This document shows positions 1 through 64,000 of a stretch of 64,000 bases of DNA, piece by piece (the first letter of the stretch is position 1; every line of letters starts with the position of its first letter). The stretch covers positions 1 to 64,000 of the forward strand of contig NZ_JADPCH010000002.1 of NCBI RefSeq assembly GCF_015670745.1. The letters are read 5' to 3'. A program made the translations under genes and the position numbers. A model generated the notes under the pieces. That model saw nothing but the letters and a program-made list of their open reading frames with translations. It was not told the origin of the DNA and ran no database searches. This stretch comes from Collinsella aerofaciens. Lineage in GTDB: Bacteria; Actinomycetota; Coriobacteriia; Coriobacteriales; Coriobacteriaceae.

Positions 1-279
1 CATGTCTCCAGTGGAATACGAGCGGCAATACGCTTGAGGATCCTTAAAAGAAAGTCCAGTTTATCCTTCCCACTCCAATGGATACGCCTAGGCGCGGTCC
101 AAGAAATCGTCCGCATCCCCATCTGACACTATTTCACCGCAACTTAGAAGGTGTCGGCGTATAACGCTTCACCCCAAATTAAATTGATTCGTTGAATAGA
201 CACACTACAAATCTTTAGACTTCGTTTAATCCACAAGTGGGTATTATCACACATTAAGCACACGTGAAAGGATATACCC
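1..279. other. Left-edge intergenic stretch without a recognisable gene
   Basis: No open frame of convincing length or codon use is seen before the radical SAM gene. It holds one half-copy of the GTTGCGGTGAAATAG repeat at 129-146 and the ribosome binding site AAAGGA just before the ATG at 280. A TATTAT hexamer at 242-247 could be a -10 box but no good -35 is visible. The first 125 bases could be the tail of an element cut by the window edge. Confidence 0.5.
129..146 (-). repeat. Solo half of the GTTGCGGTGAAATAG intergenic repeat
   Basis: The + strand reads CTATTTCACCGCAACTTA, identical to one arm of the inverted repeats at 1808-1877 and 10451-10521. No partner arm is found nearby, so this is a half-element or the remnant of one. 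Confidence 0.75.
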
Positions 280-1713
280 ATGTCGCTTACACGGTCAGCA
301 GAGCGTGCAGCGCTCAACAAGCTCATCGATTATCTCGACGACAACCCGCAAGAAAACATCGACAAAATCATGGATCTCGTGAACAAGCTGGTCCCCAATC
401 GCGTATTTCCTGTACAGCGAGAGGCATTCACCAATGTCATCAAGAGCCGCGGCAATTGGTATGACCTGATCATGCGTGTGTTCAGCCTTAATCCCCAGAT
501 GCGAACCAAACTGCTTAAGACCCTCATTGTCGACGCCAACCTGCTAGCTTGGCCAGAGCAGGAAAAGAACCGCGAAAAGTACCAGTGCAACGTTCCGTGG
601 GCCATCCTGCTCGATCCCACGAGCGCCTGCAACCTGCATTGTACGGGCTGCTGGGCCGCCGAGTACGGCTACAAGCAGAATCTCTCGTTCGAAGACATCG
701 ACTCTATCGTTACGCAGGGCAAAGGGCTCGGTACGCATATCTACATCTATACCGGCGGCGAGCCGCTCGTCCGCAAGCACGACCTGATCAGAATTTGCGA
801 AAAACATCAGGACTGCCTGTTTCTCTGCTTTACCAACTCCACGCTGATCGACGAGGCCTTCTGCGACGATATGATTCGCGTAGGTAATTTTGTCCCCGCC
901 ATCAGCGCCGAGGGCAATGAGCACACCACCGACGCCCGTCGCGGCGAGGGTACCTACGCAAAGATCGAGCACGCCATGAAACTCCTGCGCGAGCGCGACT
1001 TGCCGTTTGGTATCTCCACCTGTTGGACCAGCGCCAATGCCGATACGGTTGCTACCGAGGAGAACATGGACTGGATGATCGGCGAGGGAGCACTCTTCTG
1101 CTGGTACTTCCACTTTATGCCGGTTGGCCGCAATGCAACCCCCGAGCTCATACCCACGCCCGAGCAGCGCGAGCACATGTATCACTTTATCCGCGAAATG
1201 CGTGAGAAGAAGCCGCTGTTTACGCTCGACTTCCAAAACGACGGCGAGTTTGTAGGCGGATGTATCGCCGGCGGCCGCCGCTACCTGCACATCAACGCCG
1301 CCGGAGACGTGGAGCCGTGCGTGTTCATCCACTACTCAAACGCCAACATCCACGATGTGAGTTTACTCGACGCGCTGCGCTCTCCCCTCTTTATGAAGTA
1401 CTACGAGAACATGCCGTTTAACGACAACTACCTCAAACCATGCCCCATGCTCGAGAATCCCGACGTGCTGCCCAAGCTGGTCGCCGAGAGTGGCGCAATG
1501 AGCACCGATCTTATCGAGAAGGAGTCACCCGAGCAGCTGCGCGAAAAGACCCAGGCTGCCGCCGAGGCATGGTCACCTGTCGCCGACCGCATCTGGAACG
1601 ACTCCGACGATCCGTTATACGCCAAGCGTCACGAGGACAAGTCGCAGGGCATGGCCGATAGCGACATGCACAAGTTCGAAAAACAGGGCCGCATACTCAA
1701 AAACGGCGATTAA
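280..1713 (+). CDS. Radical SAM protein with SPASM-like C-terminus
   Basis: A 477-residue protein predicted to cleave S-adenosylmethionine at a 4Fe-4S cluster. The cluster motif CxxxCxxC is at C117, C121 and C124 (SACNLHCTGCWA), followed by a GGEP motif near residue 163. Cysteines at 328 (GGCIAGG), 347 (EPCVF) and 388 (KPCPML) resemble the auxiliary-cluster region of SPASM proteins. The N-terminal 100 residues are helical and unlike the core family. The ATG is preceded by AAAGGA at 7-base spacing. It stands alone on the plus strand, with a hairpin at 1747-1785 behind it. The substrate is unknown: there is no peptide precursor or partner enzyme beside it, so calling it a peptide-maturase would be guesswork. 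Confidence 0.85.
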   Translation: MSLTRSAERAALNKLIDYLDDNPQENIDKIMDLVNKLVPNRVFPVQREAFTNVIKSRGNWYDLIMRVFSLNPQMRTKLLKTLIVDANLLAWPEQEKNREKYQCNVPWAILLDPTSACNLHCTGCWAAEYGYKQNLSFEDIDSIVTQGKGLGTHIYIYTGGEPLVRKHDLIRICEKHQDCLFLCFTNSTLIDEAFCDDMIRVGNFVPAISAEGNEHTTDARRGEGTYAKIEHAMKLLRERDLPFGISTCWTSANADTVATEENMDWMIGEGALFCWYFHFMPVGRNATPELIPTPEQREHMYHFIREMREKKPLFTLDFQNDGEFVGGCIAGGRRYLHINAAGDVEPCVFIHYSNANIHDVSLLDALRSPLFMKYYENMPFNDNYLKPCPMLENPDVLPKLVAESGAMSTDLIEKESPEQLREKTQAAAEAWSPVADRIWNDSDDPLYAKRHEDKSQGMADSDMHKFEKQGRILKNGD

Positions 1714-1746
1714 TGCTGCCCTACACGACAAACGCTCAGAAATGAA

Positions 1747-1785
1747 GCGGAGCAGTCTCGAGGCTCATCTTCGAGGCTGCTCCGC
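1747..1785 (+). terminator. Hairpin downstream of the radical SAM gene
   Basis: Stem GCGGAGCAG pairs with CTGCTCCGC and continues through CTCGA/TCGAG with one bulge. There is no T-run, so it could be an intrinsic terminator of the weak actinobacterial type. Confidence 0.5.
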
Positions 1786-1807
1786 CTTACCATCAAAACA
1801 GTTTTAC

Positions 1808-1877
1808 TAAGTTGCGGTGAAATAGGGACCAGAACGGCCTTCCAATAGCCAAAACGATCCCTATTCCACCGCAACTT
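1808..1877. repeat. Inverted intergenic repeat, GTTGCGGTGAAATAG family
   Basis: Arms at 1809-1828 and 1858-1877 pair with a single mismatch (GTGAAATAGG against GTGGAATAGG) around a loop of about 29 bases. The arms match the elements at 129-146 and 10451-10521; the loops do not. It lies between the convergent radical SAM and TetR genes. Confidence 0.8.
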
Positions 1878-1901
1878 CTTTAAGTTGTTGAATTATCGAT
1901 G

Positions 1902-2513
1902 CTATTCGAAGCGAGATTCCAGACTCGACAGACCATTGAGAGTCAGATCGTTGGCGACCTCAGAGACGCGCTCGATAGGAACCGATCCGTCAGACAGCGC
2001 CCACGTGCGATAGATACCGATAATACCCGACAGCAAAAACGCCAGATAGTAATCGAACATCTCGTCCTTGAGACCTTGGGGCAGCAGATCGCGCTCGGCA
2101 ATCTCGTGTTCGAGCGGCGCACGAAGACGAGCCATAAAATCATCGAGCGGAATATTCTCGATCAGCTGACGATTGAGCACGAGGTTGTTGCACAGCGCCT
2201 CGTTAACGGTTTTAAAGAAGGTCGCCGCCGCGCCCAGTGCGCGCTCGTTGGTGTCGCCGTCCATGGAGGAAAGCGTCTTCTCGACCGAATCGACAATCAT
2301 CTCCACTACATCGACTGCAATGGCATCGAGCAGGCCGTCAACCGTGCCAAAGTGCACATAGAAGGTTTTGCGGTCGACATTGGCCTCGCGCGCGATGGCA
2401 CTCACCGTAATGTCTGCCAGCGGCTTTTCCATAAGCAGACGCTCGAACGCGGAAAGGATGGCATTGCGGCTGCGAACGATGCGGCGATCAATACGCGGTT
2501 TGCTGGTGGCCAT
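1902..2513 (-). CDS. TetR/AcrR family transcriptional regulator
   Basis: A DNA-binding repressor-type protein of 203 residues if it starts at the internal ATG of MATSKPRIDRR, which is preferred because TetR proteins begin shortly before the first helix. An upstream ATG at 2540 would add nine residues. Residues about 10-60 form the TetR helix-turn-helix with the typical pattern ITVSAIAREANVDRKTFYVHF. The C-terminal ligand domain is helical and resembles the DhaS/TetR_C_8 group, but the inducer cannot be read from sequence. It is convergent with the radical SAM gene and followed upstream by the flippase-like gene on the same strand; its target may be one of these or lie elsewhere. Confidence 0.88.
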   Translation of the reverse strand: MATSKPRIDRRIVRSRNAILSAFERLLMEKPLADITVSAIAREANVDRKTFYVHFGTVDGLLDAIAVDVVEMIVDSVEKTLSSMDGDTNERALGAAATFFKTVNEALCNNLVLNRQLIENIPLDDFMARLRAPLEHEIAERDLLPQGLKDEMFDYYLAFLLSGIIGIYRTWALSDGSVPIERVSEVANDLTLNGLSSLESRFE

Positions 2514-2629
2514 GGGCGTGTCCCTTCGATATGCGGGCATTCATCAACAGATGAGAGATAATCTACGTAAGAGGATTATCCCCCATACAGCACAAATATG
2601 CCCCGCATCATGAAGAACGCACGACTGTC

Positions 2630-3937
2630 CTACTGCGACTTAGGGTGCTTCCTCTTATTGAGCGCCGACGGAGATACGCGAATACCGTCGCCCGTCTGGC
2701 GCACATAGGCTTTATGAGCCGGCTTAGCGGTCCCAGAAGCCTTCTGAGCGTGCTTCTTGGGATCAACGGTAACAGCATTCGTGGGGTGCGGCTTAGTGGG
2801 CGCAGAGGGCGTCTGAGGCGTGCGGCCGAGCTTGCGCATCACGCGATCCCAGCGCGCATGGATGCTCTCGTTGTGGGCGCTCTTAAGTCCCAGCAGGAGC
2901 GCAGCCAAAATGGTAGGCGCAATAAACGTGATGAGGCGCCACAGCAGATAACCGGCGGTCGAAGCCGACCCAAAGAAATGACCCAAGAACAATGCAAAGC
3001 CGCCCTCAGCGCCACCAGTTCCACCGGGCAAGGGGACCGCAGAGCTCAGCAGCTGGACAAAGGCGCTCGCAGCCATGACCGAGAAAAAGTCGACCTCGTG
3101 GTGGCCAAAAGCAAGCATCAGGAAATACGGAACCAGATAGAAAAACGCGAGCTGCAGCATGGTAATAAACACGGTGAGCAGCATGGAAGAAAAATGTCCG
3201 GCCGAAAGCTTGAACTTCTCGGAGAAGGAGTAGATCTCGCCATCGACAAACGTGAGCCAACTCTCGATCTTAGTGGCCGAGACACCAATGCGCTCAAGCC
3301 AATTGATGATGCAATGGGCGACGCGCGTGACGGTCTTAGGCATGAGCGCGACGGCGAAGATGCCAAGCAAGATGCAGCAGTGTCCACCAAAGCTAAAGAC
3401 GCACAGCAGCGTCATGTCGCCATAGCGCTCGGCAAAAAACGGCATGCGAGCAAGCAGTAGGATAGCGCCCCAGGCAACGAGGCCAAACTGATACACGATA
3501 AAGCGCGTGAATTGCGTGGCTCCGGCCTCGCCGACATTTTGGCCCGCTTTGGTCAGACGGTAGATCTGGGCGGGAGTCGATCCCATCATCATAGGCGTGA
3601 GGTTGCCAAAGAAGATGCCACTCGCCTCGACCGAGATCAGGTCGCGAATGCCGACGGGTGAATTGGGGTCGAGCCAGACAGCAATCGCATAGGCCACAAT
3701 GCCAAAGAACAGATACATGAACATGCAAAGACACGCGACAAAGAGCCATGACGCCTGCACGCTCGACATAGCGGCCCAAAACTGCCCCATCTGCCCGGTT
3801 ACCACCAGATAGACGATATAACCCACCAGCACGACGCCGATAAAGATGGCGCCGCGGCGTGCGCTCTTATTGTCATCTCCGCCCGAGGCCTCAACCTCGA
3901 CCTGGGGCTTAGACGTATGCTGAGAGGACTCCGTCAT
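2630..3937 (-). CDS. UPF0104/LPG-synthase-like flippase membrane protein
   Basis: A 435-residue integral membrane protein of the lysylphosphatidylglycerol synthase transmembrane (UPF0104, YbhN-like) family. Family members flip lipids or glycolipids across the membrane. About eight hydrophobic segments run from residue 30 to 330, with the family-type motifs FFGNLTPMMMGSTPAQ and PLPGGTGGAEGGF. It has no C-terminal aminoacyl-transferase (DUF2156) domain, so it is the flippase part only. A basic, proline/alanine-rich cytoplasmic tail of about 75 residues follows. The start at MTESSQH is chosen because AGGAG lies 5 bases upstream; the open frame continues 22 codons further. The substrate is not known. 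Confidence 0.82.
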   Translation of the reverse strand: MTESSQHTSKPQVEVEASGGDDNKSARRGAIFIGVVLVGYIVYLVVTGQMGQFWAAMSSVQASWLFVACLCMFMYLFFGIVAYAIAVWLDPNSPVGIRDLISVEASGIFFGNLTPMMMGSTPAQIYRLTKAGQNVGEAGATQFTRFIVYQFGLVAWGAILLLARMPFFAERYGDMTLLCVFSFGGHCCILLGIFAVALMPKTVTRVAHCIINWLERIGVSATKIESWLTFVDGEIYSFSEKFKLSAGHFSSMLLTVFITMLQLAFFYLVPYFLMLAFGHHEVDFFSVMAASAFVQLLSSAVPLPGGTGGAEGGFALFLGHFFGSASTAGYLLWRLITFIAPTILAALLLGLKSAHNESIHARWDRVMRKLGRTPQTPSAPTKPHPTNAVTVDPKKHAQKASGTAKPAHKAYVRQTGDGIRVSPSALNKRKHPKSQ

Positions 3938-4040
3938 GAGACTCCTTCTAACAGTCAAAATATCTTGGATATTGTACCCGTAAGGGCCATGGGCAGAACG
4001 CAAAGCTCTGGTTCAAACGGGAATTGCAGACGGTTGTATG

Positions 4041-4079
4041 AAAATAAAAAACCCGACCTTCCATGGGAAGACCGGGTTT
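4041..4079 (-). terminator. Rho-independent terminator of the tRNA-Glu gene
   Basis: On the minus strand AAACCCGGTCTTCC pairs with GGAAGGTCGGGTTT around a three-base loop, followed by TTTATTTT. It starts about 10 bases after the CCA end of the tRNA. Confidence 0.9.
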
Positions 4080-4087
4080 CAGATGCG

Positions 4088-4164
4088 TGGTAGCCCGTAC
4101 CAGATTCGAACTGGTGATCTCCGCCTTGAGAGGGCGGCGTCCTAAACCGCTAGACGAACGGGCC
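4088..4164 (-). tRNA. tRNA-Glu (anticodon CUC)
   Basis: The minus strand folds into a full cloverleaf: acceptor GGCCCGT with ACGGGCT, D arm around TCTAGCGGTTTAGGA, anticodon stem CCGCC/GGCGG with loop CTCTCAA giving anticodon CUC, and T arm ACCAG-TTCGAAT-CTGGT. The discriminator A and CCA end are encoded. It reads the GAG codon, which is frequent in this GC-rich genome. The gene for the CCA-adding enzyme follows upstream on the same strand. Confidence 0.95.
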
Positions 4165-4291
4165 ACATAACATCTGCACTGCCGTGCTGCGAGGAAATAT
4201 ATTACGGGACAAAAAACGTCAGCGCAAGAAGAAATTCCAAATTGCCGAAAAATTGTCGGCAGGTTATGGAACACGCAGGTAAACTGGATGA

Positions 4292-5686
4292 CTAATTCAA
4301 GTTGAGATGGACCAAAAGGGCTTCGCGCTCGTTGGGAATGTTATCTTCGATCACGGCGTCGAGGGCGGAGTTGAGAAGCTGCCCCAGTTCCGGCCCGGGC
4401 TTGACTCCAGCACGGATCAAGTCGCCGCCGTTGATGGCGAGCATCTTGAGCGTATAGGGCTCCCCCGCCTTCAGCAGCTCGTGCGCCATCGCGCGCATCT
4501 CCTCAATCGTCTCAACGTAATAGAAGCACGACGGGGCCTTGCCGAGCGTGTCGGCACGCTTAAGATCCATGAGCTCATCCATCAAACGCGGCGTGTCGAC
4601 GCCCTCGCCCGAAAGCGCGCGAATCATATTGAGCAGGCAGGAGCGCTCGGGGCGCAGCGGCTTGTCGTGATATTTGATGAGCAGGCACACGTCGCGCACC
4701 AGGTCGTGCGAGAGCGCCAGGCGATCCATAATGACGCGCGCTTTCTTGGCGCCGAGCTCGGGATGACCGTAGAAGTGTCCGCTGCCGGCGTGATCGACCG
4801 TGAAACACTCGGGCTTGGACACATCGTGCAAAAACGCCGCCCACATAAGGCTCGACGAGGGCGCGACGCCGTCGCACAGCGCAAGCTCCCCTGCCACCGT
4901 CAGCACACGGGCGATATGCTCGTAAACGTTAAATGCATGATAGACACTTCGCTGATCAAAGCCGCGACCCGCTGCCAGCTCAGGCACAGAGGCACAGATG
5001 AGCTCGGGGTAGCGCAGCATCGCGTCTCCCCCATGACCGGTCGAAAGAATGCCCTCGAGCTCAATACCCACACGCTCGCGCGCCACGGCGTCGAGCAGCG
5101 GCGCGCACTCGGCAAGCGCGCGCTTAGTCTCGGGCTCAATCATAAAGTCCAGGCGGCAGGCAAAGCGCACCGCACGCAACATGCGCAGGGCGTCCTCGTT
5201 AAAGCGACGCTTGGGATCGCCGACAGCGCGAATCAGCTTGCGCTCCAAGTCACCCTGGCCGTCGTAGCGGTCGACAAGCCCGCGCTCGGGATGCCAGGCC
5301 ATAGCGTTGACGGTAAAGTCGCGCCGCGCCAGATCGTCCTCGAGCGAGGCGGCACGCTCCACATTCTGGGGATGGCGACCATCGGTGTAAAAGCCATCCA
5401 GACGGTATGTGGTGACCTCGATACGCTCGCCATCGGAAATAGCCGTGATTCCGCCAAATTTAATGCCCGACTCCACAACCGCGATGCCGGCGGCCTCGAG
5501 CGCCGCTTTGGACTCCTGCCACAGGCCGCTACAGCACATATCAACATCGTGGCTGGGGCACCCCATCAGGGCGTCGCGCACCCAACCGCCCACGTACCAA
5601 GCCTCAAGACCAGCCGCCTCAAGCGCGTGCAGGACGCACAGGGACGCATCGGACGGTTGAGTACCGTTGAGCGAAACATTGCACAT
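4292..5686 (-). CDS. cca: CCA tRNA nucleotidyltransferase
   Basis: Adds or repairs the 3'-CCA end of tRNAs from CTP and ATP. This is a 464-residue bacterial class II nucleotidyltransferase. The poly(A) polymerase head has GGWVRDAL near residue 35 and the metal-binding pair DVDM near residue 48. It is followed by the RRDFTVNAM region, the nucleotide-selecting neck, and an HD domain (HDVSKPE) near residue 290, as in CCA enzymes of Firmicutes. The ATG at 5686 has AGGAGG eight bases upstream. It sits next to the tRNA-Glu gene, although that tRNA already encodes CCA. An exclusive poly(A) polymerase role is less likely because of the length and HD domain. Confidence 0.92.
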   Translation of the reverse strand: MCNVSLNGTQPSDASLCVLHALEAAGLEAWYVGGWVRDALMGCPSHDVDMCCSGLWQESKAALEAAGIAVVESGIKFGGITAISDGERIEVTTYRLDGFYTDGRHPQNVERAASLEDDLARRDFTVNAMAWHPERGLVDRYDGQGDLERKLIRAVGDPKRRFNEDALRMLRAVRFACRLDFMIEPETKRALAECAPLLDAVARERVGIELEGILSTGHGGDAMLRYPELICASVPELAAGRGFDQRSVYHAFNVYEHIARVLTVAGELALCDGVAPSSSLMWAAFLHDVSKPECFTVDHAGSGHFYGHPELGAKKARVIMDRLALSHDLVRDVCLLIKYHDKPLRPERSCLLNMIRALSGEGVDTPRLMDELMDLKRADTLGKAPSCFYYVETIEEMRAMAHELLKAGEPYTLKMLAINGGDLIRAGVKPGPELGQLLNSALDAVIEDNIPNEREALLVHLNLN

Positions 5687-5780
5687 GCCTATGGCCTCCT
5701 GCGACTATCAAATTGGCTATCGATTGCGTCTGCAAGAAGTCTAGCAAGAAACAGCCTCCACTGCACACGCAAGTCCGATA

Positions 5781-5818
5781 AACAAAAACGCATCCGTCCT
5801 AGTCTAAGACGGATGCGA
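5781..5818 (-). terminator. Terminator of the first phosphofructokinase gene
   Basis: On the minus strand CGCATCCGTC pairs with GACGGATGCG and is followed by TTTTTGTTT. It closes the PTS/kinase block. Confidence 0.9.
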
Positions 5819-5850
5819 AATAATCAAACTATTCAGGAAAGGTGCCGGAA

Positions 5851-6783
5851 CTAGCAGACCTGGCGAACCTCGATGTGCTTCTTATATTCGTCCACCTTGG
5901 CAAAATCGCCCAGACCGGGGCACTCGACCACGTTGGCGCCGGTGGCCATCGACAGACGGAGGGCATCCTCGACTCGCTCGGGGGCGTCGTGCCATACGGA
6001 CAGGAAGGCAGCGAGCGAGGAATCGCCGGCGCACACCGTCGACAGCAGCTTGACGTCGAAGGTGCGATTGGCAAACCAGATGTGCTCGCCGTTGGAGAAG
6101 TACGCACCGGCGCCACCGAGGGTCAGCAGCACGTTCTTGGCGCCCTTAGCGTGCAGCTCGGCCATAGCGCCCTTGACGGACTCATCGTCGCCACCGCTCA
6201 CCTTAATGCCAAAGATGTCGAGCAGCTCGTCGTCATTGGGCTTGATCAGCAGCGGCTCCATGGCAATGAGGTCTGCCAGCTGATGGCTCGAGATGTCGAG
6301 GACGAACTCGGCCCCCTTGGCCTTAACGCGGCGCAGAACCTCGGCCAAGAAGCCCTCGGAAGTGTTGGGAGGCAGCGAGCCGCTGATGACCAGGCAGGTC
6401 ATGTCATCGAGCGAATCGATGAGCTCAAACATCTCCTGCTCGTTGGCCTCGTTGATGGCGGCACCGGCGTTGACCATGTTGTACTCGGTGTCGGGTCCGG
6501 CATTGAGGAACACGTTGACGCGCGTGATGCCGTCGGTCCACACGGGCTTGACGGGCACGCCCAGGGCCTCGGCGCCCTTAACGATAAACTCGCCCGAGAA
6601 GCCGGCGAAAAAGCCCAGGATCGTGGTGTCGACACCGTAGTGATCGAGGGTGAACGAGACGTTGAGACCCTTGCCGTTGGGCGTGTAGACGGCGTTACGG
6701 GTACGCGTGACGGTGTTGGCAGCAAGGCCGTCGCAGGCGATGTTGTAGTCAATGGCAGGATTTGCAGTGAGCGTGTAAATCAT
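5851..6783 (-). CDS. pfkB: 1-phosphofructokinase-type sugar kinase (PfkB family), copy 1
   Basis: An ATP-dependent kinase of 310 residues, expected to phosphorylate fructose 1-phosphate or tagatose 6-phosphate to the bisphosphate. Seen: the N-terminal LTANPAIDYN signature, substrate loop NGKGLNVS, WTDGITRVN, SGSLPP, KPNDDE and the catalytic aspartate in CAGDSSLAAF. The last motif is normally GAGD, so Gly has become Cys. The start at MIYTLT has AAAGGA upstream; the longer frame from 6798 is unlikely. It is roughly half identical to the next gene (6973-7905) by eye, so the two are tandem paralogues. They sit downstream of enzyme I and near a fructose permease, which supports a role in PTS sugar catabolism. 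Confidence 0.87.
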   Translation of the reverse strand: MIYTLTANPAIDYNIACDGLAANTVTRTRNAVYTPNGKGLNVSFTLDHYGVDTTILGFFAGFSGEFIVKGAEALGVPVKPVWTDGITRVNVFLNAGPDTEYNMVNAGAAINEANEQEMFELIDSLDDMTCLVISGSLPPNTSEGFLAEVLRRVKAKGAEFVLDISSHQLADLIAMEPLLIKPNDDELLDIFGIKVSGGDDESVKGAMAELHAKGAKNVLLTLGGAGAYFSNGEHIWFANRTFDVKLLSTVCAGDSSLAAFLSVWHDAPERVEDALRLSMATGANVVECPGLGDFAKVDEYKKHIEVRQVC

Positions 6784-6911
6784 GAATGTTCCTTTCACGA
6801 AGTAACGTGTTGATGAAAGTATATTCCACCCATCGGTAAAAGGCTAGGACAACTCGGTGAACGGTGTGGAAGCGATGAAGTACGGCAGAACATCTCTCTC
6901 CAATGACGGAA

Positions 6912-6944
6912 CAAAATAGGCGCCCCAGCCGAAACCGGGGCGCC
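6912..6944 (-). terminator. Terminator between the two phosphofructokinase genes
   Basis: GGCGCCCC pairs with GGGGCGCC on the minus strand around a 14-17 base loop, followed by TATTTTG. It would separate the two kinase transcripts, at least in part. Confidence 0.82.
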
Positions 6945-6972
6945 GCATGCGCACGAATATGTCGCGTTTCGA

Positions 6973-7905
6973 TTACTGACGATCGAGCTTGCGGACAGCA
7001 ACGCGCTTGCTGTACTCGTCGACGTGACCGAAGTCGCCGATGCCGACGGACTCGGCAACGTTGGCGCCGGTGGCCATAGCGAGCTTCATGGCCTCCTCGA
7101 CGTTGTCGCGATCCCTGTACCACTTGTGCAGGAACGCAGCGAGGGTGCAGTCGCCGGCGCAGACGGAAGAGACCAGCTTGATGTTGAACTCACGCTTGGC
7201 GTACCAAATGTCCTCGCCGTTGGAGAAGTAGGCGTCGCCACGGCTACCACGGGTGAGCAGCACGTTCTGAACGCCAGCGTCGTGAGCCATCTTCATGGCA
7301 ACGCGGACCTCGTCGTCAGTGTCGACCGGCACGCCGAAGATAGCCTTCATCTCGTGATGGTTCGGCTTGATGAGCAGCGGCTTCTTGTGAGCGAGCTCCT
7401 TGAGCTTGTCGGAGGACAGGTCCAGGACGACGTCGGCGCCACGGGCCTGAGCGTGCTCCATGACCTGAGCCAGGAAGTCGGGCGTAGCTTTGGGAGGCAC
7501 GGAACCGGAAACGATCAGGCACTCAAGGTCGCCCGCGGTGTCCAGGATGTTGTAGAGCTCCTTCTGATGCTCCGGCGTGATCGGGGCGCCGGGGTTGAGG
7601 ATGCCGTACTCGTGCTGGCCATCGTTGACGTAGGTGTTGATACGCGTGATGCCGTCGGTCCAGACCGGGCGGCACAGGCAACCCAGGTTCATGACTTCCT
7701 CGACGATGAACTTGCCCGTGAAGCCGGCGAAGAAGCCGAGCGCGACGGTGTCGACACCCATCTTCTTAAAGGCGAAGGACACGTCGAGGCCCTTGCCGTT
7801 GGCGGTGTAGCTGGCCGAGCCGGTGCGGACGTTCTCGTCAGGCTCGAGCGGAGAGCTCGAAACCGTCATGTCGACAGCCGGGTTAGCGGTTAGCGTGTAG
7901 AACAT
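6973..7905 (-). CDS. pfkB: 1-phosphofructokinase-type sugar kinase (PfkB family), copy 2
   Basis: A 310-residue PfkB-family kinase paralogous to the gene at 5851-6783. It keeps the LTANPAVDM start, PVWTDGITRIN, SGSVPP, KPNHHE and the catalytic aspartate in CAGDCTLAAF. Two differences from copy 1 are visible at the active site: NGKGLDVS in place of NGKGLNVS, and Cys in place of the Ser after the catalytic Asp. The two copies may therefore prefer different sugar phosphates. The ATG at 7905 has AGGGGG upstream. It lies 75 bp downstream of enzyme I on the same strand, with an 8-bp hairpin (CCGCGTGG/CCACGCGG) but no T-run between them, so co-transcription with ptsI is likely. Confidence 0.87.
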   Translation of the reverse strand: MFYTLTANPAVDMTVSSSPLEPDENVRTGSASYTANGKGLDVSFAFKKMGVDTVALGFFAGFTGKFIVEEVMNLGCLCRPVWTDGITRINTYVNDGQHEYGILNPGAPITPEHQKELYNILDTAGDLECLIVSGSVPPKATPDFLAQVMEHAQARGADVVLDLSSDKLKELAHKKPLLIKPNHHEMKAIFGVPVDTDDEVRVAMKMAHDAGVQNVLLTRGSRGDAYFSNGEDIWYAKREFNIKLVSSVCAGDCTLAAFLHKWYRDRDNVEEAMKLAMATGANVAESVGIGDFGHVDEYSKRVAVRKLDRQ

Positions 7906-7979
7906 TTACAGTACCCCCTGTATATGTGAGGGCCGCGTGGCCGGCCCATTCCAACCACGCGGTTACCTCTGATACCAAA

Positions 7980-9683
7980 TTAGCGAGCTGCGGACTCGAG
8001 CAGTGCCTTGACCTCGGCGGCGGTGTTGCAGGCGAGCGCCTTCTCGGCGAGCTCGTCGCACTCGGCCTTGGTCCACTGGCTGATGGTCTTGCGGGCGCGC
8101 AGGATCGACGGAGCGCTCATCGAGAACTCCTCCAGGCCCCAGCTGATCAGCAGCGGCTCGAGCAGCGGATCGGCAGCGGCCTCGCCGCACATACCGACCA
8201 TGATGCCGGCCTTCACGCCGCTCTCGATGATGTTCTTGAGCGAGCGGAGCACGGCGGGATAGTACACCTGGTACAGGTTGGAGATGGTGTCGTTGCCACG
8301 GTCGGCGCACATGGTGTAGCCGATCAGGTCGTTGGTGCCGATGGAGAAGAAGTCGGCGACCTCGGCCAGACGGTCTGCGAGCAGCGAAGCGGCGGGCGTC
8401 TCGACCATGATGCCGACCTCGATGTTCTCGTTGAACTTGCGACCCTCTTCGGTCAGCTCGGCCTTGCACTGCTCAACGAGCTCCTTGACAGCCAAGACCT
8501 CCTCGACGCAGGTGACGAGCGGGATCATGATCTTGACGTCACCGAAGGCGCTAGCGCGCAACAGAGCGCGGAGCTGGACCTTGTACTGGTCGGGATTAGC
8601 CAGGCAGTAACGCACGGCGCGGAAGCCCATGAAGGGGTTATCTTCCTTGACCATGTGCAGATACGGAATCTCCTTGTCGCCACCCACATCGAGCGTGCGG
8701 ATGATGACCGGAGCACCCTTGAGCGCGCTGGCGACCTTACGGTAGGCGTTGAACTGCTCCTCCTCGGAAGGAAGCTCAGCAGAGTCCATGAACAGGAACT
8801 CGGAGCGGAACAGACCGATGGCCTCGGCGTCGTGATCGAGCGCGTTGGGCACGTCATCGGGGTTACCGATGTTGCAGGCGATGATCTTCTTGATGCCATC
8901 GGCAGTCACGGACGGCTTGCCACGGAAGGCCTCGAGGGCTGCCTTCTCGGCAGCGAAGGCCTCGGCCTTGGCGGTGTAGGCAGCGAGCGTCTCCTCGTCG
9001 GGATCGGCCTCGACGATACCCTTGCCGCCGTCGACGACAACGGTCATACCGTTGCGCAGCGCGGTGCAGCTGTTGGAAACCGAAAGGACAGCCGGGATCT
9101 CGAGGGCGCGCGCAATGATCGCGGAGTGCGAAGTGCGGCCGCCGGTCTCGGTGACGATACCGGCAACGTGGGCCTTATCGATCGTGGCGGTCATGGACGG
9201 CGTGAGGTCGTGCACGACAACGACAGTATTCTCGGGCAGGACGGAGAGGTCGACGACCTCCTTGCCCAGCAGCTCGGCCAGAATACCGGTGCGGATGTCG
9301 GCGATGTCGGCCGCGCGCAGACGGAACATCTCGTCGTCCATGGACAGGAACATGTTCTCGAACATGGTCGAGGTGTCCATGAGCGCCTGCTCGGCGCAAG
9401 TACCACCGTCAATGGCGGCGTTGATGGCGTCGGTCATGCCCGGATCCTGAGCCAGGACAATGTGTCCGCTCATGATCTCGGCCTCGGCCTCGCCCACCGT
9501 CTCCTTCATGTGGTCGGCCTGAGCCTGGGTCTTCTCGCAGAAGACCGAAAGAGCGGTCTGATAGCGCTCCTTCTCTGCTGCCGAATCAGCAACCTCGTGC
9601 GGCTCAAACGTCAAGTCGGGATCGACGGCGACCATGACGGTGCCGATACCGATGCCCTCGGAAGCGTTGACTCCCTGATACAT
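7980..9683 (-). CDS. ptsI: PTS enzyme I (phosphoenolpyruvate-protein phosphotransferase)
   Basis: The first enzyme of the sugar phosphotransferase system: it takes phosphate from phosphoenolpyruvate onto a histidine and passes it to HPr. The protein has 567 residues, a normal length. The phosphohistidine is H186 in GGRTSHSAII. The PEP-binding barrel carries FRSEFLFM, RTLDVGGDK and the catalytic cysteine C499 in GMCGEAA. The start at MYQGVNASEG is chosen because AGAGAGG precedes it by about 6 bases; longer frames to 9737 lack homology. It is downstream of ptsH but separated from it by a strong terminator, so HPr is probably made in excess over enzyme I. Confidence 0.96.
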   Translation of the reverse strand: MYQGVNASEGIGIGTVMVAVDPDLTFEPHEVADSAAEKERYQTALSVFCEKTQAQADHMKETVGEAEAEIMSGHIVLAQDPGMTDAINAAIDGGTCAEQALMDTSTMFENMFLSMDDEMFRLRAADIADIRTGILAELLGKEVVDLSVLPENTVVVVHDLTPSMTATIDKAHVAGIVTETGGRTSHSAIIARALEIPAVLSVSNSCTALRNGMTVVVDGGKGIVEADPDEETLAAYTAKAEAFAAEKAALEAFRGKPSVTADGIKKIIACNIGNPDDVPNALDHDAEAIGLFRSEFLFMDSAELPSEEEQFNAYRKVASALKGAPVIIRTLDVGGDKEIPYLHMVKEDNPFMGFRAVRYCLANPDQYKVQLRALLRASAFGDVKIMIPLVTCVEEVLAVKELVEQCKAELTEEGRKFNENIEVGIMVETPAASLLADRLAEVADFFSIGTNDLIGYTMCADRGNDTISNLYQVYYPAVLRSLKNIIESGVKAGIMVGMCGEAAADPLLEPLLISWGLEEFSMSAPSILRARKTISQWTKAECDELAEKALACNTAAEVKALLESAAR

Positions 9684-9733
9684 TCCCATTCCTCTCTCCG
9701 TGTCATGTGATAAAGCGTTTTGCCATATCCATG

Positions 9734-9771
9734 ACAAAAGAGCGCAGCTACCTTACAACAGGTCACTGCGC
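9734..9771 (-). terminator. Terminator between ptsH and ptsI
   Basis: On the minus strand GCGCAG..ACCT pairs with AGGT..CTGCGC with one small internal loop, followed by TCTTTTG. Its position inside the PTS operon suggests a partial terminator that sets the HPr to enzyme I ratio. Confidence 0.8.
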
Positions 9772-9816
9772 CCCCAAATATGAACTTAGTTGTTCAACAT
9801 GCGACCCGTTTGAGTT

Positions 9817-10080
9817 CTACTCGCCAAGACCGCTCTTGATGAGCTCGATGGCAGCAGCCAGAGCCTCGGCCTCGTCGGCGCCGTCGCACTTGACCTCGAC
9901 CTCGGTACCGCAGGGGATACCAGCAGCCATGAGGGCCATCGGGGACTTGCCGTTGACCTCCTTCTCGGGGGTGACGACCGTCACGTCACAGGCGTACTTG
10001 CCCATGGTGGAGGCGAACAGACCAGCCGGACGCATGTGCAGACCCTGAGGATTAACGAGGGTAGCCTTCTCAGAAACCAT
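9817..10080 (-). CDS. ptsH: PTS phosphocarrier protein HPr
   Basis: The 87-residue small phosphocarrier that shuttles phosphate from enzyme I to the sugar-specific IIA domains. The active-site histidine is H15 in NPQGLHMRPAG. A regulatory serine, S46 in VNGKSPMALM, is present at the position phosphorylated by HPr kinase in Gram-positive bacteria, so catabolite control by that route is possible; no hprK is seen in this window. The start MVSEKATL has AAGGAG 6 bases upstream; the longer frame to 10137 is rejected. It is the first gene of the ptsH-ptsI-kinase run. Confidence 0.96.
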   Translation of the reverse strand: MVSEKATLVNPQGLHMRPAGLFASTMGKYACDVTVVTPEKEVNGKSPMALMAAGIPCGTEVEVKCDGADEAEALAAAIELIKSGLGE

Positions 10081-10217
10081 AATTGACTCCTTTTTGTGTT
10101 TAACCCCTGTCATGCATGTGGCAGGAGTCAGATTCACGACGTTCTTTATATTAACTCACATCAAACGGTTTTTCATTATGTTTCAGACGAATTATTGGAC
10201 AGATGTCGTATCCCTGC

Positions 10218-10346
10218 GCTCGCCCGCCGGGCGGGGCGGTTAAGTTTGCTGCTCTACAGTCCTGCGCAAGACGGAAAGCACATTAAGTGCTTTCCTTTGC
10301 GTGCGGAACTCGCGACAAACTTAATCGCCCCGCCCGGCGGGCGAGC
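10218..10346. repeat. 129-bp nested inverted-repeat element
   Basis: Arms 10218-10248 and 10316-10346 are 31 bp each and complementary with one mismatch (a possible G-U pair). They contain the GC-rich core CCCGCCGGGCGGGGCG and end in TTAAGTTTG. Inside lies a second perfect hairpin, GGAAAGCAC-ATTAA-GTGCTTTCC, at 10273-10295. The element is flanked by TGC on both sides, which may be chance. It resembles a small miniature transposable element or a structured RNA; no second copy is seen in this window. Confidence 0.8.
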
Positions 10347-10450
10347 TGCGGAAACTCGGTCGATCCAGAGCAATATCGGCGGAACGGAATTCTGGCTGAT
10401 GAACTGTTCGCGACAAAGACTCGATAGTTAGCCCCCTCTATGCCCTTTTA

Positions 10451-10521
10451 TAAGTTGCGGTGAAATAGGGACTGATTTTGCGGTTGAAACGTTTAAACAG
10501 TCCCTATTTCACCGCAACTTA
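10451..10521. repeat. Perfect inverted intergenic repeat, GTTGCGGTGAAATAG family
   Basis: The arms 10451-10474 and 10498-10521 are perfectly complementary over 24 bp, around a 23-base AT-rich loop containing GTTTAAA. The arms match those at 1808-1877 and the half-copy at 129-146. It sits just upstream of the fruA terminator. Confidence 0.9.
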
Positions 10522-10530
10522 TTTGGGGAT

Positions 10531-10567
10531 GAAAAAGGCGGAGACCCTGGGGAGGGACTCCGCCTTA
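10531..10567 (-). terminator. Terminator of the fructose PTS permease gene
   Basis: On the minus strand AAGGCGGAG.CCC pairs with GGG.CTCCGCCTT around a short loop, followed by TTTCATC. Confidence 0.88.
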
Positions 10568-10602
10568 TATACAGGGGGCGATGCTATTCGCGTGTTGCGG
10601 GA

Positions 10603-12606
10603 TTAGACCAGGCGGGCGTTGATCGTCTTGGCGATCTCGGCGGCGTCGGTGGAACCCTTGACGGTGGCACGGAAGTCCTCGTCCATGAGCGCCTCGGCGA
10701 CCTTGGACAGGATCTTGAGGTGCGTAGTGCCGGCCTGGGCACCGGGGATGAGCAGGGCGATAGCCACGTTAACGGGAGCGCCGTCCATGGTGTCCCAACC
10801 GGTCACGCCGGACTCGTCCTTGACGACGATCACGGCAGCCTCGGTAATGGCGTCGGACTTGGCATGCGGGATGGCGAAGCCCTCCATCATGCCCGTGGTG
10901 CCCTCGGCCTCGCGGGCCAAGAAGGCGTTCATCACGGCGTCGGCGTCGCTGGCGATACCGGCCTTGACAGCCTGGTTGGAAACGAAGCTCAGAGCCTCGT
11001 CACGAGAAGCGAAGTCCTCGGCGACAAAGACGTTCTCGACCTTCACGAAGTCAGCAGCCTCGGCCTTGGGGGCCTCGACGGCAGCGGCCTTGGGGGCCTC
11101 AACCGGCTTGGTTGCAGGAGCGGGCTTCTGGTTCTTCTCGAAGTCGTACTTCTTGAAAGCCACGAACAGGATGCCACCGACCACGGCGCCGATGAGGATC
11201 GCGAGGACCCACAGCGGACCGTTCTCGACAACGGGCAGGACCAGGAAGCCGCCGTGAGGCGCCGGATCGTGAACGTTGAAGAAGATGGTCAAGATGGAAG
11301 CGATGGAAGAACCGAGCATCATGATGGGCATAACGGGCCAGATGTTCTTGGTCATGAACGGAATGGCGCCCTCGGTGATGTGGGTGCAACCAAGGATGAG
11401 GTTGACGATACCGGCGTCATGATCCTCCTGGCTGAAGTACTTCTTGCCGACAACGACGGCGAAGGTGGTGATCAGCGGCGGAACGATGCAAGCGGCGGAG
11501 ACGGCAGCCATGAAGTTGGTGCCGAAGTTGTAGGTCTCGGTGCCGACGCCAGCTTCGAGAGCGGTACCGAGCAGGAAGGTGCCAGTAGCGTAAGCAGCCT
11601 TGTTGACCGGGCCGCCCATATCAAAGGCGCACATGCAGCCGATGGCCAGGCCAAGGATCACCGGACCGGAGTTACCGAGGCTCTGCAGGAAATCCATCAT
11701 GCCCTGGTTAATGGCAGCCATGGGGCCGGAAATACCGAGCATGACCAGACCGACGATGGCGGTAGAGCACAGCGGATACAGGAAGATTGCCTTCAGGCCA
11801 TTAAGGCTCGCAGGAATTTTAGAGAAAACCTTCTCGAGCAGCAGGATGACATAGCCAGCGAGGAAGCCGCCGACGATGCCGCCTAGGAAGCCAAAGCCCA
11901 CACCTGCGCCACCGGCGTCGATCATGCCGGTATCGGCGTTAACAGGCAAGCCCTGGATGGCAATCATACCGGCGACGAAACCGGGGACGAGCGCCGGGCG
12001 CTTGCCGATGGACTCGGCGATGTAAGCGGAGAGCACCGGAACCATGAGGTTCATGGCGATACCGCCGATAATCTTGAGCATCGCGGCAAAGCTGTTGTAG
12101 TCGGCAGCCGTCGAATCAAAGGACGTGATGCCCCACAGGAACGAAATGGCGGTCAGAACACCACCGGCAACGACGAAGACCAGCATGTGGCTGACGCCGT
12201 TCATGAGGTGCCTGTAGATGACGTGGCCGATGGACTCCTTCTCCTCGACCTCGTCCTCGACATCGGCGGCAGCGGCAACCGTGTCGTCGCCCTTGGCGGC
12301 GAGCGCGCGGTCGATCAGCTTACCAGCAGCCTCGACAGACAGGGCCTTGGAAACACCAACGGAAACCATGGGCTTACCGGCGAAACGCTCAGCCTGGACA
12401 TCCTTATCGGCTGCGACGACGACGGCCTTGGCACCGGCGATCTCGCTCTTGGTGAGCTCGTTCTCGACACCGACCTGGCCATGAGTCTCGACCTTAATGG
12501 TCAGACCTCGCTCGGCAGCAGCCTTCTCCAGCGCCTCCTTCGCCATGAAGGTGTGCGCAATGCCGGTCGGGCAACCGGTCGCGGCGATGATGTCAAACTT
12601 AGCCAT
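10603..12606 (-). CDS. fruA: PTS fructose-type permease, fused IIB-IIC-IIA
   Basis: Imports and phosphorylates fructose or a related hexose at C1. The 667-residue chain is ordered IIB (residues 1-100, phosphocysteine C12 in AATGCPTGIAHT), an acidic linker, IIC (about 130-470, roughly ten membrane segments with GFAGG/GPVNKAAY and the GCTHITEGAIPF loop), an Ala/Pro/Lys-rich linker, then IIA (about 520-667, phosphohistidine H581 in FAIPHAKSD). The start MAKFDIIAATG has AAGGAGGG 5 bases upstream; the frame to 12678 is longer but not homologous. It is transcribed away from the RpiR regulator at 12879 across a shared regulatory region, and two candidate kinases for its product lie 3-5 kb downstream. 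Substrate is inferred from family and context. Confidence 0.93.
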   Translation of the reverse strand: MAKFDIIAATGCPTGIAHTFMAKEALEKAAAERGLTIKVETHGQVGVENELTKSEIAGAKAVVVAADKDVQAERFAGKPMVSVGVSKALSVEAAGKLIDRALAAKGDDTVAAAADVEDEVEEKESIGHVIYRHLMNGVSHMLVFVVAGGVLTAISFLWGITSFDSTAADYNSFAAMLKIIGGIAMNLMVPVLSAYIAESIGKRPALVPGFVAGMIAIQGLPVNADTGMIDAGGAGVGFGFLGGIVGGFLAGYVILLLEKVFSKIPASLNGLKAIFLYPLCSTAIVGLVMLGISGPMAAINQGMMDFLQSLGNSGPVILGLAIGCMCAFDMGGPVNKAAYATGTFLLGTALEAGVGTETYNFGTNFMAAVSAACIVPPLITTFAVVVGKKYFSQEDHDAGIVNLILGCTHITEGAIPFMTKNIWPVMPIMMLGSSIASILTIFFNVHDPAPHGGFLVLPVVENGPLWVLAILIGAVVGGILFVAFKKYDFEKNQKPAPATKPVEAPKAAAVEAPKAEAADFVKVENVFVAEDFASRDEALSFVSNQAVKAGIASDADAVMNAFLAREAEGTTGMMEGFAIPHAKSDAITEAAVIVVKDESGVTGWDTMDGAPVNVAIALLIPGAQAGTTHLKILSKVAEALMDEDFRATVKGSTDAAEIAKTINARLV

Positions 12607-12755
12607 GTGTCCCTCCTTCTTGAGTACAGCGCCCGCGGGCGCTCCCCTACACGCGCTTCGATGCGCGTTTTTCCACACTTGAAAGATACCAACCTACCGT
12701 CCGCGTGAGAAGAGACAAGGCGCAATTCTCCGGTGAAAGGTTCTTTCATAACCGT

Positions 12756-12830
12756 AAACGGCAAGTGAAAGTTTACCATCAACACTTGAAACGGCAAGGT
12801 GTATCTTGTAATTGAAAATGCCCGTATACT
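12756..12830. promoter_or_regulatory. Divergent fruA / rpiR promoter-operator region
   Basis: A direct repeat AAACGGCAAG occurs at 12756-12765 and 12789-12798, 33 bp (three helix turns) apart. Between them CAAGTG at 12762-12767 and CACTTG at 12783-12788 form an inverted repeat. For fruA, TTGCCG (12792-12797) and TAAACT (12770-12775) are spaced 16 bp on the minus strand and overlap these repeats. For the regulator, TATACT at 12825-12830 is a likely -10. The layout fits a regulator binding site; binding by the RpiR protein is inference. Confidence 0.55.
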
Positions 12831-12878
12831 ATGGCATTGCAAATCAAGCTAGATTTTCATGCCAACCAGGAGCCATCC

Positions 12879-13736
12879 ATGACCGATAGTAGCAAGAGCG
12901 CACTTTCCCTCATTAGTACCCATCAGGGATACAGCGAGTCCGAGCAGCGCATTGTCGACTATATATTGGAGCACCAGTCCGAAGCGCCACGCCTCACGGC
13001 CGCTCAGCTCTCGCGCGCTGCCGCCACGTCCGAGGCGACCGTTTCGCGCTTCTGCCGCAAGCTGGGCTTTGGCAGCTTCCGCAGCTTTCAGTTTTCGTTG
13101 GCGAGGGATTTGGAAAGCCAGCGCAACGAGGGCCTGACCGACGAGGTCTCGCTCGATAATATGGAGCAGAGCCTAAAAAATATCCTCGCCGCCAAGGTGA
13201 GTGAGCTTAATGCGACCATCGACGGCATAGATCACGACACGTTGGCCGCAGTTGTACACGCGCTTAAGAATGCCGGCGTTATTGAGTTCGCCGCCGTGGG
13301 CAATACGAACGCGGTCGCGCTCGATGCGACGTTTAAGTTTTCGCAGCTGGGCCTGCGCTGCATGGCGAGCACCATTAGCGAGACATCAATCGGCTTTGCG
13401 CTCACGTTACGCCCGGGTGACGTCATCGTGCTAATCTCAAACTCTGGCAAATCGCGCCGACTGAATCGCATGGCAAAAGCGGCTCGCAACTGCGGCGCAA
13501 CCGTAGTCGTCATCAGCAGCGATAGCAAGTCTCCACTTGCGCGCCTCGCCGACTACACCTTTAATACCGTCAATCACGAAGCGCTGCTGACAACGGGTGA
13601 CTTCGCGTTCTCCAAGATGAGCGCCACGATGATCATAGAGGTCGTCTACAACTTCCTGCTGCCCGAAATCGAGGACGCCCGAGAGCACATCAGCTACTAT
13701 GAGGAACTCATCCAACCGGATAAGGTCGTGGAGTAA
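12879..13736 (+). CDS. MurR/RpiR family sugar-phosphate-sensing regulator
   Basis: A 285-residue regulator with an N-terminal RpiR helix-turn-helix (residues about 10-80, with LSRAAATSEATVSRFCRKLGF) and a C-terminal SIS sugar-isomerase-fold domain (about 125-255, with VGNTNAVALD and LISNSGKSRRLN) that binds sugar phosphates. The start MTDSSKS is chosen because AGGAG lies 6 bases upstream; an upstream ATG at 12831 overlaps the likely -10 box. Divergent arrangement with fruA suggests it controls the fructose PTS permease in response to its phosphorylated product. Whether it represses or activates cannot be told. Confidence 0.9.
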   Translation: MTDSSKSALSLISTHQGYSESEQRIVDYILEHQSEAPRLTAAQLSRAAATSEATVSRFCRKLGFGSFRSFQFSLARDLESQRNEGLTDEVSLDNMEQSLKNILAAKVSELNATIDGIDHDTLAAVVHALKNAGVIEFAAVGNTNAVALDATFKFSQLGLRCMASTISETSIGFALTLRPGDVIVLISNSGKSRRLNRMAKAARNCGATVVVISSDSKSPLARLADYTFNTVNHEALLTTGDFAFSKMSATMIIEVVYNFLLPEIEDAREHISYYEELIQPDKVVE

Positions 13737-13744
13737 AACGCGAA

Positions 13745-13777
13745 GTGGGACAAAAAATTCAGTCTATTTTGTCCCAC
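13745..13777. terminator. Bidirectional terminator between rpiR-type gene and recN
   Basis: GTGGGACAAAA pairs perfectly with TTTTGTCCCAC around an 11-base loop. It serves the two convergent genes. The 11-mer GTGGGACAAAA also occurs at 30378-30388 just downstream of rarA. Confidence 0.85.
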
Positions 13778-13795
13778 CAACACCGCTGATACGAC

Positions 13796-15424
13796 CTAAC
13801 CTCGAGCTTCTTCAAGCATCTGCTTGGCATGCGCCAAGCTCGCCTCCGATTGATCGCCGCTCAACATGCGGGCGATCTCGGCGGTACGCGCTTCGCCGGT
13901 TACCTCGTCCAAATGCGTCTGGGGAACATCGCCCGGTTCCTTACTGACAACATAATGTTTGTCGGCCATGACCGCAACCTGCGCAAGATGCGTTACGACG
14001 ATGACCTGATGCGTAGCGGCGAGATCTGCCAGCACGCTCGCGAGGGCACGTGCGGTAGAGCCGCCGACACCCGCATCGACCTCATCGAACACGAGCGTAT
14101 CGACACCGTCCGCGTTACCGAGGACAACCTTGCTTGCCAGCATGACGCGGCTGAGCTCGCCGCCCGACGCAATGCGGCGCAGGGGGCGCGGCGTCAAACC
14201 GGCACCGCTGCGGTATAGCAGCTCGTAGCTCGAAGGACCAGCGGGCGTCCACTCAGCACGAGGAAGATCGCGCGACTCCCAGACGAGCTCGGCGCCGCCC
14301 ATCTCCAGGCGAGCCATCTGGCGGCCCACCTCATGGCAGAAGCGCGGGGCCGCCGTATTGCGGGCGCGCTTAAGTGCCTTGGCAGCGGCAAACAACTCGC
14401 GCTCGGCGCTCCCGAGTGCCTCACGCGCCTTTTTGATCTGTTCATCGCCATCATCGACCAGGGACAGCAGCTCTTGCGAGCGATCGCGCATGGCAAAAAC
14501 ATCGTCCATGGTGGGACCCCACTGACGCAACAGGCCCTTGAGGTCGGAATACCGCTCACGCATGCGAGCGAGCTCGCGCGGGTCGAAGGCGACGCCATCG
14601 CGATAGGCACGAAGCTCGTTCGCGCAATCCTCAAGGGAAATACAGGCATCCGAAAGCGCATCGGCAATATCGCCCAGTTTGCGATCGACGGAAGCCATGC
14701 GGGAAAGTTCTGCCACGGCGCTGTTCACGGCATCGAGCGCTCCCCCTTCGGCGGCAAGCGATGCATGAGCATCATTGGCCGTGGCAACGAGTACCTCGGC
14801 ATGTTCAGAGCGCGGCAGCAGTTCCTCGAGTTCCTCATACTCGCCCGGCTTGGGGTCGACCTCGGCGATGCGCTCAAGGGCAAAACGCGCCTCCTCGACG
14901 CGGCTCCCCTGCGCACGCGAGGCCTCTTCGACACGTCGAACCTCCTTGGCGGCAGCGCGCGATGCCTTAAAGCAGGCGCGGTAGTGCTCGAGCGCCTCGA
15001 GCGCAGAGCGCCCCGCCCATGCATCGACCATCGCAACGTGATGCGCCGGGTCGAGCAAGCGCTGGTGCTCGTGCTGGCCGCACAGATCCATCATCACGCC
15101 AACGCGCTCCGAAAGCTCGCGCACGCTGGCGATGCGGCCGTCAATCTTCACGCGGCTGCGGCCCTCGGCAGAAAGGCTGCGCTGGACCGTGAAGCCCTCC
15201 GTGTCGTGCGGGCCGTCAAACAGGCGTGCCTCGACGCTCGCGAGCGCCTCGCCCTCGCGCACCGTCGACGAATCCGCGCGCTCGCCCAAAATAAGTTTGA
15301 GGGCCGAGAGCAGCGCGGTCTTGCCGGCACCGGTCTCGCCGGTCAGGACAGTCAGGCCGGCACTCGGCACCAACGTCGCCTCGCGGATGAGTGCAATGTT
15401 AGAAACCTGCAGCTCATCGATCAT
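13796..15424 (-). CDS. recN: DNA repair protein RecN
   Basis: An SMC-like ATPase acting early in double-strand break repair. The 542-residue protein has Walker A GETGAGKT at residues 29-36, a long coiled-coil middle, the ABC signature SGGELSRVM near residue 415 and Walker B LVFDEVDAGVGG near 440. Length is normal. The start codon overlaps the end of nadK by 11 bases, so it is the last gene of the efp-asp23-nusB-xseB-tlyA-nadK-recN run, an order familiar from Firmicutes. A palindromic terminator follows. Confidence 0.95.
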   Translation of the reverse strand: MIDELQVSNIALIREATLVPSAGLTVLTGETGAGKTALLSALKLILGERADSSTVREGEALASVEARLFDGPHDTEGFTVQRSLSAEGRSRVKIDGRIASVRELSERVGVMMDLCGQHEHQRLLDPAHHVAMVDAWAGRSALEALEHYRACFKASRAAAKEVRRVEEASRAQGSRVEEARFALERIAEVDPKPGEYEELEELLPRSEHAEVLVATANDAHASLAAEGGALDAVNSAVAELSRMASVDRKLGDIADALSDACISLEDCANELRAYRDGVAFDPRELARMRERYSDLKGLLRQWGPTMDDVFAMRDRSQELLSLVDDGDEQIKKAREALGSAERELFAAAKALKRARNTAAPRFCHEVGRQMARLEMGGAELVWESRDLPRAEWTPAGPSSYELLYRSGAGLTPRPLRRIASGGELSRVMLASKVVLGNADGVDTLVFDEVDAGVGGSTARALASVLADLAATHQVIVVTHLAQVAVMADKHYVVSKEPGDVPQTHLDEVTGEARTAEIARMLSGDQSEASLAHAKQMLEEARG

Positions 15425-16274
15425 GACGGACTCCGTAGAATACGCGGCTCACCGAGTTATAGAAGCTCTCGGGGCCGTAATCGAGAAGCAGCACATCTCC
15501 GGGCCCGCGGCGCACCGCCACGCTCTCAACGGTGCCATCGCAGGTAATAAACTGTCCATCGATAGCGATTGCCGGAACACTCGGACGGTCATCAGACATA
15601 AAGATTTCGACGACATCACTCGGCGAAGTCAAGAAGGCACGGGCCTGAATGGTGTGCGGTGCAATGGGTACGCAGACCATGCCCGTATAGTCGGGGCTCA
15701 CGATGGGGCCGCCGGCACTGAGCGCGTAACCCGTAGAACCAGTCGCCGTGGACACGACCACGCCGTCGCCACGCAGTCGGTCGATATGGTGGCCCGACAC
15801 CGTGATGTCGAACTCGACCATATCGGACAGCGGACCGCGGGTAAGCGCCATGTCGTTGAGGGCGAAGGTGCGCACGACATCCTTCGTACCGTCTTCGCGC
15901 ACGGACACGATATCCGCGGCGATGGTGGCGCGACGGCTCACGTGCAGCTCGCCGGAAAGGGCGTCGCTCACGACCTGCAGAATGTCGCGCTCCTCGGGGC
16001 TCGCAGCAGTTAAAAAGCCCAGGTGACCATAGGAAAGACCGAGGATAGGAATCTCGCGATGGTTGAGGATGCGGGCAGCGCGCAGCAACGTACCGTCACC
16101 GCCGAGCGTAATGACCAGATCGGAGCCGTCAATATCAGGCGTGCTTTGAATCTTCGATCGCTGGTCGGCAGCCCATGCGACCTCATGGCCCTGGCGCGTC
16201 AGCCAAAGCTCGAGCATCAGGCCGCTCTCGACCGCCTCTTGCTTGTAGTAATTGGGAACCAGAAAGACCTTCAT
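15414..16274 (-). CDS. nadK: NAD kinase
   Basis: Phosphorylates NAD to NADP using ATP or polyphosphate. This 286-residue protein shows the catalytic GGDGT at residues 58-62 (D60), LGFLT near 86, ALNDMALTRG near 145 and the NAD-binding STATGSTGYALSAGGP around residue 180. Its ATG overlaps the tlyA stop (ATGA), and its end overlaps the recN start, which indicates translational coupling. Confidence 0.95.
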   Translation of the reverse strand: MKVFLVPNYYKQEAVESGLMLELWLTRQGHEVAWAADQRSKIQSTPDIDGSDLVITLGGDGTLLRAARILNHREIPILGLSYGHLGFLTAASPEERDILQVVSDALSGELHVSRRATIAADIVSVREDGTKDVVRTFALNDMALTRGPLSDMVEFDITVSGHHIDRLRGDGVVVSTATGSTGYALSAGGPIVSPDYTGMVCVPIAPHTIQARAFLTSPSDVVEIFMSDDRPSVPAIAIDGQFITCDGTVESVAVRRGPGDVLLLDYGPESFYNSVSRVFYGVRHDR

Positions 16275-17086
16275 AGCGTTGCAGCTTTCTCGCTCAAAAC
16301 CGATACCTGGGATTGCAGCACGTCTTGCGAGCGGTCGCCAGATTCAAATCTCGTGCCGTACAGGAAAAACTCAACGTTGCCCTTGGCACCATGAATGGGC
16401 GACACGCACACATCGACCGGGAACAGCCCCTTGGCAGCAAAGAGCTCAACCGCCACCACGAGCGTATCGCGGCGCACGGCGGGATCGGTCACAATGCCGC
16501 CCTCGCCCACCAGCGCAGCCGGCGCCTCAAACTGGGGCTTTACGAGCGTGCAAAAAGAACCTGTAGGCGCCAGGCACGCCAGCACCGCATCGATAATGTT
16601 CGCGATGCTGGTAAACGAGACATCACACACAGCCAGGTCGATGGCACCGGCATAGCCAAGCTCGGGCAGCTGCGTCACGTTGGTGCGCTCATGCAGCGTC
16701 ACGCGATCGTCCTGACGCAACGACCAATCGAATTGGGCGCGACCCACGTCCACCGAGACAACGGTCGAAGCCCCGCGCTTGAGCAGACAATCGGTAAAGC
16801 CGCCGGTAGAGCAGCCCACATCCAGACAGGCAAGGCCCGTCGGATTGATGTCAAAAGCATCAAGCGCGCCTTCGAGCTTAAGACCGCCGCGGCCAACATA
16901 GGGAATACGGCCCTTCACGTGCAGGGGCAAACCGGGCGTCACCTTAAGGCCCGGGGAGGTCAAACGCTCGCCACCACTCGAGACCAAGCCGGCCATAAGA
17001 GTGCGAAGGGCATCCGCGCGATCGGCGCAGATGCCCTGTGAAATCAGTTCGTCATCGAGACGCACACGTTTCATGAATGCCATCAA
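16271..17086 (-). CDS. tlyA: TlyA family rRNA 2'-O-methyltransferase / S4 protein
   Basis: A 267-271 residue protein with an N-terminal S4 RNA-binding domain (residues about 5-65) and an FtsJ-like SAM methyltransferase domain (LDVGCSTGGFTDCLLKRGA near residue 90, CDVSF near 155). TlyA proteins methylate 2'-OH groups of 16S/23S rRNA. The start is uncertain: TTG at 17086, ATG at 17083 or ATG at 17074 (MKRVRLDDEL); homology favours the last, but no good Shine-Dalgarno is seen for any. It follows xseB by 23 bases or more and overlaps nadK. Confidence 0.88.
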   Translation of the reverse strand: MMAFMKRVRLDDELISQGICADRADALRTLMAGLVSSGGERLTSPGLKVTPGLPLHVKGRIPYVGRGGLKLEGALDAFDINPTGLACLDVGCSTGGFTDCLLKRGASTVVSVDVGRAQFDWSLRQDDRVTLHERTNVTQLPELGYAGAIDLAVCDVSFTSIANIIDAVLACLAPTGSFCTLVKPQFEAPAALVGEGGIVTDPAVRRDTLVVAVELFAAKGLFPVDVCVSPIHGAKGNVEFFLYGTRFESGDRSQDVLQSQVSVLSEKAATL

Positions 17087-17109
17087 CCATTCGTATCCGG
17101 AGATGCGGC

Positions 17110-17349
17110 CTAGCTATCCTGGGATTCGTTTGCCGCATCCTCATCGTATTCCTGCTCGAGCTTGTCGGCCTCACGCGGCGTCAGCTCAAACTTGTCGACC
17201 ATATCGACCGCGCGGGAGCCAAGCTCAATCGCTTCGTCAAACAGATCGAGCGAACGCTCCAAGGAGGTATCCTTGGAGCGAACGGTAGCGATGATCTGGT
17301 CCAAGCGGTCCGAGATCTCGTCGAAGTTGCGGACGGAACCCTCTGGCAT
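17110..17349 (-). CDS. xseB: Exodeoxyribonuclease VII small subunit
   Basis: A 79-residue helical protein that in known systems binds the XseA catalytic subunit to degrade single-stranded DNA. The family pattern is clear: SVRNFDEISDRLDQI, then DTSLERSLDLFDEAIEL, with an acidic tail of about 20 residues. It begins 2 bases after the nusB stop. In many bacteria xseA sits just before xseB; here nusB takes that place and no xseA is found in the window. Confidence 0.9.
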   Translation of the reverse strand: MPEGSVRNFDEISDRLDQIIATVRSKDTSLERSLDLFDEAIELGSRAVDMVDKFELTPREADKLEQEYDEDAANESQDS

Positions 17350-17351
17350 GG

Positions 17352-17936
17352 CTACTCCTCGACGGAGTCGACAACAGCCTCGGCGGCGTCCGAATCCTCG
17401 GCCAGCACGCCAGCCTCAGCCTGGGCAACCGCAACCTTGGCGGCCGCCTCGGCAGCCTGGGCCTCCTCGCGAGCGCGATCCTCGGCCAGCAGCTCCTGGT
17501 AAAGGTCCTCGCCCGGCAGCTCCTCGCTGCGAGCAATCTTACCCAGCACGCCGTTGACGAACGACGCGGACTGGTCGGTGCCATAGGCCTTGGCAAGCTC
17601 GACGGCCTCGTTGATCACGATGGCGTCCGAGACCTCCTCATCGGTGAGGAAACGCATCTCGTAAACGGCGATACGCAGCAGATTGCGGTCGGCGCCGGGC
17701 ATGCGCATAAGATCCCAGTTCTTGGCAACGGAGCGCAGAGCGCAGTCGATGCGGTCGATATGCTCGTAGGCGCCGCGGCAAAGCTCAAGCGCATAGGGGT
17801 CGAGGGGACCCTTCGAGATCAGGAAATCACCCTCGAGGACGCGCTCGAGCGGGCTGTCCGTGGCCTCGGCCTGGAACAGCAGCTGCAGCGCCTGACTGCG
17901 GGCAAGCGTACGCCCGCGATAAACCTTAAGGCTCAA
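17352..17936 (-). CDS. nusB: Transcription antitermination factor NusB
   Basis: Binds boxA RNA with NusE (S10) to promote rRNA antitermination. The 194-residue protein has the all-helical NusB core at residues 8-145 (RSQALQLLFQAE, ADRNLLRIAVYEM, NEAVELAKAYG, FVNGVLGKIA). A roughly 50-residue Ala/Glu-rich helical tail follows (AREEAQAAEAAAKVAVAQ), which E. coli-type NusB of about 140 residues lacks. It follows asp23 by 3 bases and abuts xseB. Confidence 0.94.
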   Translation of the reverse strand: MSLKVYRGRTLARSQALQLLFQAEATDSPLERVLEGDFLISKGPLDPYALELCRGAYEHIDRIDCALRSVAKNWDLMRMPGADRNLLRIAVYEMRFLTDEEVSDAIVINEAVELAKAYGTDQSASFVNGVLGKIARSEELPGEDLYQELLAEDRAREEAQAAEAAAKVAVAQAEAGVLAEDSDAAEAVVDSVEE

Positions 17937-17939
17937 AGG

Positions 17940-18302
17940 TTACTCCTTGGGGAAAACGAGGCCGTCGATGCAAACGTCAACGCGCTCGACCTCAACGCCA
18001 ACCTGGGCATCGATGGCGGCGACCACTGCGGCGCGAACGGCCTCGGCGAGTTTCTTGAACGGATAGCCAAAGAACACCACGACACGCACGGTGAGCGCGA
18101 GCTTGTCGCCGACGACCTCGGCCTCGACCGCCGGCTCGGAAGCCGGGGCCTTGGACGAGAGCATCATGGAGACAAGGTTGGTGGCAAGGTCCTTGACGCC
18201 AACGGAGGCGATGCCCTCGACATCGGACACGGCGCGCGAGACGATGGCGGTCAGAACATCGGGCGAAATGCCGATACCGTCAATCTTGATTTCCTGGGGC
18301 AT
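17940..18302 (-). CDS. Asp23/Gls24 family envelope stress protein
   Basis: A 120-residue Asp23-domain protein: GISPDVLTAIVSRAVSDVEGI is the family start and the rest alternates strands and helices typical of the domain. In staphylococci such proteins lie at the membrane and respond to envelope stress. Located between efp and nusB, as yqhY is in Bacillus, where the gene is linked to fatty-acid synthesis. A second, partial Asp23 gene is at the right edge of the window. Confidence 0.88.
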   Translation of the reverse strand: MPQEIKIDGIGISPDVLTAIVSRAVSDVEGIASVGVKDLATNLVSMMLSSKAPASEPAVEAEVVGDKLALTVRVVVFFGYPFKKLAEAVRAAVVAAIDAQVGVEVERVDVCIDGLVFPKE

Positions 18303-18326
18303 GAGTCCTCCTAGAAGAGTTGGTTG

Positions 18327-18890
18327 CTAGACGCGGGAGACGAACTTGCCGTCGCGGGTGTCAACCTTGATGACCTCGCCCTCGTTGAGGTACATGGGGA
18401 CCTGGATGACAGCGCCGGTATCGATCGTGGCCGGCTTGGTGGAACCCTGGACGGTGTCGCCCTTAAAGCCCGGGTCGGTCTGGACGATGGTGGTCTCGAT
18501 GAACATCGGCGGGGTCACGCCCATGAGCTCATCGTCGGCGAAGAGCAGCTGGCAGACGTCGTTCTCGCGCAGCCACTTGGAGTTCTCGCCCACCATGTCC
18601 TCGGGAACGGGAACCTGCTCATAGGACTCGTTGTCCATGAAGATGTAGTCGGTGCCATCGTTGTAGAGGTACTGGAACTCACGGGTGGTGAGCATGACGC
18701 TCTCGAACTTGGTGCCGGCGTTGCAGGTGTTCTCGACGACGCGGCCGCTCTTGATGTCGCGGGTCTTGTAGCGCACAAACGCGCCGCCCTTGCCCGGCTT
18801 GACATGCTGGAACTCGACGATGGTGTAGACCTTGTCCTTGATGCGGAGACCGAGGCCGTTCTTGAAGTCGGCGGTAGAAATGGTAGTCAT
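18327..18890 (-). CDS. efp: Translation elongation factor P
   Basis: Relieves ribosome stalling at polyproline stretches. The 187-residue protein has all three beta-barrel domains. The tip residue is K34 in VKPGKGGAF, the site modified in many bacteria; the enzyme for this is not visible here. The C-terminal signature TKPATIDTGAVIQVP is complete. The start MTTISTADF is preceded by GAAAGG. It is downstream of pepP, the usual pairing, but a terminator lies between them, so it has its own promoter. Confidence 0.96.
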   Translation of the reverse strand: MTTISTADFKNGLGLRIKDKVYTIVEFQHVKPGKGGAFVRYKTRDIKSGRVVENTCNAGTKFESVMLTTREFQYLYNDGTDYIFMDNESYEQVPVPEDMVGENSKWLRENDVCQLLFADDELMGVTPPMFIETTIVQTDPGFKGDTVQGSTKPATIDTGAVIQVPMYLNEGEVIKVDTRDGKFVSRV

Positions 18891-18982
18891 AGCGACCTTT
18901 CTTGTTATGGGCAGAACGCACAAGCGTCCAAATTACATACGACAGAAATTATACACTTGCAGACGGCGCCTGCAGCGAGCGC

Positions 18983-19027
18983 ATAAAAAGAGAACGCGGG
19001 GCGTCCGAATCGATCCGAACGCCCCGC
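18983..19027 (-). terminator. Terminator of the Xaa-Pro peptidase gene
   Basis: On the minus strand CGGGGCGT pairs with ACGCCCCG, with an inner TCGGATC/GATTCGG pairing, followed by CGTTCTCTTTTT. Confidence 0.82.
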
Positions 19028-19050
19028 CCCAAACTATCTACCGAAGTAGA

Positions 19051-20181
19051 CTAGCAGTCGATAACGTGCAGGTCGTGCGGGGTCTTGGTGAAGGGCTCGT
19101 AGCCGTTCTCGGTGACCACGCCGTAGTCCTCAAGGCGCACGCCGCCCACGCCGGGCAGGTAGACGCCGGGCTCCATGGTGACAACCGAGCCGATCTCGAT
19201 GGTGTTCTTGCTGCGGTTGAAGTTGGGCAGCTCGTGGATGTCGATGCCCACGCCGTGGCCCAGACCATGGTTGTAGTAATCACCATAGCCGGCATCGCCG
19301 ATGATCTTCTTGGAAAGCTTGAAGATGTCGTTACCCTCAACGCCCGGATGGATGGCGGCGACGCACTCCTCGTGCGTGCGGCGCACGAGTGCGTACAGGT
19401 CGAGCTGCTCCTGGGTGGGCTCGCCCATCACGACAGTGCGCGTCATATCGGAGCGGTAATCGCAGTAGCCCGCGCCGTAATCCATGAGAACGAAGTCGCC
19501 CTTCTCGATGACACGGTCACTCGGCACGGCATGCGGGTTGGCGGTGTTGGGGCCGCTCGCCACAATGGAGCCGAAGGCCAGGCTGTCGGCGCCGTTGGCG
19601 AACATAAAGTTCTCGAGCTCGTTGCGAACCTGCTTCTCGGTCATACCGGGCTTAATAAAGCCGAGCATGTGCTGGAAGGCGGCGTCAGTGATCGACTGTG
19701 CATGGCGCATGAGCTCGATCTCCTCGGCATCCTTGATGGCGCGCATCTTGCGGATGTCGTCGTGCATCAGCGGCAGCATGCAGGCGACGGAACGGTCCTC
19801 CAGGCCGCGCTGAATACCCTGGTAGAAGTTAATCTGCATATCGTCCTCGACAGCACAGACACGGCACTTGTTAGCCGCAATCTTGCCGGCGACCCAGCCG
19901 GGGATGGTACCCTCGTCCATGTCGTAGACCCAGGGGCTGCCGGCGGGCGTGTTCTCCTCAAAGCTGTTGAGGTAGCGCGAGTCGGTGTGGAACAGGCACT
20001 GGTCGACCGTAATAAACGCAGCGTGCGGGAACTCGAAGGTGTAGTCGAAGACGCCCTTCACGCCCGTAAGCCAACGAAGGTTGGCCTCGTCGCGCACCAC
20101 GATGGCATCGTAGCCACGCTCGGCCATCAGGGCACGGACACGCTCGATACGACCGGCAGGACCGGCAGCAAACTCAGACAT
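19051..20181 (-). CDS. pepP: Xaa-Pro aminopeptidase (M24 family)
   Basis: Removes an N-terminal residue next to proline. The 376-residue metallopeptidase has a creatinase-like N-domain (1-135) and the pita-bread catalytic domain. Metal ligands are visible as MDYGAGYCDYRSDMTRT (two Asp), HGLGHGVGIDIHE (His), VTMEPGVY (Glu) and VRLEDYGVV (Glu). The start MSEFAAGPAG has AAAGGAATCTGC upstream. It follows the aroB-like gene across a 130-bp gap with a possible folded RNA, and precedes efp as in Bacillus. Confidence 0.92.
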   Translation of the reverse strand: MSEFAAGPAGRIERVRALMAERGYDAIVVRDEANLRWLTGVKGVFDYTFEFPHAAFITVDQCLFHTDSRYLNSFEENTPAGSPWVYDMDEGTIPGWVAGKIAANKCRVCAVEDDMQINFYQGIQRGLEDRSVACMLPLMHDDIRKMRAIKDAEEIELMRHAQSITDAAFQHMLGFIKPGMTEKQVRNELENFMFANGADSLAFGSIVASGPNTANPHAVPSDRVIEKGDFVLMDYGAGYCDYRSDMTRTVVMGEPTQEQLDLYALVRRTHEECVAAIHPGVEGNDIFKLSKKIIGDAGYGDYYNHGLGHGVGIDIHELPNFNRSKNTIEIGSVVTMEPGVYLPGVGGVRLEDYGVVTENGYEPFTKTPHDLHVIDC

Positions 20182-20199
20182 GCAGATTCCTTTCTTGTT

Positions 20200-20278
20200 G
20201 TCTCAAGATAGACGGGACGGGTCTCAACCGAACGACGGAATCGCATGCGATCCGCAACCGATTGAAAACCCGCCCCTC
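20200..20278 (-). other. Structured intergenic stretch between aroB-like gene and pepP
   Basis: On the minus strand GGGCGGGT pairs with ACCCGTCCC over about 70 bases, with CAATCGG/CGGTTG helping the outer stem and a 12-bp palindrome ATCGCATGCGAT (20240-20251) at the centre. It has no T-run. It may be a weak terminator or leader structure. Confidence 0.4.
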
Positions 20279-20313
20279 AACATGATACGAAAGACGATGG
20301 AAGTCAATAAATC

Positions 20314-21423
20314 TTAGAGAAGTTCTTTACGAGAAGCCAAGTAGGCGTGAGCATGGCGCTCAAGAACCTCGTCCTCAACGTTCGTTAGGCGAATTGCGCC
20401 GAGTGCCGCGGGCAGCGGCAGCATGCTGCGGTTTGAGCGCGCGAACTGCTGTCTGCGGAACTCCTCGATATATGCGGCAGGCTCCAGATCGAAGGCAAGT
20501 TCCTCGATACCAAAGTCCTCCAGACAGTCATCGACCTCAAAGACGTAATCGATATCGAAGTCGCAGGCGTCGTGGGCAAGGCGCGCCTCAAAGCGCATGC
20601 CCTCGGACAACAGCTGGTAGGCAGGGACCTGCGAAGCGGCATCGCCCAAGCAAGCGCGCAAGGTACGCTCCCCCGTCTTGCCAAAATCGAGCGCATGGCG
20701 GGCGCTCGGGTTCGTGGCCATCAGTACGTCCTTGCGAGCAGTCTGAGACCATTGAACGGCATTGACGAGCGCGACCTCCTCGCCCGCGAGAATCTCGGGG
20801 ACGGTCTCAATAAACTGATTCCAGCGGGACTTGCTGCTCGAAAGCATGGTGCCAACAAGTACCGCATAGCCGAGCTTGAGGTCCTCGGGGTCCGCCTCGC
20901 GAACAAGATCGAGGTCACACACGACCAAACCCGGTTCGGGACGGAACGCGATAGCGGGAAGCGCATTGGCCGACGAGGCGACAAGCGGCTTCATGGTCGT
21001 CGCGACCGTGAGCATGGCGTCGAAGGTCGTCGGCAGCAGCGCGCACTCGGTTCGGCCACACCACTGGTTGGCGCACCAGCTAACAACCGAGCAGGTTGCG
21101 GCATCGCCAACGGCGACAACCAGATCGTCGCAGGTAACGCCGTTGGCAGACAGGGCGCCAAAGATAGCATCAGCATCGGCCAGCGTGGCACCAGCAGGCG
21201 AAACCTCGAGGACTAGCGGCGACACGGCAAAACCGGCGTCGACCAGCGCATGCTCGACGACTTCACCAAAACGCTCGGATGTGGCGGTGTTCCAAACGAC
21301 CATCGCGCGCTTAGGCTTGCCCACGGCCGAGGCAAACATACGCGACAGCTCATCGAACGCACCCAATCCGACACGGACATCGACGCTGCGGTTTTGGAAA
21401 TTGATCAGTTGACGGCGAATCAT
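20314..21423 (-). CDS. 3-dehydroquinate synthase-like protein, active site degenerate
   Basis: By position next to aroK and by overall pattern (VVVWNTATSERFG, PTTFDAML, EDLKLGYAVLVG, ARHALDFGKTG) this 369-residue protein belongs to the AroB family, which makes dehydroquinate from DAHP with NAD and a divalent metal. Several catalytic motifs are altered. The metal site FGHTxGHA reads FGKTGER, so both histidines (expected near 249 and 253) are Lys and Arg. The VDSSVGGKT motif after PTT is absent. The HGEAVA motif reads LSEGMRFE. The glutamate of the EVIK motif is kept. It starts with ATG overlapping the aroK stop. It is full length and not frameshifted, so either it has a new role or the pathway is non-functional. 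Confidence 0.75.
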   Translation of the reverse strand: MIRRQLINFQNRSVDVRVGLGAFDELSRMFASAVGKPKRAMVVWNTATSERFGEVVEHALVDAGFAVSPLVLEVSPAGATLADADAIFGALSANGVTCDDLVVAVGDAATCSVVSWCANQWCGRTECALLPTTFDAMLTVATTMKPLVASSANALPAIAFRPEPGLVVCDLDLVREADPEDLKLGYAVLVGTMLSSSKSRWNQFIETVPEILAGEEVALVNAVQWSQTARKDVLMATNPSARHALDFGKTGERTLRACLGDAASQVPAYQLLSEGMRFEARLAHDACDFDIDYVFEVDDCLEDFGIEELAFDLEPAAYIEEFRRQQFARSNRSMLPLPAALGAIRLTNVEDEVLERHAHAYLASRKELL

Positions 21424-21953
21424 AGCAGCCCACGCTCCAAAAGCATCTCGGCACAAAGGTAGGAAACGTCCTCGAAGGACTTGTTGCGAATATCAAGGGT
21501 AAGGTCGGCAGCCTGGCGATACAGCGGACGGCGATGCTCAAACAGGCGCGCGGCATGCTCAGGCGAGCGGAAATCGGGGCGCGTGTCGGACCGACGAATC
21601 TGGCGAATCGAATCCTCGAAGTCGCCCTCGAGGTACACGCACGTACCCATTTCGTGCATCAGCTCAATATTCACCGGTGTCTCGACGATACCGCCCCCGC
21701 ACGAAACCAACAGGCTGCGCTCACTTTGGAGCGAACGGAGCGCCGAGGTCTCGAGCTCGCGAAAACGATCCTCGCCCTCGGTCTCAAAAATCTCGGTTAC
21801 CGACTTGCCGCAACGGCGCACGACCAGGCGGTCGGTATCGATAAAACGCCGCTTGAACATGGTGCCGACGTTGCGCGCGAGCGTCGACTTGCCCGCGCCC
21901 AAAAAGCCGATAAAGAAGATATGGTCGCAGCCGTGTTTGGTGTGCTGGGACAT
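21420..21953 (-). CDS. aroK: Shikimate kinase
   Basis: Phosphorylates shikimate at the 3-OH. The 177-residue protein looks intact: Walker A GFLGAGKST, the DTD metal/shikimate motif, FRELE, CGGG, the lid arginine in DTRPDFR and the adenine-binding RRPLYRQAA. The start MSQHTKH follows the YqeG-like phosphatase closely and its end overlaps the aroB-like gene by 4 bases, so the two are coupled. It contrasts with the degenerate neighbour. Confidence 0.93.
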   Translation of the reverse strand: MSQHTKHGCDHIFFIGFLGAGKSTLARNVGTMFKRRFIDTDRLVVRRCGKSVTEIFETEGEDRFRELETSALRSLQSERSLLVSCGGGIVETPVNIELMHEMGTCVYLEGDFEDSIRQIRRSDTRPDFRSPEHAARLFEHRRPLYRQAADLTLDIRNKSFEDVSYLCAEMLLERGLL

Positions 21954-21961
21954 AGCGAGAC

Positions 21962-22459
21962 CTATTCCTCGCAGGGAAGGTCGCGCAGGGCCCGGCGCTC
22001 AAAGATACGGAAGATCTGCGTATACCACAGGTCCTGCGTCGCCTGCGGCTTTACCAGGATGGTATCGACGCCGGCGAAATTACCGCTCCACACGTCAGTG
22101 TAGAGCTGATCACCGATCAGCACCGCCTCGTCGACCGTGGCGCCGAGGCGCTTAAGACCCGCCTTGAGGGCAAACGGCGCCGGCTTCATGGCGTGGCTGA
22201 TGGCCTCGAGTCCCAGCTCGCGTGCTGATGCCATGACCTGGTCGCGATGCCAGTTGTTGGACACCATGCACAGCTTAAAGCCTTTGGCGCGGGCGGTATC
22301 GAGCCAAGCGGAAACCGCGGCGGGAACCTGCTCGGTGTCGCGCGGCACCAGGGTGTTATCGCGATCGAGCAGAATGGCGCGTTTGCCGTCGGCCCAAAGG
22401 GTATCAAGGTCGATGCGATCGACCGAGGCAACGTAACGTTTGGGGCTAAAAATCCTCAT
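21962..22459 (-). CDS. YqeG-family HAD phosphatase
   Basis: A 165-residue HAD-superfamily IIIA hydrolase. Motif I is LLDRDNTLVP, motif II is VSNNWH, motif III the lysine in KPAPFALKAG, and motif IV IGDQLYTDV. YqeG proteins are related to phosphatidylglycerophosphate phosphatases, though the substrate here is unproved. The start MRIFSPKRYV overlaps the mltG stop (TAGCATG). The open frame extends further upstream, but only in an out-of-frame overlap with mltG. In Bacillus yqeG also sits near the shikimate genes. Confidence 0.85.
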   Translation of the reverse strand: MRIFSPKRYVASVDRIDLDTLWADGKRAILLDRDNTLVPRDTEQVPAAVSAWLDTARAKGFKLCMVSNNWHRDQVMASARELGLEAISHAMKPAPFALKAGLKRLGATVDEAVLIGDQLYTDVWSGNFAGVDTILVKPQATQDLWYTQIFRIFERRALRDLPCEE

Positions 22460-22460
22460 G

Positions 22461-23894
22461 CTAATTCCAAGACTGTTGATGCTCTTCGTAGGTTTGCGAG
22501 AAGTACTCCTCGTCCTGCGTAATGTAGAAATACAGGTCATCAGAGTCGGTCGGCTCAAGGGTGGCCTTGAGCGCCTCGAGCGACGGAGAGCAGATGGGCG
22601 TGGGCGGCAGGCCCTCATGCTTATAGGTGTTATACGGACTATCGCTCTGCAGGTCGTCGGCGGTAACCTCGCCACCGGTGACATACATCATAGTCGCATC
22701 GCTATTGAGATAGCGCAGGCCATCGAGCTTGCCGGCAAGGCGGTTGTAGAAAACCGAGGCCACATGCGCACGTTGATCGGCGTTGAGGCCCTCGCGCTCA
22801 ACGATAGAGGCCAAGTTGATGATGTCGTAGTCGGACATCTCCACACCGTAGCGTTCCTTGATCTTGGCTTCGCAGCTCGCAAAGTCAAGCGACTTGTACT
22901 CGGTCTTAAACTGATCGAGCATAGCGCGAATCACGCCATCGGCCGTCGGCGAATCACCCAACGAATAGGTCTTGGGGAACAAGAAACCCTCGAGCGAATC
23001 GTTGGCGGCGCCCTTAAGGAAGCTATAGTCGTCCACGTAGTTGGAGGCCTTGGCCTGGTTGAGGAAGTCTTCCTTAGAGATGCTGTCGTAGGCCTGGGCC
23101 ACACGGTCGGCGACTTGATCGACCGTCAGGCCCTCAGGGATAGTCAGCGCACTGGAGCCCGCGTTGGGGCCTTCCATGAGCTGCTGAACAACCTTGGTCG
23201 CATCCATGAGTGTGGTGAACGAATAATCACCAGGCTTGAGCGACATATCGGCGTTGAGCTTTTTCACCGCCGCATAATAATCCTTGGGATTTTCGACGAT
23301 ATGGTTCTCGGAGAGAATCGAGGCGATAGTATCGCCCGAAGCACCATCGGGAATGGTCACCGTAACCTGCTGACCAGCCGTGACCTTCGTATCCTCACCG
23401 GCAAAGAAGCCCTTGACGGCCGGCACGACAAAGAATGCGATCGCAGCAAGCGCGAGCACCGACACCACAACGCCGATGATCATCGGAACCGGAGAACTCT
23501 TCTTTTGAGCACCGCGACGAGCATGCGTGTTGTAGCTCGAGCGGGTCGCCGGAGCAACGCCATGCGAACCGCGAGCGTGATGCGAATGCGATTGAGGGGC
23601 CTGAGTTCGCTGGGTAGGTGCCTGCTGCTTAAAGCGGGTACCGCCTGCTGGCTGGGCCGTACGAGCAGTGGGCTGCTGAGCCGCGTGAGAAGCCGAATGC
23701 TGAACCGAACGAGCAGAAGGCTGCTGACCCGTCCGTTGAACAGGTTGGGCCGAATGAGAGAAGGACTGCGCCGGGCGCGCGGCAGGCTGAGCTGCACGCT
23801 GCGTCGGCTGTGCCGGACGCTGGCCAGGCTGGGCAGGGCGCGACGCCGGCTGCCGTGTACGATTCTGCTGGCGCGGATCGGAAGCGCTAGGCAT
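22461..23894 (-). CDS. mltG: Endolytic murein transglycosylase MltG
   Basis: Cuts nascent peptidoglycan strands and so limits glycan length. The 477-residue protein has a cytoplasmic N-terminal region of about 110 residues that is almost wholly Gln, Pro, Arg, Ala and Ser, with repeated PAQ/TAQ units. One membrane helix follows (IIGVVVSVLALAAIAFFVV), then the extracellular YceG domain with the catalytic glutamate E366 in ASIVEREG. The start MPSASDP has GAGGAGG 6 bases upstream; it overlaps the ruvX end. The low-complexity N-terminus is far longer than in E. coli MltG and may interact with division proteins. Confidence 0.92.
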   Translation of the reverse strand: MPSASDPRQQNRTRQPASRPAQPGQRPAQPTQRAAQPAARPAQSFSHSAQPVQRTGQQPSARSVQHSASHAAQQPTARTAQPAGGTRFKQQAPTQRTQAPQSHSHHARGSHGVAPATRSSYNTHARRGAQKKSSPVPMIIGVVVSVLALAAIAFFVVPAVKGFFAGEDTKVTAGQQVTVTIPDGASGDTIASILSENHIVENPKDYYAAVKKLNADMSLKPGDYSFTTLMDATKVVQQLMEGPNAGSSALTIPEGLTVDQVADRVAQAYDSISKEDFLNQAKASNYVDDYSFLKGAANDSLEGFLFPKTYSLGDSPTADGVIRAMLDQFKTEYKSLDFASCEAKIKERYGVEMSDYDIINLASIVEREGLNADQRAHVASVFYNRLAGKLDGLRYLNSDATMMYVTGGEVTADDLQSDSPYNTYKHEGLPPTPICSPSLEALKATLEPTDSDDLYFYITQDEEYFSQTYEEHQQSWN

Positions 23895-24315
23895 GCGAAA
23901 CCTCCTCGTTTTTACGATCGAGCCACGTCTGCAAAAACAGGCTGGCGGCAATCATGTCGATCTTGCCCCTCATCTGCTTTTCGTTGAGTCCCTGCTCGCG
24001 CAGGATACGCTTAGCCTCTTGCGAGGACAGACGCTCGTCCTCAAACTCCAACGGAAGATCGAGCTCGTCGGCAATCTTTTGCGCCACAGCGGCAACGCGC
24101 TCGGCCTGAGGGCCGGGCTCACCGGCCATGGTCAGGGGACGTCCGCTTACCAGGATGTCGGGCTCATAGTCCTCAACCAGGTAGCGGAACGTCTTGGCCA
24201 TACCGGTGACCTCGGCAGCCGGAAGCACCTTGACAGGCATCGCCATCTTGCCATCACGGCTCGAGACGGCGATGCCAATCCTGGTCTCCCCTATGTCCAG
24301 CGCGAGCGCAACCAC
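23887..24315 (-). CDS. ruvX: RuvX/YqgF family Holliday junction resolvase-like protein
   Basis: A 142-residue RNase H-fold protein thought to process pre-16S rRNA or Holliday junctions. Acidic catalytic residues are in LALDIGETRIG near residue 7 and FEDERLSS near residue 95. GTG start, with AGAAG upstream. It lies 17 bp after alaS and overlaps mltG, an alaS-ruvX-mltG order common in Gram-positive bacteria. Confidence 0.92.
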   Translation of the reverse strand: MVALALDIGETRIGIAVSSRDGKMAMPVKVLPAAEVTGMAKTFRYLVEDYEPDILVSGRPLTMAGEPGPQAERVAAVAQKIADELDLPLEFEDERLSSQEAKRILREQGLNEKQMRGKIDMIAASLFLQTWLDRKNEEVSHA

Positions 24316-24332
24316 AGCGACTTCTTAGATTC

Positions 24333-26990
24333 TTAGGCGCCGAGCGCGGTCTTAGCGGCCGCGAGGGCATCGGCGATGCCGGCAGCATTCTTGCCACCGG
24401 CCTGGGCCATGTTGGGACGACCGCCACCGCGACCGTCGACCAGACCCGCGATCTGCTTGATCACGTTACCAGCGTGGAAACCGGCCTTGACGGCGTCATC
24501 GGAGCCGGCAGCGAGCAGGGCCGGAGTGCCCTTCTCAGTCACGCTGGCGACGACACAAGCGACAGGGCCGGCGACCTTCTGATGCACGGTATCCCATACG
24601 TTGCGCAGGTCGGCAGCCTCAAGGCCCTGGAGCTCAGCGACAACGAGCTTATAGCCGTCGAGCTCGACGGCGCCCTCGATGGCGCTGGAGATGGCGTCGG
24701 AGGAGCCACCGGTCAGAGCCTTCTTGAGCTTATTGGACGTCTCGCGCAGCTCGGCCTGCAGGTTCTCCACGCGAGCGGGAACCTCATCCACGCGGCACTT
24801 GAGCGCAGTAGCAGCGGCGTCAATGAGTGCCAAGCGGTCGGCCATATAGTCGAGGGCACCCTTAGAGGTCACGGCCTCGATACGGCGGACATTGGAGCCC
24901 GTGGAGGACTCGGAAATGATCTTGAACAGGCCGATCTCGGCGGTGTTGGCAGCGTGTGTGCCACCGCAGAGTTCGCGGGAGAACGGCTGGTCCTCAGCCC
25001 CCACGGAGACAACGCGGACGACGTCGCCATACTTCTCGCCAAACAGGGCGACAGCGCCGGCAGCCTTGGCCTCGTCGATGCCCATGACACGGGTCACGAC
25101 AGGCTTGGAAGCGAAGATCTGCTGGTTGACCAGGTCCTCGACAGCCTTGAGCTGCTCGGAGGACAGGGCCTCGAAGTGCGTAAAGTCAAAGCGCAGGTGC
25201 TCGGGCGTCACCAGCGAGCCGGCCTGGGAGACGTGCTCGCCCAGGACCTGCTTAAGGGCGGCGTCGAGCAGGTGCGTGGCGGTGTGGTTGCGGCGCAGGA
25301 AGCCACGGCGCTCGGCGTCGAGCGCGGCGGTAACAGCGGCGCCGACAGTCAGCGTGCCATCGGCAACGTGCGCGACGTGGGCATACAGGCCGTTGTGGTT
25401 CTTGGTGTCGGCAACGGTCAGAACAACGCCCTCGGCGGAAAGCTTGCCGGCATCGCCCTGCTGACCACCCATCTCGGCATAGAACGGGGTTCGGTCGAGC
25501 ACAACCTCGACGTCCTCGCCGGCGGCAGCGGACTCGACGAACTCGCCGTTGCGAACGATGGCGACAACCTTGGCACCCTCGATCGCATCGTTGTCATAGC
25601 CGTCGAACTCGGTCGCAGCGACCTTGTCGGAAAGCTCGACCCACACGTCGTTGAAGCTGCCCCAGGCGTCGCCCTTGGCATTGGCGCGGGCGCGAGCCTT
25701 CTGGTCCTCCATGCAGGCAGTGAAGCCATCCATGTCGACGTCGTGGCCAGCGGTGCCGGCGATCTCGACGGTCAGGTCAATGGGGAAACCAAAGGTGTCG
25801 TGCAGCTTAAAGGCAACATCGCCCGGAAGCACGGCGCCCTCGGAAAGCGCTGCCAGAGCCTCGTCCAGATAGACGCGGCCGTTGTCGAGCGTCGTGGAGA
25901 AGCGCTCCTCCTCGGAGGCGACAATGCCCTTGACGAGGGCGACGTTCTTAAGCAGCTCGGGGTAGGCCTCACCCATCTGAGCGTTGACCTCGTCGATGAA
26001 CTTGGTCAGGAAGGCACCCTCGATGCCCAGCAGGCGACCGTGGAACACGGCACGGCGGAGCAGGCGGCGAAGGACGTACTCGCGGCCCTCGTTACCGGGC
26101 AGGATGCCGTCAGAGATCATGAAGTCGACGGCACGGGAGTGATCGGCGATGATGCGCAGCGAGCGGCTGGCGCCGGAGTAGTCATCGGCGTCATAGGTCT
26201 TGCCGCTGATCTTCTCACCGAGCTTGATGAGGTGCTGCATCAGATCGCCGTCGTAGTTGGCGGTCTTATGCTGCATGATGGCGGCCATGCGCTCCAGGCC
26301 CATACCCGTATCGAGGTTGCGGTGCGGCAGCTCCGGCATGGAGCCGTCCTCCTGGCGGTCGTACTGGGTAAAGACGAGGTTCCAGAACTCCAAGAAGCGG
26401 TCGCAGTCGCAGCCAGGCTTGCAGTCGGGGCTGCCGCAGCCGACCTCCTCGCCCATATCAAAGTAGATCTCAGAGCACGGACCGCAGGGGCCGGTGGGGC
26501 CAGCGGCCCAGAAGTTGTCGTCCTCGCCCAGGCGGGAGATGTGATCCTCGGCAACGCCCAGGGAGCGCCACACATCGTGGGTCTCGTCGTCCTCGGTAAA
26601 GACGGTGAAGTACAGGCGGTCGAGCGGCAGCTTGAACTCCTTGGTAATGAGCTCAAAGGCCCAAGCGCAGGCCTGCTGCTTGGAAACGCCGCCAAAAGAG
26701 AAATCGCCGAGCATCTCGAAGAAGGACAGGTGACGGCCGTCCTCGCCGATGCAATCGATGTCGTTGGTGCGGACGCACTTCTGGCAGGAAATCGCGCCGA
26801 TCTCCTTCATGGTCTTCTTGCCCTGGTAGTACTCCTTAAACTGGTTCATGCCGGCGTTGGCAAGCAGCAGCGAAGGATCGTCGGGGACGAGGGACGAAGA
26901 AGGATAGAGCTTAAGACCGCGCTCCTCAAAGAAGTTGAGGAACTTGGAGCGAATCTCGGCCGTAGTCATTGACGGGTAGTCAGCACTCAT
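24333..26990 (-). CDS. alaS: Alanyl-tRNA synthetase
   Basis: Charges tRNA-Ala and edits Ser/Gly. The 885-residue protein begins with the class II catalytic domain (FLNFFEERGLKLYPSSSLVP, then RLGEDDNFW and GPCGPCSEIYFD). An extra cysteine cluster is seen near CGSPDCKPGCDC. The editing domain has HTATHLL and CGGTH. The C-terminal C-Ala domain ends in GGGRPNMAQAGG. The start MSADYPS has GAGGAG upstream; the frame to 27080 is longer without homology. No T-box is visible in front of it, unlike ileS. Confidence 0.96.
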   Translation of the reverse strand: MSADYPSMTTAEIRSKFLNFFEERGLKLYPSSSLVPDDPSLLLANAGMNQFKEYYQGKKTMKEIGAISCQKCVRTNDIDCIGEDGRHLSFFEMLGDFSFGGVSKQQACAWAFELITKEFKLPLDRLYFTVFTEDDETHDVWRSLGVAEDHISRLGEDDNFWAAGPTGPCGPCSEIYFDMGEEVGCGSPDCKPGCDCDRFLEFWNLVFTQYDRQEDGSMPELPHRNLDTGMGLERMAAIMQHKTANYDGDLMQHLIKLGEKISGKTYDADDYSGASRSLRIIADHSRAVDFMISDGILPGNEGREYVLRRLLRRAVFHGRLLGIEGAFLTKFIDEVNAQMGEAYPELLKNVALVKGIVASEEERFSTTLDNGRVYLDEALAALSEGAVLPGDVAFKLHDTFGFPIDLTVEIAGTAGHDVDMDGFTACMEDQKARARANAKGDAWGSFNDVWVELSDKVAATEFDGYDNDAIEGAKVVAIVRNGEFVESAAAGEDVEVVLDRTPFYAEMGGQQGDAGKLSAEGVVLTVADTKNHNGLYAHVAHVADGTLTVGAAVTAALDAERRGFLRRNHTATHLLDAALKQVLGEHVSQAGSLVTPEHLRFDFTHFEALSSEQLKAVEDLVNQQIFASKPVVTRVMGIDEAKAAGAVALFGEKYGDVVRVVSVGAEDQPFSRELCGGTHAANTAEIGLFKIISESSTGSNVRRIEAVTSKGALDYMADRLALIDAAATALKCRVDEVPARVENLQAELRETSNKLKKALTGGSSDAISSAIEGAVELDGYKLVVAELQGLEAADLRNVWDTVHQKVAGPVACVVASVTEKGTPALLAAGSDDAVKAGFHAGNVIKQIAGLVDGRGGGRPNMAQAGGKNAAGIADALAAAKTALGA

Positions 26991-27061
26991 AGAGGGAATC
27001 TCCTCGGTTTCACATCGAAACAGTTCAAACGTAACGATATTACCATCCCGCCGCGCCCATG

Positions 27062-27093
27062 CAAAAAAGAGGGCCGGCACAATGCCGGCCCTT
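27062..27093 (-). terminator. Terminator of the sigB / AI-2E operon
   Basis: On the minus strand AGGGCCGGCAT..TGCCGGCCCT forms a near-perfect stem followed by CTTTTTT. Confidence 0.92.
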
Positions 27094-27142
27094 CAGCGAA
27101 ATTGCATGTTAGCGCGTATGAATATTAAACCGAATAACCCCA

Positions 27143-28551
27143 CTAGTTGTCGTCATCGTCCATGGAGCCGTCGATGCCGGTTTTGGTATCGTCGTCCGAG
27201 TTGGAGTCATCGTCCTTGGCGAAGGGGTTCTTGAAGAAACCGGTCGCATCGGGCTGCAGGCCCGAGAGCTTAATCCAGGGATTATCGAGCTCGGGCTTGG
27301 GCATGGCCTTGGCCTCGGGCGCAGTCTCGTTGCCGATGAGCTCGGACTCGTAGATGAAGGTGTCGTCGCCGAGCGCGTCGTAGGCGGCGACCGGGTTGCC
27401 ATCGGCATCGCGGTACGGCGTGCCCTTAAACACGGCGCCGTCATAAGCCACAAGCTGGCGGCCGGTCTCATTCTCGAAGTAGTACACGAAGATACCCTTG
27501 AGGGCCGCACATAGCGGGATGGCAATAATCATGCCGATGGGGCCATGAGTGCCGAGCCAATAACGAGCGCCGTGAGGCTCATGATGGGATGCACCTGCAC
27601 CGAGCTCTGCATAACCTTAGGCGAAATCACGTTATCGGTGACGTTTTGCGCGACCATCGTCACGATGAGCGTCCATAACGCCAACATGGGGCTGAACATG
27701 AAACCAAGCACTGTGGCGATTGCTGCGCTCACCCAAGGACCGACGACCGGAACCAAATGCATGATGCCGGTAAAGATAGCCATAAGCGCCGCATACGGAT
27801 GGCCGATGATCATAAAACCGATAAAGGCCAAGATGCCGCCGCAGATAGACGTCACGACCATACCGCGCATGTAGCCGCCGACAGAGCGAGAAAGGATGGC
27901 GACCATAAAGCGGTACGAGGTCTCCTTCTCCTGACCGATGATGGTGCAGATCTCGTGGTGCATGCGAGGGTAGTCGCAAGCCATCCAGTAGGCAAGCACC
28001 AGACCAAGGAAGATCACGAATAACTGCGAAGCCGTATTGGTGATGAGCGGGAACACACCGCGGCCAAGCTCGGCAGCGATCTGAGACACATACTTCGATG
28101 CCACGGTAACCAACGACGAAAGATTATCGTCCAAATACTCCTTGAGCGGCGTGTTGTTGAGCGTCTTGGCATGCGAGATCATCTCATTGAGGTCGCCTCC
28201 CGCAACACGAAGCTGCTCGGGCAGGCGGCTCAGGACTTCCATGATCTGACCAAAGAGAATCGGCGACAAGATGCAAACGACACCGACGAGCACGGCAACA
28301 ACAACAATAAGCGCGATAAGCGAACCGATGCCGCGATTCACGCCATGGTGCTCGAGCCAGTTGGCGATCGGGGACATCACAAAGGCAATGATGGAACCAA
28401 CAGCGAGAAACTCGATAACCGGTGCCAGGATGCCAATAAGGTTAAAGATGACAGCAGCAATAACAATGCAGCCGACAACAGCCCAAATGCGCAGCGTCAG
28501 AATGCGGGTGTCGCGCAGCACGCGATCGGTTTGTTGGGGGTGCTCACTCAT
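27143..28551 (-). pseudogene. AI-2E family transporter, frameshifted near the C-terminus
   Basis: A polytopic membrane protein of the AI-2E/YdiK/PerM family with about eight helices. The first frame (28551 to 27529) ends in LTALVIGSALMAPSA and stops. The family ending, normally GPIGMIIAIPLCAALK, continues at once in the next frame (27532 to 27143, MIIAIPLCAALKGIFVYYFE). One missing G in the ATGGCCCC run near 27543 explains this; inserting it restores an unbroken chain of about 468 residues with an acidic tail. Possible causes are a true mutation, phase variation at the short GC run, or a sequencing error. Its ATG overlaps the sigB stop. Substrates of the family vary. Confidence 0.85.
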
Positions 28552-29339
28552 GAACGAATCATCACTCCGTCGGGGTCGATCTTGTCCTGAATCTTCTTAA
28601 GCGTGCGGCGCAGCAGACGCGAAACCTGCACCTGAGAAATACCAAGCTTCTTGGCGATCTCAATCTGGGTCATGCCCTTCACAAAGCGCAGCTCGATCAC
28701 CTCGCGCTCGCGCGGCGAGAAATCACGGATGGCTTCCTCGATCACTAGACGGTCATCGGTAAAGTCGAGCTCGTTGTCGTCGTCGGCGTAACGGTCGAGA
28801 ATCGAGGGGGCATCGTCGGAATCGGACGCACCAGGAGCCTCGATGGGCACCGAAGTATAGGCCGAAGACGATTCCATAGCCTCGAGGACCTCATCGACAG
28901 TCACATCTAGATACTCAGCGATCTCCTCAACCTTGGGCGAACGCTGCAGCTCGTTGGTAAGTTTGTCAGTAGCTTGGTTGACCTTGGCCGAGAGCTCCTG
29001 CAGACGACGCGGAACGCGCACACTCCAGCCCTTGTCGCGGAAATGGCGTTTGATCTCGCCCAGGATAGTGGGTGTTGCAAACGTCGTGAACTCGAGCCCG
29101 CGCTCGGGGTCAAAACGGTCGATAGCCTTGAGCAAACCCAGATAGCCGACCTGCATGAGGTCGTCGAGCGGCTCGCCGCGATTCTTAAATTTGTTGGCAA
29201 GAAACCTTACCAGGTTCATATGGGACATGACGAGCTGCTCACGGGCGTCCGGATCACCGGTCTCCTTGTAACGACGAAACAGCTCGCGGGTTTTCTCCTT
29301 GTCCCAAGCGGTCTTGCCGCTCCGGGAACGTTCGGTCAT
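28548..29339 (-). CDS. SigB/SigF-family RNA polymerase sigma factor
   Basis: A 263-residue group 3 sigma factor. Region 2 (DLMQVGYLGLLKAIDRFDP and FATPTILGEIKRHFRD), region 3 (QRSPKVEEIAEYLDV) and region 4 (SPREREVIELRFVKGMTQIEIAKKLGISQVQVSRLL) are intact and match stress and sporulation sigma factors of the SigB/F/G group. It begins 1 base after the RsbW-like gene and overlaps the AI-2E gene. That context suggests an autoregulated stress regulon. No SigB-type promoter was identified with confidence in front of the operon. Confidence 0.92.
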   Translation of the reverse strand: MTERSRSGKTAWDKEKTRELFRRYKETGDPDAREQLVMSHMNLVRFLANKFKNRGEPLDDLMQVGYLGLLKAIDRFDPERGLEFTTFATPTILGEIKRHFRDKGWSVRVPRRLQELSAKVNQATDKLTNELQRSPKVEEIAEYLDVTVDEVLEAMESSSAYTSVPIEAPGASDSDDAPSILDRYADDDNELDFTDDRLVIEEAIRDFSPREREVIELRFVKGMTQIEIAKKLGISQVQVSRLLRRTLKKIQDKIDPDGVMIRS

Positions 29340-29340
29340 A

Positions 29341-29718
29341 TTAGATATCCGCCTTGAGGTCGAGGGAAAGCGTCAGGGGCGCCGCAGTCTTTTCGTAGGA
29401 ATCGCACACGCTCGCGAGGATGAGTTCGGCATATACCGCTGCCTGGTCATCCTCATCGACAGTCGCCTGATCGCCAAAGGTAAAGGTCATGCCCACGTGC
29501 GATTCGTCGACATCGAATTTGATCGAGATATCGTCGGAATCAACAGCCGTGCAGCCAAAGATGAAGGCTTCCTCGGCAGCCATACGGATGTCCTCGATGC
29601 GATCGACAGACATAGAGCACAGGGCACCAACGTTGGCTGCCGTCATGCGCACAAGGCGAGCGAGACGCGGGTCACCGGCAACGGTCAGCGTGATGGGGCA
29701 GGTTGCTTCGCTACTCAT
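29341..29718 (-). CDS. RsbW-like anti-sigma factor, ATP site degenerate
   Basis: A 125-residue protein directly upstream of the sigma factor. The N-terminal half aligns by eye with RsbW/SpoIIAB (SVDRIEDIRMAAEEAF against YDEIEDLKIAVSEACTNAV). The N-box asparagine is replaced by Phe, the G2 glycine-rich box is absent, and only GD of the G1 box remains (TFGDQATVD). It may bind the sigma factor without kinase activity. No RsbV-type anti-anti-sigma gene is beside it. It overlaps the DUF948 gene by 8 bases. The function is inferred mainly from neighbour and partial similarity. Confidence 0.7.
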   Translation of the reverse strand: MSSEATCPITLTVAGDPRLARLVRMTAANVGALCSMSVDRIEDIRMAAEEAFIFGCTAVDSDDISIKFDVDESHVGMTFTFGDQATVDEDDQAAVYAELILASVCDSYEKTAAPLTLSLDLKADI

Positions 29719-30298
29719 CGCAGGACTCCTCAGAGGTCTCGGAGGGTGTATAGGTGTAATACTGAGCCGGCTTGGCTACAGACTTCTGGCCATCATCGTC
29801 GCCCGCGGCGCCCTCGTCCTCGCCAATCAAGACGCGCTCGGTCGGCTGCTCGGCTTCTTCGGCGGCAGCGGAAAGCTTGCGCTCGGCTTCAGCTGCAGGA
29901 GCCTTCACCTTATTGAAGAGCTTCTGCACAGCACCGGCGGCAGAGTCGGTCACGCTCGACACAGCATTGCTGGCCTCGGCCATGCTGCCCGTAACCTCGG
30001 AAATGTCGCGAACCACGGCTTCGACCTCTACGAGATTGGAGGTAAGGGCATCAACTGCCGTCTTGCTCGACTTAAGCAGCGGCTCCATCTGGGCAAGCGC
30101 CGGCGTAAGCTCATCGACAGCGCCATCGAGCTTTGCCACCACAGGCTGAGCCTCGGCGATGGTGTTGTTGAGGTCGTTCACGGTCTTATCGAGCGAGTCA
30201 ACAACATTGCGGGTCTTGCGCAGGGTAAGCGCGAGCTCAGCGATGGCCCACACGCCGGCAACGGCGAGCAGCAGCAGGGCGATTTGAATGGGACTCAT
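29711..30298 (-). CDS. DUF948-type membrane-anchored coiled-coil protein
   Basis: A 195-residue protein with one N-terminal membrane helix (IALLLLAVAGVWAIAELALTL) and then a long amphipathic helix region (residues 25-130) with repeated D-L-N and V-E-A patterns. An acidic, low-complexity tail ends in SEESCDE. DUF948 proteins are general-stress proteins in Bacillus (YtxG-like), which fits its position at the head of the sigma-factor operon. Its role is unknown. Confidence 0.75.
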   Translation of the reverse strand: MSPIQIALLLLAVAGVWAIAELALTLRKTRNVVDSLDKTVNDLNNTIAEAQPVVAKLDGAVDELTPALAQMEPLLKSSKTAVDALTSNLVEVEAVVRDISEVTGSMAEASNAVSSVTDSAAGAVQKLFNKVKAPAAEAERKLSAAAEEAEQPTERVLIGEDEGAAGDDDGQKSVAKPAQYYTYTPSETSEESCDE

Positions 30299-30398
30299 AC
30301 AAGCCTCCCGGAAGAATCGAAATACAGACGCTTTTCATGGTACCCCAAAGGGGACCGAACATGCCAAGAGCAGCAACGTGGGACAAAATTATCAGCAG

Positions 30399-31748
30399 CT
30401 ACTTCGGTGCATTCCCGCTGCGGTCACGTTCGCTTTGCTCTACGCGCCACTCTTCCCAGCCGCGCCCGGCAGGCTGCCAGAACGCACCGCGCTCCAGCCC
30501 CTCGGGCAAATAGCGCTGATCGACCCAGCCTTCAGGATAATCGTGCGGGTATTTATACACACCGTATTCATCGCTGCCCGGGCGATGGCGATCGCGCAGA
30601 TAACTCGGCACCTCGCGAAGCCCACTAGAATGTATATCGGCCAGCGCCGCATCGATCGAAGCCTCACACGCGTTGGATTTTGGCGCCAAGCACACATAGA
30701 GTGCAGCCTGAGCCAGGTTAATGCGGCACTCGGGATAGCCAATGACCTCGGCAGACTTAAACGCGGCATGCGCCACCAAAAGCGCCTGCGGGTCGGCGTT
30801 GCCAACATCCTCAGAAGCGTGAATCATAATGCGGCGAGCGATAAACTTAGGATCCTCCCCAGCATCGATCATGCGCGCGAGCCAATAGATCGTGGCATCG
30901 GGGTCGCTACCGCGCATGGACTTGATGAACGCACTGATGATGTCGTAGTGCATGTCGCCGTTTTTGTCATACGTAAAGCCGCGACGCGGGTTGGCGATCT
31001 TTACGTCATCCACGGTGATGGGATAGCGCTCCCCCGCCGCGGGCGCTGGCGTTCCCTCGGTATCGGGACGCGTGACGGCAATCTCGCTCGCAAGCTCGAG
31101 CGTCGTGAGCGCCGAGCGAGCGTCACCCGCTGCCAGCGTGCAGATGGTCTTGACCGTATCCTCATCGGCCGAGAACTTACCGTTCAAGCCCTGCGGCGCC
31201 TCAAGCGCACGTTCAATAAGCGTGGCGATATCCTCATCCTTCAGATGCTCAAGCTCCACGACGCGACCACGTGAGAGCAGTGCCGAGTTGACCTCGAAGT
31301 ACGGGTTCTCCGTCGTAGCGCCAATCATAATGACGGTACGGTTCTCAACTGCATGCAGCAGGGCATCCTGCTGCGATTTAGAGAAGCGGTGAATCTCATC
31401 GATGAATAGAATGGTGCGGCGGTCGTACGTATTCAAGCGCGTCTTGGCCTCATCAATCACGCGACGCAGGTCCTTCACGGTACCCGTGACGGCGCTGACC
31501 TCGACAAACTCGCTCTTGGTATGGTTGGCGATAATGTGGGCCAGCGTCGTCTTGCCCGTACCGGCAGGCCCGTACAGAATCACGCTCGAAAGCACGTCGT
31601 GCTCGATCGCGGCACGCAGCCATGAACCCTTACCGACGGCCTTTTGCTGGCCCACGTACTCGTCGAGCGAATTGGGTCGCATGCGCACCGCGAGCGGCGC
31701 ATTTTTAAAGGAACGCTCGCGCGTCGAGGCAGAAAAAAGGTCGTCCAT
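30399..31748 (-). CDS. rarA: Replication-associated recombination ATPase RarA (MgsA)
   Basis: An AAA+ ATPase acting at stalled replication forks. The 449-residue protein has PLAVRMRPNSLDEYVGQQ at its start, Walker A YGPAGTGKTTLA, Walker B ILFIDEIHRFSKSQQD, sensor GATTENPYFEV, and the tetramerising C-terminal MgsA domain (SDPDATIYWLARMI, PECRINLAQAALYV). MDDLFSAS at 31748 is preferred as start because GGGAT lies just upstream; 31754 and 31766 are also possible. TATACT near 31782-31787 on the minus strand may be its -10 box. Confidence 0.92.
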   Translation of the reverse strand: MDDLFSASTRERSFKNAPLAVRMRPNSLDEYVGQQKAVGKGSWLRAAIEHDVLSSVILYGPAGTGKTTLAHIIANHTKSEFVEVSAVTGTVKDLRRVIDEAKTRLNTYDRRTILFIDEIHRFSKSQQDALLHAVENRTVIMIGATTENPYFEVNSALLSRGRVVELEHLKDEDIATLIERALEAPQGLNGKFSADEDTVKTICTLAAGDARSALTTLELASEIAVTRPDTEGTPAPAAGERYPITVDDVKIANPRRGFTYDKNGDMHYDIISAFIKSMRGSDPDATIYWLARMIDAGEDPKFIARRIMIHASEDVGNADPQALLVAHAAFKSAEVIGYPECRINLAQAALYVCLAPKSNACEASIDAALADIHSSGLREVPSYLRDRHRPGSDEYGVYKYPHDYPEGWVDQRYLPEGLERGAFWQPAGRGWEEWRVEQSERDRSGNAPK

Positions 31749-31808
31749 AGCCATCCCGTGCATCAATCAAAAACGTTTTCCACTAACAGTATACCGAATT
31801 AATACGAA

Positions 31809-33056
31809 CTACCGTTCGTTAATATAGGTACGGTGCGGAAACTCCAGACCAGGGAACAGCTTGCTCGTCAGCTCGCAGAAATAACCGTCCGTCATGCTCG
31901 CGATATAATCCACCACGGCTTGATCCTTGTCGTCCTGCCAGGCATAGGTGCGATCATAGTAGGAAAGCTGCTGCTCAATGCGCGAAATATGGTGCTTAAA
32001 GATGTAAGAGGACTCGTCGCCACTGTTTAGATCCCGCAGGCAACGGTCGTAGAGCTTTACGAACGCCTCGCGCAGCTCCGCCTCGGAATCGCCTTCGATA
32101 CCGCCCTTGCTATAGATCTTCTCGTAGTTCTCGCGCTTGGCTCGGCGAATTTCCTCAAACAGGTCCTCGCTCATCTCGATGCGCGGCTTACCATAGCTGT
32201 GCTCAACGATATCGATGGAGGCATGCGTGAGGATCCAACTGTTGTAGGCACCGCCCCGGCCATCATCAAAAGCGTCGGGCGAAAGCAGGCCCGCCGCGAT
32301 CGCATCCTGACGGTCACGACCGACGTAGGCAAGAATATCCGAGATGCGAACGACGCAGCCCTCGAGCGTCATGGGACGCAGATGCTCAATTGCGCTATAG
32401 CCCGTGGCAATGCAATCCTCAACCGTCTGGTCAAACTGGTCAAAGGAGCCCATGTCCGAGAGCTCAAACACACGCTGCTCGTACTCGCCGTTATGGCATA
32501 GCACGCCGTCGAGCGTCTGGAGCGACACGTTGCGGCCATACAACGCGTCGAGCACGCGAACCGACTGCACGTTATGGAAAAAATAACGCCCCGTACGCTC
32601 ATGATAGATATCGTTGAGGAAGCGCTCGCCGGCATGGCCGAAAGGCGTGTGTCCCAAGTCGTGACCCAGGCCAATCGCCTCGATCAGATCGCAATTGAGC
32701 CCCAGGGCGTGACCGATATCGCGCGCAATGCGGGAGACAAGCTGTACGTGCAAACCGCGGCGTGAAAGATCATCATTGCTACGGAAGCTAAAGACCTGCG
32801 TTTTGCCTGCATAACGGGTGTACGCCGGAAGATGAAGTATCTTTCCGGTATCGCGCATAAACGCCGGACGCATAAGCGTGCCTTTGTCGGCGGCGCGATC
32901 AACACGACGGATGACCTGATCATCGTTGCAACGATACGGGTTGACATAGCCCGAAGCACGATCGGCGGCAATGCGCTCGACAAGCTCGGGCGACAACGCC
33001 GAGGGAATACGGTCCATGCGCGCCTTAATGACGGCCGTTTCTTGATTAGATTCCAT
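31809..33056 (-). CDS. dgt: HD-domain deoxyguanosine triphosphate triphosphohydrolase-like protein
   Basis: Hydrolyses dNTPs to deoxynucleoside and triphosphate, by family. The 415-residue protein has the HD signature GLGHDLGHTPFGHAGE near residue 128 and the second HD-region motif CHNGEYEQRVF. It starts at MESNQET with AAGGAG 7 bases upstream. The family's N-terminal R-x-D-R motif appears as TRYAGKTQVF. It may control dNTP pools or phage infection; there is no defence context here, and the family call is firmer than the substrate. Confidence 0.87.
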   Translation of the reverse strand: MESNQETAVIKARMDRIPSALSPELVERIAADRASGYVNPYRCNDDQVIRRVDRAADKGTLMRPAFMRDTGKILHLPAYTRYAGKTQVFSFRSNDDLSRRGLHVQLVSRIARDIGHALGLNCDLIEAIGLGHDLGHTPFGHAGERFLNDIYHERTGRYFFHNVQSVRVLDALYGRNVSLQTLDGVLCHNGEYEQRVFELSDMGSFDQFDQTVEDCIATGYSAIEHLRPMTLEGCVVRISDILAYVGRDRQDAIAAGLLSPDAFDDGRGGAYNSWILTHASIDIVEHSYGKPRIEMSEDLFEEIRRAKRENYEKIYSKGGIEGDSEAELREAFVKLYDRCLRDLNSGDESSYIFKHHISRIEQQLSYYDRTYAWQDDKDQAVVDYIASMTDGYFCELTSKLFPGLEFPHRTYINER

Positions 33057-33087
33057 GGCATGCTCCTTAAAAAGGATGCGCAATCGG

Positions 33088-33510
33088 TTACAAAGTGCAG
33101 CCCACGACCTCGATTATGGCAAAAATCGGCACTAAAAACGGGAGCAATGGCAGGGAGCGCGATTTTGCGATGAGGCAAGCGACGGCAAGGGTCAGGAGCG
33201 CAACCGCAAACGCGACAACGCCGCCCAGGGGATCGAAGGTACAAAGGGCAAAGAGTGCCTTGACGTCCCCCATGCCAATGCCAGGAGCGTGGCGAACTCT
33301 ACGCCAGAGCGACTCGGTAAGCACAAGGCCAAGGTAGACGATGACCGCAAGACCGGCGTGGTCAAGCGCTGTGTTCAAACCGAGGTCGAGCCAAACGCCC
33401 GCCAACGCCGTCACGGCACATGCGCCGGCAAGCCCATTGGGAAACCGTCGCTCTCGGGCATCAATTGCCACGCCGGCAAAGATGCAAATCCAAAACGGGA
33501 TATAGACCAT
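33088..33510 (-). CDS. Small A24-family prepilin peptidase-like protein
   Basis: A 140-residue membrane aspartyl peptidase. The two catalytic aspartates are in AIDARERRFPN and GMGDVKALFAL, as in type IV prepilin peptidases, with about five membrane helices. It lacks the N-terminal methyltransferase domain of full-length PilD. The start MVYIPFW is chosen because GAGGAGG lies 6 bases upstream. No pilin, secretion ATPase or sortase gene is nearby, so the substrate must be encoded elsewhere. It lies 31 bp upstream of dgt on the same strand. Confidence 0.82.
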   Translation of the reverse strand: MVYIPFWICIFAGVAIDARERRFPNGLAGACAVTALAGVWLDLGLNTALDHAGLAVIVYLGLVLTESLWRRVRHAPGIGMGDVKALFALCTFDPLGGVVAFAVALLTLAVACLIAKSRSLPLLPFLVPIFAIIEVVGCTL

Positions 33511-33542
33511 CGGACTCCTCCTCGAGCTGCATCGCAAAAGCA

Positions 33543-33583
33543 AAAACCACCACAAAGGTGCCTGTCCCCTTTGCGGTGGTTTT
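33543..33583 (-). terminator. Repeated terminator hairpin with conserved loop, copy 1
   Basis: AAAACCACC-type arms pair over 16 bp and enclose the loop GGACAGGCA (minus strand). The whole 41-bp unit is 39/41 identical to 41185-41225 read on the other strand. It ends the glycosyltransferase transcript. Confidence 0.88.
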
Positions 33584-33591
33584 GGTGGTGG

Positions 33592-34887
33592 TTATTTGGC
33601 GCCTTGCATGACCTCGTCAAGGGTAACGTTGACGGCGTGCTGCGTCGGCACCCAGTCGACCTTCAGGAACAGCGCGGCCACCGTGATGGGGATATAGCTG
33701 AACATAAAGATCGGGAAGGTAAACAGGTTAGTCACCAGACGCCACTTTTGCGCGCAGTGAATGTGTTTGTACTCAAAGATAGTCGTGAGCAGCGCCAGGA
33801 TAAAGAAGGTCTGATACATCATGGCGAAGGTCAAAATGAGCGAAGCGGCGCACGCCTGCATCTCGACTTCGGTAGCCAAGAAACCATGCGAAAGGCCACC
33901 CACAATCAAGAACGTCGCATTAGCGAGCATCGAGATCAGCGATAGCAGCATACCCGGGGCGATCGTCATGAACATGTCGTAGGCGGCAAAGCGATGATAG
34001 CGGAACGTCGACTTGACCAGATGCTTACCGTAGGTAAAGAACACCTGGTAAAAGCCCTTGGTCCAGCGCATACGCTGCTTCCAGGATGCCTTGAACGTCA
34101 CGGGTTGCTCGTCAAAGAACTCCGCCGGCGCATAGCCAATGCGAATACCGTGAATAGCGCAGAACGTAGTGAACTGAATGTCCTCGGTCAGCGTGTGGAA
34201 CTGCCAACCGTGCATGCCCTCGATAACGCTTGACGAGATAAGGTAACCCGAACCCGAAACAGCGCAGGACGTCTTGCAGATATTACGCGCGTTGTTGAGG
34301 AAGCGCGCCTCGCGTAGATACCACGTGGCATTAGCAGCCGAGATCCACGAGCTGCCGAAGTTCTTGGAATTGCGATAGCTCGTGACCACATGGAAGCCCT
34401 GGTCAAAGGCATCATTCATCTTGGAAACGTAATCGCGGGAGATAACGTTATCGGCATCGAAGATAAAGTAGCCCTCAAACGTGTCGGGATACTCGTTGAG
34501 AATGCGGTCGAAGCCAAAGTCCATGACCCAGCTCTTGCCCTTGCGGGCCAGGTCATTGCGCTCGTAAACAATGGCACCGGCCTCGCGCGCGAGCTGCGCC
34601 GTGTTGTCGGTGCAGGCATCGGCGACCACGAAAACCTCGATGAGCTCGGACGGATAATCCTGGTCCTTGATGGAGCGAACGAGGTTGGCGATCACGGCCT
34701 CCTCATTATGCGCCGCGATAAAAAAGGCATAGCGATGGAGTTTTTTGGCCTTGGGAGGCGCGACCTCGCCACGAAGAGCGCCAATGACAAAGAAGACCAC
34801 CTGGTACAGAAAGCAGACCGTGAGCAGCGTGACGACAATCTGGTTGAAGATCACGATGGGTGTGTTGGTTTGTAAAAAGGCGAGCAT
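33592..34887 (-). CDS. Membrane-bound family 2 glycosyltransferase
   Basis: A processive GT-A glycosyltransferase of 431 residues, similar in plan to hyaluronan, cellulose and poly-N-acetylglucosamine synthases. There is one N-terminal membrane helix and the catalytic domain at residues about 50-280, with AAHNEE, VVADACTDNT, FIFDADN (DxD), a TED motif and KQRMRWTKG (QxxRW). Three or four C-terminal helices form the pore. The start MLAFLQTN has GGGAG upstream. The polymer made is unknown; there is no lipoprotein, deacetylase or modifying partner next to it. Confidence 0.87.
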   Translation of the reverse strand: MLAFLQTNTPIVIFNQIVVTLLTVCFLYQVVFFVIGALRGEVAPPKAKKLHRYAFFIAAHNEEAVIANLVRSIKDQDYPSELIEVFVVADACTDNTAQLAREAGAIVYERNDLARKGKSWVMDFGFDRILNEYPDTFEGYFIFDADNVISRDYVSKMNDAFDQGFHVVTSYRNSKNFGSSWISAANATWYLREARFLNNARNICKTSCAVSGSGYLISSSVIEGMHGWQFHTLTEDIQFTTFCAIHGIRIGYAPAEFFDEQPVTFKASWKQRMRWTKGFYQVFFTYGKHLVKSTFRYHRFAAYDMFMTIAPGMLLSLISMLANATFLIVGGLSHGFLATEVEMQACAASLILTFAMMYQTFFILALLTTIFEYKHIHCAQKWRLVTNLFTFPIFMFSYIPITVAALFLKVDWVPTQHAVNVTLDEVMQGAK

Positions 34888-34969
34888 GCAGGCTCCCAGC
34901 AACGCGTAACGTAAACAATCGTATATCTTACCGCAGGCTTACCGAGTTCAAGAAACCACCTAATACTGG

Positions 34970-35983
34970 CTAGGCTTCGAGAAGACCGAGCTGCGGAACG
35001 ATTTCATCTCCAACGGCCGTGCGACCGAGCGAGCGCGGAGCCAGATCGTCGAGAACAGCAGCGAGATCCCACGGCAACTCGTCGCGACACTCAATGCGCT
35101 CCCCCGTCACGGGATGGTCGAACGCCACGCGCCAGGAATGAAGGAACTGCCTGGTCAGGCCCTGGTCGGCGCGCGCATCGCACTTGCCGTAGAGTGGATC
35201 GCCCACGCAGGCGTGGTTGATATGACGCATATGCACGCGAATCTGGTGCGTGCGACCGGTAAACAGATGGCACTCAACGAGCGTATAACCATCGTCAAAG
35301 CGCGTGGAATCAAAGCGCTCGAGGACTTTAAAGGTCGTAATGGCCTGACGGGCAAAGGGGTCGTCCGAAACCGCCATCTTGACGCGGTCGCGCGTAGAAC
35401 GGGCGATACCGGTATTGATGGTGCCCTCGTCCATGGCGATGTGCCCGTGGACAAGCGTGATATAGCGGCGGTCGAGCGTACGCGTGCGAATGAGATTTTG
35501 AAGCGCGCGCTGGGTGTCGTCGTCTTTTGCCGCGAGCATAAGGCCCGAGGTATCGCGATCCAGGCGATGCACGATGCCGGGGCGGTCCTCACCCTGCACG
35601 GTACCAAGATGATCGATACCGCAGTGGTAGACCAAGGCGTTCGCAAGCGTGCCGCTCTCGTGGCCGTGGGCGGGATGGCACACCAGCCCGCGCTGCTTGG
35701 AGAGCACAATGAGATAGTCGTCCTCATAGCGAATGTCGAGCGGGATGGCCTCGGGAATCACATCGGTGGGATCGTGCGGCTCGGGCAGGTCGACCGAGAT
35801 GCGGTCACCGGCGCGTACGGCATACTTTTTTGACAGACAGGTCTCGCCGTTCACGATTACGGCGCCGCCCTCGATCAGATGCGCGCAGGCAGAGCGCGTG
35901 GGGCAGCCGTCGTTGGCACCCAGAAAGGCGTCGAGACGCTGGCCAGAGCAATCGTCGGCAACAAGAATATGGATGTCGGCCAT
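34970..35983 (-). CDS. rluD: RluA-family 23S rRNA pseudouridine synthase (RluD-like)
   Basis: Converts uridines in rRNA to pseudouridine. The 337-residue protein has an N-terminal S4 domain (residues 15-75) and the RluA catalytic core with aspartate D142 in HRLDRDTSGLML, then RTHQIRVHM near residue 245. Its ATG overlaps the lspA stop (TAATG), the common lspA-rluD pair. The target could be 23S positions 1911/1915/1917, but that is by family only. Confidence 0.9.
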   Translation of the reverse strand: MADIHILVADDCSGQRLDAFLGANDGCPTRSACAHLIEGGAVIVNGETCLSKKYAVRAGDRISVDLPEPHDPTDVIPEAIPLDIRYEDDYLIVLSKQRGLVCHPAHGHESGTLANALVYHCGIDHLGTVQGEDRPGIVHRLDRDTSGLMLAAKDDDTQRALQNLIRTRTLDRRYITLVHGHIAMDEGTINTGIARSTRDRVKMAVSDDPFARQAITTFKVLERFDSTRFDDGYTLVECHLFTGRTHQIRVHMRHINHACVGDPLYGKCDARADQGLTRQFLHSWRVAFDHPVTGERIECRDELPWDLAAVLDDLAPRSLGRTAVGDEIVPQLGLLEA

Positions 35984-36582
35984 TAACGCTCATTCCTTTC
36001 GCGAATCTTGCGGGCACGCTCCCCACGCTGCTTGGCTTTGCGCTTAGCGCGGGCCTCATCACGGGCATTGAGCTCAGCAGTCGCATCGACCTCGCGAGCG
36101 GCGGGACTCAAGAACATGTAACCGATAAGCGCCAGCACAACACCGACCGTAATGCCGATATCGGCCACATTGAAGACGGGAAAGTCGATGAAGGTGGTGG
36201 CAATAAAATCGGTCACGAAGCCAAAGGCCAAACGATCGATAGCGTTGCCGATAGCACCGCCCGCAACCATCGCCATGCCCACAACCTCAAGATGGGCGAG
36301 CTGGGGTGCACGAACGAGGTACACGGCAATAGCGACAATGACCGCCAGCGCCAGCACGGCAAACGCGATGCCATGCCCCTCGCCCATGCTAAAGGCAGCG
36401 CCGATATTGCGGACAAACATAAAGTCGATGGCACCGGGGATGACGGTCACATGAAAAGCGTCGCCCACGGCACGGACCGCAAGCTTGGTTAGCTGGTCAA
36501 CAAGCAGCACAACCAGCGCCACCCCACCAGCAACACCCAACCGCCAACGCAAAGGCGGCGTCATATCCCCAGCACGACCCAA
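35983..36582 (-). CDS. lspA: Lipoprotein signal peptidase (signal peptidase II)
   Basis: Cleaves signal peptides of lipid-modified prolipoproteins. Four membrane helices are seen, with catalytic aspartates in GGAIGNAIDRL and FNVADIGIT. The C-terminus extends about 35 residues beyond the last helix as a strongly basic tail (RAKRKAKQRGERARK), absent from E. coli LspA. The start is either TTG at 36582 (AGGGGA 5 bases upstream) or ATG at 36564; the TTG has the better spacing. Translationally coupled to rluD. Confidence 0.92.
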   Translation of the reverse strand: MGRAGDMTPPLRWRLGVAGGVALVVLLVDQLTKLAVRAVGDAFHVTVIPGAIDFMFVRNIGAAFSMGEGHGIAFAVLALAVIVAIAVYLVRAPQLAHLEVVGMAMVAGGAIGNAIDRLAFGFVTDFIATTFIDFPVFNVADIGITVGVVLALIGYMFLSPAAREVDATAELNARDEARAKRKAKQRGERARKIRERNER

Positions 36583-36701
36583 AGAAATCCCCTACCCTCA
36601 GAACAATCGAATTCCGTTTAACGCAATTATCCATCTTATATTGCCACATGCAGAGCGCACGACATATCCACCAACACAAGCGAAATAACCAGCATAAAAA
36701 G

Positions 36702-36735
36702 AAAGCGGCATTCCGAAAAACAGAATGCCGCTTTT
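36702..36735 (-). terminator. Terminator of ileS
   Basis: On the minus strand AAAGCGGCATTC pairs with GAATGCCGCTTT around a 9-base loop, followed by CTTTTT. Confidence 0.92.
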
Positions 36736-36804
36736 ATTCAGCGGAGCAAATGGGCCGAAGGCGCCCAAATTCTACCTATAACTAAAATGCCGAGTTACCG
36801 TGCC

Positions 36805-39606
36805 TTAAAGGGCATTCGCACACCTCTCGCAGATGTGAGCGTGGCCGTTGTACTCGCCGACGGTGGTGCGGTAGTTCCAGCAACGGTCGCAGCACTCGCC
36901 CTCGGCTGCCTCGATGGCAACGGAGAGCTCCTCGCCCTGGGTCAGTTCTACATCGGAGACGATGTAGAACTCGGCCAGATCGACGGCCTTATCACCGGTC
37001 AGCAGCGCGTACATCTCGGCGGGAACGACCGCCTTGACGCGAACCTGCTGGCTCTTGGTGAAGGTGCCGGCAGAACGGGCATCCTCAAGGGCCTTGGTCA
37101 CGGCGCTACGGAGCTCAAGAGAAGCCTCGAGCACGCCCTCAAACTCGTTGGCCTCATCGACCGTGATGGGCGACTTGTACCAATCGAGCAGCGCGGCGTA
37201 CTTCTGGTGGTCGACGCAGCCGGCGGGCGCATATGCCATGGCCTCGTCAACCGTGTAGGACAGGATCGGTTGCAGGTCGCGCATGAGCATCGAGAAGAGC
37301 TCGGCCAGCACGGTCTGGGCGCTGCGGCGCTCGAGCGAGCCGGGCTTGTCGCAGTACAGACGGTCCTTCAGGGCGTCGAGGTACACGTTGGAGAGCTCGG
37401 TAACCACGAAGTCGTAGAGCGCACGGTAGGCGCGCGGGAACTCGTAGCTGGCGTAGGCATCGTCGACCTCGGCCTGAACCTGGGTCAGACGGGCAACCAT
37501 GAGCTTGTCGAGCGGCAGCAGGTCGGCAAAGGCGACGCCGTCGGTCTCGGGCTCAAACTGACCCTCGAGCTCGGAGAGCAGGAAGCGCAGCGTGTTGCGG
37601 AAACGACGGTAGGCATCGGACGTACGAGCAAGAATCTCGTGGTCGATGGACACGTCGGAGCTGGTATCGACAGATGCAACCCACAGACGGATGATGTCGG
37701 CGCCCATCTCGTCGCAGACCTTATTGGGGTCGATGACGTTGCCGAGCGACTTGGACATCTTTCGACCCTGGCCGTCGAGGGTGAAGCCCTGCGAGACGAC
37801 CGCCTTGTACGGAGCGTGGCCATTGGCACCCACCGAGGTGAGCAACGAGCTCTGGAACCAACCGCGGTGCTGGTCGGAGCCCTCGAGATACACGTCCGCC
37901 GGATACTCCAGCTCGGGACGGTACTCGCAGACGGCCTTCCAGGAGACGCCGGAATCCCACCACACGTCGAGGATGTCCTTATCGGCCTTGAGGTGATGGC
38001 CGCCGCACTTGGGGCAGACGCAGGCCTCGCCCAGGTAGCTCTCGGGAGCGTCGGTGAACCAGGCGTCGGAGCCCTTCTCGTGGAAGAGCTTGATGACGGC
38101 GTCGAGCGTGGCGTCGTTCATAACCTTCTCGCCGCAGTCGGCGCAAGTGTAGCTCGGGATAGGCACGCCCCAGTTGCGCTGACGGCTGATGCACCAGTCG
38201 GGACGCTGCTCGACCATGGCGCCGATGCGGTTGGCGGCGTGAGCCGGATACCACTTGACGTTCTCGCGAACCTCCTTGCCAGCCTGCTCACGCAAGCCGG
38301 TCTTGTCCATCGAGACAAACCACTGGTCGGTAGCACGGAAGAGCACCGGGTGCTTGCAGCGCCAGCAGTGCGGATAGCTGTGCGTAATCTTCTTCTCGAG
38401 GACCAGGGTACCGCGCTCGCGCAGGAACTCGATGATGTGCGGGTTGGCCTCATCGGTATCCATACCGCTGAAGGGGCCACCGGTGCCAAACTCCTCGCCG
38501 GTGTAGAACTTGCCGTCGTCATCGACCGGCATGCAGATGTCGGTGATGACCTCCTTGAGGCACGCGAAGTAGTCATCGACGCCGTGACCGGGCGAGTTGT
38601 GGACGATACCGGTACCGTCATCGACACCGACGTAATCGGCCAGCAGCGCCACGCCCTCAACGCCGTCAAAGATCGGCTGCTTGTAGTGGATGTGGTGGAA
38701 GGTCTCGGCGGGAACCACGTAGGGCTTTCCGTCGACCATAACCGGGGTGTACTCCCAGCCAAACTCCTCGCAGCACTTGGGAGCCAGGTCCTCAAGCATG
38801 ACCTCGGCACGGCCATCGTGCTCAACGGCGACATAGGCGGCGCCGGGCTTAAGGGAAACGGCCTGGTCGGAGGGGATGGTCCACGGCGTGGTCGTCCAGA
38901 TGATAAAGTCGACCGGGCCATCGAAGTTCTCGAGGCCGGCGGGCTTGGAGGTCATCTCAAAGCGCACGAAGATGGACGGGCTCGTCTCGTCGGAGTACTC
39001 GATCTCGGCCTCGGCCAGCGCGGTGTGGCAGTGCTTGCACCAGTGAACCGGCTTGTGGCCGCGATAGATCATGCCCTTATCGAACATGGCCTTAAAGACC
39101 TCGATATCGGCAGCATCATGCTGGTGATAGAGCGTCAGATAGGGGTTGTCCCAGTCGCCGAGCACGCCCAGACGACGGAAGCCGGCCTTCTGGAGCTCGA
39201 TGTTCTCGACAGCGAACTCGTTGCAGAGCTCACGAATCTTGGCCGTGGGGGTCTGGTTGAACTTCTCGGTGCCGAGCTTCTCCTCGACCTTGTGCTCGAT
39301 CGGCTGGCCGTGGCAGTCCCAACCGGGGACATAAGGAACCTCATAACCCTGCATCATCCAGTAGCGGTTGATCATGTCCTTGGAGATCTTGTTCATGGCG
39401 TGGCCGATGTGGATCGGGCCGTTGGCGTACGGAGGACCGTCGTGCAGCACGAACTTCTTATGACCCTCGTTCTTCTTCAGAACCTGCTCGTAGACCTTGT
39501 TGTCCTGCCAGTCCTTGAGTCGCTTGGGCTCGGACTTGGAAAGACCGGCGCGCATGGGAAAACCGGTTTTGGGCAGATTCATCGTCTGCTTGTACTCGTT
39601 TGCCAC
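36805..39606 (-). CDS. ileS: Isoleucyl-tRNA synthetase
   Basis: Charges tRNA-Ile and edits valine. The 933-residue class I enzyme has HIGH in GPIHIGHAMNK, the CP1 editing domain (TTTPWTIPSDQA and GTGIVHNSPGHGVDD), KMSKS in GRKMSKSLGN, and a C-terminal zinc module CDRCWNYR..CERC. The start is a GTG (MANEYKQTMNLPKTGFPM) with AAAGGGG upstream; the frame to 39711 would run into the leader terminator. It is preceded by a T-box leader, so it should be induced when uncharged tRNA-Ile accumulates. Confidence 0.96.
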   Translation of the reverse strand: MANEYKQTMNLPKTGFPMRAGLSKSEPKRLKDWQDNKVYEQVLKKNEGHKKFVLHDGPPYANGPIHIGHAMNKISKDMINRYWMMQGYEVPYVPGWDCHGQPIEHKVEEKLGTEKFNQTPTAKIRELCNEFAVENIELQKAGFRRLGVLGDWDNPYLTLYHQHDAADIEVFKAMFDKGMIYRGHKPVHWCKHCHTALAEAEIEYSDETSPSIFVRFEMTSKPAGLENFDGPVDFIIWTTTPWTIPSDQAVSLKPGAAYVAVEHDGRAEVMLEDLAPKCCEEFGWEYTPVMVDGKPYVVPAETFHHIHYKQPIFDGVEGVALLADYVGVDDGTGIVHNSPGHGVDDYFACLKEVITDICMPVDDDGKFYTGEEFGTGGPFSGMDTDEANPHIIEFLRERGTLVLEKKITHSYPHCWRCKHPVLFRATDQWFVSMDKTGLREQAGKEVRENVKWYPAHAANRIGAMVEQRPDWCISRQRNWGVPIPSYTCADCGEKVMNDATLDAVIKLFHEKGSDAWFTDAPESYLGEACVCPKCGGHHLKADKDILDVWWDSGVSWKAVCEYRPELEYPADVYLEGSDQHRGWFQSSLLTSVGANGHAPYKAVVSQGFTLDGQGRKMSKSLGNVIDPNKVCDEMGADIIRLWVASVDTSSDVSIDHEILARTSDAYRRFRNTLRFLLSELEGQFEPETDGVAFADLLPLDKLMVARLTQVQAEVDDAYASYEFPRAYRALYDFVVTELSNVYLDALKDRLYCDKPGSLERRSAQTVLAELFSMLMRDLQPILSYTVDEAMAYAPAGCVDHQKYAALLDWYKSPITVDEANEFEGVLEASLELRSAVTKALEDARSAGTFTKSQQVRVKAVVPAEMYALLTGDKAVDLAEFYIVSDVELTQGEELSVAIEAAEGECCDRCWNYRTTVGEYNGHAHICERCANAL

Positions 39607-39647
39607 GGTACCCCTTTCATATCGTGGGCGCGCACGCCCGTTGGGCA

Positions 39648-39950
39648 CCAAAAAAGCGCCCGTCCCTACAAGCTGGGACGAAGCGCCACGAAACGGACTG
39701 TACGCCCGCAAAAGCTCTTCGCTTAACCACCCAGCTTAGATGCCCTCGCCCGCGTATTCGCGCGCTCGCATCCGTTACTCGGCTGGCCTATATCGACGAC
39801 CATCTCGGCGATATCTACTAAGACGTGCCTGTACGGCGCGCCCGTTGGGACCGCAGCTCCGGGGTGATTTTCATCGGTCGCATGCACGGGTTCTCAGCGC
39901 TCCCCGCTCTCTGTAGCATTCGGACGGCCGACTACTCGTCCCCATCAACG
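39648..39950 (-). promoter_or_regulatory. T-box riboswitch (tRNA-Ile, specifier AUC) of ileS
   Basis: Read on the minus strand the leader has the stem I AGAGAGC motif (39906-39912), a GCTGAGAA-type apical region, and a specifier loop AAAATCAC whose codon ATC is at 39866-39868. The T-box sequence TGGGTGGTTAAGCG (39720-39733) contains UGGU, complementary to the ACCA end of tRNA-Ile. Last comes a terminator GCGCTTCGTCCC / GGGACGGGCGC with TTTTTT (39650-39687). A likely promoter lies just upstream: TTTTTC and TAGCAT (39963-39968) spaced 17 bp. The mechanism is transcriptional antitermination. Confidence 0.88.
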
Positions 39951-40092
39951 CTTATGCGGAGTATGCTAGCACGTTCCGCGCCGGCGAAAAACCCTCAACA
40001 CTGGTTTTATACGTTCGAAATTTCTCGCGGCTGTGGACCTTCTCTAGGAGCAAAATACCTGAAAGCACTTTATCGAAAGAAAGAAGGTTGCC

Positions 40093-41175
40093 ATGCGCAC
40101 GATTGGAATGAGTGATTATACCGTTGGCGAGGATTGCTTTACCGAGCTGCCCGCCGCACTGGCCGAGTACGGAGCGACCAAGGTCGCTATCATTGGCGGC
40201 AAGCGAGCCCTGGCTGCGGCGCTGCCGGGAATCGAGGCGGCACTTGAAGGTACCGATGTCGAGGTCCTGGAGACGCGCGTCTATGGCACCAACAGTACGC
40301 GTGCCAATATCGCCAAGGTCGTGAACTCCCCTGCCTGCCAGGAAGCCGACGTGCTCATCGCATGCGGCGGCGGCAAGGCACTCGACACCGTGAAGACCGC
40401 AGCCATCGAGCTCAAGAAGATCGTCTTCACCGTCCCGACGATCTGTTCTAACTGCTCCGCCGCGACCGCCATTGCCGTCGTGTACAACGTCGACGGCTCG
40501 CTCGAGGGCTATTCGTACCCCAACCGACCCGCGCACATCTTCATCAACCCCAAGATCATCGCCGAGGCACCGGCAGAGTACTTCTGGGCCGGCGTGGGCG
40601 ATGCCCTGTCTAAGCAGCCCGAGGTCGAATACGCCACGAGCGCCGGCAACCTAGAGCACACGGCAGGCCTTGGCCTAGCACTCGCCCATACCTGCTCCGA
40701 GCCGCTGTTTACCTATGGTGTGCAGGGTCTTGAGGATGTGCGCCAGAATCTGTCGAGCGAGGCCGTCAAGCAGATCGCGCTCGACATCGTGGTCAACACG
40801 GGCTATGTCTCGAACCTGACCAACCAGAACGATTACTACTACAACTCGAGCGTGGCGCACGCGTTCTACAACGCTACCTGCAGCATTCCGCGTGAGGGCA
40901 CCTACCTGCATGGCGAGGTCGTGAGCCTGGGCGTGCTGGTACTGTTTGCCTATACGGGCGATACCGAGAACCTTGAGCGCTACGCCGCCTTTAACAAGCA
41001 GATGGGGCTGCCCGTAACGCTTGAGCAGGTTGGCCTTACCGAGGCGGACATCCCGGCCCTGTGCGAATACGCGCACGCCACCAACGAGTGGAAGCAGGGA
41101 AACCCCGAGCCCTTCACCGACGAAAAATTCGCCGCCGCCATCAAGGCTGCCAACGACTACGGCCACACGCTCTAG
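40093..41175 (+). CDS. Glycerol dehydrogenase-like iron-type alcohol dehydrogenase
   Basis: An NAD-dependent Fe/Zn alcohol dehydrogenase of 360 residues, nearest by pattern to GldA. It has the dinucleotide motif CGGGKALDT, PTICSNCSAAT, GVGDALSKQPEVEY (metal Asp), SVAHAFYN (metal His) and YLHGEVVSLG (metal His). The start has AAGAAGG 6 bases upstream. It is alone on the plus strand between the ileS T-box and DUF523, followed by the repeated hairpin. Glycerol is the textbook substrate, but related enzymes reduce other aldehydes and ketones. Confidence 0.87.
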   Translation: MRTIGMSDYTVGEDCFTELPAALAEYGATKVAIIGGKRALAAALPGIEAALEGTDVEVLETRVYGTNSTRANIAKVVNSPACQEADVLIACGGGKALDTVKTAAIELKKIVFTVPTICSNCSAATAIAVVYNVDGSLEGYSYPNRPAHIFINPKIIAEAPAEYFWAGVGDALSKQPEVEYATSAGNLEHTAGLGLALAHTCSEPLFTYGVQGLEDVRQNLSSEAVKQIALDIVVNTGYVSNLTNQNDYYYNSSVAHAFYNATCSIPREGTYLHGEVVSLGVLVLFAYTGDTENLERYAAFNKQMGLPVTLEQVGLTEADIPALCEYAHATNEWKQGNPEPFTDEKFAAAIKAANDYGHTL

Positions 41176-41184
41176 GACTGGCCC

Positions 41185-41225
41185 AAAACCACCACAAAGG
41201 GGACAGGCACCTTTCTGGTGGTTTT
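41185..41225. terminator. Repeated terminator hairpin with conserved loop, copy 2
   Basis: AAAACCACCACAAAGG pairs with CCTTTCTGGTGGTTTT (one mismatch) around loop GGACAGGCA, followed by TTATT. It ends both convergent genes and is the reverse complement of 33543-33583 except at two bases. Confidence 0.9.
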
Positions 41226-41681
41226 TTATTGATCCAGCATGTTGGGGTCGAACTCGCTTGCCGGGATCACGCGGTACCCGTGACGCAGCAGCAGGTCGAC
41301 GAAAACACCGTTGCCCGCGGTGAGCGTACCGCTAAAGGTGCCGTCGTAGATGTGACCCGCACCGCACGAGGGGCTGCGGTCCTGAAGGATGCACGCGACT
41401 ATCTCTTCCGGTCCGCCTGCCTGCTCGCACATATCAAGCGCGCGCTGAGCACCCTGGCGAAACTCGCGATCGACTGAGGTACCCTCGCAGGTACGGACCT
41501 CGCCGTTCACAATCTCGGACGGCTTGCGCGGCGTGGGCAGGCCCCCAAAGACCTCAGGGCAAACCAAGAGGACCTCGGTCCCTGTACGCTCGCAGGCCTC
41601 TACCAACTCGCGATGATAGTTGTCGAGCCCGTTATACTTGCAGCTCTCGCCCATCAAACAGGCGCTCACCACGATCTTCAT
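41226..41681 (-). CDS. DUF523 family protein
   Basis: A 151-residue protein of unknown function. The family pattern is clear: VSACLMGESCKYNG at the start, VCPEVFGGLPTPRKPSEI, and RSPSCGAGHIYDG, with three conserved Cys-containing motifs that suggest a metal or cluster site. The start MKIVVSACL is chosen because AGAGGGA lies upstream; the frame from 41696 adds a few residues. It follows ftsH across a strong terminator. Confidence 0.85.
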   Translation of the reverse strand: MKIVVSACLMGESCKYNGLDNYHRELVEACERTGTEVLLVCPEVFGGLPTPRKPSEIVNGEVRTCEGTSVDREFRQGAQRALDMCEQAGGPEEIVACILQDRSPSCGAGHIYDGTFSGTLTAGNGVFVDLLLRHGYRVIPASEFDPNMLDQ

Positions 41682-41701
41682 TTCCATCCCTCTCAAGCAA
41701 A

Positions 41702-41736
41702 ACGCCCCATTTGAGAAAGCTGCTCAAATGGGGCGT
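41702..41736 (-). terminator. Terminator of ftsH
   Basis: ACGCCCCATTTGAG pairs perfectly with CTCAAATGGGGCGT around a 7-base loop; TTTTG follows on the minus strand. Confidence 0.92.
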
Positions 41737-41762
41737 CGGCGTTTACTGGCTCGACCGCGGCT

Positions 41763-43670
41763 TTACTGTTGCTTGGGCATCAGCGGATTCTCGCGCGTGA
41801 GGAGATTCATAAACTCCTCGCCCGTGATCGTCTCCTTCTTGTACAGATAACGAGCCAGCTCGTGGAGCTTAAACTTGTTCTCCTTCAGGATCTGCAGGGC
41901 GCGATCGTGCGCGTCCTCGATCAGCTTAGCGACAATCGCATCCACGCGCTCGGCCGTACCGGGGGCGCAGGTGAGCGACGTGTCCTGATTGAGATACGCG
42001 TTCTGCACGGTACCGAGCGCCATCATGCCAAACTCGTCGGACATACCAAAGCGCGTCACCATGTTGCGGGCGAGCTTGGTGGCCTGCTCGATATCGTTGG
42101 CGGCACCGGTCGTCATCTCGCCAAAGATGAGTTCCTCGGCCGCACGGCCGCCGCAGTAGACGGCAAGCTTGTCCAAGACCTCCTGGCGTGTCGTCAGGAA
42201 GCGCTCGTCCTCCTCGACCTGCATGGTATAGCCAAGAGCACCGCTCGTGCGCGGCACGATGGTGATCTTGGTAACCGGCGCGGAACCCTTTTGGCGGGCA
42301 GCGACGATGGCATGGCCGATCTCGTGGTAGGAAACGACCTGCTTCTCGTGGTCGGAAAGCACCGTGGACTTACGCTGTTGGCCGGCAATGACGACCTCCA
42401 CCGACTCCTCGAAGTCGTCCTGGGTTGCACGCTTGCGACCCTCGCGAACGGCGCGCAGGGCGCCCTCGTTGATGATATTGGCCAGGTCGGCGCCCGAGGC
42501 ACCGGGCGTGGCGCGGGCAATCGCGGTCAGATCGATCGGCGGCTCGGTCTTCACACTCTTGGCGTGGAGCTCGAGGATGTTCTTACGGCCGGTCAGATCG
42601 GGCAACTCGACGGGGATGCGGCGGTCAAAACGACCGGGGCGCAGCAGCGCCGGATCGAGACTGTCGGGGCGGTTGGTTGCGGCAAGGACAACGATACCCT
42701 TGTGGTTATCGAAGCCATCCATCTCGGTCAGCAACTGATTGAGCGTCTGCTCGCGCTCGTCGTTGCCGCTAAAGCCGCCGCCATCGCGCTTCTTACCGAT
42801 GGTATCGATCTCATCGATAAAGACGATACACGGGGCCTTTTCCTTGGCCTGCTTAAACAGGTCACGAACCTTTGCAGCGCCGCGACCAACAAACATCTCA
42901 ACGAACTCAGAGCCCGAAATGCTAAAGAACGGAACACCGGCCTCGCCGGCAACAGCCTTGGCAAGCAGGGTCTTACCAGTACCCGGAGGGCCAACAAGGA
43001 GAGCACCGCGCGGCAGCTTGGCGCCGATCTCCTCGTAGCGCTGCGGCTTCTCCAGAAAGTCGACGACCTCCTTGAGAGACTCCTTGGCCTCTTCCTGGCC
43101 GGCGACGTCCTTAAAGGTCACGCCCACGTCCTTGGAGGCGATCACGCGCGCGCCGGACTTACCCAGTCCGCCGCCGCCAAAACCGCCGCCGCCAAAGTTC
43201 ATCGACGGGCCGTCATCGCCCATAGCCTTCTTCATACGGCGGTTGAGCCACCAACCGATGAGGAAGAAAATCGCCATGGGAAGAATGAGGGTGAGCAGGT
43301 AGTAGGTCATCAGACCCGAGTTTTTATCGGGAACGACCGACTCCAGCGAAGCACCGGACTCAAGCACGCGATCGGTAAAGCCCGCATCATTCGGCACACC
43401 GGTCGTCTTGTAGGCGATGTTCTCGTCCTCGCCCTTCTTGGTGTAATAAATCGAGTAATCGTCCGTGTTGTACTCGACCTTGTCGACGCTCTTCTTATCG
43501 AGCGCTTTGACAAACGTCGAATAATCGGTCTTCGTAATCTGCTGCGTGTGACCGATGTTGGGGAACAGAACGGTCGAGAGCACGAGGTAGACGACGAAGG
43601 CGATGAGCACGTAGAGGATCATATTCCGTCTACGTTTGTTGTCATCCATCTCCATCTGCTTGAACTCCAT
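41763..43670 (-). CDS. ftsH: ATP-dependent zinc metalloprotease FtsH
   Basis: Membrane-bound AAA+ protease that degrades short-lived and damaged membrane proteins. The 635-residue protein has a first membrane helix ([20 protein letters not shown]), an extracytoplasmic domain, a second helix ([18 protein letters not shown]), a glycine-rich stretch, Walker A GPPGTGKT, Walker [10 protein letters not shown], the second region of homology and the zinc motif HEIGH at residues 449-453. The start could be 43670, 43655 or 43649; the Shine-Dalgarno is not decisive. It is divergent from the btuR-like gene. A TATTCT hexamer in the 77-bp gap is a -10 candidate. Confidence 0.95.
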
Positions 43671-43747
43671 CTACTGGGGTTGATAATGGTTTCTAGAATA
43701 CCCAACCCGAGCGACGATAAACCTACGCTGGGCACGAAAGGACAGAG

Positions 43748-44233
43748 ATGGCATCACTGGAAGTCGGCAAGGTTCAAATCTATACGGGAGACGGCAAGGG
43801 CAAGACGACGGCTGCGCTGGGGCTCGCTCTGCGCGCCACAGGCTATGGACTTAACGTGCTCATGCTTCAGTTTGCCAAGAAGCTGCACTGCGCCGAACAT
43901 GACGCAGCACCTCGATTGGGGCTATGCATCGTACAGGCCGACCGCGACACACCCGAGGCTTGCGCCGCACAAATCATGGAGCTAGCGCGCGAGCAAATTA
44001 GCCAGGTCGACGTTCTGATTCTGGACGAACTTGGCGAGGCCATGCGCCGCGGCTTTGTGACGCACGAGGATGTGGAGGGGTTGATCGCGCTGAAGCCTGC
44101 CACCACGGAGCTCGTGCTCACCGGCCGCGGATTACTGCCCCTCGCCGACCTTGCTGACCTAGTAACCGAAATGCGCCCCGTCAAACACTACTTCGACGAA
44201 GGCCTCCTAGCCCGCCAAGGCATCGAATACTAA
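43748..44233 (+). CDS. Cob(I)yrinic acid a,c-diamide adenosyltransferase (CobO/BtuR-like)
   Basis: A 161-residue P-loop protein. The nucleotide site is YTGDGKGKTTAALGLALR near residue 11, and VLILDELGEAM and LTGRGLLPLADLAD match the BtuR/CobO family, which attaches adenosyl to corrinoids from ATP. The start is preceded by AAAGGACAG. It is shorter than E. coli BtuR (about 196 residues). No other cobalamin gene or cobalamin riboswitch is nearby, so it probably salvages imported corrinoid. Confidence 0.87.
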   Translation: MASLEVGKVQIYTGDGKGKTTAALGLALRATGYGLNVLMLQFAKKLHCAEHDAAPRLGLCIVQADRDTPEACAAQIMELAREQISQVDVLILDELGEAMRRGFVTHEDVEGLIALKPATTELVLTGRGLLPLADLADLVTEMRPVKHYFDEGLLARQGIEY

Positions 44234-44250
44234 TTGATCAGAAGGGAACG

Positions 44251-44312
44251 GAGGAAAACGGATCATCGACATCACGACGAAGAGCAATGATCCGCAATGA
44301 TCCGTTTTCCTC
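44251..44312. repeat. 16-bp inverted repeat with extra GGATCAT copies
   Basis: GAGGAAAACGGATCAT at 44251-44266 pairs perfectly with 44297-44312. The loop holds another ATGATCCG copy, and GGATCAT occurs again near 44332. It lies between two convergent genes. It has no T-run, so it could be a terminator of the weak type or a binding site. Confidence 0.75.
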
Positions 44313-44328
44313 AGTCCCCCAGGGATCA

Positions 44329-45678
44329 TTAGGCGGTGGCGCGGCCGAGCCAGTTGCCGCTGTGGTGGTAGATGGTGAACATTGTGGCCGTGATAAGCCA
44401 GGTTACGGGGTAAACCAGCAGCAGGTGCTCAAGCGATGGATCGAACGGCATAATCGCAAACACCCAGATCACCCTGAGCACGACAGTGCCAAAAATCGTG
44501 AGCAGCATGGGCTGCAAGCTCACGCCGGCACCGCGAATGGAGCCCGACGCGTTTTCGATAATCGAGAAGATCGCGTAGAACGGCGCGATAAAACGAAGAA
44601 TCGTCGTGGTGTACGCCGAAATCGAAGCATCGTCGACAAACAGACGCGACAACGGACCCGAGAACACCAGCAGCACGGCAGACAGGCCACCAATGAGCAT
44701 AAACGACAGCACGAGCGACGTATGGTAGCCCTTGCGCATGCGCTCGTAGTTGCGCGCGCCAAAGTTCTGCGCCGAGAACGTAGTGATCGATACGCCGAGC
44801 GCCTCGGTCACCATCCAGATAATGCCATCCAGGCGCCCAGATAGACCCCAAGCAGTCGTGACATCGGCGCCAAACGAATTAACCGACACCTGGATCAGCA
44901 CGTTCGAGATCGAATAGGCAGCCGATTGAAAACCAAGTGGCAGACCACACGAGATCATACTCTTGCAAATACCGCGATCGATACCGAGCTTAGACAGCGA
45001 AAGACGCCATGCACCCGGAGCGCGCATCATGCGCAACACGATCATCGTTGCATTGGAGCAAATGGTCAGCGCCACTGCGATGCCGCAGCCCAGCGCCTCC
45101 ATATGCAACACAGCGACAAAGATGATATCCAGCACCACGTTAACAAGGCAGCCAGAGGCAATGATCACGGCGGGCCCGCGCGTGTCGCCCACGGCACGCA
45201 GCAGTGCGGTTCCCATATTCAGCAGCAGTGCCGCAACCATCGCGGCAAAATAACAGCGAGCATAGGCCACACCCTCGGCCAATAGTTCATGCGGCGTGTT
45301 CATAAGCACCAGCATGGGCTCAACGAACACTATGCCAAGAATCGAGAAAGCGATACCGCCCACCAGCGCGAGCGTCATGGCTGTATGGACCGAACGACTC
45401 AGTCGCTCATCATCGTGCTGGCCAAAATACTGACCGGTAATGACCGCGCAGCCGGCGCCAACACCAACGCAAAAGCCAATACAGAGCTCGGTGAGTACCA
45501 TCGTGGCCTGAATGCCGCCCAGCGCGAGCTTGCCGCCAAACTGGCCAACGATATACGTACCGATAAGCGTGTAGGCCTGCTGAAAAAACGAACTAAAAAA
45601 GATGGGAACGCACAGCGACAGCAATTGCTGCCAAATGACACCTTGCGTTACATCGATCGCCGTAGATTTCTTAGCCAC
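44329..45678 (-). CDS. MATE family efflux transporter
   Basis: A 449-residue, twelve-helix cation-driven multidrug exporter of the MATE/DinF group. The two halves repeat the pattern (PIFFSSFFQQAYTLIGTYIVGQFGG in the first, GLPLGFQSAAYSISNVLIQVSVNSFG in the second). A GTG start at 45678 is chosen because GGGGAGG precedes it by about 4-5 bases; the ATG at 45711 has none. No regulator is beside it and the substrate is unknown. Confidence 0.9.
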   Translation of the reverse strand: MAKKSTAIDVTQGVIWQQLLSLCVPIFFSSFFQQAYTLIGTYIVGQFGGKLALGGIQATMVLTELCIGFCVGVGAGCAVITGQYFGQHDDERLSRSVHTAMTLALVGGIAFSILGIVFVEPMLVLMNTPHELLAEGVAYARCYFAAMVAALLLNMGTALLRAVGDTRGPAVIIASGCLVNVVLDIIFVAVLHMEALGCGIAVALTICSNATMIVLRMMRAPGAWRLSLSKLGIDRGICKSMISCGLPLGFQSAAYSISNVLIQVSVNSFGADVTTAWGLSGRLDGIIWMVTEALGVSITTFSAQNFGARNYERMRKGYHTSLVLSFMLIGGLSAVLLVFSGPLSRLFVDDASISAYTTTILRFIAPFYAIFSIIENASGSIRGAGVSLQPMLLTIFGTVVLRVIWVFAIMPFDPSLEHLLLVYPVTWLITATMFTIYHHSGNWLGRATA

Positions 45679-45803
45679 ACGCCCTCCCCACACGCATACG
45701 TCAAACAGCAAAACAGCAATTTAAAACCAAAGCCAAATCCAGCTTAGCACCGACTGGCGGCGACCGAAACACCCCGAATTAGAGCACAGTGCGGAATAAC
45801 TGC

Positions 45804-46718
45804 CTAGTGATACAAACCCGGCTGGTAGTGATACTCATTGCTCACGTGCGGGCACAGCTGCCAAAAGGCGACGGCGCTCGCCGCGGCCACGTTAAGCGAA
45901 TCGACCCCGTGCGCCATCGGAATGCGCACCGCGTGGTCACAGCCGGCAATGGTCTTGGCGCCCAAGCCGGCACCCTCGGTGCCCATAAAAATCGCCAAGC
46001 GATCAATTTTCTGCAGCACAGGATCATCAAGCGAAACAGAGTCGTCCGTCAACGCCATAGCGGCACACGAAAAACCGGCGTCGTGCAACTCGCTCAGACC
46101 ATCATGCGGCCACACACGAGCCTCGCTGCCAATGCGCGTCCACGGCACCTGAAACACGGTGCCCATGCTCACGCGGGCCGAGCGACGGTACAGCGGGTCG
46201 CAGCACGTCGGGCTGACCAAAATACCGTCAACGTTCAATGCGGCAGCCGAGCGGAAAATCGCGCCAACATTGGTGTGATCAACAATACCCTCAAGCACGC
46301 ACACGCGCACCGGACGATCCCCCGCCGCCTCGACGACGCCGCCCAAGAACTCATCAACCGGAATCTGACGCGGGCGACGGAACGCCGCCAGCGCGCCGCG
46401 CGTAACGTTAAAGCCCGTCAACTGCTCCATGAGCTCCATGGAGGCCACGAACACGGGAACCGGACCCGCTCCCTCGCGCACGACAAGCTGGTCAAACAGC
46501 GGCATCATCTGGTCGAGCCAGCGCTCGCCCAGAAGAAAGCTCACCGGCTCATATCCGGCGCGCACGGCACGCTCGATGACCTTGGCGCTCTCCGCAATAA
46601 AGATGCCCTTTTGCGGCTCCAGCACGCAGCGAAGCTCACGCTCGGTCAGTCGCACGTAGGCATCGAGCCGCTCGTCCTCGAGCGAATCAATTCGCAGAAC
46701 CTCAACGGCATCAGTCAT
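45804..46718 (-). CDS. TrmH/SpoU family RNA 2'-O-methyltransferase
   Basis: A 304-residue SPOUT-class methyltransferase. The N-terminal substrate-binding domain (residues 1-100) precedes the knotted SAM domain with DHTNVGAIFRSAAAL, FMGTEGAGLG and IPMAHGVDSLNVAAASAVAF, the three SpoU motifs. The target could be tRNA or 23S rRNA and cannot be told from sequence. MTDAVEVLR is preferred as start over 46751. A possible folA terminator (GGCGGCGC/GCGTCGCC, near 46767-46785) lies upstream. Confidence 0.9.
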   Translation of the reverse strand: MTDAVEVLRIDSLEDERLDAYVRLTERELRCVLEPQKGIFIAESAKVIERAVRAGYEPVSFLLGERWLDQMMPLFDQLVVREGAGPVPVFVASMELMEQLTGFNVTRGALAAFRRPRQIPVDEFLGGVVEAAGDRPVRVCVLEGIVDHTNVGAIFRSAAALNVDGILVSPTCCDPLYRRSARVSMGTVFQVPWTRIGSEARVWPHDGLSELHDAGFSCAAMALTDDSVSLDDPVLQKIDRLAIFMGTEGAGLGAKTIAGCDHAVRIPMAHGVDSLNVAAASAVAFWQLCPHVSNEYHYQPGLYH

Positions 46719-46827
46719 AGCAGCCAGCCCGCACCCTTCTTTACAGCACATCTATACCAAACGAGGCGACGCTAAGCGCCGCCCCATGCATTCAATCAAC
46801 CCGATGATACCGTTCACGCCAGACGAT

Positions 46828-47346
46828 TTACGCCTCGATGCGACGATACGTCACGAACTCATAATTGACGCCCTCGTCACCCTCACCGGCGGCAATCGTC
46901 GCGACCCCGCTACGCTGCGCAATCTCCCACGCGGGATCGGCGTCCAAATTGGGAAAATACGTGTCCACGGGATGGACGCAGTAGTTATGAGTGACCTCGG
47001 CCTCGGCGCAATACGGCAAAAACTGCCGATACACCTCGCCGCCACCGATCACCCAGGCAACGGGCTCATCGGCAACCGCGGCGAGCGCCTCGTCGATGCT
47101 ATGCACCACGTCGACGCCCTCGACAGCAAAATCCTCGTCGCGGGTAAGCACGATATTGCGACGGTTCTTGAGTGGACGCCCACCGGGAAAACTCAGCAGC
47201 GTCTTGCGCCCCATGATGACCGGGCAGCCCTTGGTGCAGGCCACAAAATGGCGCATGTCGGCGCGATTGGACACCACCATGTCGCCCTCGCACCCAATGC
47301 CCCAATCGTCACACACGGCAACGATAGCAGATAGCTTACACGTCAT
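46828..47346 (-). CDS. folA: Dihydrofolate reductase
   Basis: Reduces dihydrofolate with NADPH, regenerating the folate used by thymidylate synthase. The 172-residue protein has the N-terminal IVAVCDDWGIGCEGDM, the acidic-type active-site region RADMRHF, VIMGRKTLLSFPGGRPL, IVLTRD and WVIGGGEVYRQFLP. It starts 9 bases after thyA ends, with AGGTGG upstream, so it is in an operon with its metabolic partner. Confidence 0.94.
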   Translation of the reverse strand: MTCKLSAIVAVCDDWGIGCEGDMVVSNRADMRHFVACTKGCPVIMGRKTLLSFPGGRPLKNRRNIVLTRDEDFAVEGVDVVHSIDEALAAVADEPVAWVIGGGEVYRQFLPYCAEAEVTHNYCVHPVDTYFPNLDADPAWEIAQRSGVATIAAGEGDEGVNYEFVTYRRIEA

Positions 47347-47355
47347 GAGCACCAC

Positions 47356-48204
47356 CTACACCGCAATGGGAATGTTCTTGACCTGCGGACCGTGCTCGTA
47401 GCCCTCCACAATCAGGTCGTCGGTCGTAAACGCATAGAAATCGTGCACGTCGGGGTTAAGCGTTACCTTAGGCGCCGCAAACTGCGGACGCTCGATAAGT
47501 TCGCGGACAATATCGACATGACGGTCGTAGATATGGGCGTCGGCGATCACATGCAGCAGCTCGCCGGGAATCATATCGATCGACTGCGCAACCATCATCA
47601 GCAAGATGGCGTACTGGCACACATTCCAGTTGTTCGCGGCCAAAATGTCCTGGCTGCGCTGGTTGAGAATCATGTTGAGCGTCGGCTTGTCGTCCTGCGG
47701 GCGCTGCGTGACGTTATAGGTCACGCTGTACGCGCACGGATACAGGTGCATCTCGGACAGGTCGCTAAACACATACGTGTTGGTCATGATGCGGCGACTG
47801 TACGGTGTGTGCTTAAGATCGTACAGCACTCGGTCCATCTGGTCGAAGTCGCCCTCGGCGTAATGGCTCTTCTGACCAATCTGATAGCCGTAGGCTTTAC
47901 CGATGGAACCGGTCTCATCGGCCCACTCATCCCAGATATGGCTGTTGAGATCATGCACGTTATTGGACTTCTTTTGATAGATCCACAGAATCTCGTCCAT
48001 GGCAGACTTAAGCGCTGTACGACGCAGGGTGAGCGCGGGGAACTCCTCGCGCAGATCATAGCGCGCCGTGACACCAAAGTTTTTAATGGTATAGGCAGGG
48101 GTGCCGTCCTCCCACACCGGACGGACCTTTTGGCCCTCGGTGGTGGTGCCATGGTCCAAGATATCGCGGCACATGGTTACAAACTGCTGATCAGCTTTGC
48201 TCAT
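47356..48204 (-). CDS. thyA: Thymidylate synthase (phage phi3T-like ThyA type)
   Basis: Methylates dUMP to dTMP with methylenetetrahydrofolate. The 282-residue protein has the catalytic cysteine in LYPCAYSVTYN, then the dUMP-binding NQRSQDIL and WNVCQYAIL, and DAHIYDRHVD. The motif PC-A-Y rather than the E. coli PCH, and the C-terminal EGYEHGPQVKN..AV, resemble the phi3T/Bacillus ThyA branch as I recall it. The start MSKADQQ has AGGAGG upstream; the open frame continues to 48774 but overlaps the divergent promoter of the DUF134 gene. Confidence 0.94.
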   Translation of the reverse strand: MSKADQQFVTMCRDILDHGTTTEGQKVRPVWEDGTPAYTIKNFGVTARYDLREEFPALTLRRTALKSAMDEILWIYQKKSNNVHDLNSHIWDEWADETGSIGKAYGYQIGQKSHYAEGDFDQMDRVLYDLKHTPYSRRIMTNTYVFSDLSEMHLYPCAYSVTYNVTQRPQDDKPTLNMILNQRSQDILAANNWNVCQYAILLMMVAQSIDMIPGELLHVIADAHIYDRHVDIVRELIERPQFAAPKVTLNPDVHDFYAFTTDDLIVEGYEHGPQVKNIPIAV

Positions 48205-48311
48205 TGACCCTCCTGTCAGTCGCCTATAAGCGAGATTTATTGTAGCCCAGGCGCACTCGGCCCCACAGCCCAAACATAAGCCCTCATTTTCTGACATGTG
48301 CCAAAAATTCC

Positions 48312-48355
48312 TTGCGCAAATCCGCGCGTTCGCTATTCTATTGTTGACATATGTC
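48312..48355 (+). promoter_or_regulatory. Promoter and palindromic operator of the DUF134 fusion gene
   Basis: TTGCGC (48312-48317) and TATTCT (48334-48339) are spaced 16 bp. The perfect palindrome GACATATGTC at 48346-48355 falls on the expected transcription start. A related GACATGTG occurs at about 48293. This is the arrangement of an autorepressed gene; the DUF134 protein itself has a helix-turn-helix. Confidence 0.6.
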
Positions 48356-48370
48356 GGATTTGGAGGGTAC

Positions 48371-49135
48371 ATGGCAGGAAGACGCGAAAAATTGCGCCGT
48401 GTCGGGATCATCCCCGAATATCGCGGTTTTACCCCCGATGGCCTGGCGAGCGGCGATGCCATCGATATGACCGTCGACGAGCTTGAGGTGCTGCGCCTGT
48501 GCGACCTGGAAGGTCTCAACCAAGAGGCGGTCGCCCAGCAGATGGGCATCGCCCGCGCAACGGTGGCGGCCATTTGCAGCCGCGCGCATCGCAAGGTGGC
48601 CGATGCGCTGGTCAACGGACGAGCGCTCGTCATCGAAGGCGGCAACATCGCGTACTCCCCCATCACCACGACGACGGCCGCATGGCCAGCAAAGGAGGTC
48701 GGCACCATGAGGGTGGCAACAACGTACGACAACGGCAACATCTTTATGCACTTTGGCCGCAGCGACCAGTTCAAGATCTACGACATCCAGGATGGCAAGG
48801 TGCTCAACGAGCAGGTCGTAGGCACCGGCGGCACCGGCCACGGCGCCTTGGCGGGCCTGCTTGCCAACGGTGGCGTTGACACGCTCATTTGCGGCGGTAT
48901 CGGCGGCGGCGCTATCAACGCGCTTGCCCAAGCCGGCATCACGGTCTATGCGGGCGCCCAGGGCAGCTGCGATGCCTGCGTCGAGGCCCTCGTTGCCGGC
49001 ACGCTCGCACAGAACGGCGAGGCCACCTGCGACTGCCATGGACATGATCACGAGCACATCCACGAGCATGGCGAGTCCTGCGGCTGCCACGGTCACCACG
49101 ACCATGACGGGCACGAAGGCTGCGGCTGCCACTAG
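48371..49135 (+). CDS. DUF134 (UPF0251) regulator fused to a NifX-like domain with His/Cys-rich tail
   Basis: A 254-residue chain with three parts. Residues 5-95 are a UPF0251/DUF134 helix-turn-helix domain (RRVGIIPEYRGFTPDG, LCDLEGLNQEAVAQQMGIARATVAAICSRA). Residues 113-215 are a dinitrogenase iron-molybdenum-cofactor (NifX/NifB C-terminal) domain (MRVATTYDNG, HFGRSDQFKIYD, GTGGTGHGALAGLLANGGVD, GGIGGGA, GAQGSCDACVEALVAG). The tail is 37 residues rich in His, Cys and Gly (CDCHGHDHEH). The start has GGAGGG 4 bases upstream. Inside the gene a perfect AAAGGAGGT (48691-48699) lies 7 bases before the in-frame ATG at 48707, so the second part may also be made alone. The role is probably metal- or cluster-responsive; this is inference. 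Confidence 0.88.
   Translation: MAGRREKLRRVGIIPEYRGFTPDGLASGDAIDMTVDELEVLRLCDLEGLNQEAVAQQMGIARATVAAICSRAHRKVADALVNGRALVIEGGNIAYSPITTTTAAWPAKEVGTMRVATTYDNGNIFMHFGRSDQFKIYDIQDGKVLNEQVVGTGGTGHGALAGLLANGGVDTLICGGIGGGAINALAQAGITVYAGAQGSCDACVEALVAGTLAQNGEATCDCHGHDHEHIHEHGESCGCHGHHDHDGHEGCGCH
48691..48709 (+). promoter_or_regulatory. Internal Shine-Dalgarno and in-frame ATG within the DUF134 fusion gene
   Basis: AAAGGAGGT matches the anti-Shine-Dalgarno perfectly and is followed after 7 bases by ATG at 48707-48709, which begins residue 113, exactly the first residue of the NifX-like domain (MRVATTYDNG). Confidence 0.75.
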
Positions 49136-49192
49136 CGGCAAGCACCTCGTCGAGAACGCGCTTCCACGCGTGCGACAACCAGCGAACAAACG

Positions 49193-49232
49193 GCTAAGGC
49201 CGCCTGGAATACCATCCAGGCGGCCTTAGCCA
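49193..49232. terminator. Perfect 17-bp hairpin between convergent DUF134 gene and ffh
   Basis: GGCTAAGGCCGCCTGGA pairs perfectly with its complement around loop ATACCA. There is no T-run on either side, the actinobacterial type of terminator. Confidence 0.8.
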
Positions 49233-49252
49233 TACACGACTCAATCAAGCCG

Positions 49253-50728
49253 TTACTTCTTATTACGCATCTGCGCTTCCATCTGGCGCAGCAGGTCCAT
49301 ATCGGACTTGGGGCCGCCCGTTCCCAGGCCGCCCATGCCGCCCAGGCCCATGGCATCCAGGCCGGGAATATTGGGCATGCGCATCTTCTTGCCCTTCTTA
49401 CCCTTCTTGCCCTTCTTGCCGCCGGCCTGTGCCTGATTGGCCATCGTGCGCATGCGGCCCATCATCTTGTTCATCTCGCCCCACTGCTTCATAAGGCTAT
49501 TGACCTCTGTGGGAGTCACGCCGGCGCCCTTGGCAATGCGGGCACGACGCTGGCCGTTAATGATGGAAGGACGCAGACGCTCCTCCTTGGTCATCGACAT
49601 GATGATGGCCTCGTTCTTGTCGAAGATGCCCTCGTCCAGGTTGCCGCCCATCTGGTTAAGCGCACGCTGGCCGCCGGGGAGCATGCCCAGGATGCCCTTC
49701 ATGCCGCCCATCTTCTTGACGGCCTTCATCTGGTCGAGCATGTCGTTCATGGTGAAGCCCTCGCGCAGCATGCGCTCGGCAGCCTCGAGCTGCTCGGCGT
49801 CGGCTGCCTCCTGGGCCTTCTCAATGATGCCGACAACATCGCCCATGCCCAGAATGCGCTTGGCCATACGATCGGGATAGAACGGCTCCAGCGAATCGGG
49901 CTTCTCGCCCATGCTCACAAACTTGATGGGCTTGCCGGTCACATGGCGCACGGAAAGCGCGCCGCCGCCACGGGCATCGCCATCGAGCTTGGAGATGATC
50001 ACGCCGTCAAAGTCGGTGCGCTCGGCGAAGGTCGAGACGACGTTGACGATATCCTGGCCGGTCATGGCATCGACGACCATCAGCACCTGATCGGGCTTGA
50101 CGGCCTTCTTGATATCCACGGCCTCCTGCATCATCTGCTCGTCGATCTGCAGACGACCGGCGGTATCGACGATGACCACATCGCGCAGGTGGTCGACGGC
50201 CTCCTGGATGGCACCCTTGGCAATGTCGACCGGGTGCGCGCCGTCACCGCGGAAGACTGGCACGCCGATCTCGCCACCGAGCGTGGCCAGCTGGTCGGCA
50301 GCGGCGGGACGATAGACGTCGCACGCGGCGAGCAGCGGCGAGCGGCCCTGCTTCTTGAGCAGGTAGGCCAGCTTTACGGCTGCCGTGGTCTTACCGGAGC
50401 CCTGCAGGCCCACGAGCATGATGACATTGGGAATGCGATTGCTAAAGACGAGCTTGCTCTCGGTTGAGCCAAGCATCTCGGTGAGCTCGTCGAGCACGAT
50501 CTTGACGACGTTTTGCGCCGGAGAGAGCGACTCCATGACCTCTGCGGTCATGCAGCGCTCCTTGGTCTTGGCGACGAACTCCTTGACGACCTTAAAGTTA
50601 ACGTCGGCCTCGAGCAGCGCCATGCGAATATCGCGCATGGCCGAAGTAATATCGGCCTCGGTCAGCTTGCCCTTGCCGCGCAGGCGGTCAAATGTGTCGT
50701 TGAGGCGATCGCTCAGGGAATCAAACAC
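49253..50728 (-). CDS. ffh: Signal recognition particle protein Ffh (SRP54)
   Basis: The GTPase that binds signal peptides at the ribosome with 4.5S RNA. The 491-residue protein has the N domain (1-95), G domain with Walker A GLQGSGKTTAAVKL, DTAGRLQID and TKLDGDARGG, and a Met-rich M domain (residues 300-440). A lysine/glycine-rich tail (KKGKKGKKGKKM) and further Gly/Met-rich stretch follow. The start is GTG with AAGGAG 6 bases upstream. It follows ftsY by 10 bp; the ylxM gene that often separates them in Firmicutes is missing. Confidence 0.96.
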   Translation of the reverse strand: MFDSLSDRLNDTFDRLRGKGKLTEADITSAMRDIRMALLEADVNFKVVKEFVAKTKERCMTAEVMESLSPAQNVVKIVLDELTEMLGSTESKLVFSNRIPNVIMLVGLQGSGKTTAAVKLAYLLKKQGRSPLLAACDVYRPAAADQLATLGGEIGVPVFRGDGAHPVDIAKGAIQEAVDHLRDVVIVDTAGRLQIDEQMMQEAVDIKKAVKPDQVLMVVDAMTGQDIVNVVSTFAERTDFDGVIISKLDGDARGGGALSVRHVTGKPIKFVSMGEKPDSLEPFYPDRMAKRILGMGDVVGIIEKAQEAADAEQLEAAERMLREGFTMNDMLDQMKAVKKMGGMKGILGMLPGGQRALNQMGGNLDEGIFDKNEAIIMSMTKEERLRPSIINGQRRARIAKGAGVTPTEVNSLMKQWGEMNKMMGRMRTMANQAQAGGKKGKKGKKGKKMRMPNIPGLDAMGLGGMGGLGTGGPKSDMDLLRQMEAQMRNKK

Positions 50729-50738
50729 TAGTCACTCC

Positions 50739-51656
50739 TTAATTGGACTCGCCCACCAGGGCGCGGCAGAAATCTTTGGCATTGAACTTCTGCAGGTCAT
50801 CGACCTGCTCGCCCACGCCCACGCGCAGGATCGGGAGCTTGAGTTTCTCGGCCACGGCCATGGCGATACCGCCCTTAGCCGTGCCGTCGAGCTTAGTCAT
50901 GATAATACCGTCCAGGCCCAGCGCCTCGTTAAACTCGAGCGCCTGGTTCAGACCGTTTTGGCCCGTCGCGGCGTCGATCACAAGCACGACCGAAACGGGC
51001 ATGGGGCCGGCGGCCATATTGGCGGCGCGCTTACGCGTCACGTTGACCACCTTGGCGAGCTCGCGCATGAGCTCGGGGCTCGTATGCAGACGACCGGCGG
51101 TGTCGATAAGCACTAGGTCGCTGCCGCGCCTGTCGGCCTCGTCGAGCACGTCGTAACAAACGCTCGCCGGATCGGAGCCGCGGTCACGCTTGATGACGGG
51201 GACGCCGGCGCGCTGGCCCCACACATCGAGCTGCTCGATGGCGGCGGCGCGGAAGGTGTCGGCCGAACCGATCACCACGTTCTTGCCGCGGGCGGCCATG
51301 GCGCTCGCAATCTTACCGACCGTCGTGGTCTTGCCGGCACCGTTAATGCCCACAAACAGCACGCAGCTCGGCGTATCGGAGAACGGATCGCGCTCGATGG
51401 GCACAAAGTGCTGCTCAAGCTGCTCGGCCAGGGCGCGACGGAGTTGCGGGGCGGTCTTGAGGTTCTTCTTGGCCGCGGCATCGCGCAGGTCATCGGAGAC
51501 CTGAATGGCGATCTCGGCGCCCATGTCACCCATGACGAGGGTGTCCTCCAGGTCCTCCCAAAAATCCTCGTCGACCTCGCCGCCAAAGTAAAAGACCTCG
51601 TTGAGGGCCTCGCGACTGCGCTCAAGTCCGCGCGAGAGAGCATCGAAGAATCCCAT
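50739..51656 (-). CDS. ftsY: Signal recognition particle receptor FtsY
   Basis: The membrane-associated GTPase that docks Ffh. The 305-residue protein is the NG core only: N domain from residue 1, Walker A GINGAGKTTTVGKIA, DTAGRLHT, TKLDGTAKGG. It lacks the long acidic A domain of E. coli FtsY, as in many Gram-positive bacteria. Its ATG overlaps the smc stop (TAATG), so translation is coupled. Confidence 0.96.
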   Translation of the reverse strand: MGFFDALSRGLERSREALNEVFYFGGEVDEDFWEDLEDTLVMGDMGAEIAIQVSDDLRDAAAKKNLKTAPQLRRALAEQLEQHFVPIERDPFSDTPSCVLFVGINGAGKTTTVGKIASAMAARGKNVVIGSADTFRAAAIEQLDVWGQRAGVPVIKRDRGSDPASVCYDVLDEADRRGSDLVLIDTAGRLHTSPELMRELAKVVNVTRKRAANMAAGPMPVSVVLVIDAATGQNGLNQALEFNEALGLDGIIMTKLDGTAKGGIAMAVAEKLKLPILRVGVGEQVDDLQKFNAKDFCRALVGESN

Positions 51657-54600
51657 TATGCATTCACGACCTTTCCGGTTTCGCGATCGAGTTTTTGCGA
51701 GACGACGCGACTGACGCCGTCGGCTTGCATCGAGACGCCATAGAGGACGTCAGCGTCCTCCATAGTACGGCGCTGATGCGAAATGACCAAGAGCTGCGTA
51801 TCGGAACGCAACACATCGAGCGCGCCGATGAGCTTGGACAGGTTGGCGTCATCGAGTGCCGCCTCGACCTCGTCCAGCACATAGAACGGCACCGTGCGCG
51901 TGCGGTACACGGCAAAGAGCAGGGCGAGCGCCGTCAGGCTCTTCTCGCCGCCCGACATGAGCATCATCTTGGCGATGCGCTTGCCGCGCGGCTGCGCCAC
52001 GACCTCGATACCCGTCTCGGCAGGATGCTCGGGATCGGTCATCTCCAGATGAGCCTGACCGCCCGGGAAGAGCATAGCGAAGATCTCGCGGAAGTTCGCG
52101 TCGACCTTCTCAAACGTCACCAGGAAGGCTTTACGCATCTTACGGTCGATGGCCACGGTAATCTTGGTGAGCGCCTTGCGCGCGCTCTCAAGATCGGCCA
52201 GCTGCTCCTCGATGTAATCGGCGCGGCGCTTGAGCTGCTCGTACTCCTCCATGGCAACCTGGTTCACAGGGCCCAGGTTGTTGATCTGGCGCACGAGCTG
52301 GTTGAGTTCGCGCTCGGCGGCATCGCGGTCCGTGGGCGCCGGAAGCATGAGCGCTTCCTCGAGTACCGTGGTGCCATCGGCGGTAATGGCCTTAATGGCG
52401 GCCTCTACCTGCACCTCGAGCTTACCACGCGCGACCTTGAACTCGTTTTGCGTGGCGGAAGCGGTATCGACCCGCTCCTTAGCGCGGGCAACCTCTGCCT
52501 TGGCATCCTCGATGGTCTTCTTGAGCGAGGCCGAGTCCGCCTCCTCGAGTGAAGCCTGATCGCGCAGGCGCGCGGCCCAATCCGAGGCACGCTCCAGCAG
52601 GGCCGAATAGCGCTCGTGCATGGGATCGACGCGCAGGCGCAGCAGCTCGAGCGAGCGCGAGGCCTGGCGTGTTCCGCGGATACGACGGTCGATGCCCTCA
52701 AGACGATGCTCCAGGTCAGGCACGCGGCCCTTCAGCGAACGCAGGCGTTCGCTCGTCTGGGCTAGGCGAACCTTGGCGTCGGCGAGCTTGCCGGCAGCCT
52801 CGGAATCGTCACGGCGAACGCGGTCGAGTTCGTCGTTGGCCTCGGCAATCTGCAAGCCCAGATCGCTTGCCTGCGCGCGGGCCTCGTCACGCGAACGGGT
52901 GAGCTCGTCAACGCGCGGGCGCGCAGCGCGAACGGCTTCGGAAGCCTGCTCGCGGCGCTTGGAGATGCGCACGCGCTCGACCTCGGCATTGTTGGCGCTT
53001 TGCTCCAAGCGGCCGATCTCGGAGAGCAGCGAGCGGCGCTCGCCCTCAAGACGGGCGATCTCGCCGGCGGCATCGCCCTCAGCGGCACGCGCTTCCTCAA
53101 CGGCCGCATTGGCCTCAACGACCTGACCTGACACATGTTCAAACACGGCAGCCAGATCGGGCTCCAGACCCTCTAACTCGCGGATACGGCGCTTGCGCTC
53201 CAAGGCACCCGACGCCTCGCCGGCATCGAGGCCCACGCGCACCAGGCCGCCGCAGGCGACGCGGGCGCCATCGGGGGTCACGTAAGTCACGCCGTCAACG
53301 ACCGGCGCCGACAGCGCGGCAGCAAGATCGTCCACTACGTAATATCCGCCGAGTAACGCCTCGACGACGGGACCGTAGCCTGCGCGCACGGACAGACGAT
53401 CAACCAGACGGGTACCGGCAGCGCCCTCAGCGGCGGTAGAGCCGCTCACGCCGCGCGCCACCAGCAGCGCCTCGCCCGAGGCCTTCTTCTGGTCCAGAGC
53501 GGCACGACCGGCACGCTCAAGCGCGGACGTATCGTCGAACAGCAGTGCATCGATATCGCCGGCGAGCAATTGCTCAACCAAGCCCTCAAGCTCGCGCGGG
53601 GCCTCGAGTACGTCGCCCAGACGACCAGAGACATCATCACCCAGCGCACCCATCAGACGGCTCACCAGCGGCGAGCTGTCGGCCATGCGGGCATCGAGTT
53701 TCTTTTGGCTGGCAAGCTCCGAGCGCACCTCGGATAACTTGTTGCGCGCCTCGCTCTCGCGGGCACGCAGGTCCTTCAGGGCCGCGCGTGCGGACTCGGT
53801 GGCCTCACGCGCATCGACCTGAGCCTGGCGCGCTTCCTCAAGAGCGCCCTCAAGCTCCTCTGCGCGGTCGCGACGGCTCTCTAGCGAGGCCGTGACCTCC
53901 TCGAGCTGCTCGTCAATCTGCTCCAGGCGCGAGGCATACATGTTGTCCTCGACCTCGGCATTGCTCAGCGAGTCCTTCACCTTGGCGAGCTCGAGCGCGG
54001 CGTTATCGGCCACGCGCTGAACATCGCGCTGTTCACGCGTAAGCTGCGAAATCTGATTGTCGAGCGCCACGCGCCGCTCGTGGAGCTCAGCGGCAGCAGG
54101 ACCAGCGGCGTCAACGTCCTCCTGGGCCTGCATGTGCGCACCGGTCACTTCCTCAAGCTGCGCACGCGCGTCCTCGAGCTCCTCGACCACGCGACGTCGC
54201 TGATGCTCGGAGCTCGAAATCTGCCCGCGCATGTCGGACAGGCGCGACACCATGTTGTGGCCCTTTTCTTCGAGCAGGCGCATGTCGGAGTTAATGCGGC
54301 CGACCACATCTTGCATATGGCGGCGCTGCTCGCCCAGGTCGCCCACAAACAGGCCCTTTTCCTCGAGCATGACCTGGAGCTTCTCGAGCTCGCGCTCCTT
54401 TTCGCCCAAGCGGTACTGCGCAAGCTCAAGCTCGGCAGCGCCCTCCTTGGAGCGGCTCTCCAGGTCGTTCCACTGCGACTGCAGCGAACGAAGCTCGTCG
54501 ACGGCCAGCATCTGCGTAAGCTCGTTCGCGCGCGAGGACAACTCTTTGTACTTGCGCGCGCGATCGACCTGACGCTCCAGCGGCCGCAGCTGACGGGCGA

Positions 54601-55192
54601 TCTCCTTATTGATGTCGCGGGCACGCATCAGGTGCTCGTCCATCGACTTAATTTTTTTGAGCGCACGCTCCTTGCGGCGCTTGTGCTTGGAGATGCCGGC
54701 GGCCTCCTCGATAAGGGCGCGGCGCTCCTCCGGGCGGCTCTGCAAAATGGCGTCGAGCTTGCCCTGGCTGATGATGGAATGCGTATCCTTGCCCAGGCCC
54801 GAATCGTGCAGGATGTCCTGAATGTCCATCAGGCGGCACGGACTCGAGTTGATGAGGTACTCGCTTTCGCCCGAGCGGTACATGCGACGGGTGATGGCGA
54901 CTTCGTCAAAATCGACAGGCAGCATATGGTCCGAGTTATCGAGCACCAGCGTAACCTCGGCAACACCCACCGGCTTGCGCGCCGACGAGCCCGAGAAGAT
55001 GACATCCTCCATGGCCTGGCCGCGCAGCTGCTTGGCGCTCTGCTCGCCCAGGACCCACAGAATCGAGTCGGAGATGTTCGATTTTCCCGAGCCGTTTGGA
55101 CCGACGATGACGGTCAGGCCCGGCTCAAACGTCATATGGGCGCGGTCGGCAAACGACTTGAACCCTTTGAGCGTGAGGGACTTGAGATACAC
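51656..55192 (-). CDS. smc: Chromosome segregation protein SMC
   Basis: The 1178-residue condensin ATPase. The head has Walker A VGPNGSGKSNISD at the N-terminus, the hinge is in the middle (around residues 505-660), two long coiled coils flank it, and the C-terminal head has the signature LMSGGEKSLTALALLFA and Walker B FYVLDEVEAALDD. Length is normal. No scpA or scpB is in the window. It sits between rnc and ftsY, as in Bacillus. Confidence 0.97.
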   Translation of the reverse strand: MYLKSLTLKGFKSFADRAHMTFEPGLTVIVGPNGSGKSNISDSILWVLGEQSAKQLRGQAMEDVIFSGSSARKPVGVAEVTLVLDNSDHMLPVDFDEVAITRRMYRSGESEYLINSSPCRLMDIQDILHDSGLGKDTHSIISQGKLDAILQSRPEERRALIEEAAGISKHKRRKERALKKIKSMDEHLMRARDINKEIARQLRPLERQVDRARKYKELSSRANELTQMLAVDELRSLQSQWNDLESRSKEGAAELELAQYRLGEKERELEKLQVMLEEKGLFVGDLGEQRRHMQDVVGRINSDMRLLEEKGHNMVSRLSDMRGQISSSEHQRRRVVEELEDARAQLEEVTGAHMQAQEDVDAAGPAAAELHERRVALDNQISQLTREQRDVQRVADNAALELAKVKDSLSNAEVEDNMYASRLEQIDEQLEEVTASLESRRDRAEELEGALEEARQAQVDAREATESARAALKDLRARESEARNKLSEVRSELASQKKLDARMADSSPLVSRLMGALGDDVSGRLGDVLEAPRELEGLVEQLLAGDIDALLFDDTSALERAGRAALDQKKASGEALLVARGVSGSTAAEGAAGTRLVDRLSVRAGYGPVVEALLGGYYVVDDLAAALSAPVVDGVTYVTPDGARVACGGLVRVGLDAGEASGALERKRRIRELEGLEPDLAAVFEHVSGQVVEANAAVEEARAAEGDAAGEIARLEGERRSLLSEIGRLEQSANNAEVERVRISKRREQASEAVRAARPRVDELTRSRDEARAQASDLGLQIAEANDELDRVRRDDSEAAGKLADAKVRLAQTSERLRSLKGRVPDLEHRLEGIDRRIRGTRQASRSLELLRLRVDPMHERYSALLERASDWAARLRDQASLEEADSASLKKTIEDAKAEVARAKERVDTASATQNEFKVARGKLEVQVEAAIKAITADGTTVLEEALMLPAPTDRDAAERELNQLVRQINNLGPVNQVAMEEYEQLKRRADYIEEQLADLESARKALTKITVAIDRKMRKAFLVTFEKVDANFREIFAMLFPGGQAHLEMTDPEHPAETGIEVVAQPRGKRIAKMMLMSGGEKSLTALALLFAVYRTRTVPFYVLDEVEAALDDANLSKLIGALDVLRSDTQLLVISHQRRTMEDADVLYGVSMQADGVSRVVSQKLDRETGKVVNA

Positions 55193-55202
55193 GGTTCCTC
55201 GC

Positions 55203-55928
55203 TTAAACAGGCTTCTTGTTAAGAATCACGCCGTTGGTGGTGTAGCCCATGCGGTCGAGCGCCTCGAGTGCAGCGGCTCCCTCGGCCTCCTTCTTGGAGG
55301 AACCAGTGCCGCGGCCTTGACGAATACCGTCGATGAGCACCACGGCGGTAAAGGTGGGCGCATGCGCGGGGCCCTCGGAGCCAACCAGCTTATACGCGGG
55401 AGGCTCGTGGCCGTCCGCCTGCACGCACTCCTGCAAGAACGACTTGGGGTTCGCGGGGTGCTCGGCACGCTCGGAAGCCAAGTGCGGCTTAAGCGTACGG
55501 TGGATAAAGTCCGCCGCAACGTCCCAGCCGGCATCCAGATACAGCGCACCCACGAGCGACTCGTAGACGTTCTCGAGCGCCGAGTGCAGGCCGCGCGCGC
55601 CGGTACCGGTCTCGGAGGCGCCAAAGATGATGATGTCGTCGATACCCAGCTCATGAGAAACCTCGGATAGCGTAGCGCCCGAGACAAGCGACACCTTCAG
55701 GCGCGTGAGCTTGCCCTCGTCAAACTCCGGATAGGACTCAAACAGGGAGCGTGCGACCACAGCGCCCAAAATGGAATCGCCCAAGAACTCAAGGCGCTCA
55801 TAGCTGGCAGAAACCGGCTGGCCCTCGACTGCCGAGGGATGCGTAAGGGCCGCGCGCAGCAGCACTTTATTATTGAACTCATGGCCCAGAATTTCCTGGG
55901 CGCGCGTAAGTCGTTCAGACAAAGCCAA
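55203..55928 (-). CDS. rnc: Ribonuclease III
   Basis: Cuts double-stranded RNA, including pre-rRNA. The 241-residue protein has the catalytic signature YERLEFLGDSILG, the second acidic site ESLVGALYLDAGWD, and a C-terminal double-stranded RNA-binding domain (ending GSSKKEAEGAAALEAL). The start is a TTG at 55928 with GGGAGG about 8 bases upstream, 3 bases after acpP. It is in the plsX-acpP-rnc-smc order. Confidence 0.95.
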   Translation of the reverse strand: MALSERLTRAQEILGHEFNNKVLLRAALTHPSAVEGQPVSASYERLEFLGDSILGAVVARSLFESYPEFDEGKLTRLKVSLVSGATLSEVSHELGIDDIIIFGASETGTGARGLHSALENVYESLVGALYLDAGWDVAADFIHRTLKPHLASERAEHPANPKSFLQECVQADGHEPPAYKLVGSEGPAHAPTFTAVVLIDGIRQGRGTGSSKKEAEGAAALEALDRMGYTTNGVILNKKPV

Positions 55929-55931
55929 GAC

Positions 55932-56174
55932 CTAGGCCTCCCTGGCGTTTTCGATAGCGTCGACGGCGTCGGCGACAGAGTTGAGCGAGAGCAGGGTCTC
56001 GTCATCGATCTCGAGGTTGAACTCGTCCTCGATAGCCGTAACCAGCTGCAGGCGCTCGAGCGAGTTGGCATCGAGGTCGTCAAAGGTGGTCTCATCGCTA
56101 ATTTCGGCAACATCGACGCCCAGAACGTCAGCAGCGACCTCGGCGATCTTGTCGAAGATTTCGGAGCGATCCAT
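55932..56174 (-). CDS. acpP: Acyl carrier protein
   Basis: An 80-residue acyl carrier. The phosphopantetheine serine is S38 in LDANSLERLQ; the usual DSL triad reads NSL, a small deviation. The protein is strongly acidic, as the family is. The start MDRSEIF has AGAGGAAG 4-5 bases upstream; the frame to 56264 runs through a palindrome and is rejected. It follows plsX, with which it is often functionally paired. Confidence 0.94.
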   Translation of the reverse strand: MDRSEIFDKIAEVAADVLGVDVAEISDETTFDDLDANSLERLQLVTAIEDEFNLEIDDETLLSLNSVADAVDAIENAREA

Positions 56175-56210
56175 AGCGCTTCCTCTCATAGTGCATGAAT
56201 ACCAAAAGAA

Positions 56211-56232
56211 TGGTACCGCCCGGGCGGTACCA
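56211..56232. promoter_or_regulatory. 22-bp perfect palindrome between plsX and acpP
   Basis: The centre is GGTACCGCCCGGGCGGTACC with one more matching base pair outside. Read on the minus strand it is followed by TTCTTTT, so it may act as a terminator after plsX. It also lies 37-58 bases before the acpP start and close to a candidate -10 (TATTCA), so it may instead be an operator. Confidence 0.65.
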
Positions 56233-56288
56233 AGACACGGTTCTGATTCTACCCCACGACGCACGCCCCGAGACGCATAACGCCGCTG

Positions 56289-57308
56289 TTATAAAACGAT
56301 GCCGTCCATAGAGTTGGCGACATTCTCGACCAGCCCGGCGCGCACGGCTTCGGCCGCCGCGAGCGTACCGTTTTTTACAGCCTCGACCGAGGTGGCGCCA
56401 TGGCCGATCAGGACCACGCCGCGCAGGCCCAAAAGAATCGCGCCGCCCTTGGCGTCGCCCGAAAGCTTGGCTTTAATCTCGCGCATCTGCTTTTTGATGA
56501 GCAGCGCGGCAATCTTGGTGCCGAGCGAAGACATAAAGGCGCCCTTGAGCTCCTGCAGTAAAAACTTGGCAGCTCCCTCGGTAGCCTTGAGAGCGATATT
56601 ACCCGACATGCCGTCAGCAACGACGACATCGAAATTGCCCGAGGTGATGTCTGTGCCTTCGCAGTTACCAACAAAGCCGGGAACGGCGGCCTTCATAGCA
56701 GGGAAGCAGGCCTTGGTAAAGTTGGAACCCTTCTCGTCCTCGGTGCCATTGGCGAGCAGGCCCACGCGGGGATGTTCAATGCCCAGGACGACGCGGGCAT
56801 AGGCGCTACCCATCTGAGCAAAACGCACCATGTCATCGACCTCGACATCGGGGTTGGCGCCCATATCGCACAGCACCGTCAGACCGCCGGCGCGATTGGG
56901 CAGCGCATTGGTCAGACAGGGGCGCACCGGCTGCTTCTTGCCTTCGGCTTGATACCTAAACGGTGTCACGTAGGCGGTAGCTGCGGCGGTCATGGCGCCG
57001 GTGGAGCCGGCGGAGAAAAACGCGTCCGCGTTGCCCTTTTTGATGGCGCGGCAGGCAAGCACAATCGAGGACTTACGCTTGGTCATCACGGCGCGAATGG
57101 GATCGTCATCCATGGCGATGATGTCAGGGGCTTCCAGAGCCTCCACACGTGCGTGGGCCGCGGCAAAGGGATTGACGATTTCGGCGGGGCCAGCTGCCAA
57201 GACCTCGATATCGGGATCGGCGGCAAGCGCAGCCTCAATACCGTCGAGGACAACCTGCGGCGTCTCGTCTCCGCCCACAACGTCTACACAAACGCGAACG
57301 TTACTCAT
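56289..57308 (-). CDS. plsX: Phosphate acyltransferase PlsX
   Basis: Makes acyl-phosphate from acyl-ACP for phospholipid synthesis. The 339-residue protein has the family start RVCVDVVGGDETPQ, then FFSAGSTGAMTAA and PLLANGTE-type region (VGLLANGTEDEKGS), NCEGTDI and GMSGNIALKATEG. The start MSNVRV at 57308 has AGGAG 7 bases upstream. It joins fatty-acid activation by fakA (upstream in the same run) to membrane lipid synthesis. Confidence 0.95.
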   Translation of the reverse strand: MSNVRVCVDVVGGDETPQVVLDGIEAALAADPDIEVLAAGPAEIVNPFAAAHARVEALEAPDIIAMDDDPIRAVMTKRKSSIVLACRAIKKGNADAFFSAGSTGAMTAAATAYVTPFRYQAEGKKQPVRPCLTNALPNRAGGLTVLCDMGANPDVEVDDMVRFAQMGSAYARVVLGIEHPRVGLLANGTEDEKGSNFTKACFPAMKAAVPGFVGNCEGTDITSGNFDVVVADGMSGNIALKATEGAAKFLLQELKGAFMSSLGTKIAALLIKKQMREIKAKLSGDAKGGAILLGLRGVVLIGHGATSVEAVKNGTLAAAEAVRAGLVENVANSMDGIVL

Positions 57309-57395
57309 ATACATGCTCCTTATACAAAAATGGCCGACTCAATGAGCCGGCCATTGTGGTTCCAGTTGGAACGGCATCGTATCCAGAGTATACCG

Positions 57396-57575
57396 TTACT
57401 CGGTAACGATAACCTCGCGGTCCTTGTAGAAACCGCAGCTAGGGCACACGTGGTGCGGGAGCTTAACAGCACCGCAACGGGGGCACGTGGACTGAGCCGC
57501 AGCCGAGATCTTCATGTTGGCGGAACGACGGGTGTGAGTGCGGATACGACCCTGCTTTTGTTTAGGTACGGGCAT
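57396..57575 (-). CDS. rpmF: 50S ribosomal protein L32
   Basis: A 59-residue ribosomal protein, starting MPVPKQKQGRIRTHTRRS. It has a zinc ribbon formed by CPRC at residues 31-34 and CPSC at 44-47, so this is the zinc-binding form. AAGGAAGG lies just upstream of the ATG. The DUF177-rpmF-plsX-acpP order is widely conserved. Confidence 0.96.
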   Translation of the reverse strand: MPVPKQKQGRIRTHTRRSANMKISAAAQSTCPRCGAVKLPHHVCPSCGFYKDREVIVTE

Positions 57576-57639
57576 AGTGACCTTCCTTATGAACTATCCA
57601 GTGTGGCGATTACGCGCAAGTAGCGATACTACCACAGTT

Positions 57640-58194
57640 TTACTCATCAAGCTTGAGATTCTTCAATGCTGCAAATGGATTTTCCGTGGCTTCGGCCCAT
57701 TCGGCCTCGGCTTGGGCAGCACAATCGCATTGCTCGACGTTGAGATTGCAACCGCAAGTGGGGCACAGGCCGCGGCAATCGGGCTTGCAGAGCACCACAA
57801 ACGGCGTGTCCATAACGACCGCGTCATTGATGGGCTCGCCAAGATCGACGATGCGGTCCTCACCCAGGAGCTCGTAGCCGTCTTCGTAGGCCTCTGGATC
57901 CTCAGGCTCCTCAAAGAGGTAGAACTCCTCGATCTCGCCGGCGATATCAAACGAGGCGGGCTCCAGGCAACGATCGCACTCGCCGGTGGCATGCGCGCGA
58001 ACCATACCCGTGAGCAAGACACCGGTACCGGCATTGGTAAAGACAACGTCGTAGTCAATACCGTCCTGTAGCTGGTACTCCTTCTCGCCCACCGTGTACG
58101 TGGCGACATCGACCTTACCGGTCAGCGGATACGAATCTCCAGGAAACTCGAGCTCCTCGGAAAGATCGACGGTAACGCTCGGGAACTCAGCCAT
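57640..58194 (-). CDS. DUF177 (YceD) family protein
   Basis: A 184-residue protein of the YceD family, which is linked to 23S rRNA metabolism in plants and bacteria. It has the CDRCLEPASFDI motif in the middle and a C-terminal Cys-rich stretch (CKPDCRGLCPTCG..CDC) that probably binds zinc. Its ATG overlaps the stop of the SepIVA-like gene (TAATG). It lies directly upstream of rpmF as in most bacteria. Confidence 0.88.
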   Translation of the reverse strand: MAEFPSVTVDLSEELEFPGDSYPLTGKVDVATYTVGEKEYQLQDGIDYDVVFTNAGTGVLLTGMVRAHATGECDRCLEPASFDIAGEIEEFYLFEEPEDPEAYEDGYELLGEDRIVDLGEPINDAVVMDTPFVVLCKPDCRGLCPTCGCNLNVEQCDCAAQAEAEWAEATENPFAALKNLKLDE

Positions 58195-58691
58195 TACCAC
58201 TGACCATTCTGTTGGGCGGCACCCTCGTTGAGCTGCTGACGGCAACGGGTAACGGTGCCGGTCAGGCTCTTAAGGTTCTCCTCCAGGTGCGTAAAGACCT
58301 GCTCTGCGTAGTCCTCGGCGGCATAACGCGTCTCGCGCTCATACTGCTGGGCACGATCGCGGATGTCGTCGGCCTGCTGCTGCGCAAGGCGGACGATCTC
58401 CTGCTCACCGGCAATGGTGAGGGCCTGCTGCTGAGCGTCGGCGATGATGGAATCGGCCTGAGCGGCGGCGGAAGCCATAAGCTCCTCGCGCTCCTTAAGG
58501 ATACGGCGGGACTTCTGCCACTCCTCGGGATAGCTCATGCGGATCTCGTCGAGGATGTTGAAGAACACGTCGGCGTCGATGACCTTGAACTGAGCGTTCT
58601 TGCCGAAAGGCGGCTTGGCTTCCTCGATCAGCCCTTCGAGCTCATCGACCAAGCTGACGATCCTATCGCCAGGAAAATTCTCGCCCGGCAT
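58194..58691 (-). CDS. SepIVA/DivIVA-like coiled-coil cell-growth protein
   Basis: A 165-residue protein with a short N-terminal region (residues 1-60, VSLVDELEGLIEEAKPPFGK, VDADVFF-like segment) and then a long Ala/Gln/Glu-rich coiled coil (residues 65-150). In mycobacteria the gene at this place, upstream of DUF177 and near rnc, is sepIVA, a DivIVA-domain septation factor. The synteny and the coiled coil support that call; the sequence alone is not specific. MPGENFPGD is the start, with AAAGGAG 5 bases upstream. Confidence 0.7.
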   Translation of the reverse strand: MPGENFPGDRIVSLVDELEGLIEEAKPPFGKNAQFKVIDADVFFNILDEIRMSYPEEWQKSRRILKEREELMASAAAQADSIIADAQQQALTIAGEQEIVRLAQQQADDIRDRAQQYERETRYAAEDYAEQVFTHLEENLKSLTGTVTRCRQQLNEGAAQQNGQW

Positions 58692-58759
58692 CCGGTCTCC
58701 TTTCATAGGTAACATATCATCGTGCTAGTTTACCACATGCCACCAGGCAATAAAAAACG

Positions 58760-59260
58760 TCACGAAAAGCGATGTCTGAGCGCTTCGACCACGTTGGGTG
58801 GGACAAACGTCGATACATCGCTGCCGAGCGAGGCAATCTGGCGAACGACCGAGCTCGAGATATAACCGTACTGCGGCGCACTCATGACAAAGATGGACTC
58901 CAGCTCGCTATCCAAGCGATAGTTGAGGTCGGCCTGCTGCAGCTCATACTCAAAGTCGGTCATGGCGCGCAGGCCCTTGACCACGGCCCCCGCCCCCTGC
59001 TCACGAGCGAAGTCGACCAAGAGGCCGGTAAAGGGCAGGACCTCGACACCGTCGATATCACCGAGCGCCTCGCGGGCCAGCGCCACGCGTTCATCGAGCA
59101 TAAACGTGGTGCCCACACCGTTTTTACCCTGCGACTCGGCAACAGCGACGATCACGCTGGGAAAGATGCGGCGGGCGCGGCGGATCACATCGATATGGCC
59201 AAACGTGATGGGATCGAAGGTGCCCGGGACGATCACGCGGTTGATGGTGTCATCATTCAT
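58760..59260 (-). CDS. coaD: Phosphopantetheine adenylyltransferase
   Basis: The penultimate step of coenzyme A synthesis. The 166-residue protein has the nucleotidyltransferase motif GTFDPITFGHIDVI, then VKGLRAMTDFEYE and the C-terminal ISSSVVRQIA. The start MNDDTIN is chosen by AGGAGGA upstream; it overlaps the end of rsmD by 8 bases. It supplies the pantetheine that acpP carries. Confidence 0.95.
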   Translation of the reverse strand: MNDDTINRVIVPGTFDPITFGHIDVIRRARRIFPSVIVAVAESQGKNGVGTTFMLDERVALAREALGDIDGVEVLPFTGLLVDFAREQGAGAVVKGLRAMTDFEYELQQADLNYRLDSELESIFVMSAPQYGYISSSVVRQIASLGSDVSTFVPPNVVEALRHRFS

Positions 59261-59909
59261 GGACGTCCTCCTGAAACGTCGTGGCATCGTTGTTGTCAGC
59301 ATCGGTACCGGCGCTATCGCCCTCACCATCGTCATCGCCGACCCAACGAAGCAGGTCGACCGAGGTAATGCCGTAACGCTTCTCACGTACAGTCTCAAAG
59401 TCTGCCGGATGCGCGCCCGCATCGGCGGCGGCATGCTCAAACAGGGCATAAGCGCCAGGTGCAAGCAGGCCCTGCTGAGCTAGGTTCTGCAGCAATTCCT
59501 CGACCGGCTCGGCACCAAAAGCATAGGGCGGGTCGAGCAGGACCAGATCAAAGGGGCCGCCCGGTACACGACCGCGCGAGGCATTCGCCAGCATGTCGCC
59601 CGTGACCACGCGCCAACGCGCACGGTCACGGCAGAGCGACTCGATATTCTTGCTGATGAGTCGTGAGGCATTCCGATCGATCTCAAACGTCGTGAGCGAG
59701 CGGGCCCCACGAGAGAGCATCTCTAACCCTAAGGCACCGGAGCCGCCAAAGGCGTCCAGCACACGAACCTCGTCCAAATCGAAATCGAATGCCGACATGA
59801 CCATAGATGCGCACGCCTCGCGCACGCGATCAGTCGTTGGGCGGGTGACATCGCGACCACGGGGCTCCTCGATCTTACGACCGCGCCATTCGCCGCCGAT
59901 GATTCTCAT
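59253..59909 (-). CDS. rsmD: 16S rRNA (guanine-966-N2)-methyltransferase RsmD
   Basis: A 218-residue SAM methyltransferase. It starts RIIGGEWRGRKI, with RPTTDRVREA, the SAM-binding VLDAFGGSGALGLEML, and the catalytic DPPYAF motif. The last 30 residues are an acidic tail (DDDGEGDSAGTDADNND) absent from E. coli RsmD. The ATG overlaps the recG stop, and the gene is coupled to coaD, the usual rsmD-coaD pair. Confidence 0.93.
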   Translation of the reverse strand: MRIIGGEWRGRKIEEPRGRDVTRPTTDRVREACASMVMSAFDFDLDEVRVLDAFGGSGALGLEMLSRGARSLTTFEIDRNASRLISKNIESLCRDRARWRVVTGDMLANASRGRVPGGPFDLVLLDPPYAFGAEPVEELLQNLAQQGLLAPGAYALFEHAAADAGAHPADFETVREKRYGITSVDLLRWVGDDDGEGDSAGTDADNNDATTFQEDVHE

Positions 59910-62083
59910 CCTCCGCTGACCTCCTTAAAAATGTGTCGATATCGCATGGCGACCGCATCGCGCAGGGGGCGCGTCGCCACGGAGTCAAGGGTGCAAGCAT
60001 ACCGCAAGAGCTCGACCGCGTCCAAATGGGCCCACTCGATCAGCTCCTCGTCGGCATCAAGGTCGACGAAGCGCAAGGTCACACCGCCATGCTGGCGATA
60101 ACCCAGGATCTCGCCTTCATGGCGCAGGCGCAGGTCCATCTGGGCGAGCGTAAAGCCGTCCGAGGTCTTTTCGAGCGACTGGAGACGATCTTGCGCCGCC
60201 GATGCGCCGCCGTTGCCCTTGGAATGCGTCATAACCAGGCAGGTGCCCGACACACTGCCGCGGCCCACGCGACCGCGCAGCTGGTGCAGGGCCGCCAAGC
60301 CAAAGCGCTCGCCGTTCTCGATAACCATGACAGTAGCGTTAGGCACGTCGACGCCCACCTCGACCACCGTAGTCGAGACGAGCACGTCAATCTCGCCACG
60401 CTTGAAGGCGTCGATCACGCGATCCTTCTCCCCCGCTGGCATGCGGCCGTGAAGGCGCTCGATGGCAAGCCCAGGCAACGCCAGACGCAGGCGATCGAGC
60501 TCGGTCGCCGTATCGTGCAGCGGCACGGGGACCGTCACGCGGCCCTCGTCGTCGCGGGCGATACCGGGCACGTCCTCCAGCTCATCGGCCGAGTCACTCG
60601 GCTCCACGAGCGGACAAATCACGTAGGCCTGTTGACCCTTTTCATGCGCCTCGCGGATGGCACCATAGGCGAGGTCACGGCTCGACTCGGTGAGCACGCG
60701 TGTCGTCACGCCAGCGCCAGGGACTGGCCGATGGCGGATGATGCTCGTATCCAGATCACCGTAGACCGAAAGCGCCAGCGTACGCGGGATGGGCGTTGCC
60801 GTCATAACGAGCAGATCGGCACCCGGGCCCTTGGCACGCAGGGCATTGCGCTGGCCCACACCAAAGCGGTGCTGCTCGTCGATGACGACAAGCGACAGAT
60901 GCTTAAACGTCACGTCTTCCGAAAGGACCGCGTGGGTTCCAAAGAGCACGTCAAGCTCGCCCGATTCCAGCTGTGCATGGATGCGCTCGCGCTCTGCGGC
61001 CGGCGTGGCACCCGTCAGAAGGGCCCAGGAAATACCGGCCTGCGACAGCACGGGGCCGGTCTTATCGGCATATTGGCGCGCCAGCACGCCCGTAGGCGCC
61101 ATAACGCAGGCCTGCGTGCCGCTATCGGCAGCCACAGCCAGCGCGCAGGCGGCAACGGCGGTCTTACCGGTACCGACATCGCCCAGCAGCAGGCGGTTCA
61201 TCACACGCCCGCCATCGCACATATCGCGCAGGATATCTTGGAACGCGACCTCCTGCTCGTCGCTCAGCGAAAACGGCAGGGCTTGCTTGAGTGCGGCCAG
61301 GTGCTCGCCCGCGGTGTGGGCATAGGGCACAACATCGACTAGGCCGCCATCGTTGCGCAGGCGAAGCGCCAGCTGAAGGTAAAGGCACTCCTCATAAGCA
61401 AGGCGACGTCGCGCGATATCCCGCTCAGCCATACTCGATGGAAAGTGGATCGATCGAAGCGCGCGGGCATTGCTCATCAGGCGGCGCTTGACGCGCAAGC
61501 GTGCGGGAATCGGATCGAACGGATTGCCGACGACCTCGAGCGCGCCGCTTACGATGCGGCGCATCCACGCCTGGCTCACGCCATCGCTCACGTAATGGAC
61601 CGGCAGAATGGTGCCTGCGGCGCGCCCGTCCTCGAGCTTTTCAAAGTGGGGCGAGGCCATCTGCTTAAAACCGTAGGCAAACTCGACCTTGCCCATCACG
61701 GCCAGGCGGTCGCCCTGCTTAAGCTGCTGGGCAATCCAGGGCTGGCGGAAAAAGGCGACCTGTAGCACGCCCGTCTCGTCAACAAGTGAGACCTCGGTCA
61801 CCTGCATGCGCGGGCGCGGCTGCTTTTGGACGATACGGTCGACCGTGGCGATGATGGTGCACACGGTACCGATGGGCGCCATCTCGATGGACCACGAACG
61901 GGTAAAGTCGAGGTATCGATGAGGGATATGGAGAAGGAGGTCCCCCACCGTCCGAATTCCCAGACGGCGAAGGGCCTCCTCACGTTTACCCGAAACATAT
62001 TTGAGTCGCGCGATATCCTCGTCGAGCGCATTGCTCTGGGCAAAGCGCTCCGAGACGCGCGGCACGGAGCACAGCTCGGACAT
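59906..62083 (-). CDS. recG: ATP-dependent DNA helicase RecG
   Basis: Reverses stalled replication forks and acts on branched DNA. The 725-residue protein has a wedge OB domain (residues about 60-170), helicase motif I LLGDVGTGKTAVAA, motif II VVIDEQHRFG, MTATPIPRTLA, and the C-terminal QLRGRVGRGSVSGTC. The start MSELCSV has only a weak AGG upstream. It lies 10 bp after fakA, as in Bacillus. Confidence 0.95.
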   Translation of the reverse strand: MSELCSVPRVSERFAQSNALDEDIARLKYVSGKREEALRRLGIRTVGDLLLHIPHRYLDFTRSWSIEMAPIGTVCTIIATVDRIVQKQPRPRMQVTEVSLVDETGVLQVAFFRQPWIAQQLKQGDRLAVMGKVEFAYGFKQMASPHFEKLEDGRAAGTILPVHYVSDGVSQAWMRRIVSGALEVVGNPFDPIPARLRVKRRLMSNARALRSIHFPSSMAERDIARRRLAYEECLYLQLALRLRNDGGLVDVVPYAHTAGEHLAALKQALPFSLSDEQEVAFQDILRDMCDGGRVMNRLLLGDVGTGKTAVAACALAVAADSGTQACVMAPTGVLARQYADKTGPVLSQAGISWALLTGATPAAERERIHAQLESGELDVLFGTHAVLSEDVTFKHLSLVVIDEQHRFGVGQRNALRAKGPGADLLVMTATPIPRTLALSVYGDLDTSIIRHRPVPGAGVTTRVLTESSRDLAYGAIREAHEKGQQAYVICPLVEPSDSADELEDVPGIARDDEGRVTVPVPLHDTATELDRLRLALPGLAIERLHGRMPAGEKDRVIDAFKRGEIDVLVSTTVVEVGVDVPNATVMVIENGERFGLAALHQLRGRVGRGSVSGTCLVMTHSKGNGGASAAQDRLQSLEKTSDGFTLAQMDLRLRHEGEILGYRQHGGVTLRFVDLDADEELIEWAHLDAVELLRYACTLDSVATRPLRDAVAMRYRHIFKEVSGG

Positions 62084-62093
62084 GGGCAGTTGC

Positions 62094-63755
62094 CTACTCG
62101 ATCGAGAAGATCACGGGATAGAGCGGCTGCTCGCCACGATGGGCGTCAATCTCCAGATCGGGCTGAGCCTCCTCGATAGCGTCGACGATCTCCTGGAAGG
62201 CCTCATCGGACAGCTCCTCGCCGGCCAGAATCGTCAGCGCGTCGCCTTCCTCTTCCTCCTGCATGCGGTTGATACAATCGAGCGTGACCTGCTTCACGTC
62301 GGAGCCGACCACATCGATGGAGCCGGCAATGATGCCCATGACGTCACCGGAGTGAATCGGAGAGCCGTCGGAGGCGCTGGAGTCGCGCACGGCGCGGGTG
62401 ACCTCGCCATCGCGGACCTCGCTGATGGCGTCGACCATGGCGGCGACGGCGTCCTCGAGCTCGGAATCGGGCAGGACCGCGAACAGCGCGGAGAACGCCT
62501 GTGGGACGGTCTTGGTGGGAACGACGGCAACCTTCTTGTCCGTGCAGGCAGAAGCGGCAGCCTCGGCAGCCATGCGGATGTTGCCGTTGTTGGGCAGAAT
62601 GATGACCGAGGTCGCGTTGACCTGGTCCACCGCGCCCAGCAGATCTGCAGTCGAGGGGTTCATGGTCTGGCCACCCGAGACGATCACGTCGACGCCAAGG
62701 GACTTGAGGATGTCGGCCTCGCCGGAACCGGCGGCAACGGCGACAAAGCCCAGCGCCTTGGCGGGCTCGTCGGCCTTTTCCTGGTCCTCGTGAATCTTGG
62801 CGGTACGGTCGTGGGCCTCCATCTCCATGTTGTGGATAAAGACCTCGTAGATCTGACCGAGCTGCAGCATGTGCTCGAGCACCAGGTTGGGGGTGTTGGA
62901 GTGCACATGGATCTTGTAGTCGGGATAGGCGCCCACGAGTAGCTCACAGTCGCCCATGGAACCCAGGAACTTAAGGCACTCGTCCTCGTCAAACGGGGCG
63001 TCGGCCTTAAACAGGAACTCGTTGCAGTAGCGGAACTCCGAGCCCTCCCAATCGTCGTTGGCCTCGATCTCAACGCGACCAAGGGCCGCGTCGCGGGCAG
63101 AGCCAGCGGAATCAAACGTGGCGGAGAAATCCTCGACAACGGTGCTGCGGCCAAGCGCGGCGGCAACAAAGTTCTCAAGGAAAATAGCAAAGCCGAAGGC
63201 GCCGGAGTCAACCACGCCGTTCTCCTTCAGAACGGGCAGCAGGTCGGGCGTGCGAGCGACGGACTGGTAGGCCTCGACGACGATGGCGTCGAGCGCATCC
63301 TCGGCCGAGAACTTCTTCTTCTCGCACTCGTCTGCCTTGGTCGAGACATCGCGCAGGACCGTGAGGATCGTGCCCTCGATGGGCTTGCGGACAGCCTGGA
63401 AGGCAACCTTGACGGCGCGACGGAAGGCGAAGGCGATGTTGGCAGCCGTAATAGGCTCATCGGCAGAGACGAGGCCCTCGGCCACACCGCGCAGAATCTG
63501 CGAGGTGATGACGCCGGAGTTGCCGCGGGCACCCATCAGGGAGCCGTGGGTGATGGCGCCGGCGATGGCTTCCATGTCGGCGTCGGCAGGAAGAGCAGAA
63601 AGCTCCTTGGTCACCGAGGCGAGCGTGAGCGACATGTTGGTGCCGGTATCGCCATCGGGTACGGGGAAGACGTTGAGCTTGTTGATCTCCTCGGCCTTGT
63701 CGGAAACGGCAGCCGCAGCGATCGGAAAACAGGTGCGAATGGTCTTTGCAATCAT
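62094..63755 (-). CDS. fakA: Fatty acid kinase FakA-like (DAK2-domain) protein
   Basis: ATP-binding subunit of the fatty acid kinase that phosphorylates exogenous fatty acids held by FakB. The 553-residue protein has the DhaL/DAK2 domain with the Mg-ADP-binding NVFPVPDGDTGTNMSLTL near residue 30 and GARGNSGVITSQ near 80. A middle domain and a C-terminal DegV-like half (GSGEADILKSLGVDVIVSGGQTMNPST) follow. It is next to an Asp23 gene and recG, the conserved context. No fakB is in the window. Acyl-phosphate so formed enters the plsX/acpP route. Confidence 0.9.
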   Translation of the reverse strand: MIAKTIRTCFPIAAAAVSDKAEEINKLNVFPVPDGDTGTNMSLTLASVTKELSALPADADMEAIAGAITHGSLMGARGNSGVITSQILRGVAEGLVSADEPITAANIAFAFRRAVKVAFQAVRKPIEGTILTVLRDVSTKADECEKKKFSAEDALDAIVVEAYQSVARTPDLLPVLKENGVVDSGAFGFAIFLENFVAAALGRSTVVEDFSATFDSAGSARDAALGRVEIEANDDWEGSEFRYCNEFLFKADAPFDEDECLKFLGSMGDCELLVGAYPDYKIHVHSNTPNLVLEHMLQLGQIYEVFIHNMEMEAHDRTAKIHEDQEKADEPAKALGFVAVAAGSGEADILKSLGVDVIVSGGQTMNPSTADLLGAVDQVNATSVIILPNNGNIRMAAEAAASACTDKKVAVVPTKTVPQAFSALFAVLPDSELEDAVAAMVDAISEVRDGEVTRAVRDSSASDGSPIHSGDVMGIIAGSIDVVGSDVKQVTLDCINRMQEEEEGDALTILAGEELSDEAFQEIVDAIEEAQPDLEIDAHRGEQPLYPVIFSIE

Positions 63756-63782
63756 GGGTATTTGAATCTCCGTTTTCGGATG

Positions 63783-64000
63783 CTAGTTCAGACGGCTCTT
63801 GAGCGCGTCGATGTGGATGCCGATCTTAAGGCTGGCGGGATCGATCTGGGCGATCTCCTGCAGAGTGAAGGCAACGGAGCTCGAAAGATTGTGGCAGACG
63901 GACTTCATGTTGACGCCGTTCTCGAGCACGACGTGAAGATCGACCGTAAGGCCGTTCTCGTCGGCGGAGACAAGCACGCCCTTGCGGAGGCGCTGACCGG
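63783..64000 (-). CDS. Asp23/Gls24 family protein, partial at the window edge
   Basis: The last 72 or so residues of an Asp23-domain protein (VDLHVVLENGVNMKSVCHNLSSSVAFTLQEI, ending in DALKSRLN). The 5' end lies beyond the window. It is 27 bp upstream of fakA, the yloU-yloV arrangement of Bacillus. Confidence 0.85.
   Translation of the reverse strand, partial: GQRLRKGVLVSADENGLTVDLHVVLENGVNMKSVCHNLSSSVAFTLQEIAQIDPASLKIGIHIDALKSRLN

Follow-up and report, generated by a model that had tools for sequence, protein, structure and literature searches.

The window, by which we mean the whole stretch of 64,000 nucleotides of Collinsella aerofaciens DNA analysed here, carries on its reverse strand an aroB-like gene, hereafter aroB', embedded between a shikimate-kinase-family gene (aroK2) and a pepQ-like gene (Table 1). 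The frame of aroB' is complete, running from an ATG at 21423 without internal stops, and is thus full length and in frame, as a preliminary description of this DNA had it. TIGR01357 (aroB) is the top family match of the product, with 46.2 bits (E 3.5e-12) against a curated cut-off of 305, and the Pfam DHQ_synthase match is sub-threshold (13.5 vs 24.2). As reference for the motifs we used the canonical AroB of the same genome, which is encoded in an operon on another contig (C33). In the alignment, the canonical NAD motif GGGVVGD corresponds to GDAATCS in AroB', VDSSVGGKT to LTVATTMK, GCGEVVKH to GYAVLVGT and NFGHSAGHA to DFGKTGERT, and LGHGNC is absent. The earlier reading of the motifs (FGHTxGHA turned into FGKTGER, VDSSVGGKT gone, HGEAVA altered) is therefore right, both against this AroB and against 55 relatives of AroB'.

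Table 1. Features of the aroB' locus, in window positions
Feature	Position	Strand	Remarks
NusB	17352..17936	(-)	conserved neighbour
Asp23-family protein	17940..18302	(-)	conserved neighbour
Elongation factor P	18327..18923	(-)	conserved neighbour
Xaa-Pro peptidase family (PepQ-like)	19051..20181	(-)	conserved downstream neighbour
AroB-like pseudoenzyme AroB' (probable)	20314..21423	(-)	369 aa; DHQS fold that lacks the Zn and NAD residues and most of the DAHP pocket
Altered ligand motif FGKTGER (canonical FGHTxGHA)	20663..20683	(-)	codons 247-253; position computed from the start at 21423
aroK2 stop/aroB' start overlap, 4-nt ATGA	21420..21423	(-)	translational coupling
AroK2, shikimate-kinase family	21420..21953	(-)	177 aa; retains its catalytic residues; Arg110->Gln118, Leu119->Asp127 (window numbering)
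HAD-family hydrolase (PGP-phosphatase-like)	21962..22684	(-)	conserved upstream neighbour; frame probably longer than gene
YceG/MltG-like protein	22461..23951	(-)	conserved upstream neighbour

The catalytic site of AroB' is lost across two families

We compared 55 AroB' sequences column by column with seven AroB from the ancestral locus of the class (described below) and four operon-type AroB, using A. nidulans residue numbers that we take to be those of the 1DQS structure. All three zinc ligands (Glu194, His271 and His287) are lost or variable among the 55 AroB', whereas this alignment with Coriobacteriia homologues, which had been proposed as a check, showed the same ligands to be conserved in the class-locus AroB (7/7) and in the operon AroB (4/4). 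K152, N162, K197 and N268 are gone from AroB' as well, and the NAD motif GGGxxGD is not preserved, D119 being replaced by Ser in 52 of the 55. K250 has become Arg in 53/55 (R230 in the window protein), R264 is kept in 52/55 (R242 in the window protein) and H275 has become Arg in 41/55. When the 11 DAHP-pocket residues listed for the S. aureus and M. tuberculosis enzymes (PMC6262012) are considered, only Arg242 (M. tuberculosis numbering) is kept, Lys228 is Arg, and the rest are lost or variable. Single alanine changes at five pocket positions remove almost all activity of the M. tuberculosis enzyme (PMC6262012), and 5/5 of these mutation-tested residues are lost in AroB'; at the metal ligands, a double His-to-Lys change kills the DHQS domain of Candida Aro1 (PMC9074039). 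Intact ligands elsewhere in the chain were ruled out by the alignment and by full-length superposition of a structural model on solved DHQS. Judged by its sequence, AroB' lacks the features that define a dehydroquinate synthase, and it should not be classified as such.

The two arginines and the substituted His275 might be taken to line the old cleft of a new enzyme, one that would convert an anionic metabolite with neither metal nor NAD, and the strong purifying selection and the full, high-confidence fold described below would suit such an enzyme. However, we found no conserved acid/base or nucleophile set replacing the lost one in the AroB' alignment, the invariant positions fall mostly outside the columns of the old catalytic site, and R230 is missing, in the alignment, from the very divergent AroB' of two lineages (G326 and L203), so that we regard a new enzyme as improbable.

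What has been retained differs between classes of position: 5/45 universal AroB positions are still present in AroB', compared with 7/25 positions specific to the AroB of the class (defined as occurring in at most 20% of other AroB), among them E274, R277, D298 and H357. This difference (Fisher p = 0.10) is only suggestive of an excess retention of class-specific residues, and such an excess could partly reflect common descent or fold stability. The kept class-specific residues are mostly charged (D15, R17, E274, R277, D298 and H357); R277 occurs in 57/57 and D298 in 56/57 AroB', and both occur in 9/9 class AroB and in 0/26 other Actinomycetota AroB.

AroB' keeps its fold and is under purifying selection

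An AlphaFold2 model of AroB' (pLDDT 93.2, pTM 0.92) has the two-domain DHQS fold, and its top PDB matches are all DHQS, over the full length, at TM 0.84-0.89. Across 10 genomes of the C. aerofaciens group, dN/dS was 0.094 for AroB', 0.032 for AroK2, 0.023 for pepQ and 0.057 for the operon aroB; AroB' thus evolves under purifying selection, with the highest value of the four genes compared. It is also the fastest-changing of six genes, with a mean identity of 46% within the family of the window (f1; neighbours 56-83%) and of 30% between this family and an Atopobiaceae-like family (f2). Such fast change also fits a weakened constraint.

A second operon has taken over dehydroquinate synthesis

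The genome (2.1 Mb in 44 contigs, 99.4% complete) was searched for a second aroB and for the other pathway genes, as had been suggested, and C33 proved to hold a complete operon, aroF-tyrA-aroB-aroA-aroC-pheA-aroE::aroK-aroQ. Its AroB scores 344 bits with TIGR01357, above the cut-off of 305, and carries VDSSVGGKT, FGHSAGHA and GHGN. The operon encodes its kinase as the C-terminal half of a 416-aa AroE::AroK fusion (L034:4018-5268, contig C33), which is present in f1 and f2 genomes alike. The preliminary description had left a choice between a true dehydroquinate synthase elsewhere, with the window gene as a paralogue, and an organism that cannot make dehydroquinate and salvages later intermediates. 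The latter is refuted for this genome, which encodes the DAHP synthase AroF, canonical AroB, AroQ, AroE::AroK, AroA and AroC, and in which nothing spoke for salvage; we consider it practically out of the question. The former holds as to the synthase on C33, but "paralogue" needs refinement, the window gene being the original and the operon AroB its replacement.

The history of the locus bears on this point. An Eggerthellaceae-like family (f3) and further members of the class encode a catalytically intact AroB at this locus, in the gene order aroE-aroC-aroK-aroB-aroQ-pepQ-efp; in f1 and f2 the order at the same locus is mltG-HAD-aroK-aroB'-pepQ-efp, and aroE, aroC and aroQ have disappeared from it. 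In a maximum-likelihood tree AroB' forms one clade (SH-aLRT 100) that joins beside the class-locus AroB, and operon AroB forms a separate clade (100) that groups towards the AroB of other Actinomycetota. The signature AEGMRFxARL is common to AroB' and class AroB, where operon AroB reads SIGMGIITRA. Because gene order, tree and class signature agree, they identify AroB' as the original, vertically inherited AroB of the class Coriobacteriia and the working operon AroB as its replacement; catalysis was lost once, in the lineage of Coriobacteriaceae and Atopobiaceae. In the lineages of L113, L117, L203 and L258 the gene for the HAD hydrolase is separated from aroK or aroB' by a prepilin-peptidase-like gene (Peptidase_A24 in L258).

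The neighbouring kinase has an altered ligand pocket

AroK2 matches PF01202 with 130.5 bits (cut-off 22.1), and its P-loop, DxD and GGG motifs and its equivalents of Arg58, Arg117 and Arg136 are invariant or nearly so. Two positions (M. tuberculosis numbering) have changed in 54/54 f1/f2 proteins, Leu119 to Asp and Arg110 to Gln, with Leu and Arg in 5/5 class relatives; the seven-residue spacing of Arg110 and Arg117 fits this assignment. In the M. tuberculosis enzyme, Leu119 lies in the lipophilic shikimate pocket and Arg110 contacts the nucleotide (PMC7144000). The pocket Asp, along with the retention of AroK2 in a genome devoid of the pathway (see below), hints that its substrate has changed from shikimate. 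The claim that AroB' is coupled to a normal shikimate kinase thus stands as to the overlap and the catalytic residues, but "normal" is too strong for a kinase with two changed ligand-pocket positions. The ATGA overlap was present in every f1 genus-level pair of a first comparison and in nearly all other pairs examined. It also occurs at class aroK-aroB loci with a catalytic AroB, and is therefore inherited and provides no new evidence of a tie between AroB' and AroK2. In Coriobacteriia bacterium S30M_St_1 (L203), where AroB' is very divergent (391 aa), the GGG motif of the adjoining AroK reads CGDG, and the kinase of this lineage may itself be inactive.

AroB' outlasts both the pathway and the kinase

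AroB' is present in 66/67 f1 genomes sampled (the exception being a genome that is 72% complete; one more copy in this family is broken) and in 90/91 f2 genomes sampled, and its frames are full length in nearly all of these about 157 genomes of two families. Some Atopobiaceae matches had been flagged for stops inside; since intact frames of at least 369 aa cover the match in the loci checked, they were not counted as pseudogenes.

One loss and one broken copy stand out. A well-assembled f2 genome (G162, genus g27) has lost AroB' and kept the operon, and is a useful comparison for co-lost genes. In G044 (contig C2, 485000-497000, L047) AroB' is broken: residues 1-113 follow aroK, the end of alaS runs on in frame into residues 214-369 (a frame of 1006 aa), and mltG and HAD fragments are duplicated, which points to either a rearrangement or an assembly chimera.

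Several lineages separate AroB' from the pathway, from the kinase or from both. An f1 genome in one contig (G191; 2,115,681 bases, 99% complete) has the AroK-AroB' pair still in place and lacks canonical aroB, aroC, aroE::K and aroA. AroB' occurs without a neighbouring AroK in a rabbit Atopobiaceae genus (g21; five loci, plus G207) and in G363. A 1.0-Mb genome that is 94% complete (G326) lacks AroK2, aroB, aroC and aroE::K; its AroB' is divergent but full length and has the usual neighbours. A gap at chorismate synthase in G033, which has most of aroE::K at 95% identity, was treated as an assembly problem. Pathway, AroK2 and AroB' are hence separable by loss, AroB' being in most cases what remains. 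A heterodimer with canonical AroB was rejected as its sole role, AroB' persisting where canonical AroB is absent (G191 and G326).

Because AroB' is retained in G191, g21 and G326, shikimate synthesis does not depend on it, and it is not in decay. A redundant aroB that is turning into a pseudogene might be expected from its identity, which is below that of its neighbours, its top dN/dS among four genes, the one loss (G162) and the one broken copy (G044); against this weigh a dN/dS of 0.09, near-universal full-length frames, a confident fold, invariant residues and the presence of AroB' in a reduced genome of 1.0 Mb, which leave decay very improbable.

The same genomes bear on whether AroB' serves AroK2 as a dedicated subunit, regulatory or scaffolding, in a complex where AroB' would sense a ligand and control a kinase whose substrate has shifted from shikimate. 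The overlap at nearly all pairs, the change of both proteins in the same two families, the two substitutions of AroK2 at shikimate-pocket and nucleotide positions and the survival of both proteins in the pathway-less G191 are as expected of such a complex. Yet AroB' persists without AroK2 in g21, G363 and G326, which weakens the case for an obligate subunit, and the overlap stems from the ancestral catalytic operon. We therefore regard a dedicated AroK2 subunit as unlikely, though it deserves to be kept in mind.

Discussion

AroB' descends from an active enzyme, has lost the catalytic residues and is under purifying selection, as is found in pseudoenzymes. An AroB that lacks its active site, whose step has passed to a replacement operon, and that is maintained by selection independently of the pathway and of AroK2, is in our judgement probably a pseudoenzyme, retained for a non-catalytic role that has lasted longer than its catalysis. 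The second shikimate operon would have taken over dehydroquinate synthesis in an ancestor shared by Coriobacteriaceae and Atopobiaceae. No longer needed as a catalyst, AroB' would then have lost its Zn, NAD and DAHP sites and kept the fold and the class-specific residues, with two arginines staying at former substrate positions, R230 (Lys250) and R242 (Arg264). We infer that AroB' catalyses no reaction and acts instead through binding or scaffolding, its partner being either an anionic ligand or another protein. The non-catalytic role may already have existed beside catalysis in class AroB, or may have been gained early, and the replacement would have laid it open. In genomes with AroK2, both proteins are made together via the 4-nt overlap; because of this joint production and of the shifted ligand pocket of AroK2, the kinase is the first candidate partner, albeit one that cannot be the only one. 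More tentatively, class AroB may have had a second, non-catalytic function before the replacement, which stripped the enzyme and exposed that function, and AroB' might possibly form with AroK2 a repurposed kinase/pseudoenzyme pair acting on a non-shikimate metabolite.

AroB' is a natural experiment in which the catalysis of a textbook enzyme is set apart from what would be its hidden role, and its residues and species set mark where that role should be sought. For annotation and metabolic models of Collinsella and relatives, neither AroB' nor AroK2 should be counted as a pathway enzyme.

Pseudoenzymes as such are already known, but the literature searched yielded no free-standing one from the shikimate pathway that occurs almost throughout two bacterial families and remains after the entire pathway has gone. 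With AroB itself (TIGR01357; 3QBD, 3OKF and 1DQS) AroB' shares the full-length fold, ancestry and the class gene order with aroK and pepQ-efp, but it is devoid of the Zn ligands, the NAD motif and 5/5 mutation-tested pocket residues, and scores 46 bits against 305. AroK2 has the P-loop, DxD, GGG and the equivalents of Arg58, Arg117 and Arg136 of shikimate kinase, but differs from AroK in Leu119->Asp and Arg110->Gln and in having survived in a genome that lacks the remainder of the pathway. The sugar phosphate cyclases (2-deoxy-scyllo-inosose synthase, EEVS/ValA and DDGS) belong to the same superfamily and have the same fold as AroB'; they keep the metal and NAD sites and change substrate, whereas AroB' loses both sites. 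Akin to AroB', the inactive type I DHQase domain of Candida albicans Aro1 has lost its active site and kept its fold while another, unrelated enzyme (Dqd1) carries out the step (PMC9074039). That domain lies within a multi-enzyme, serves dimerisation and can be lost without a growth defect (PMC9074039), whereas AroB' is free-standing, has been maintained in two families and persists after the pathway itself is lost.
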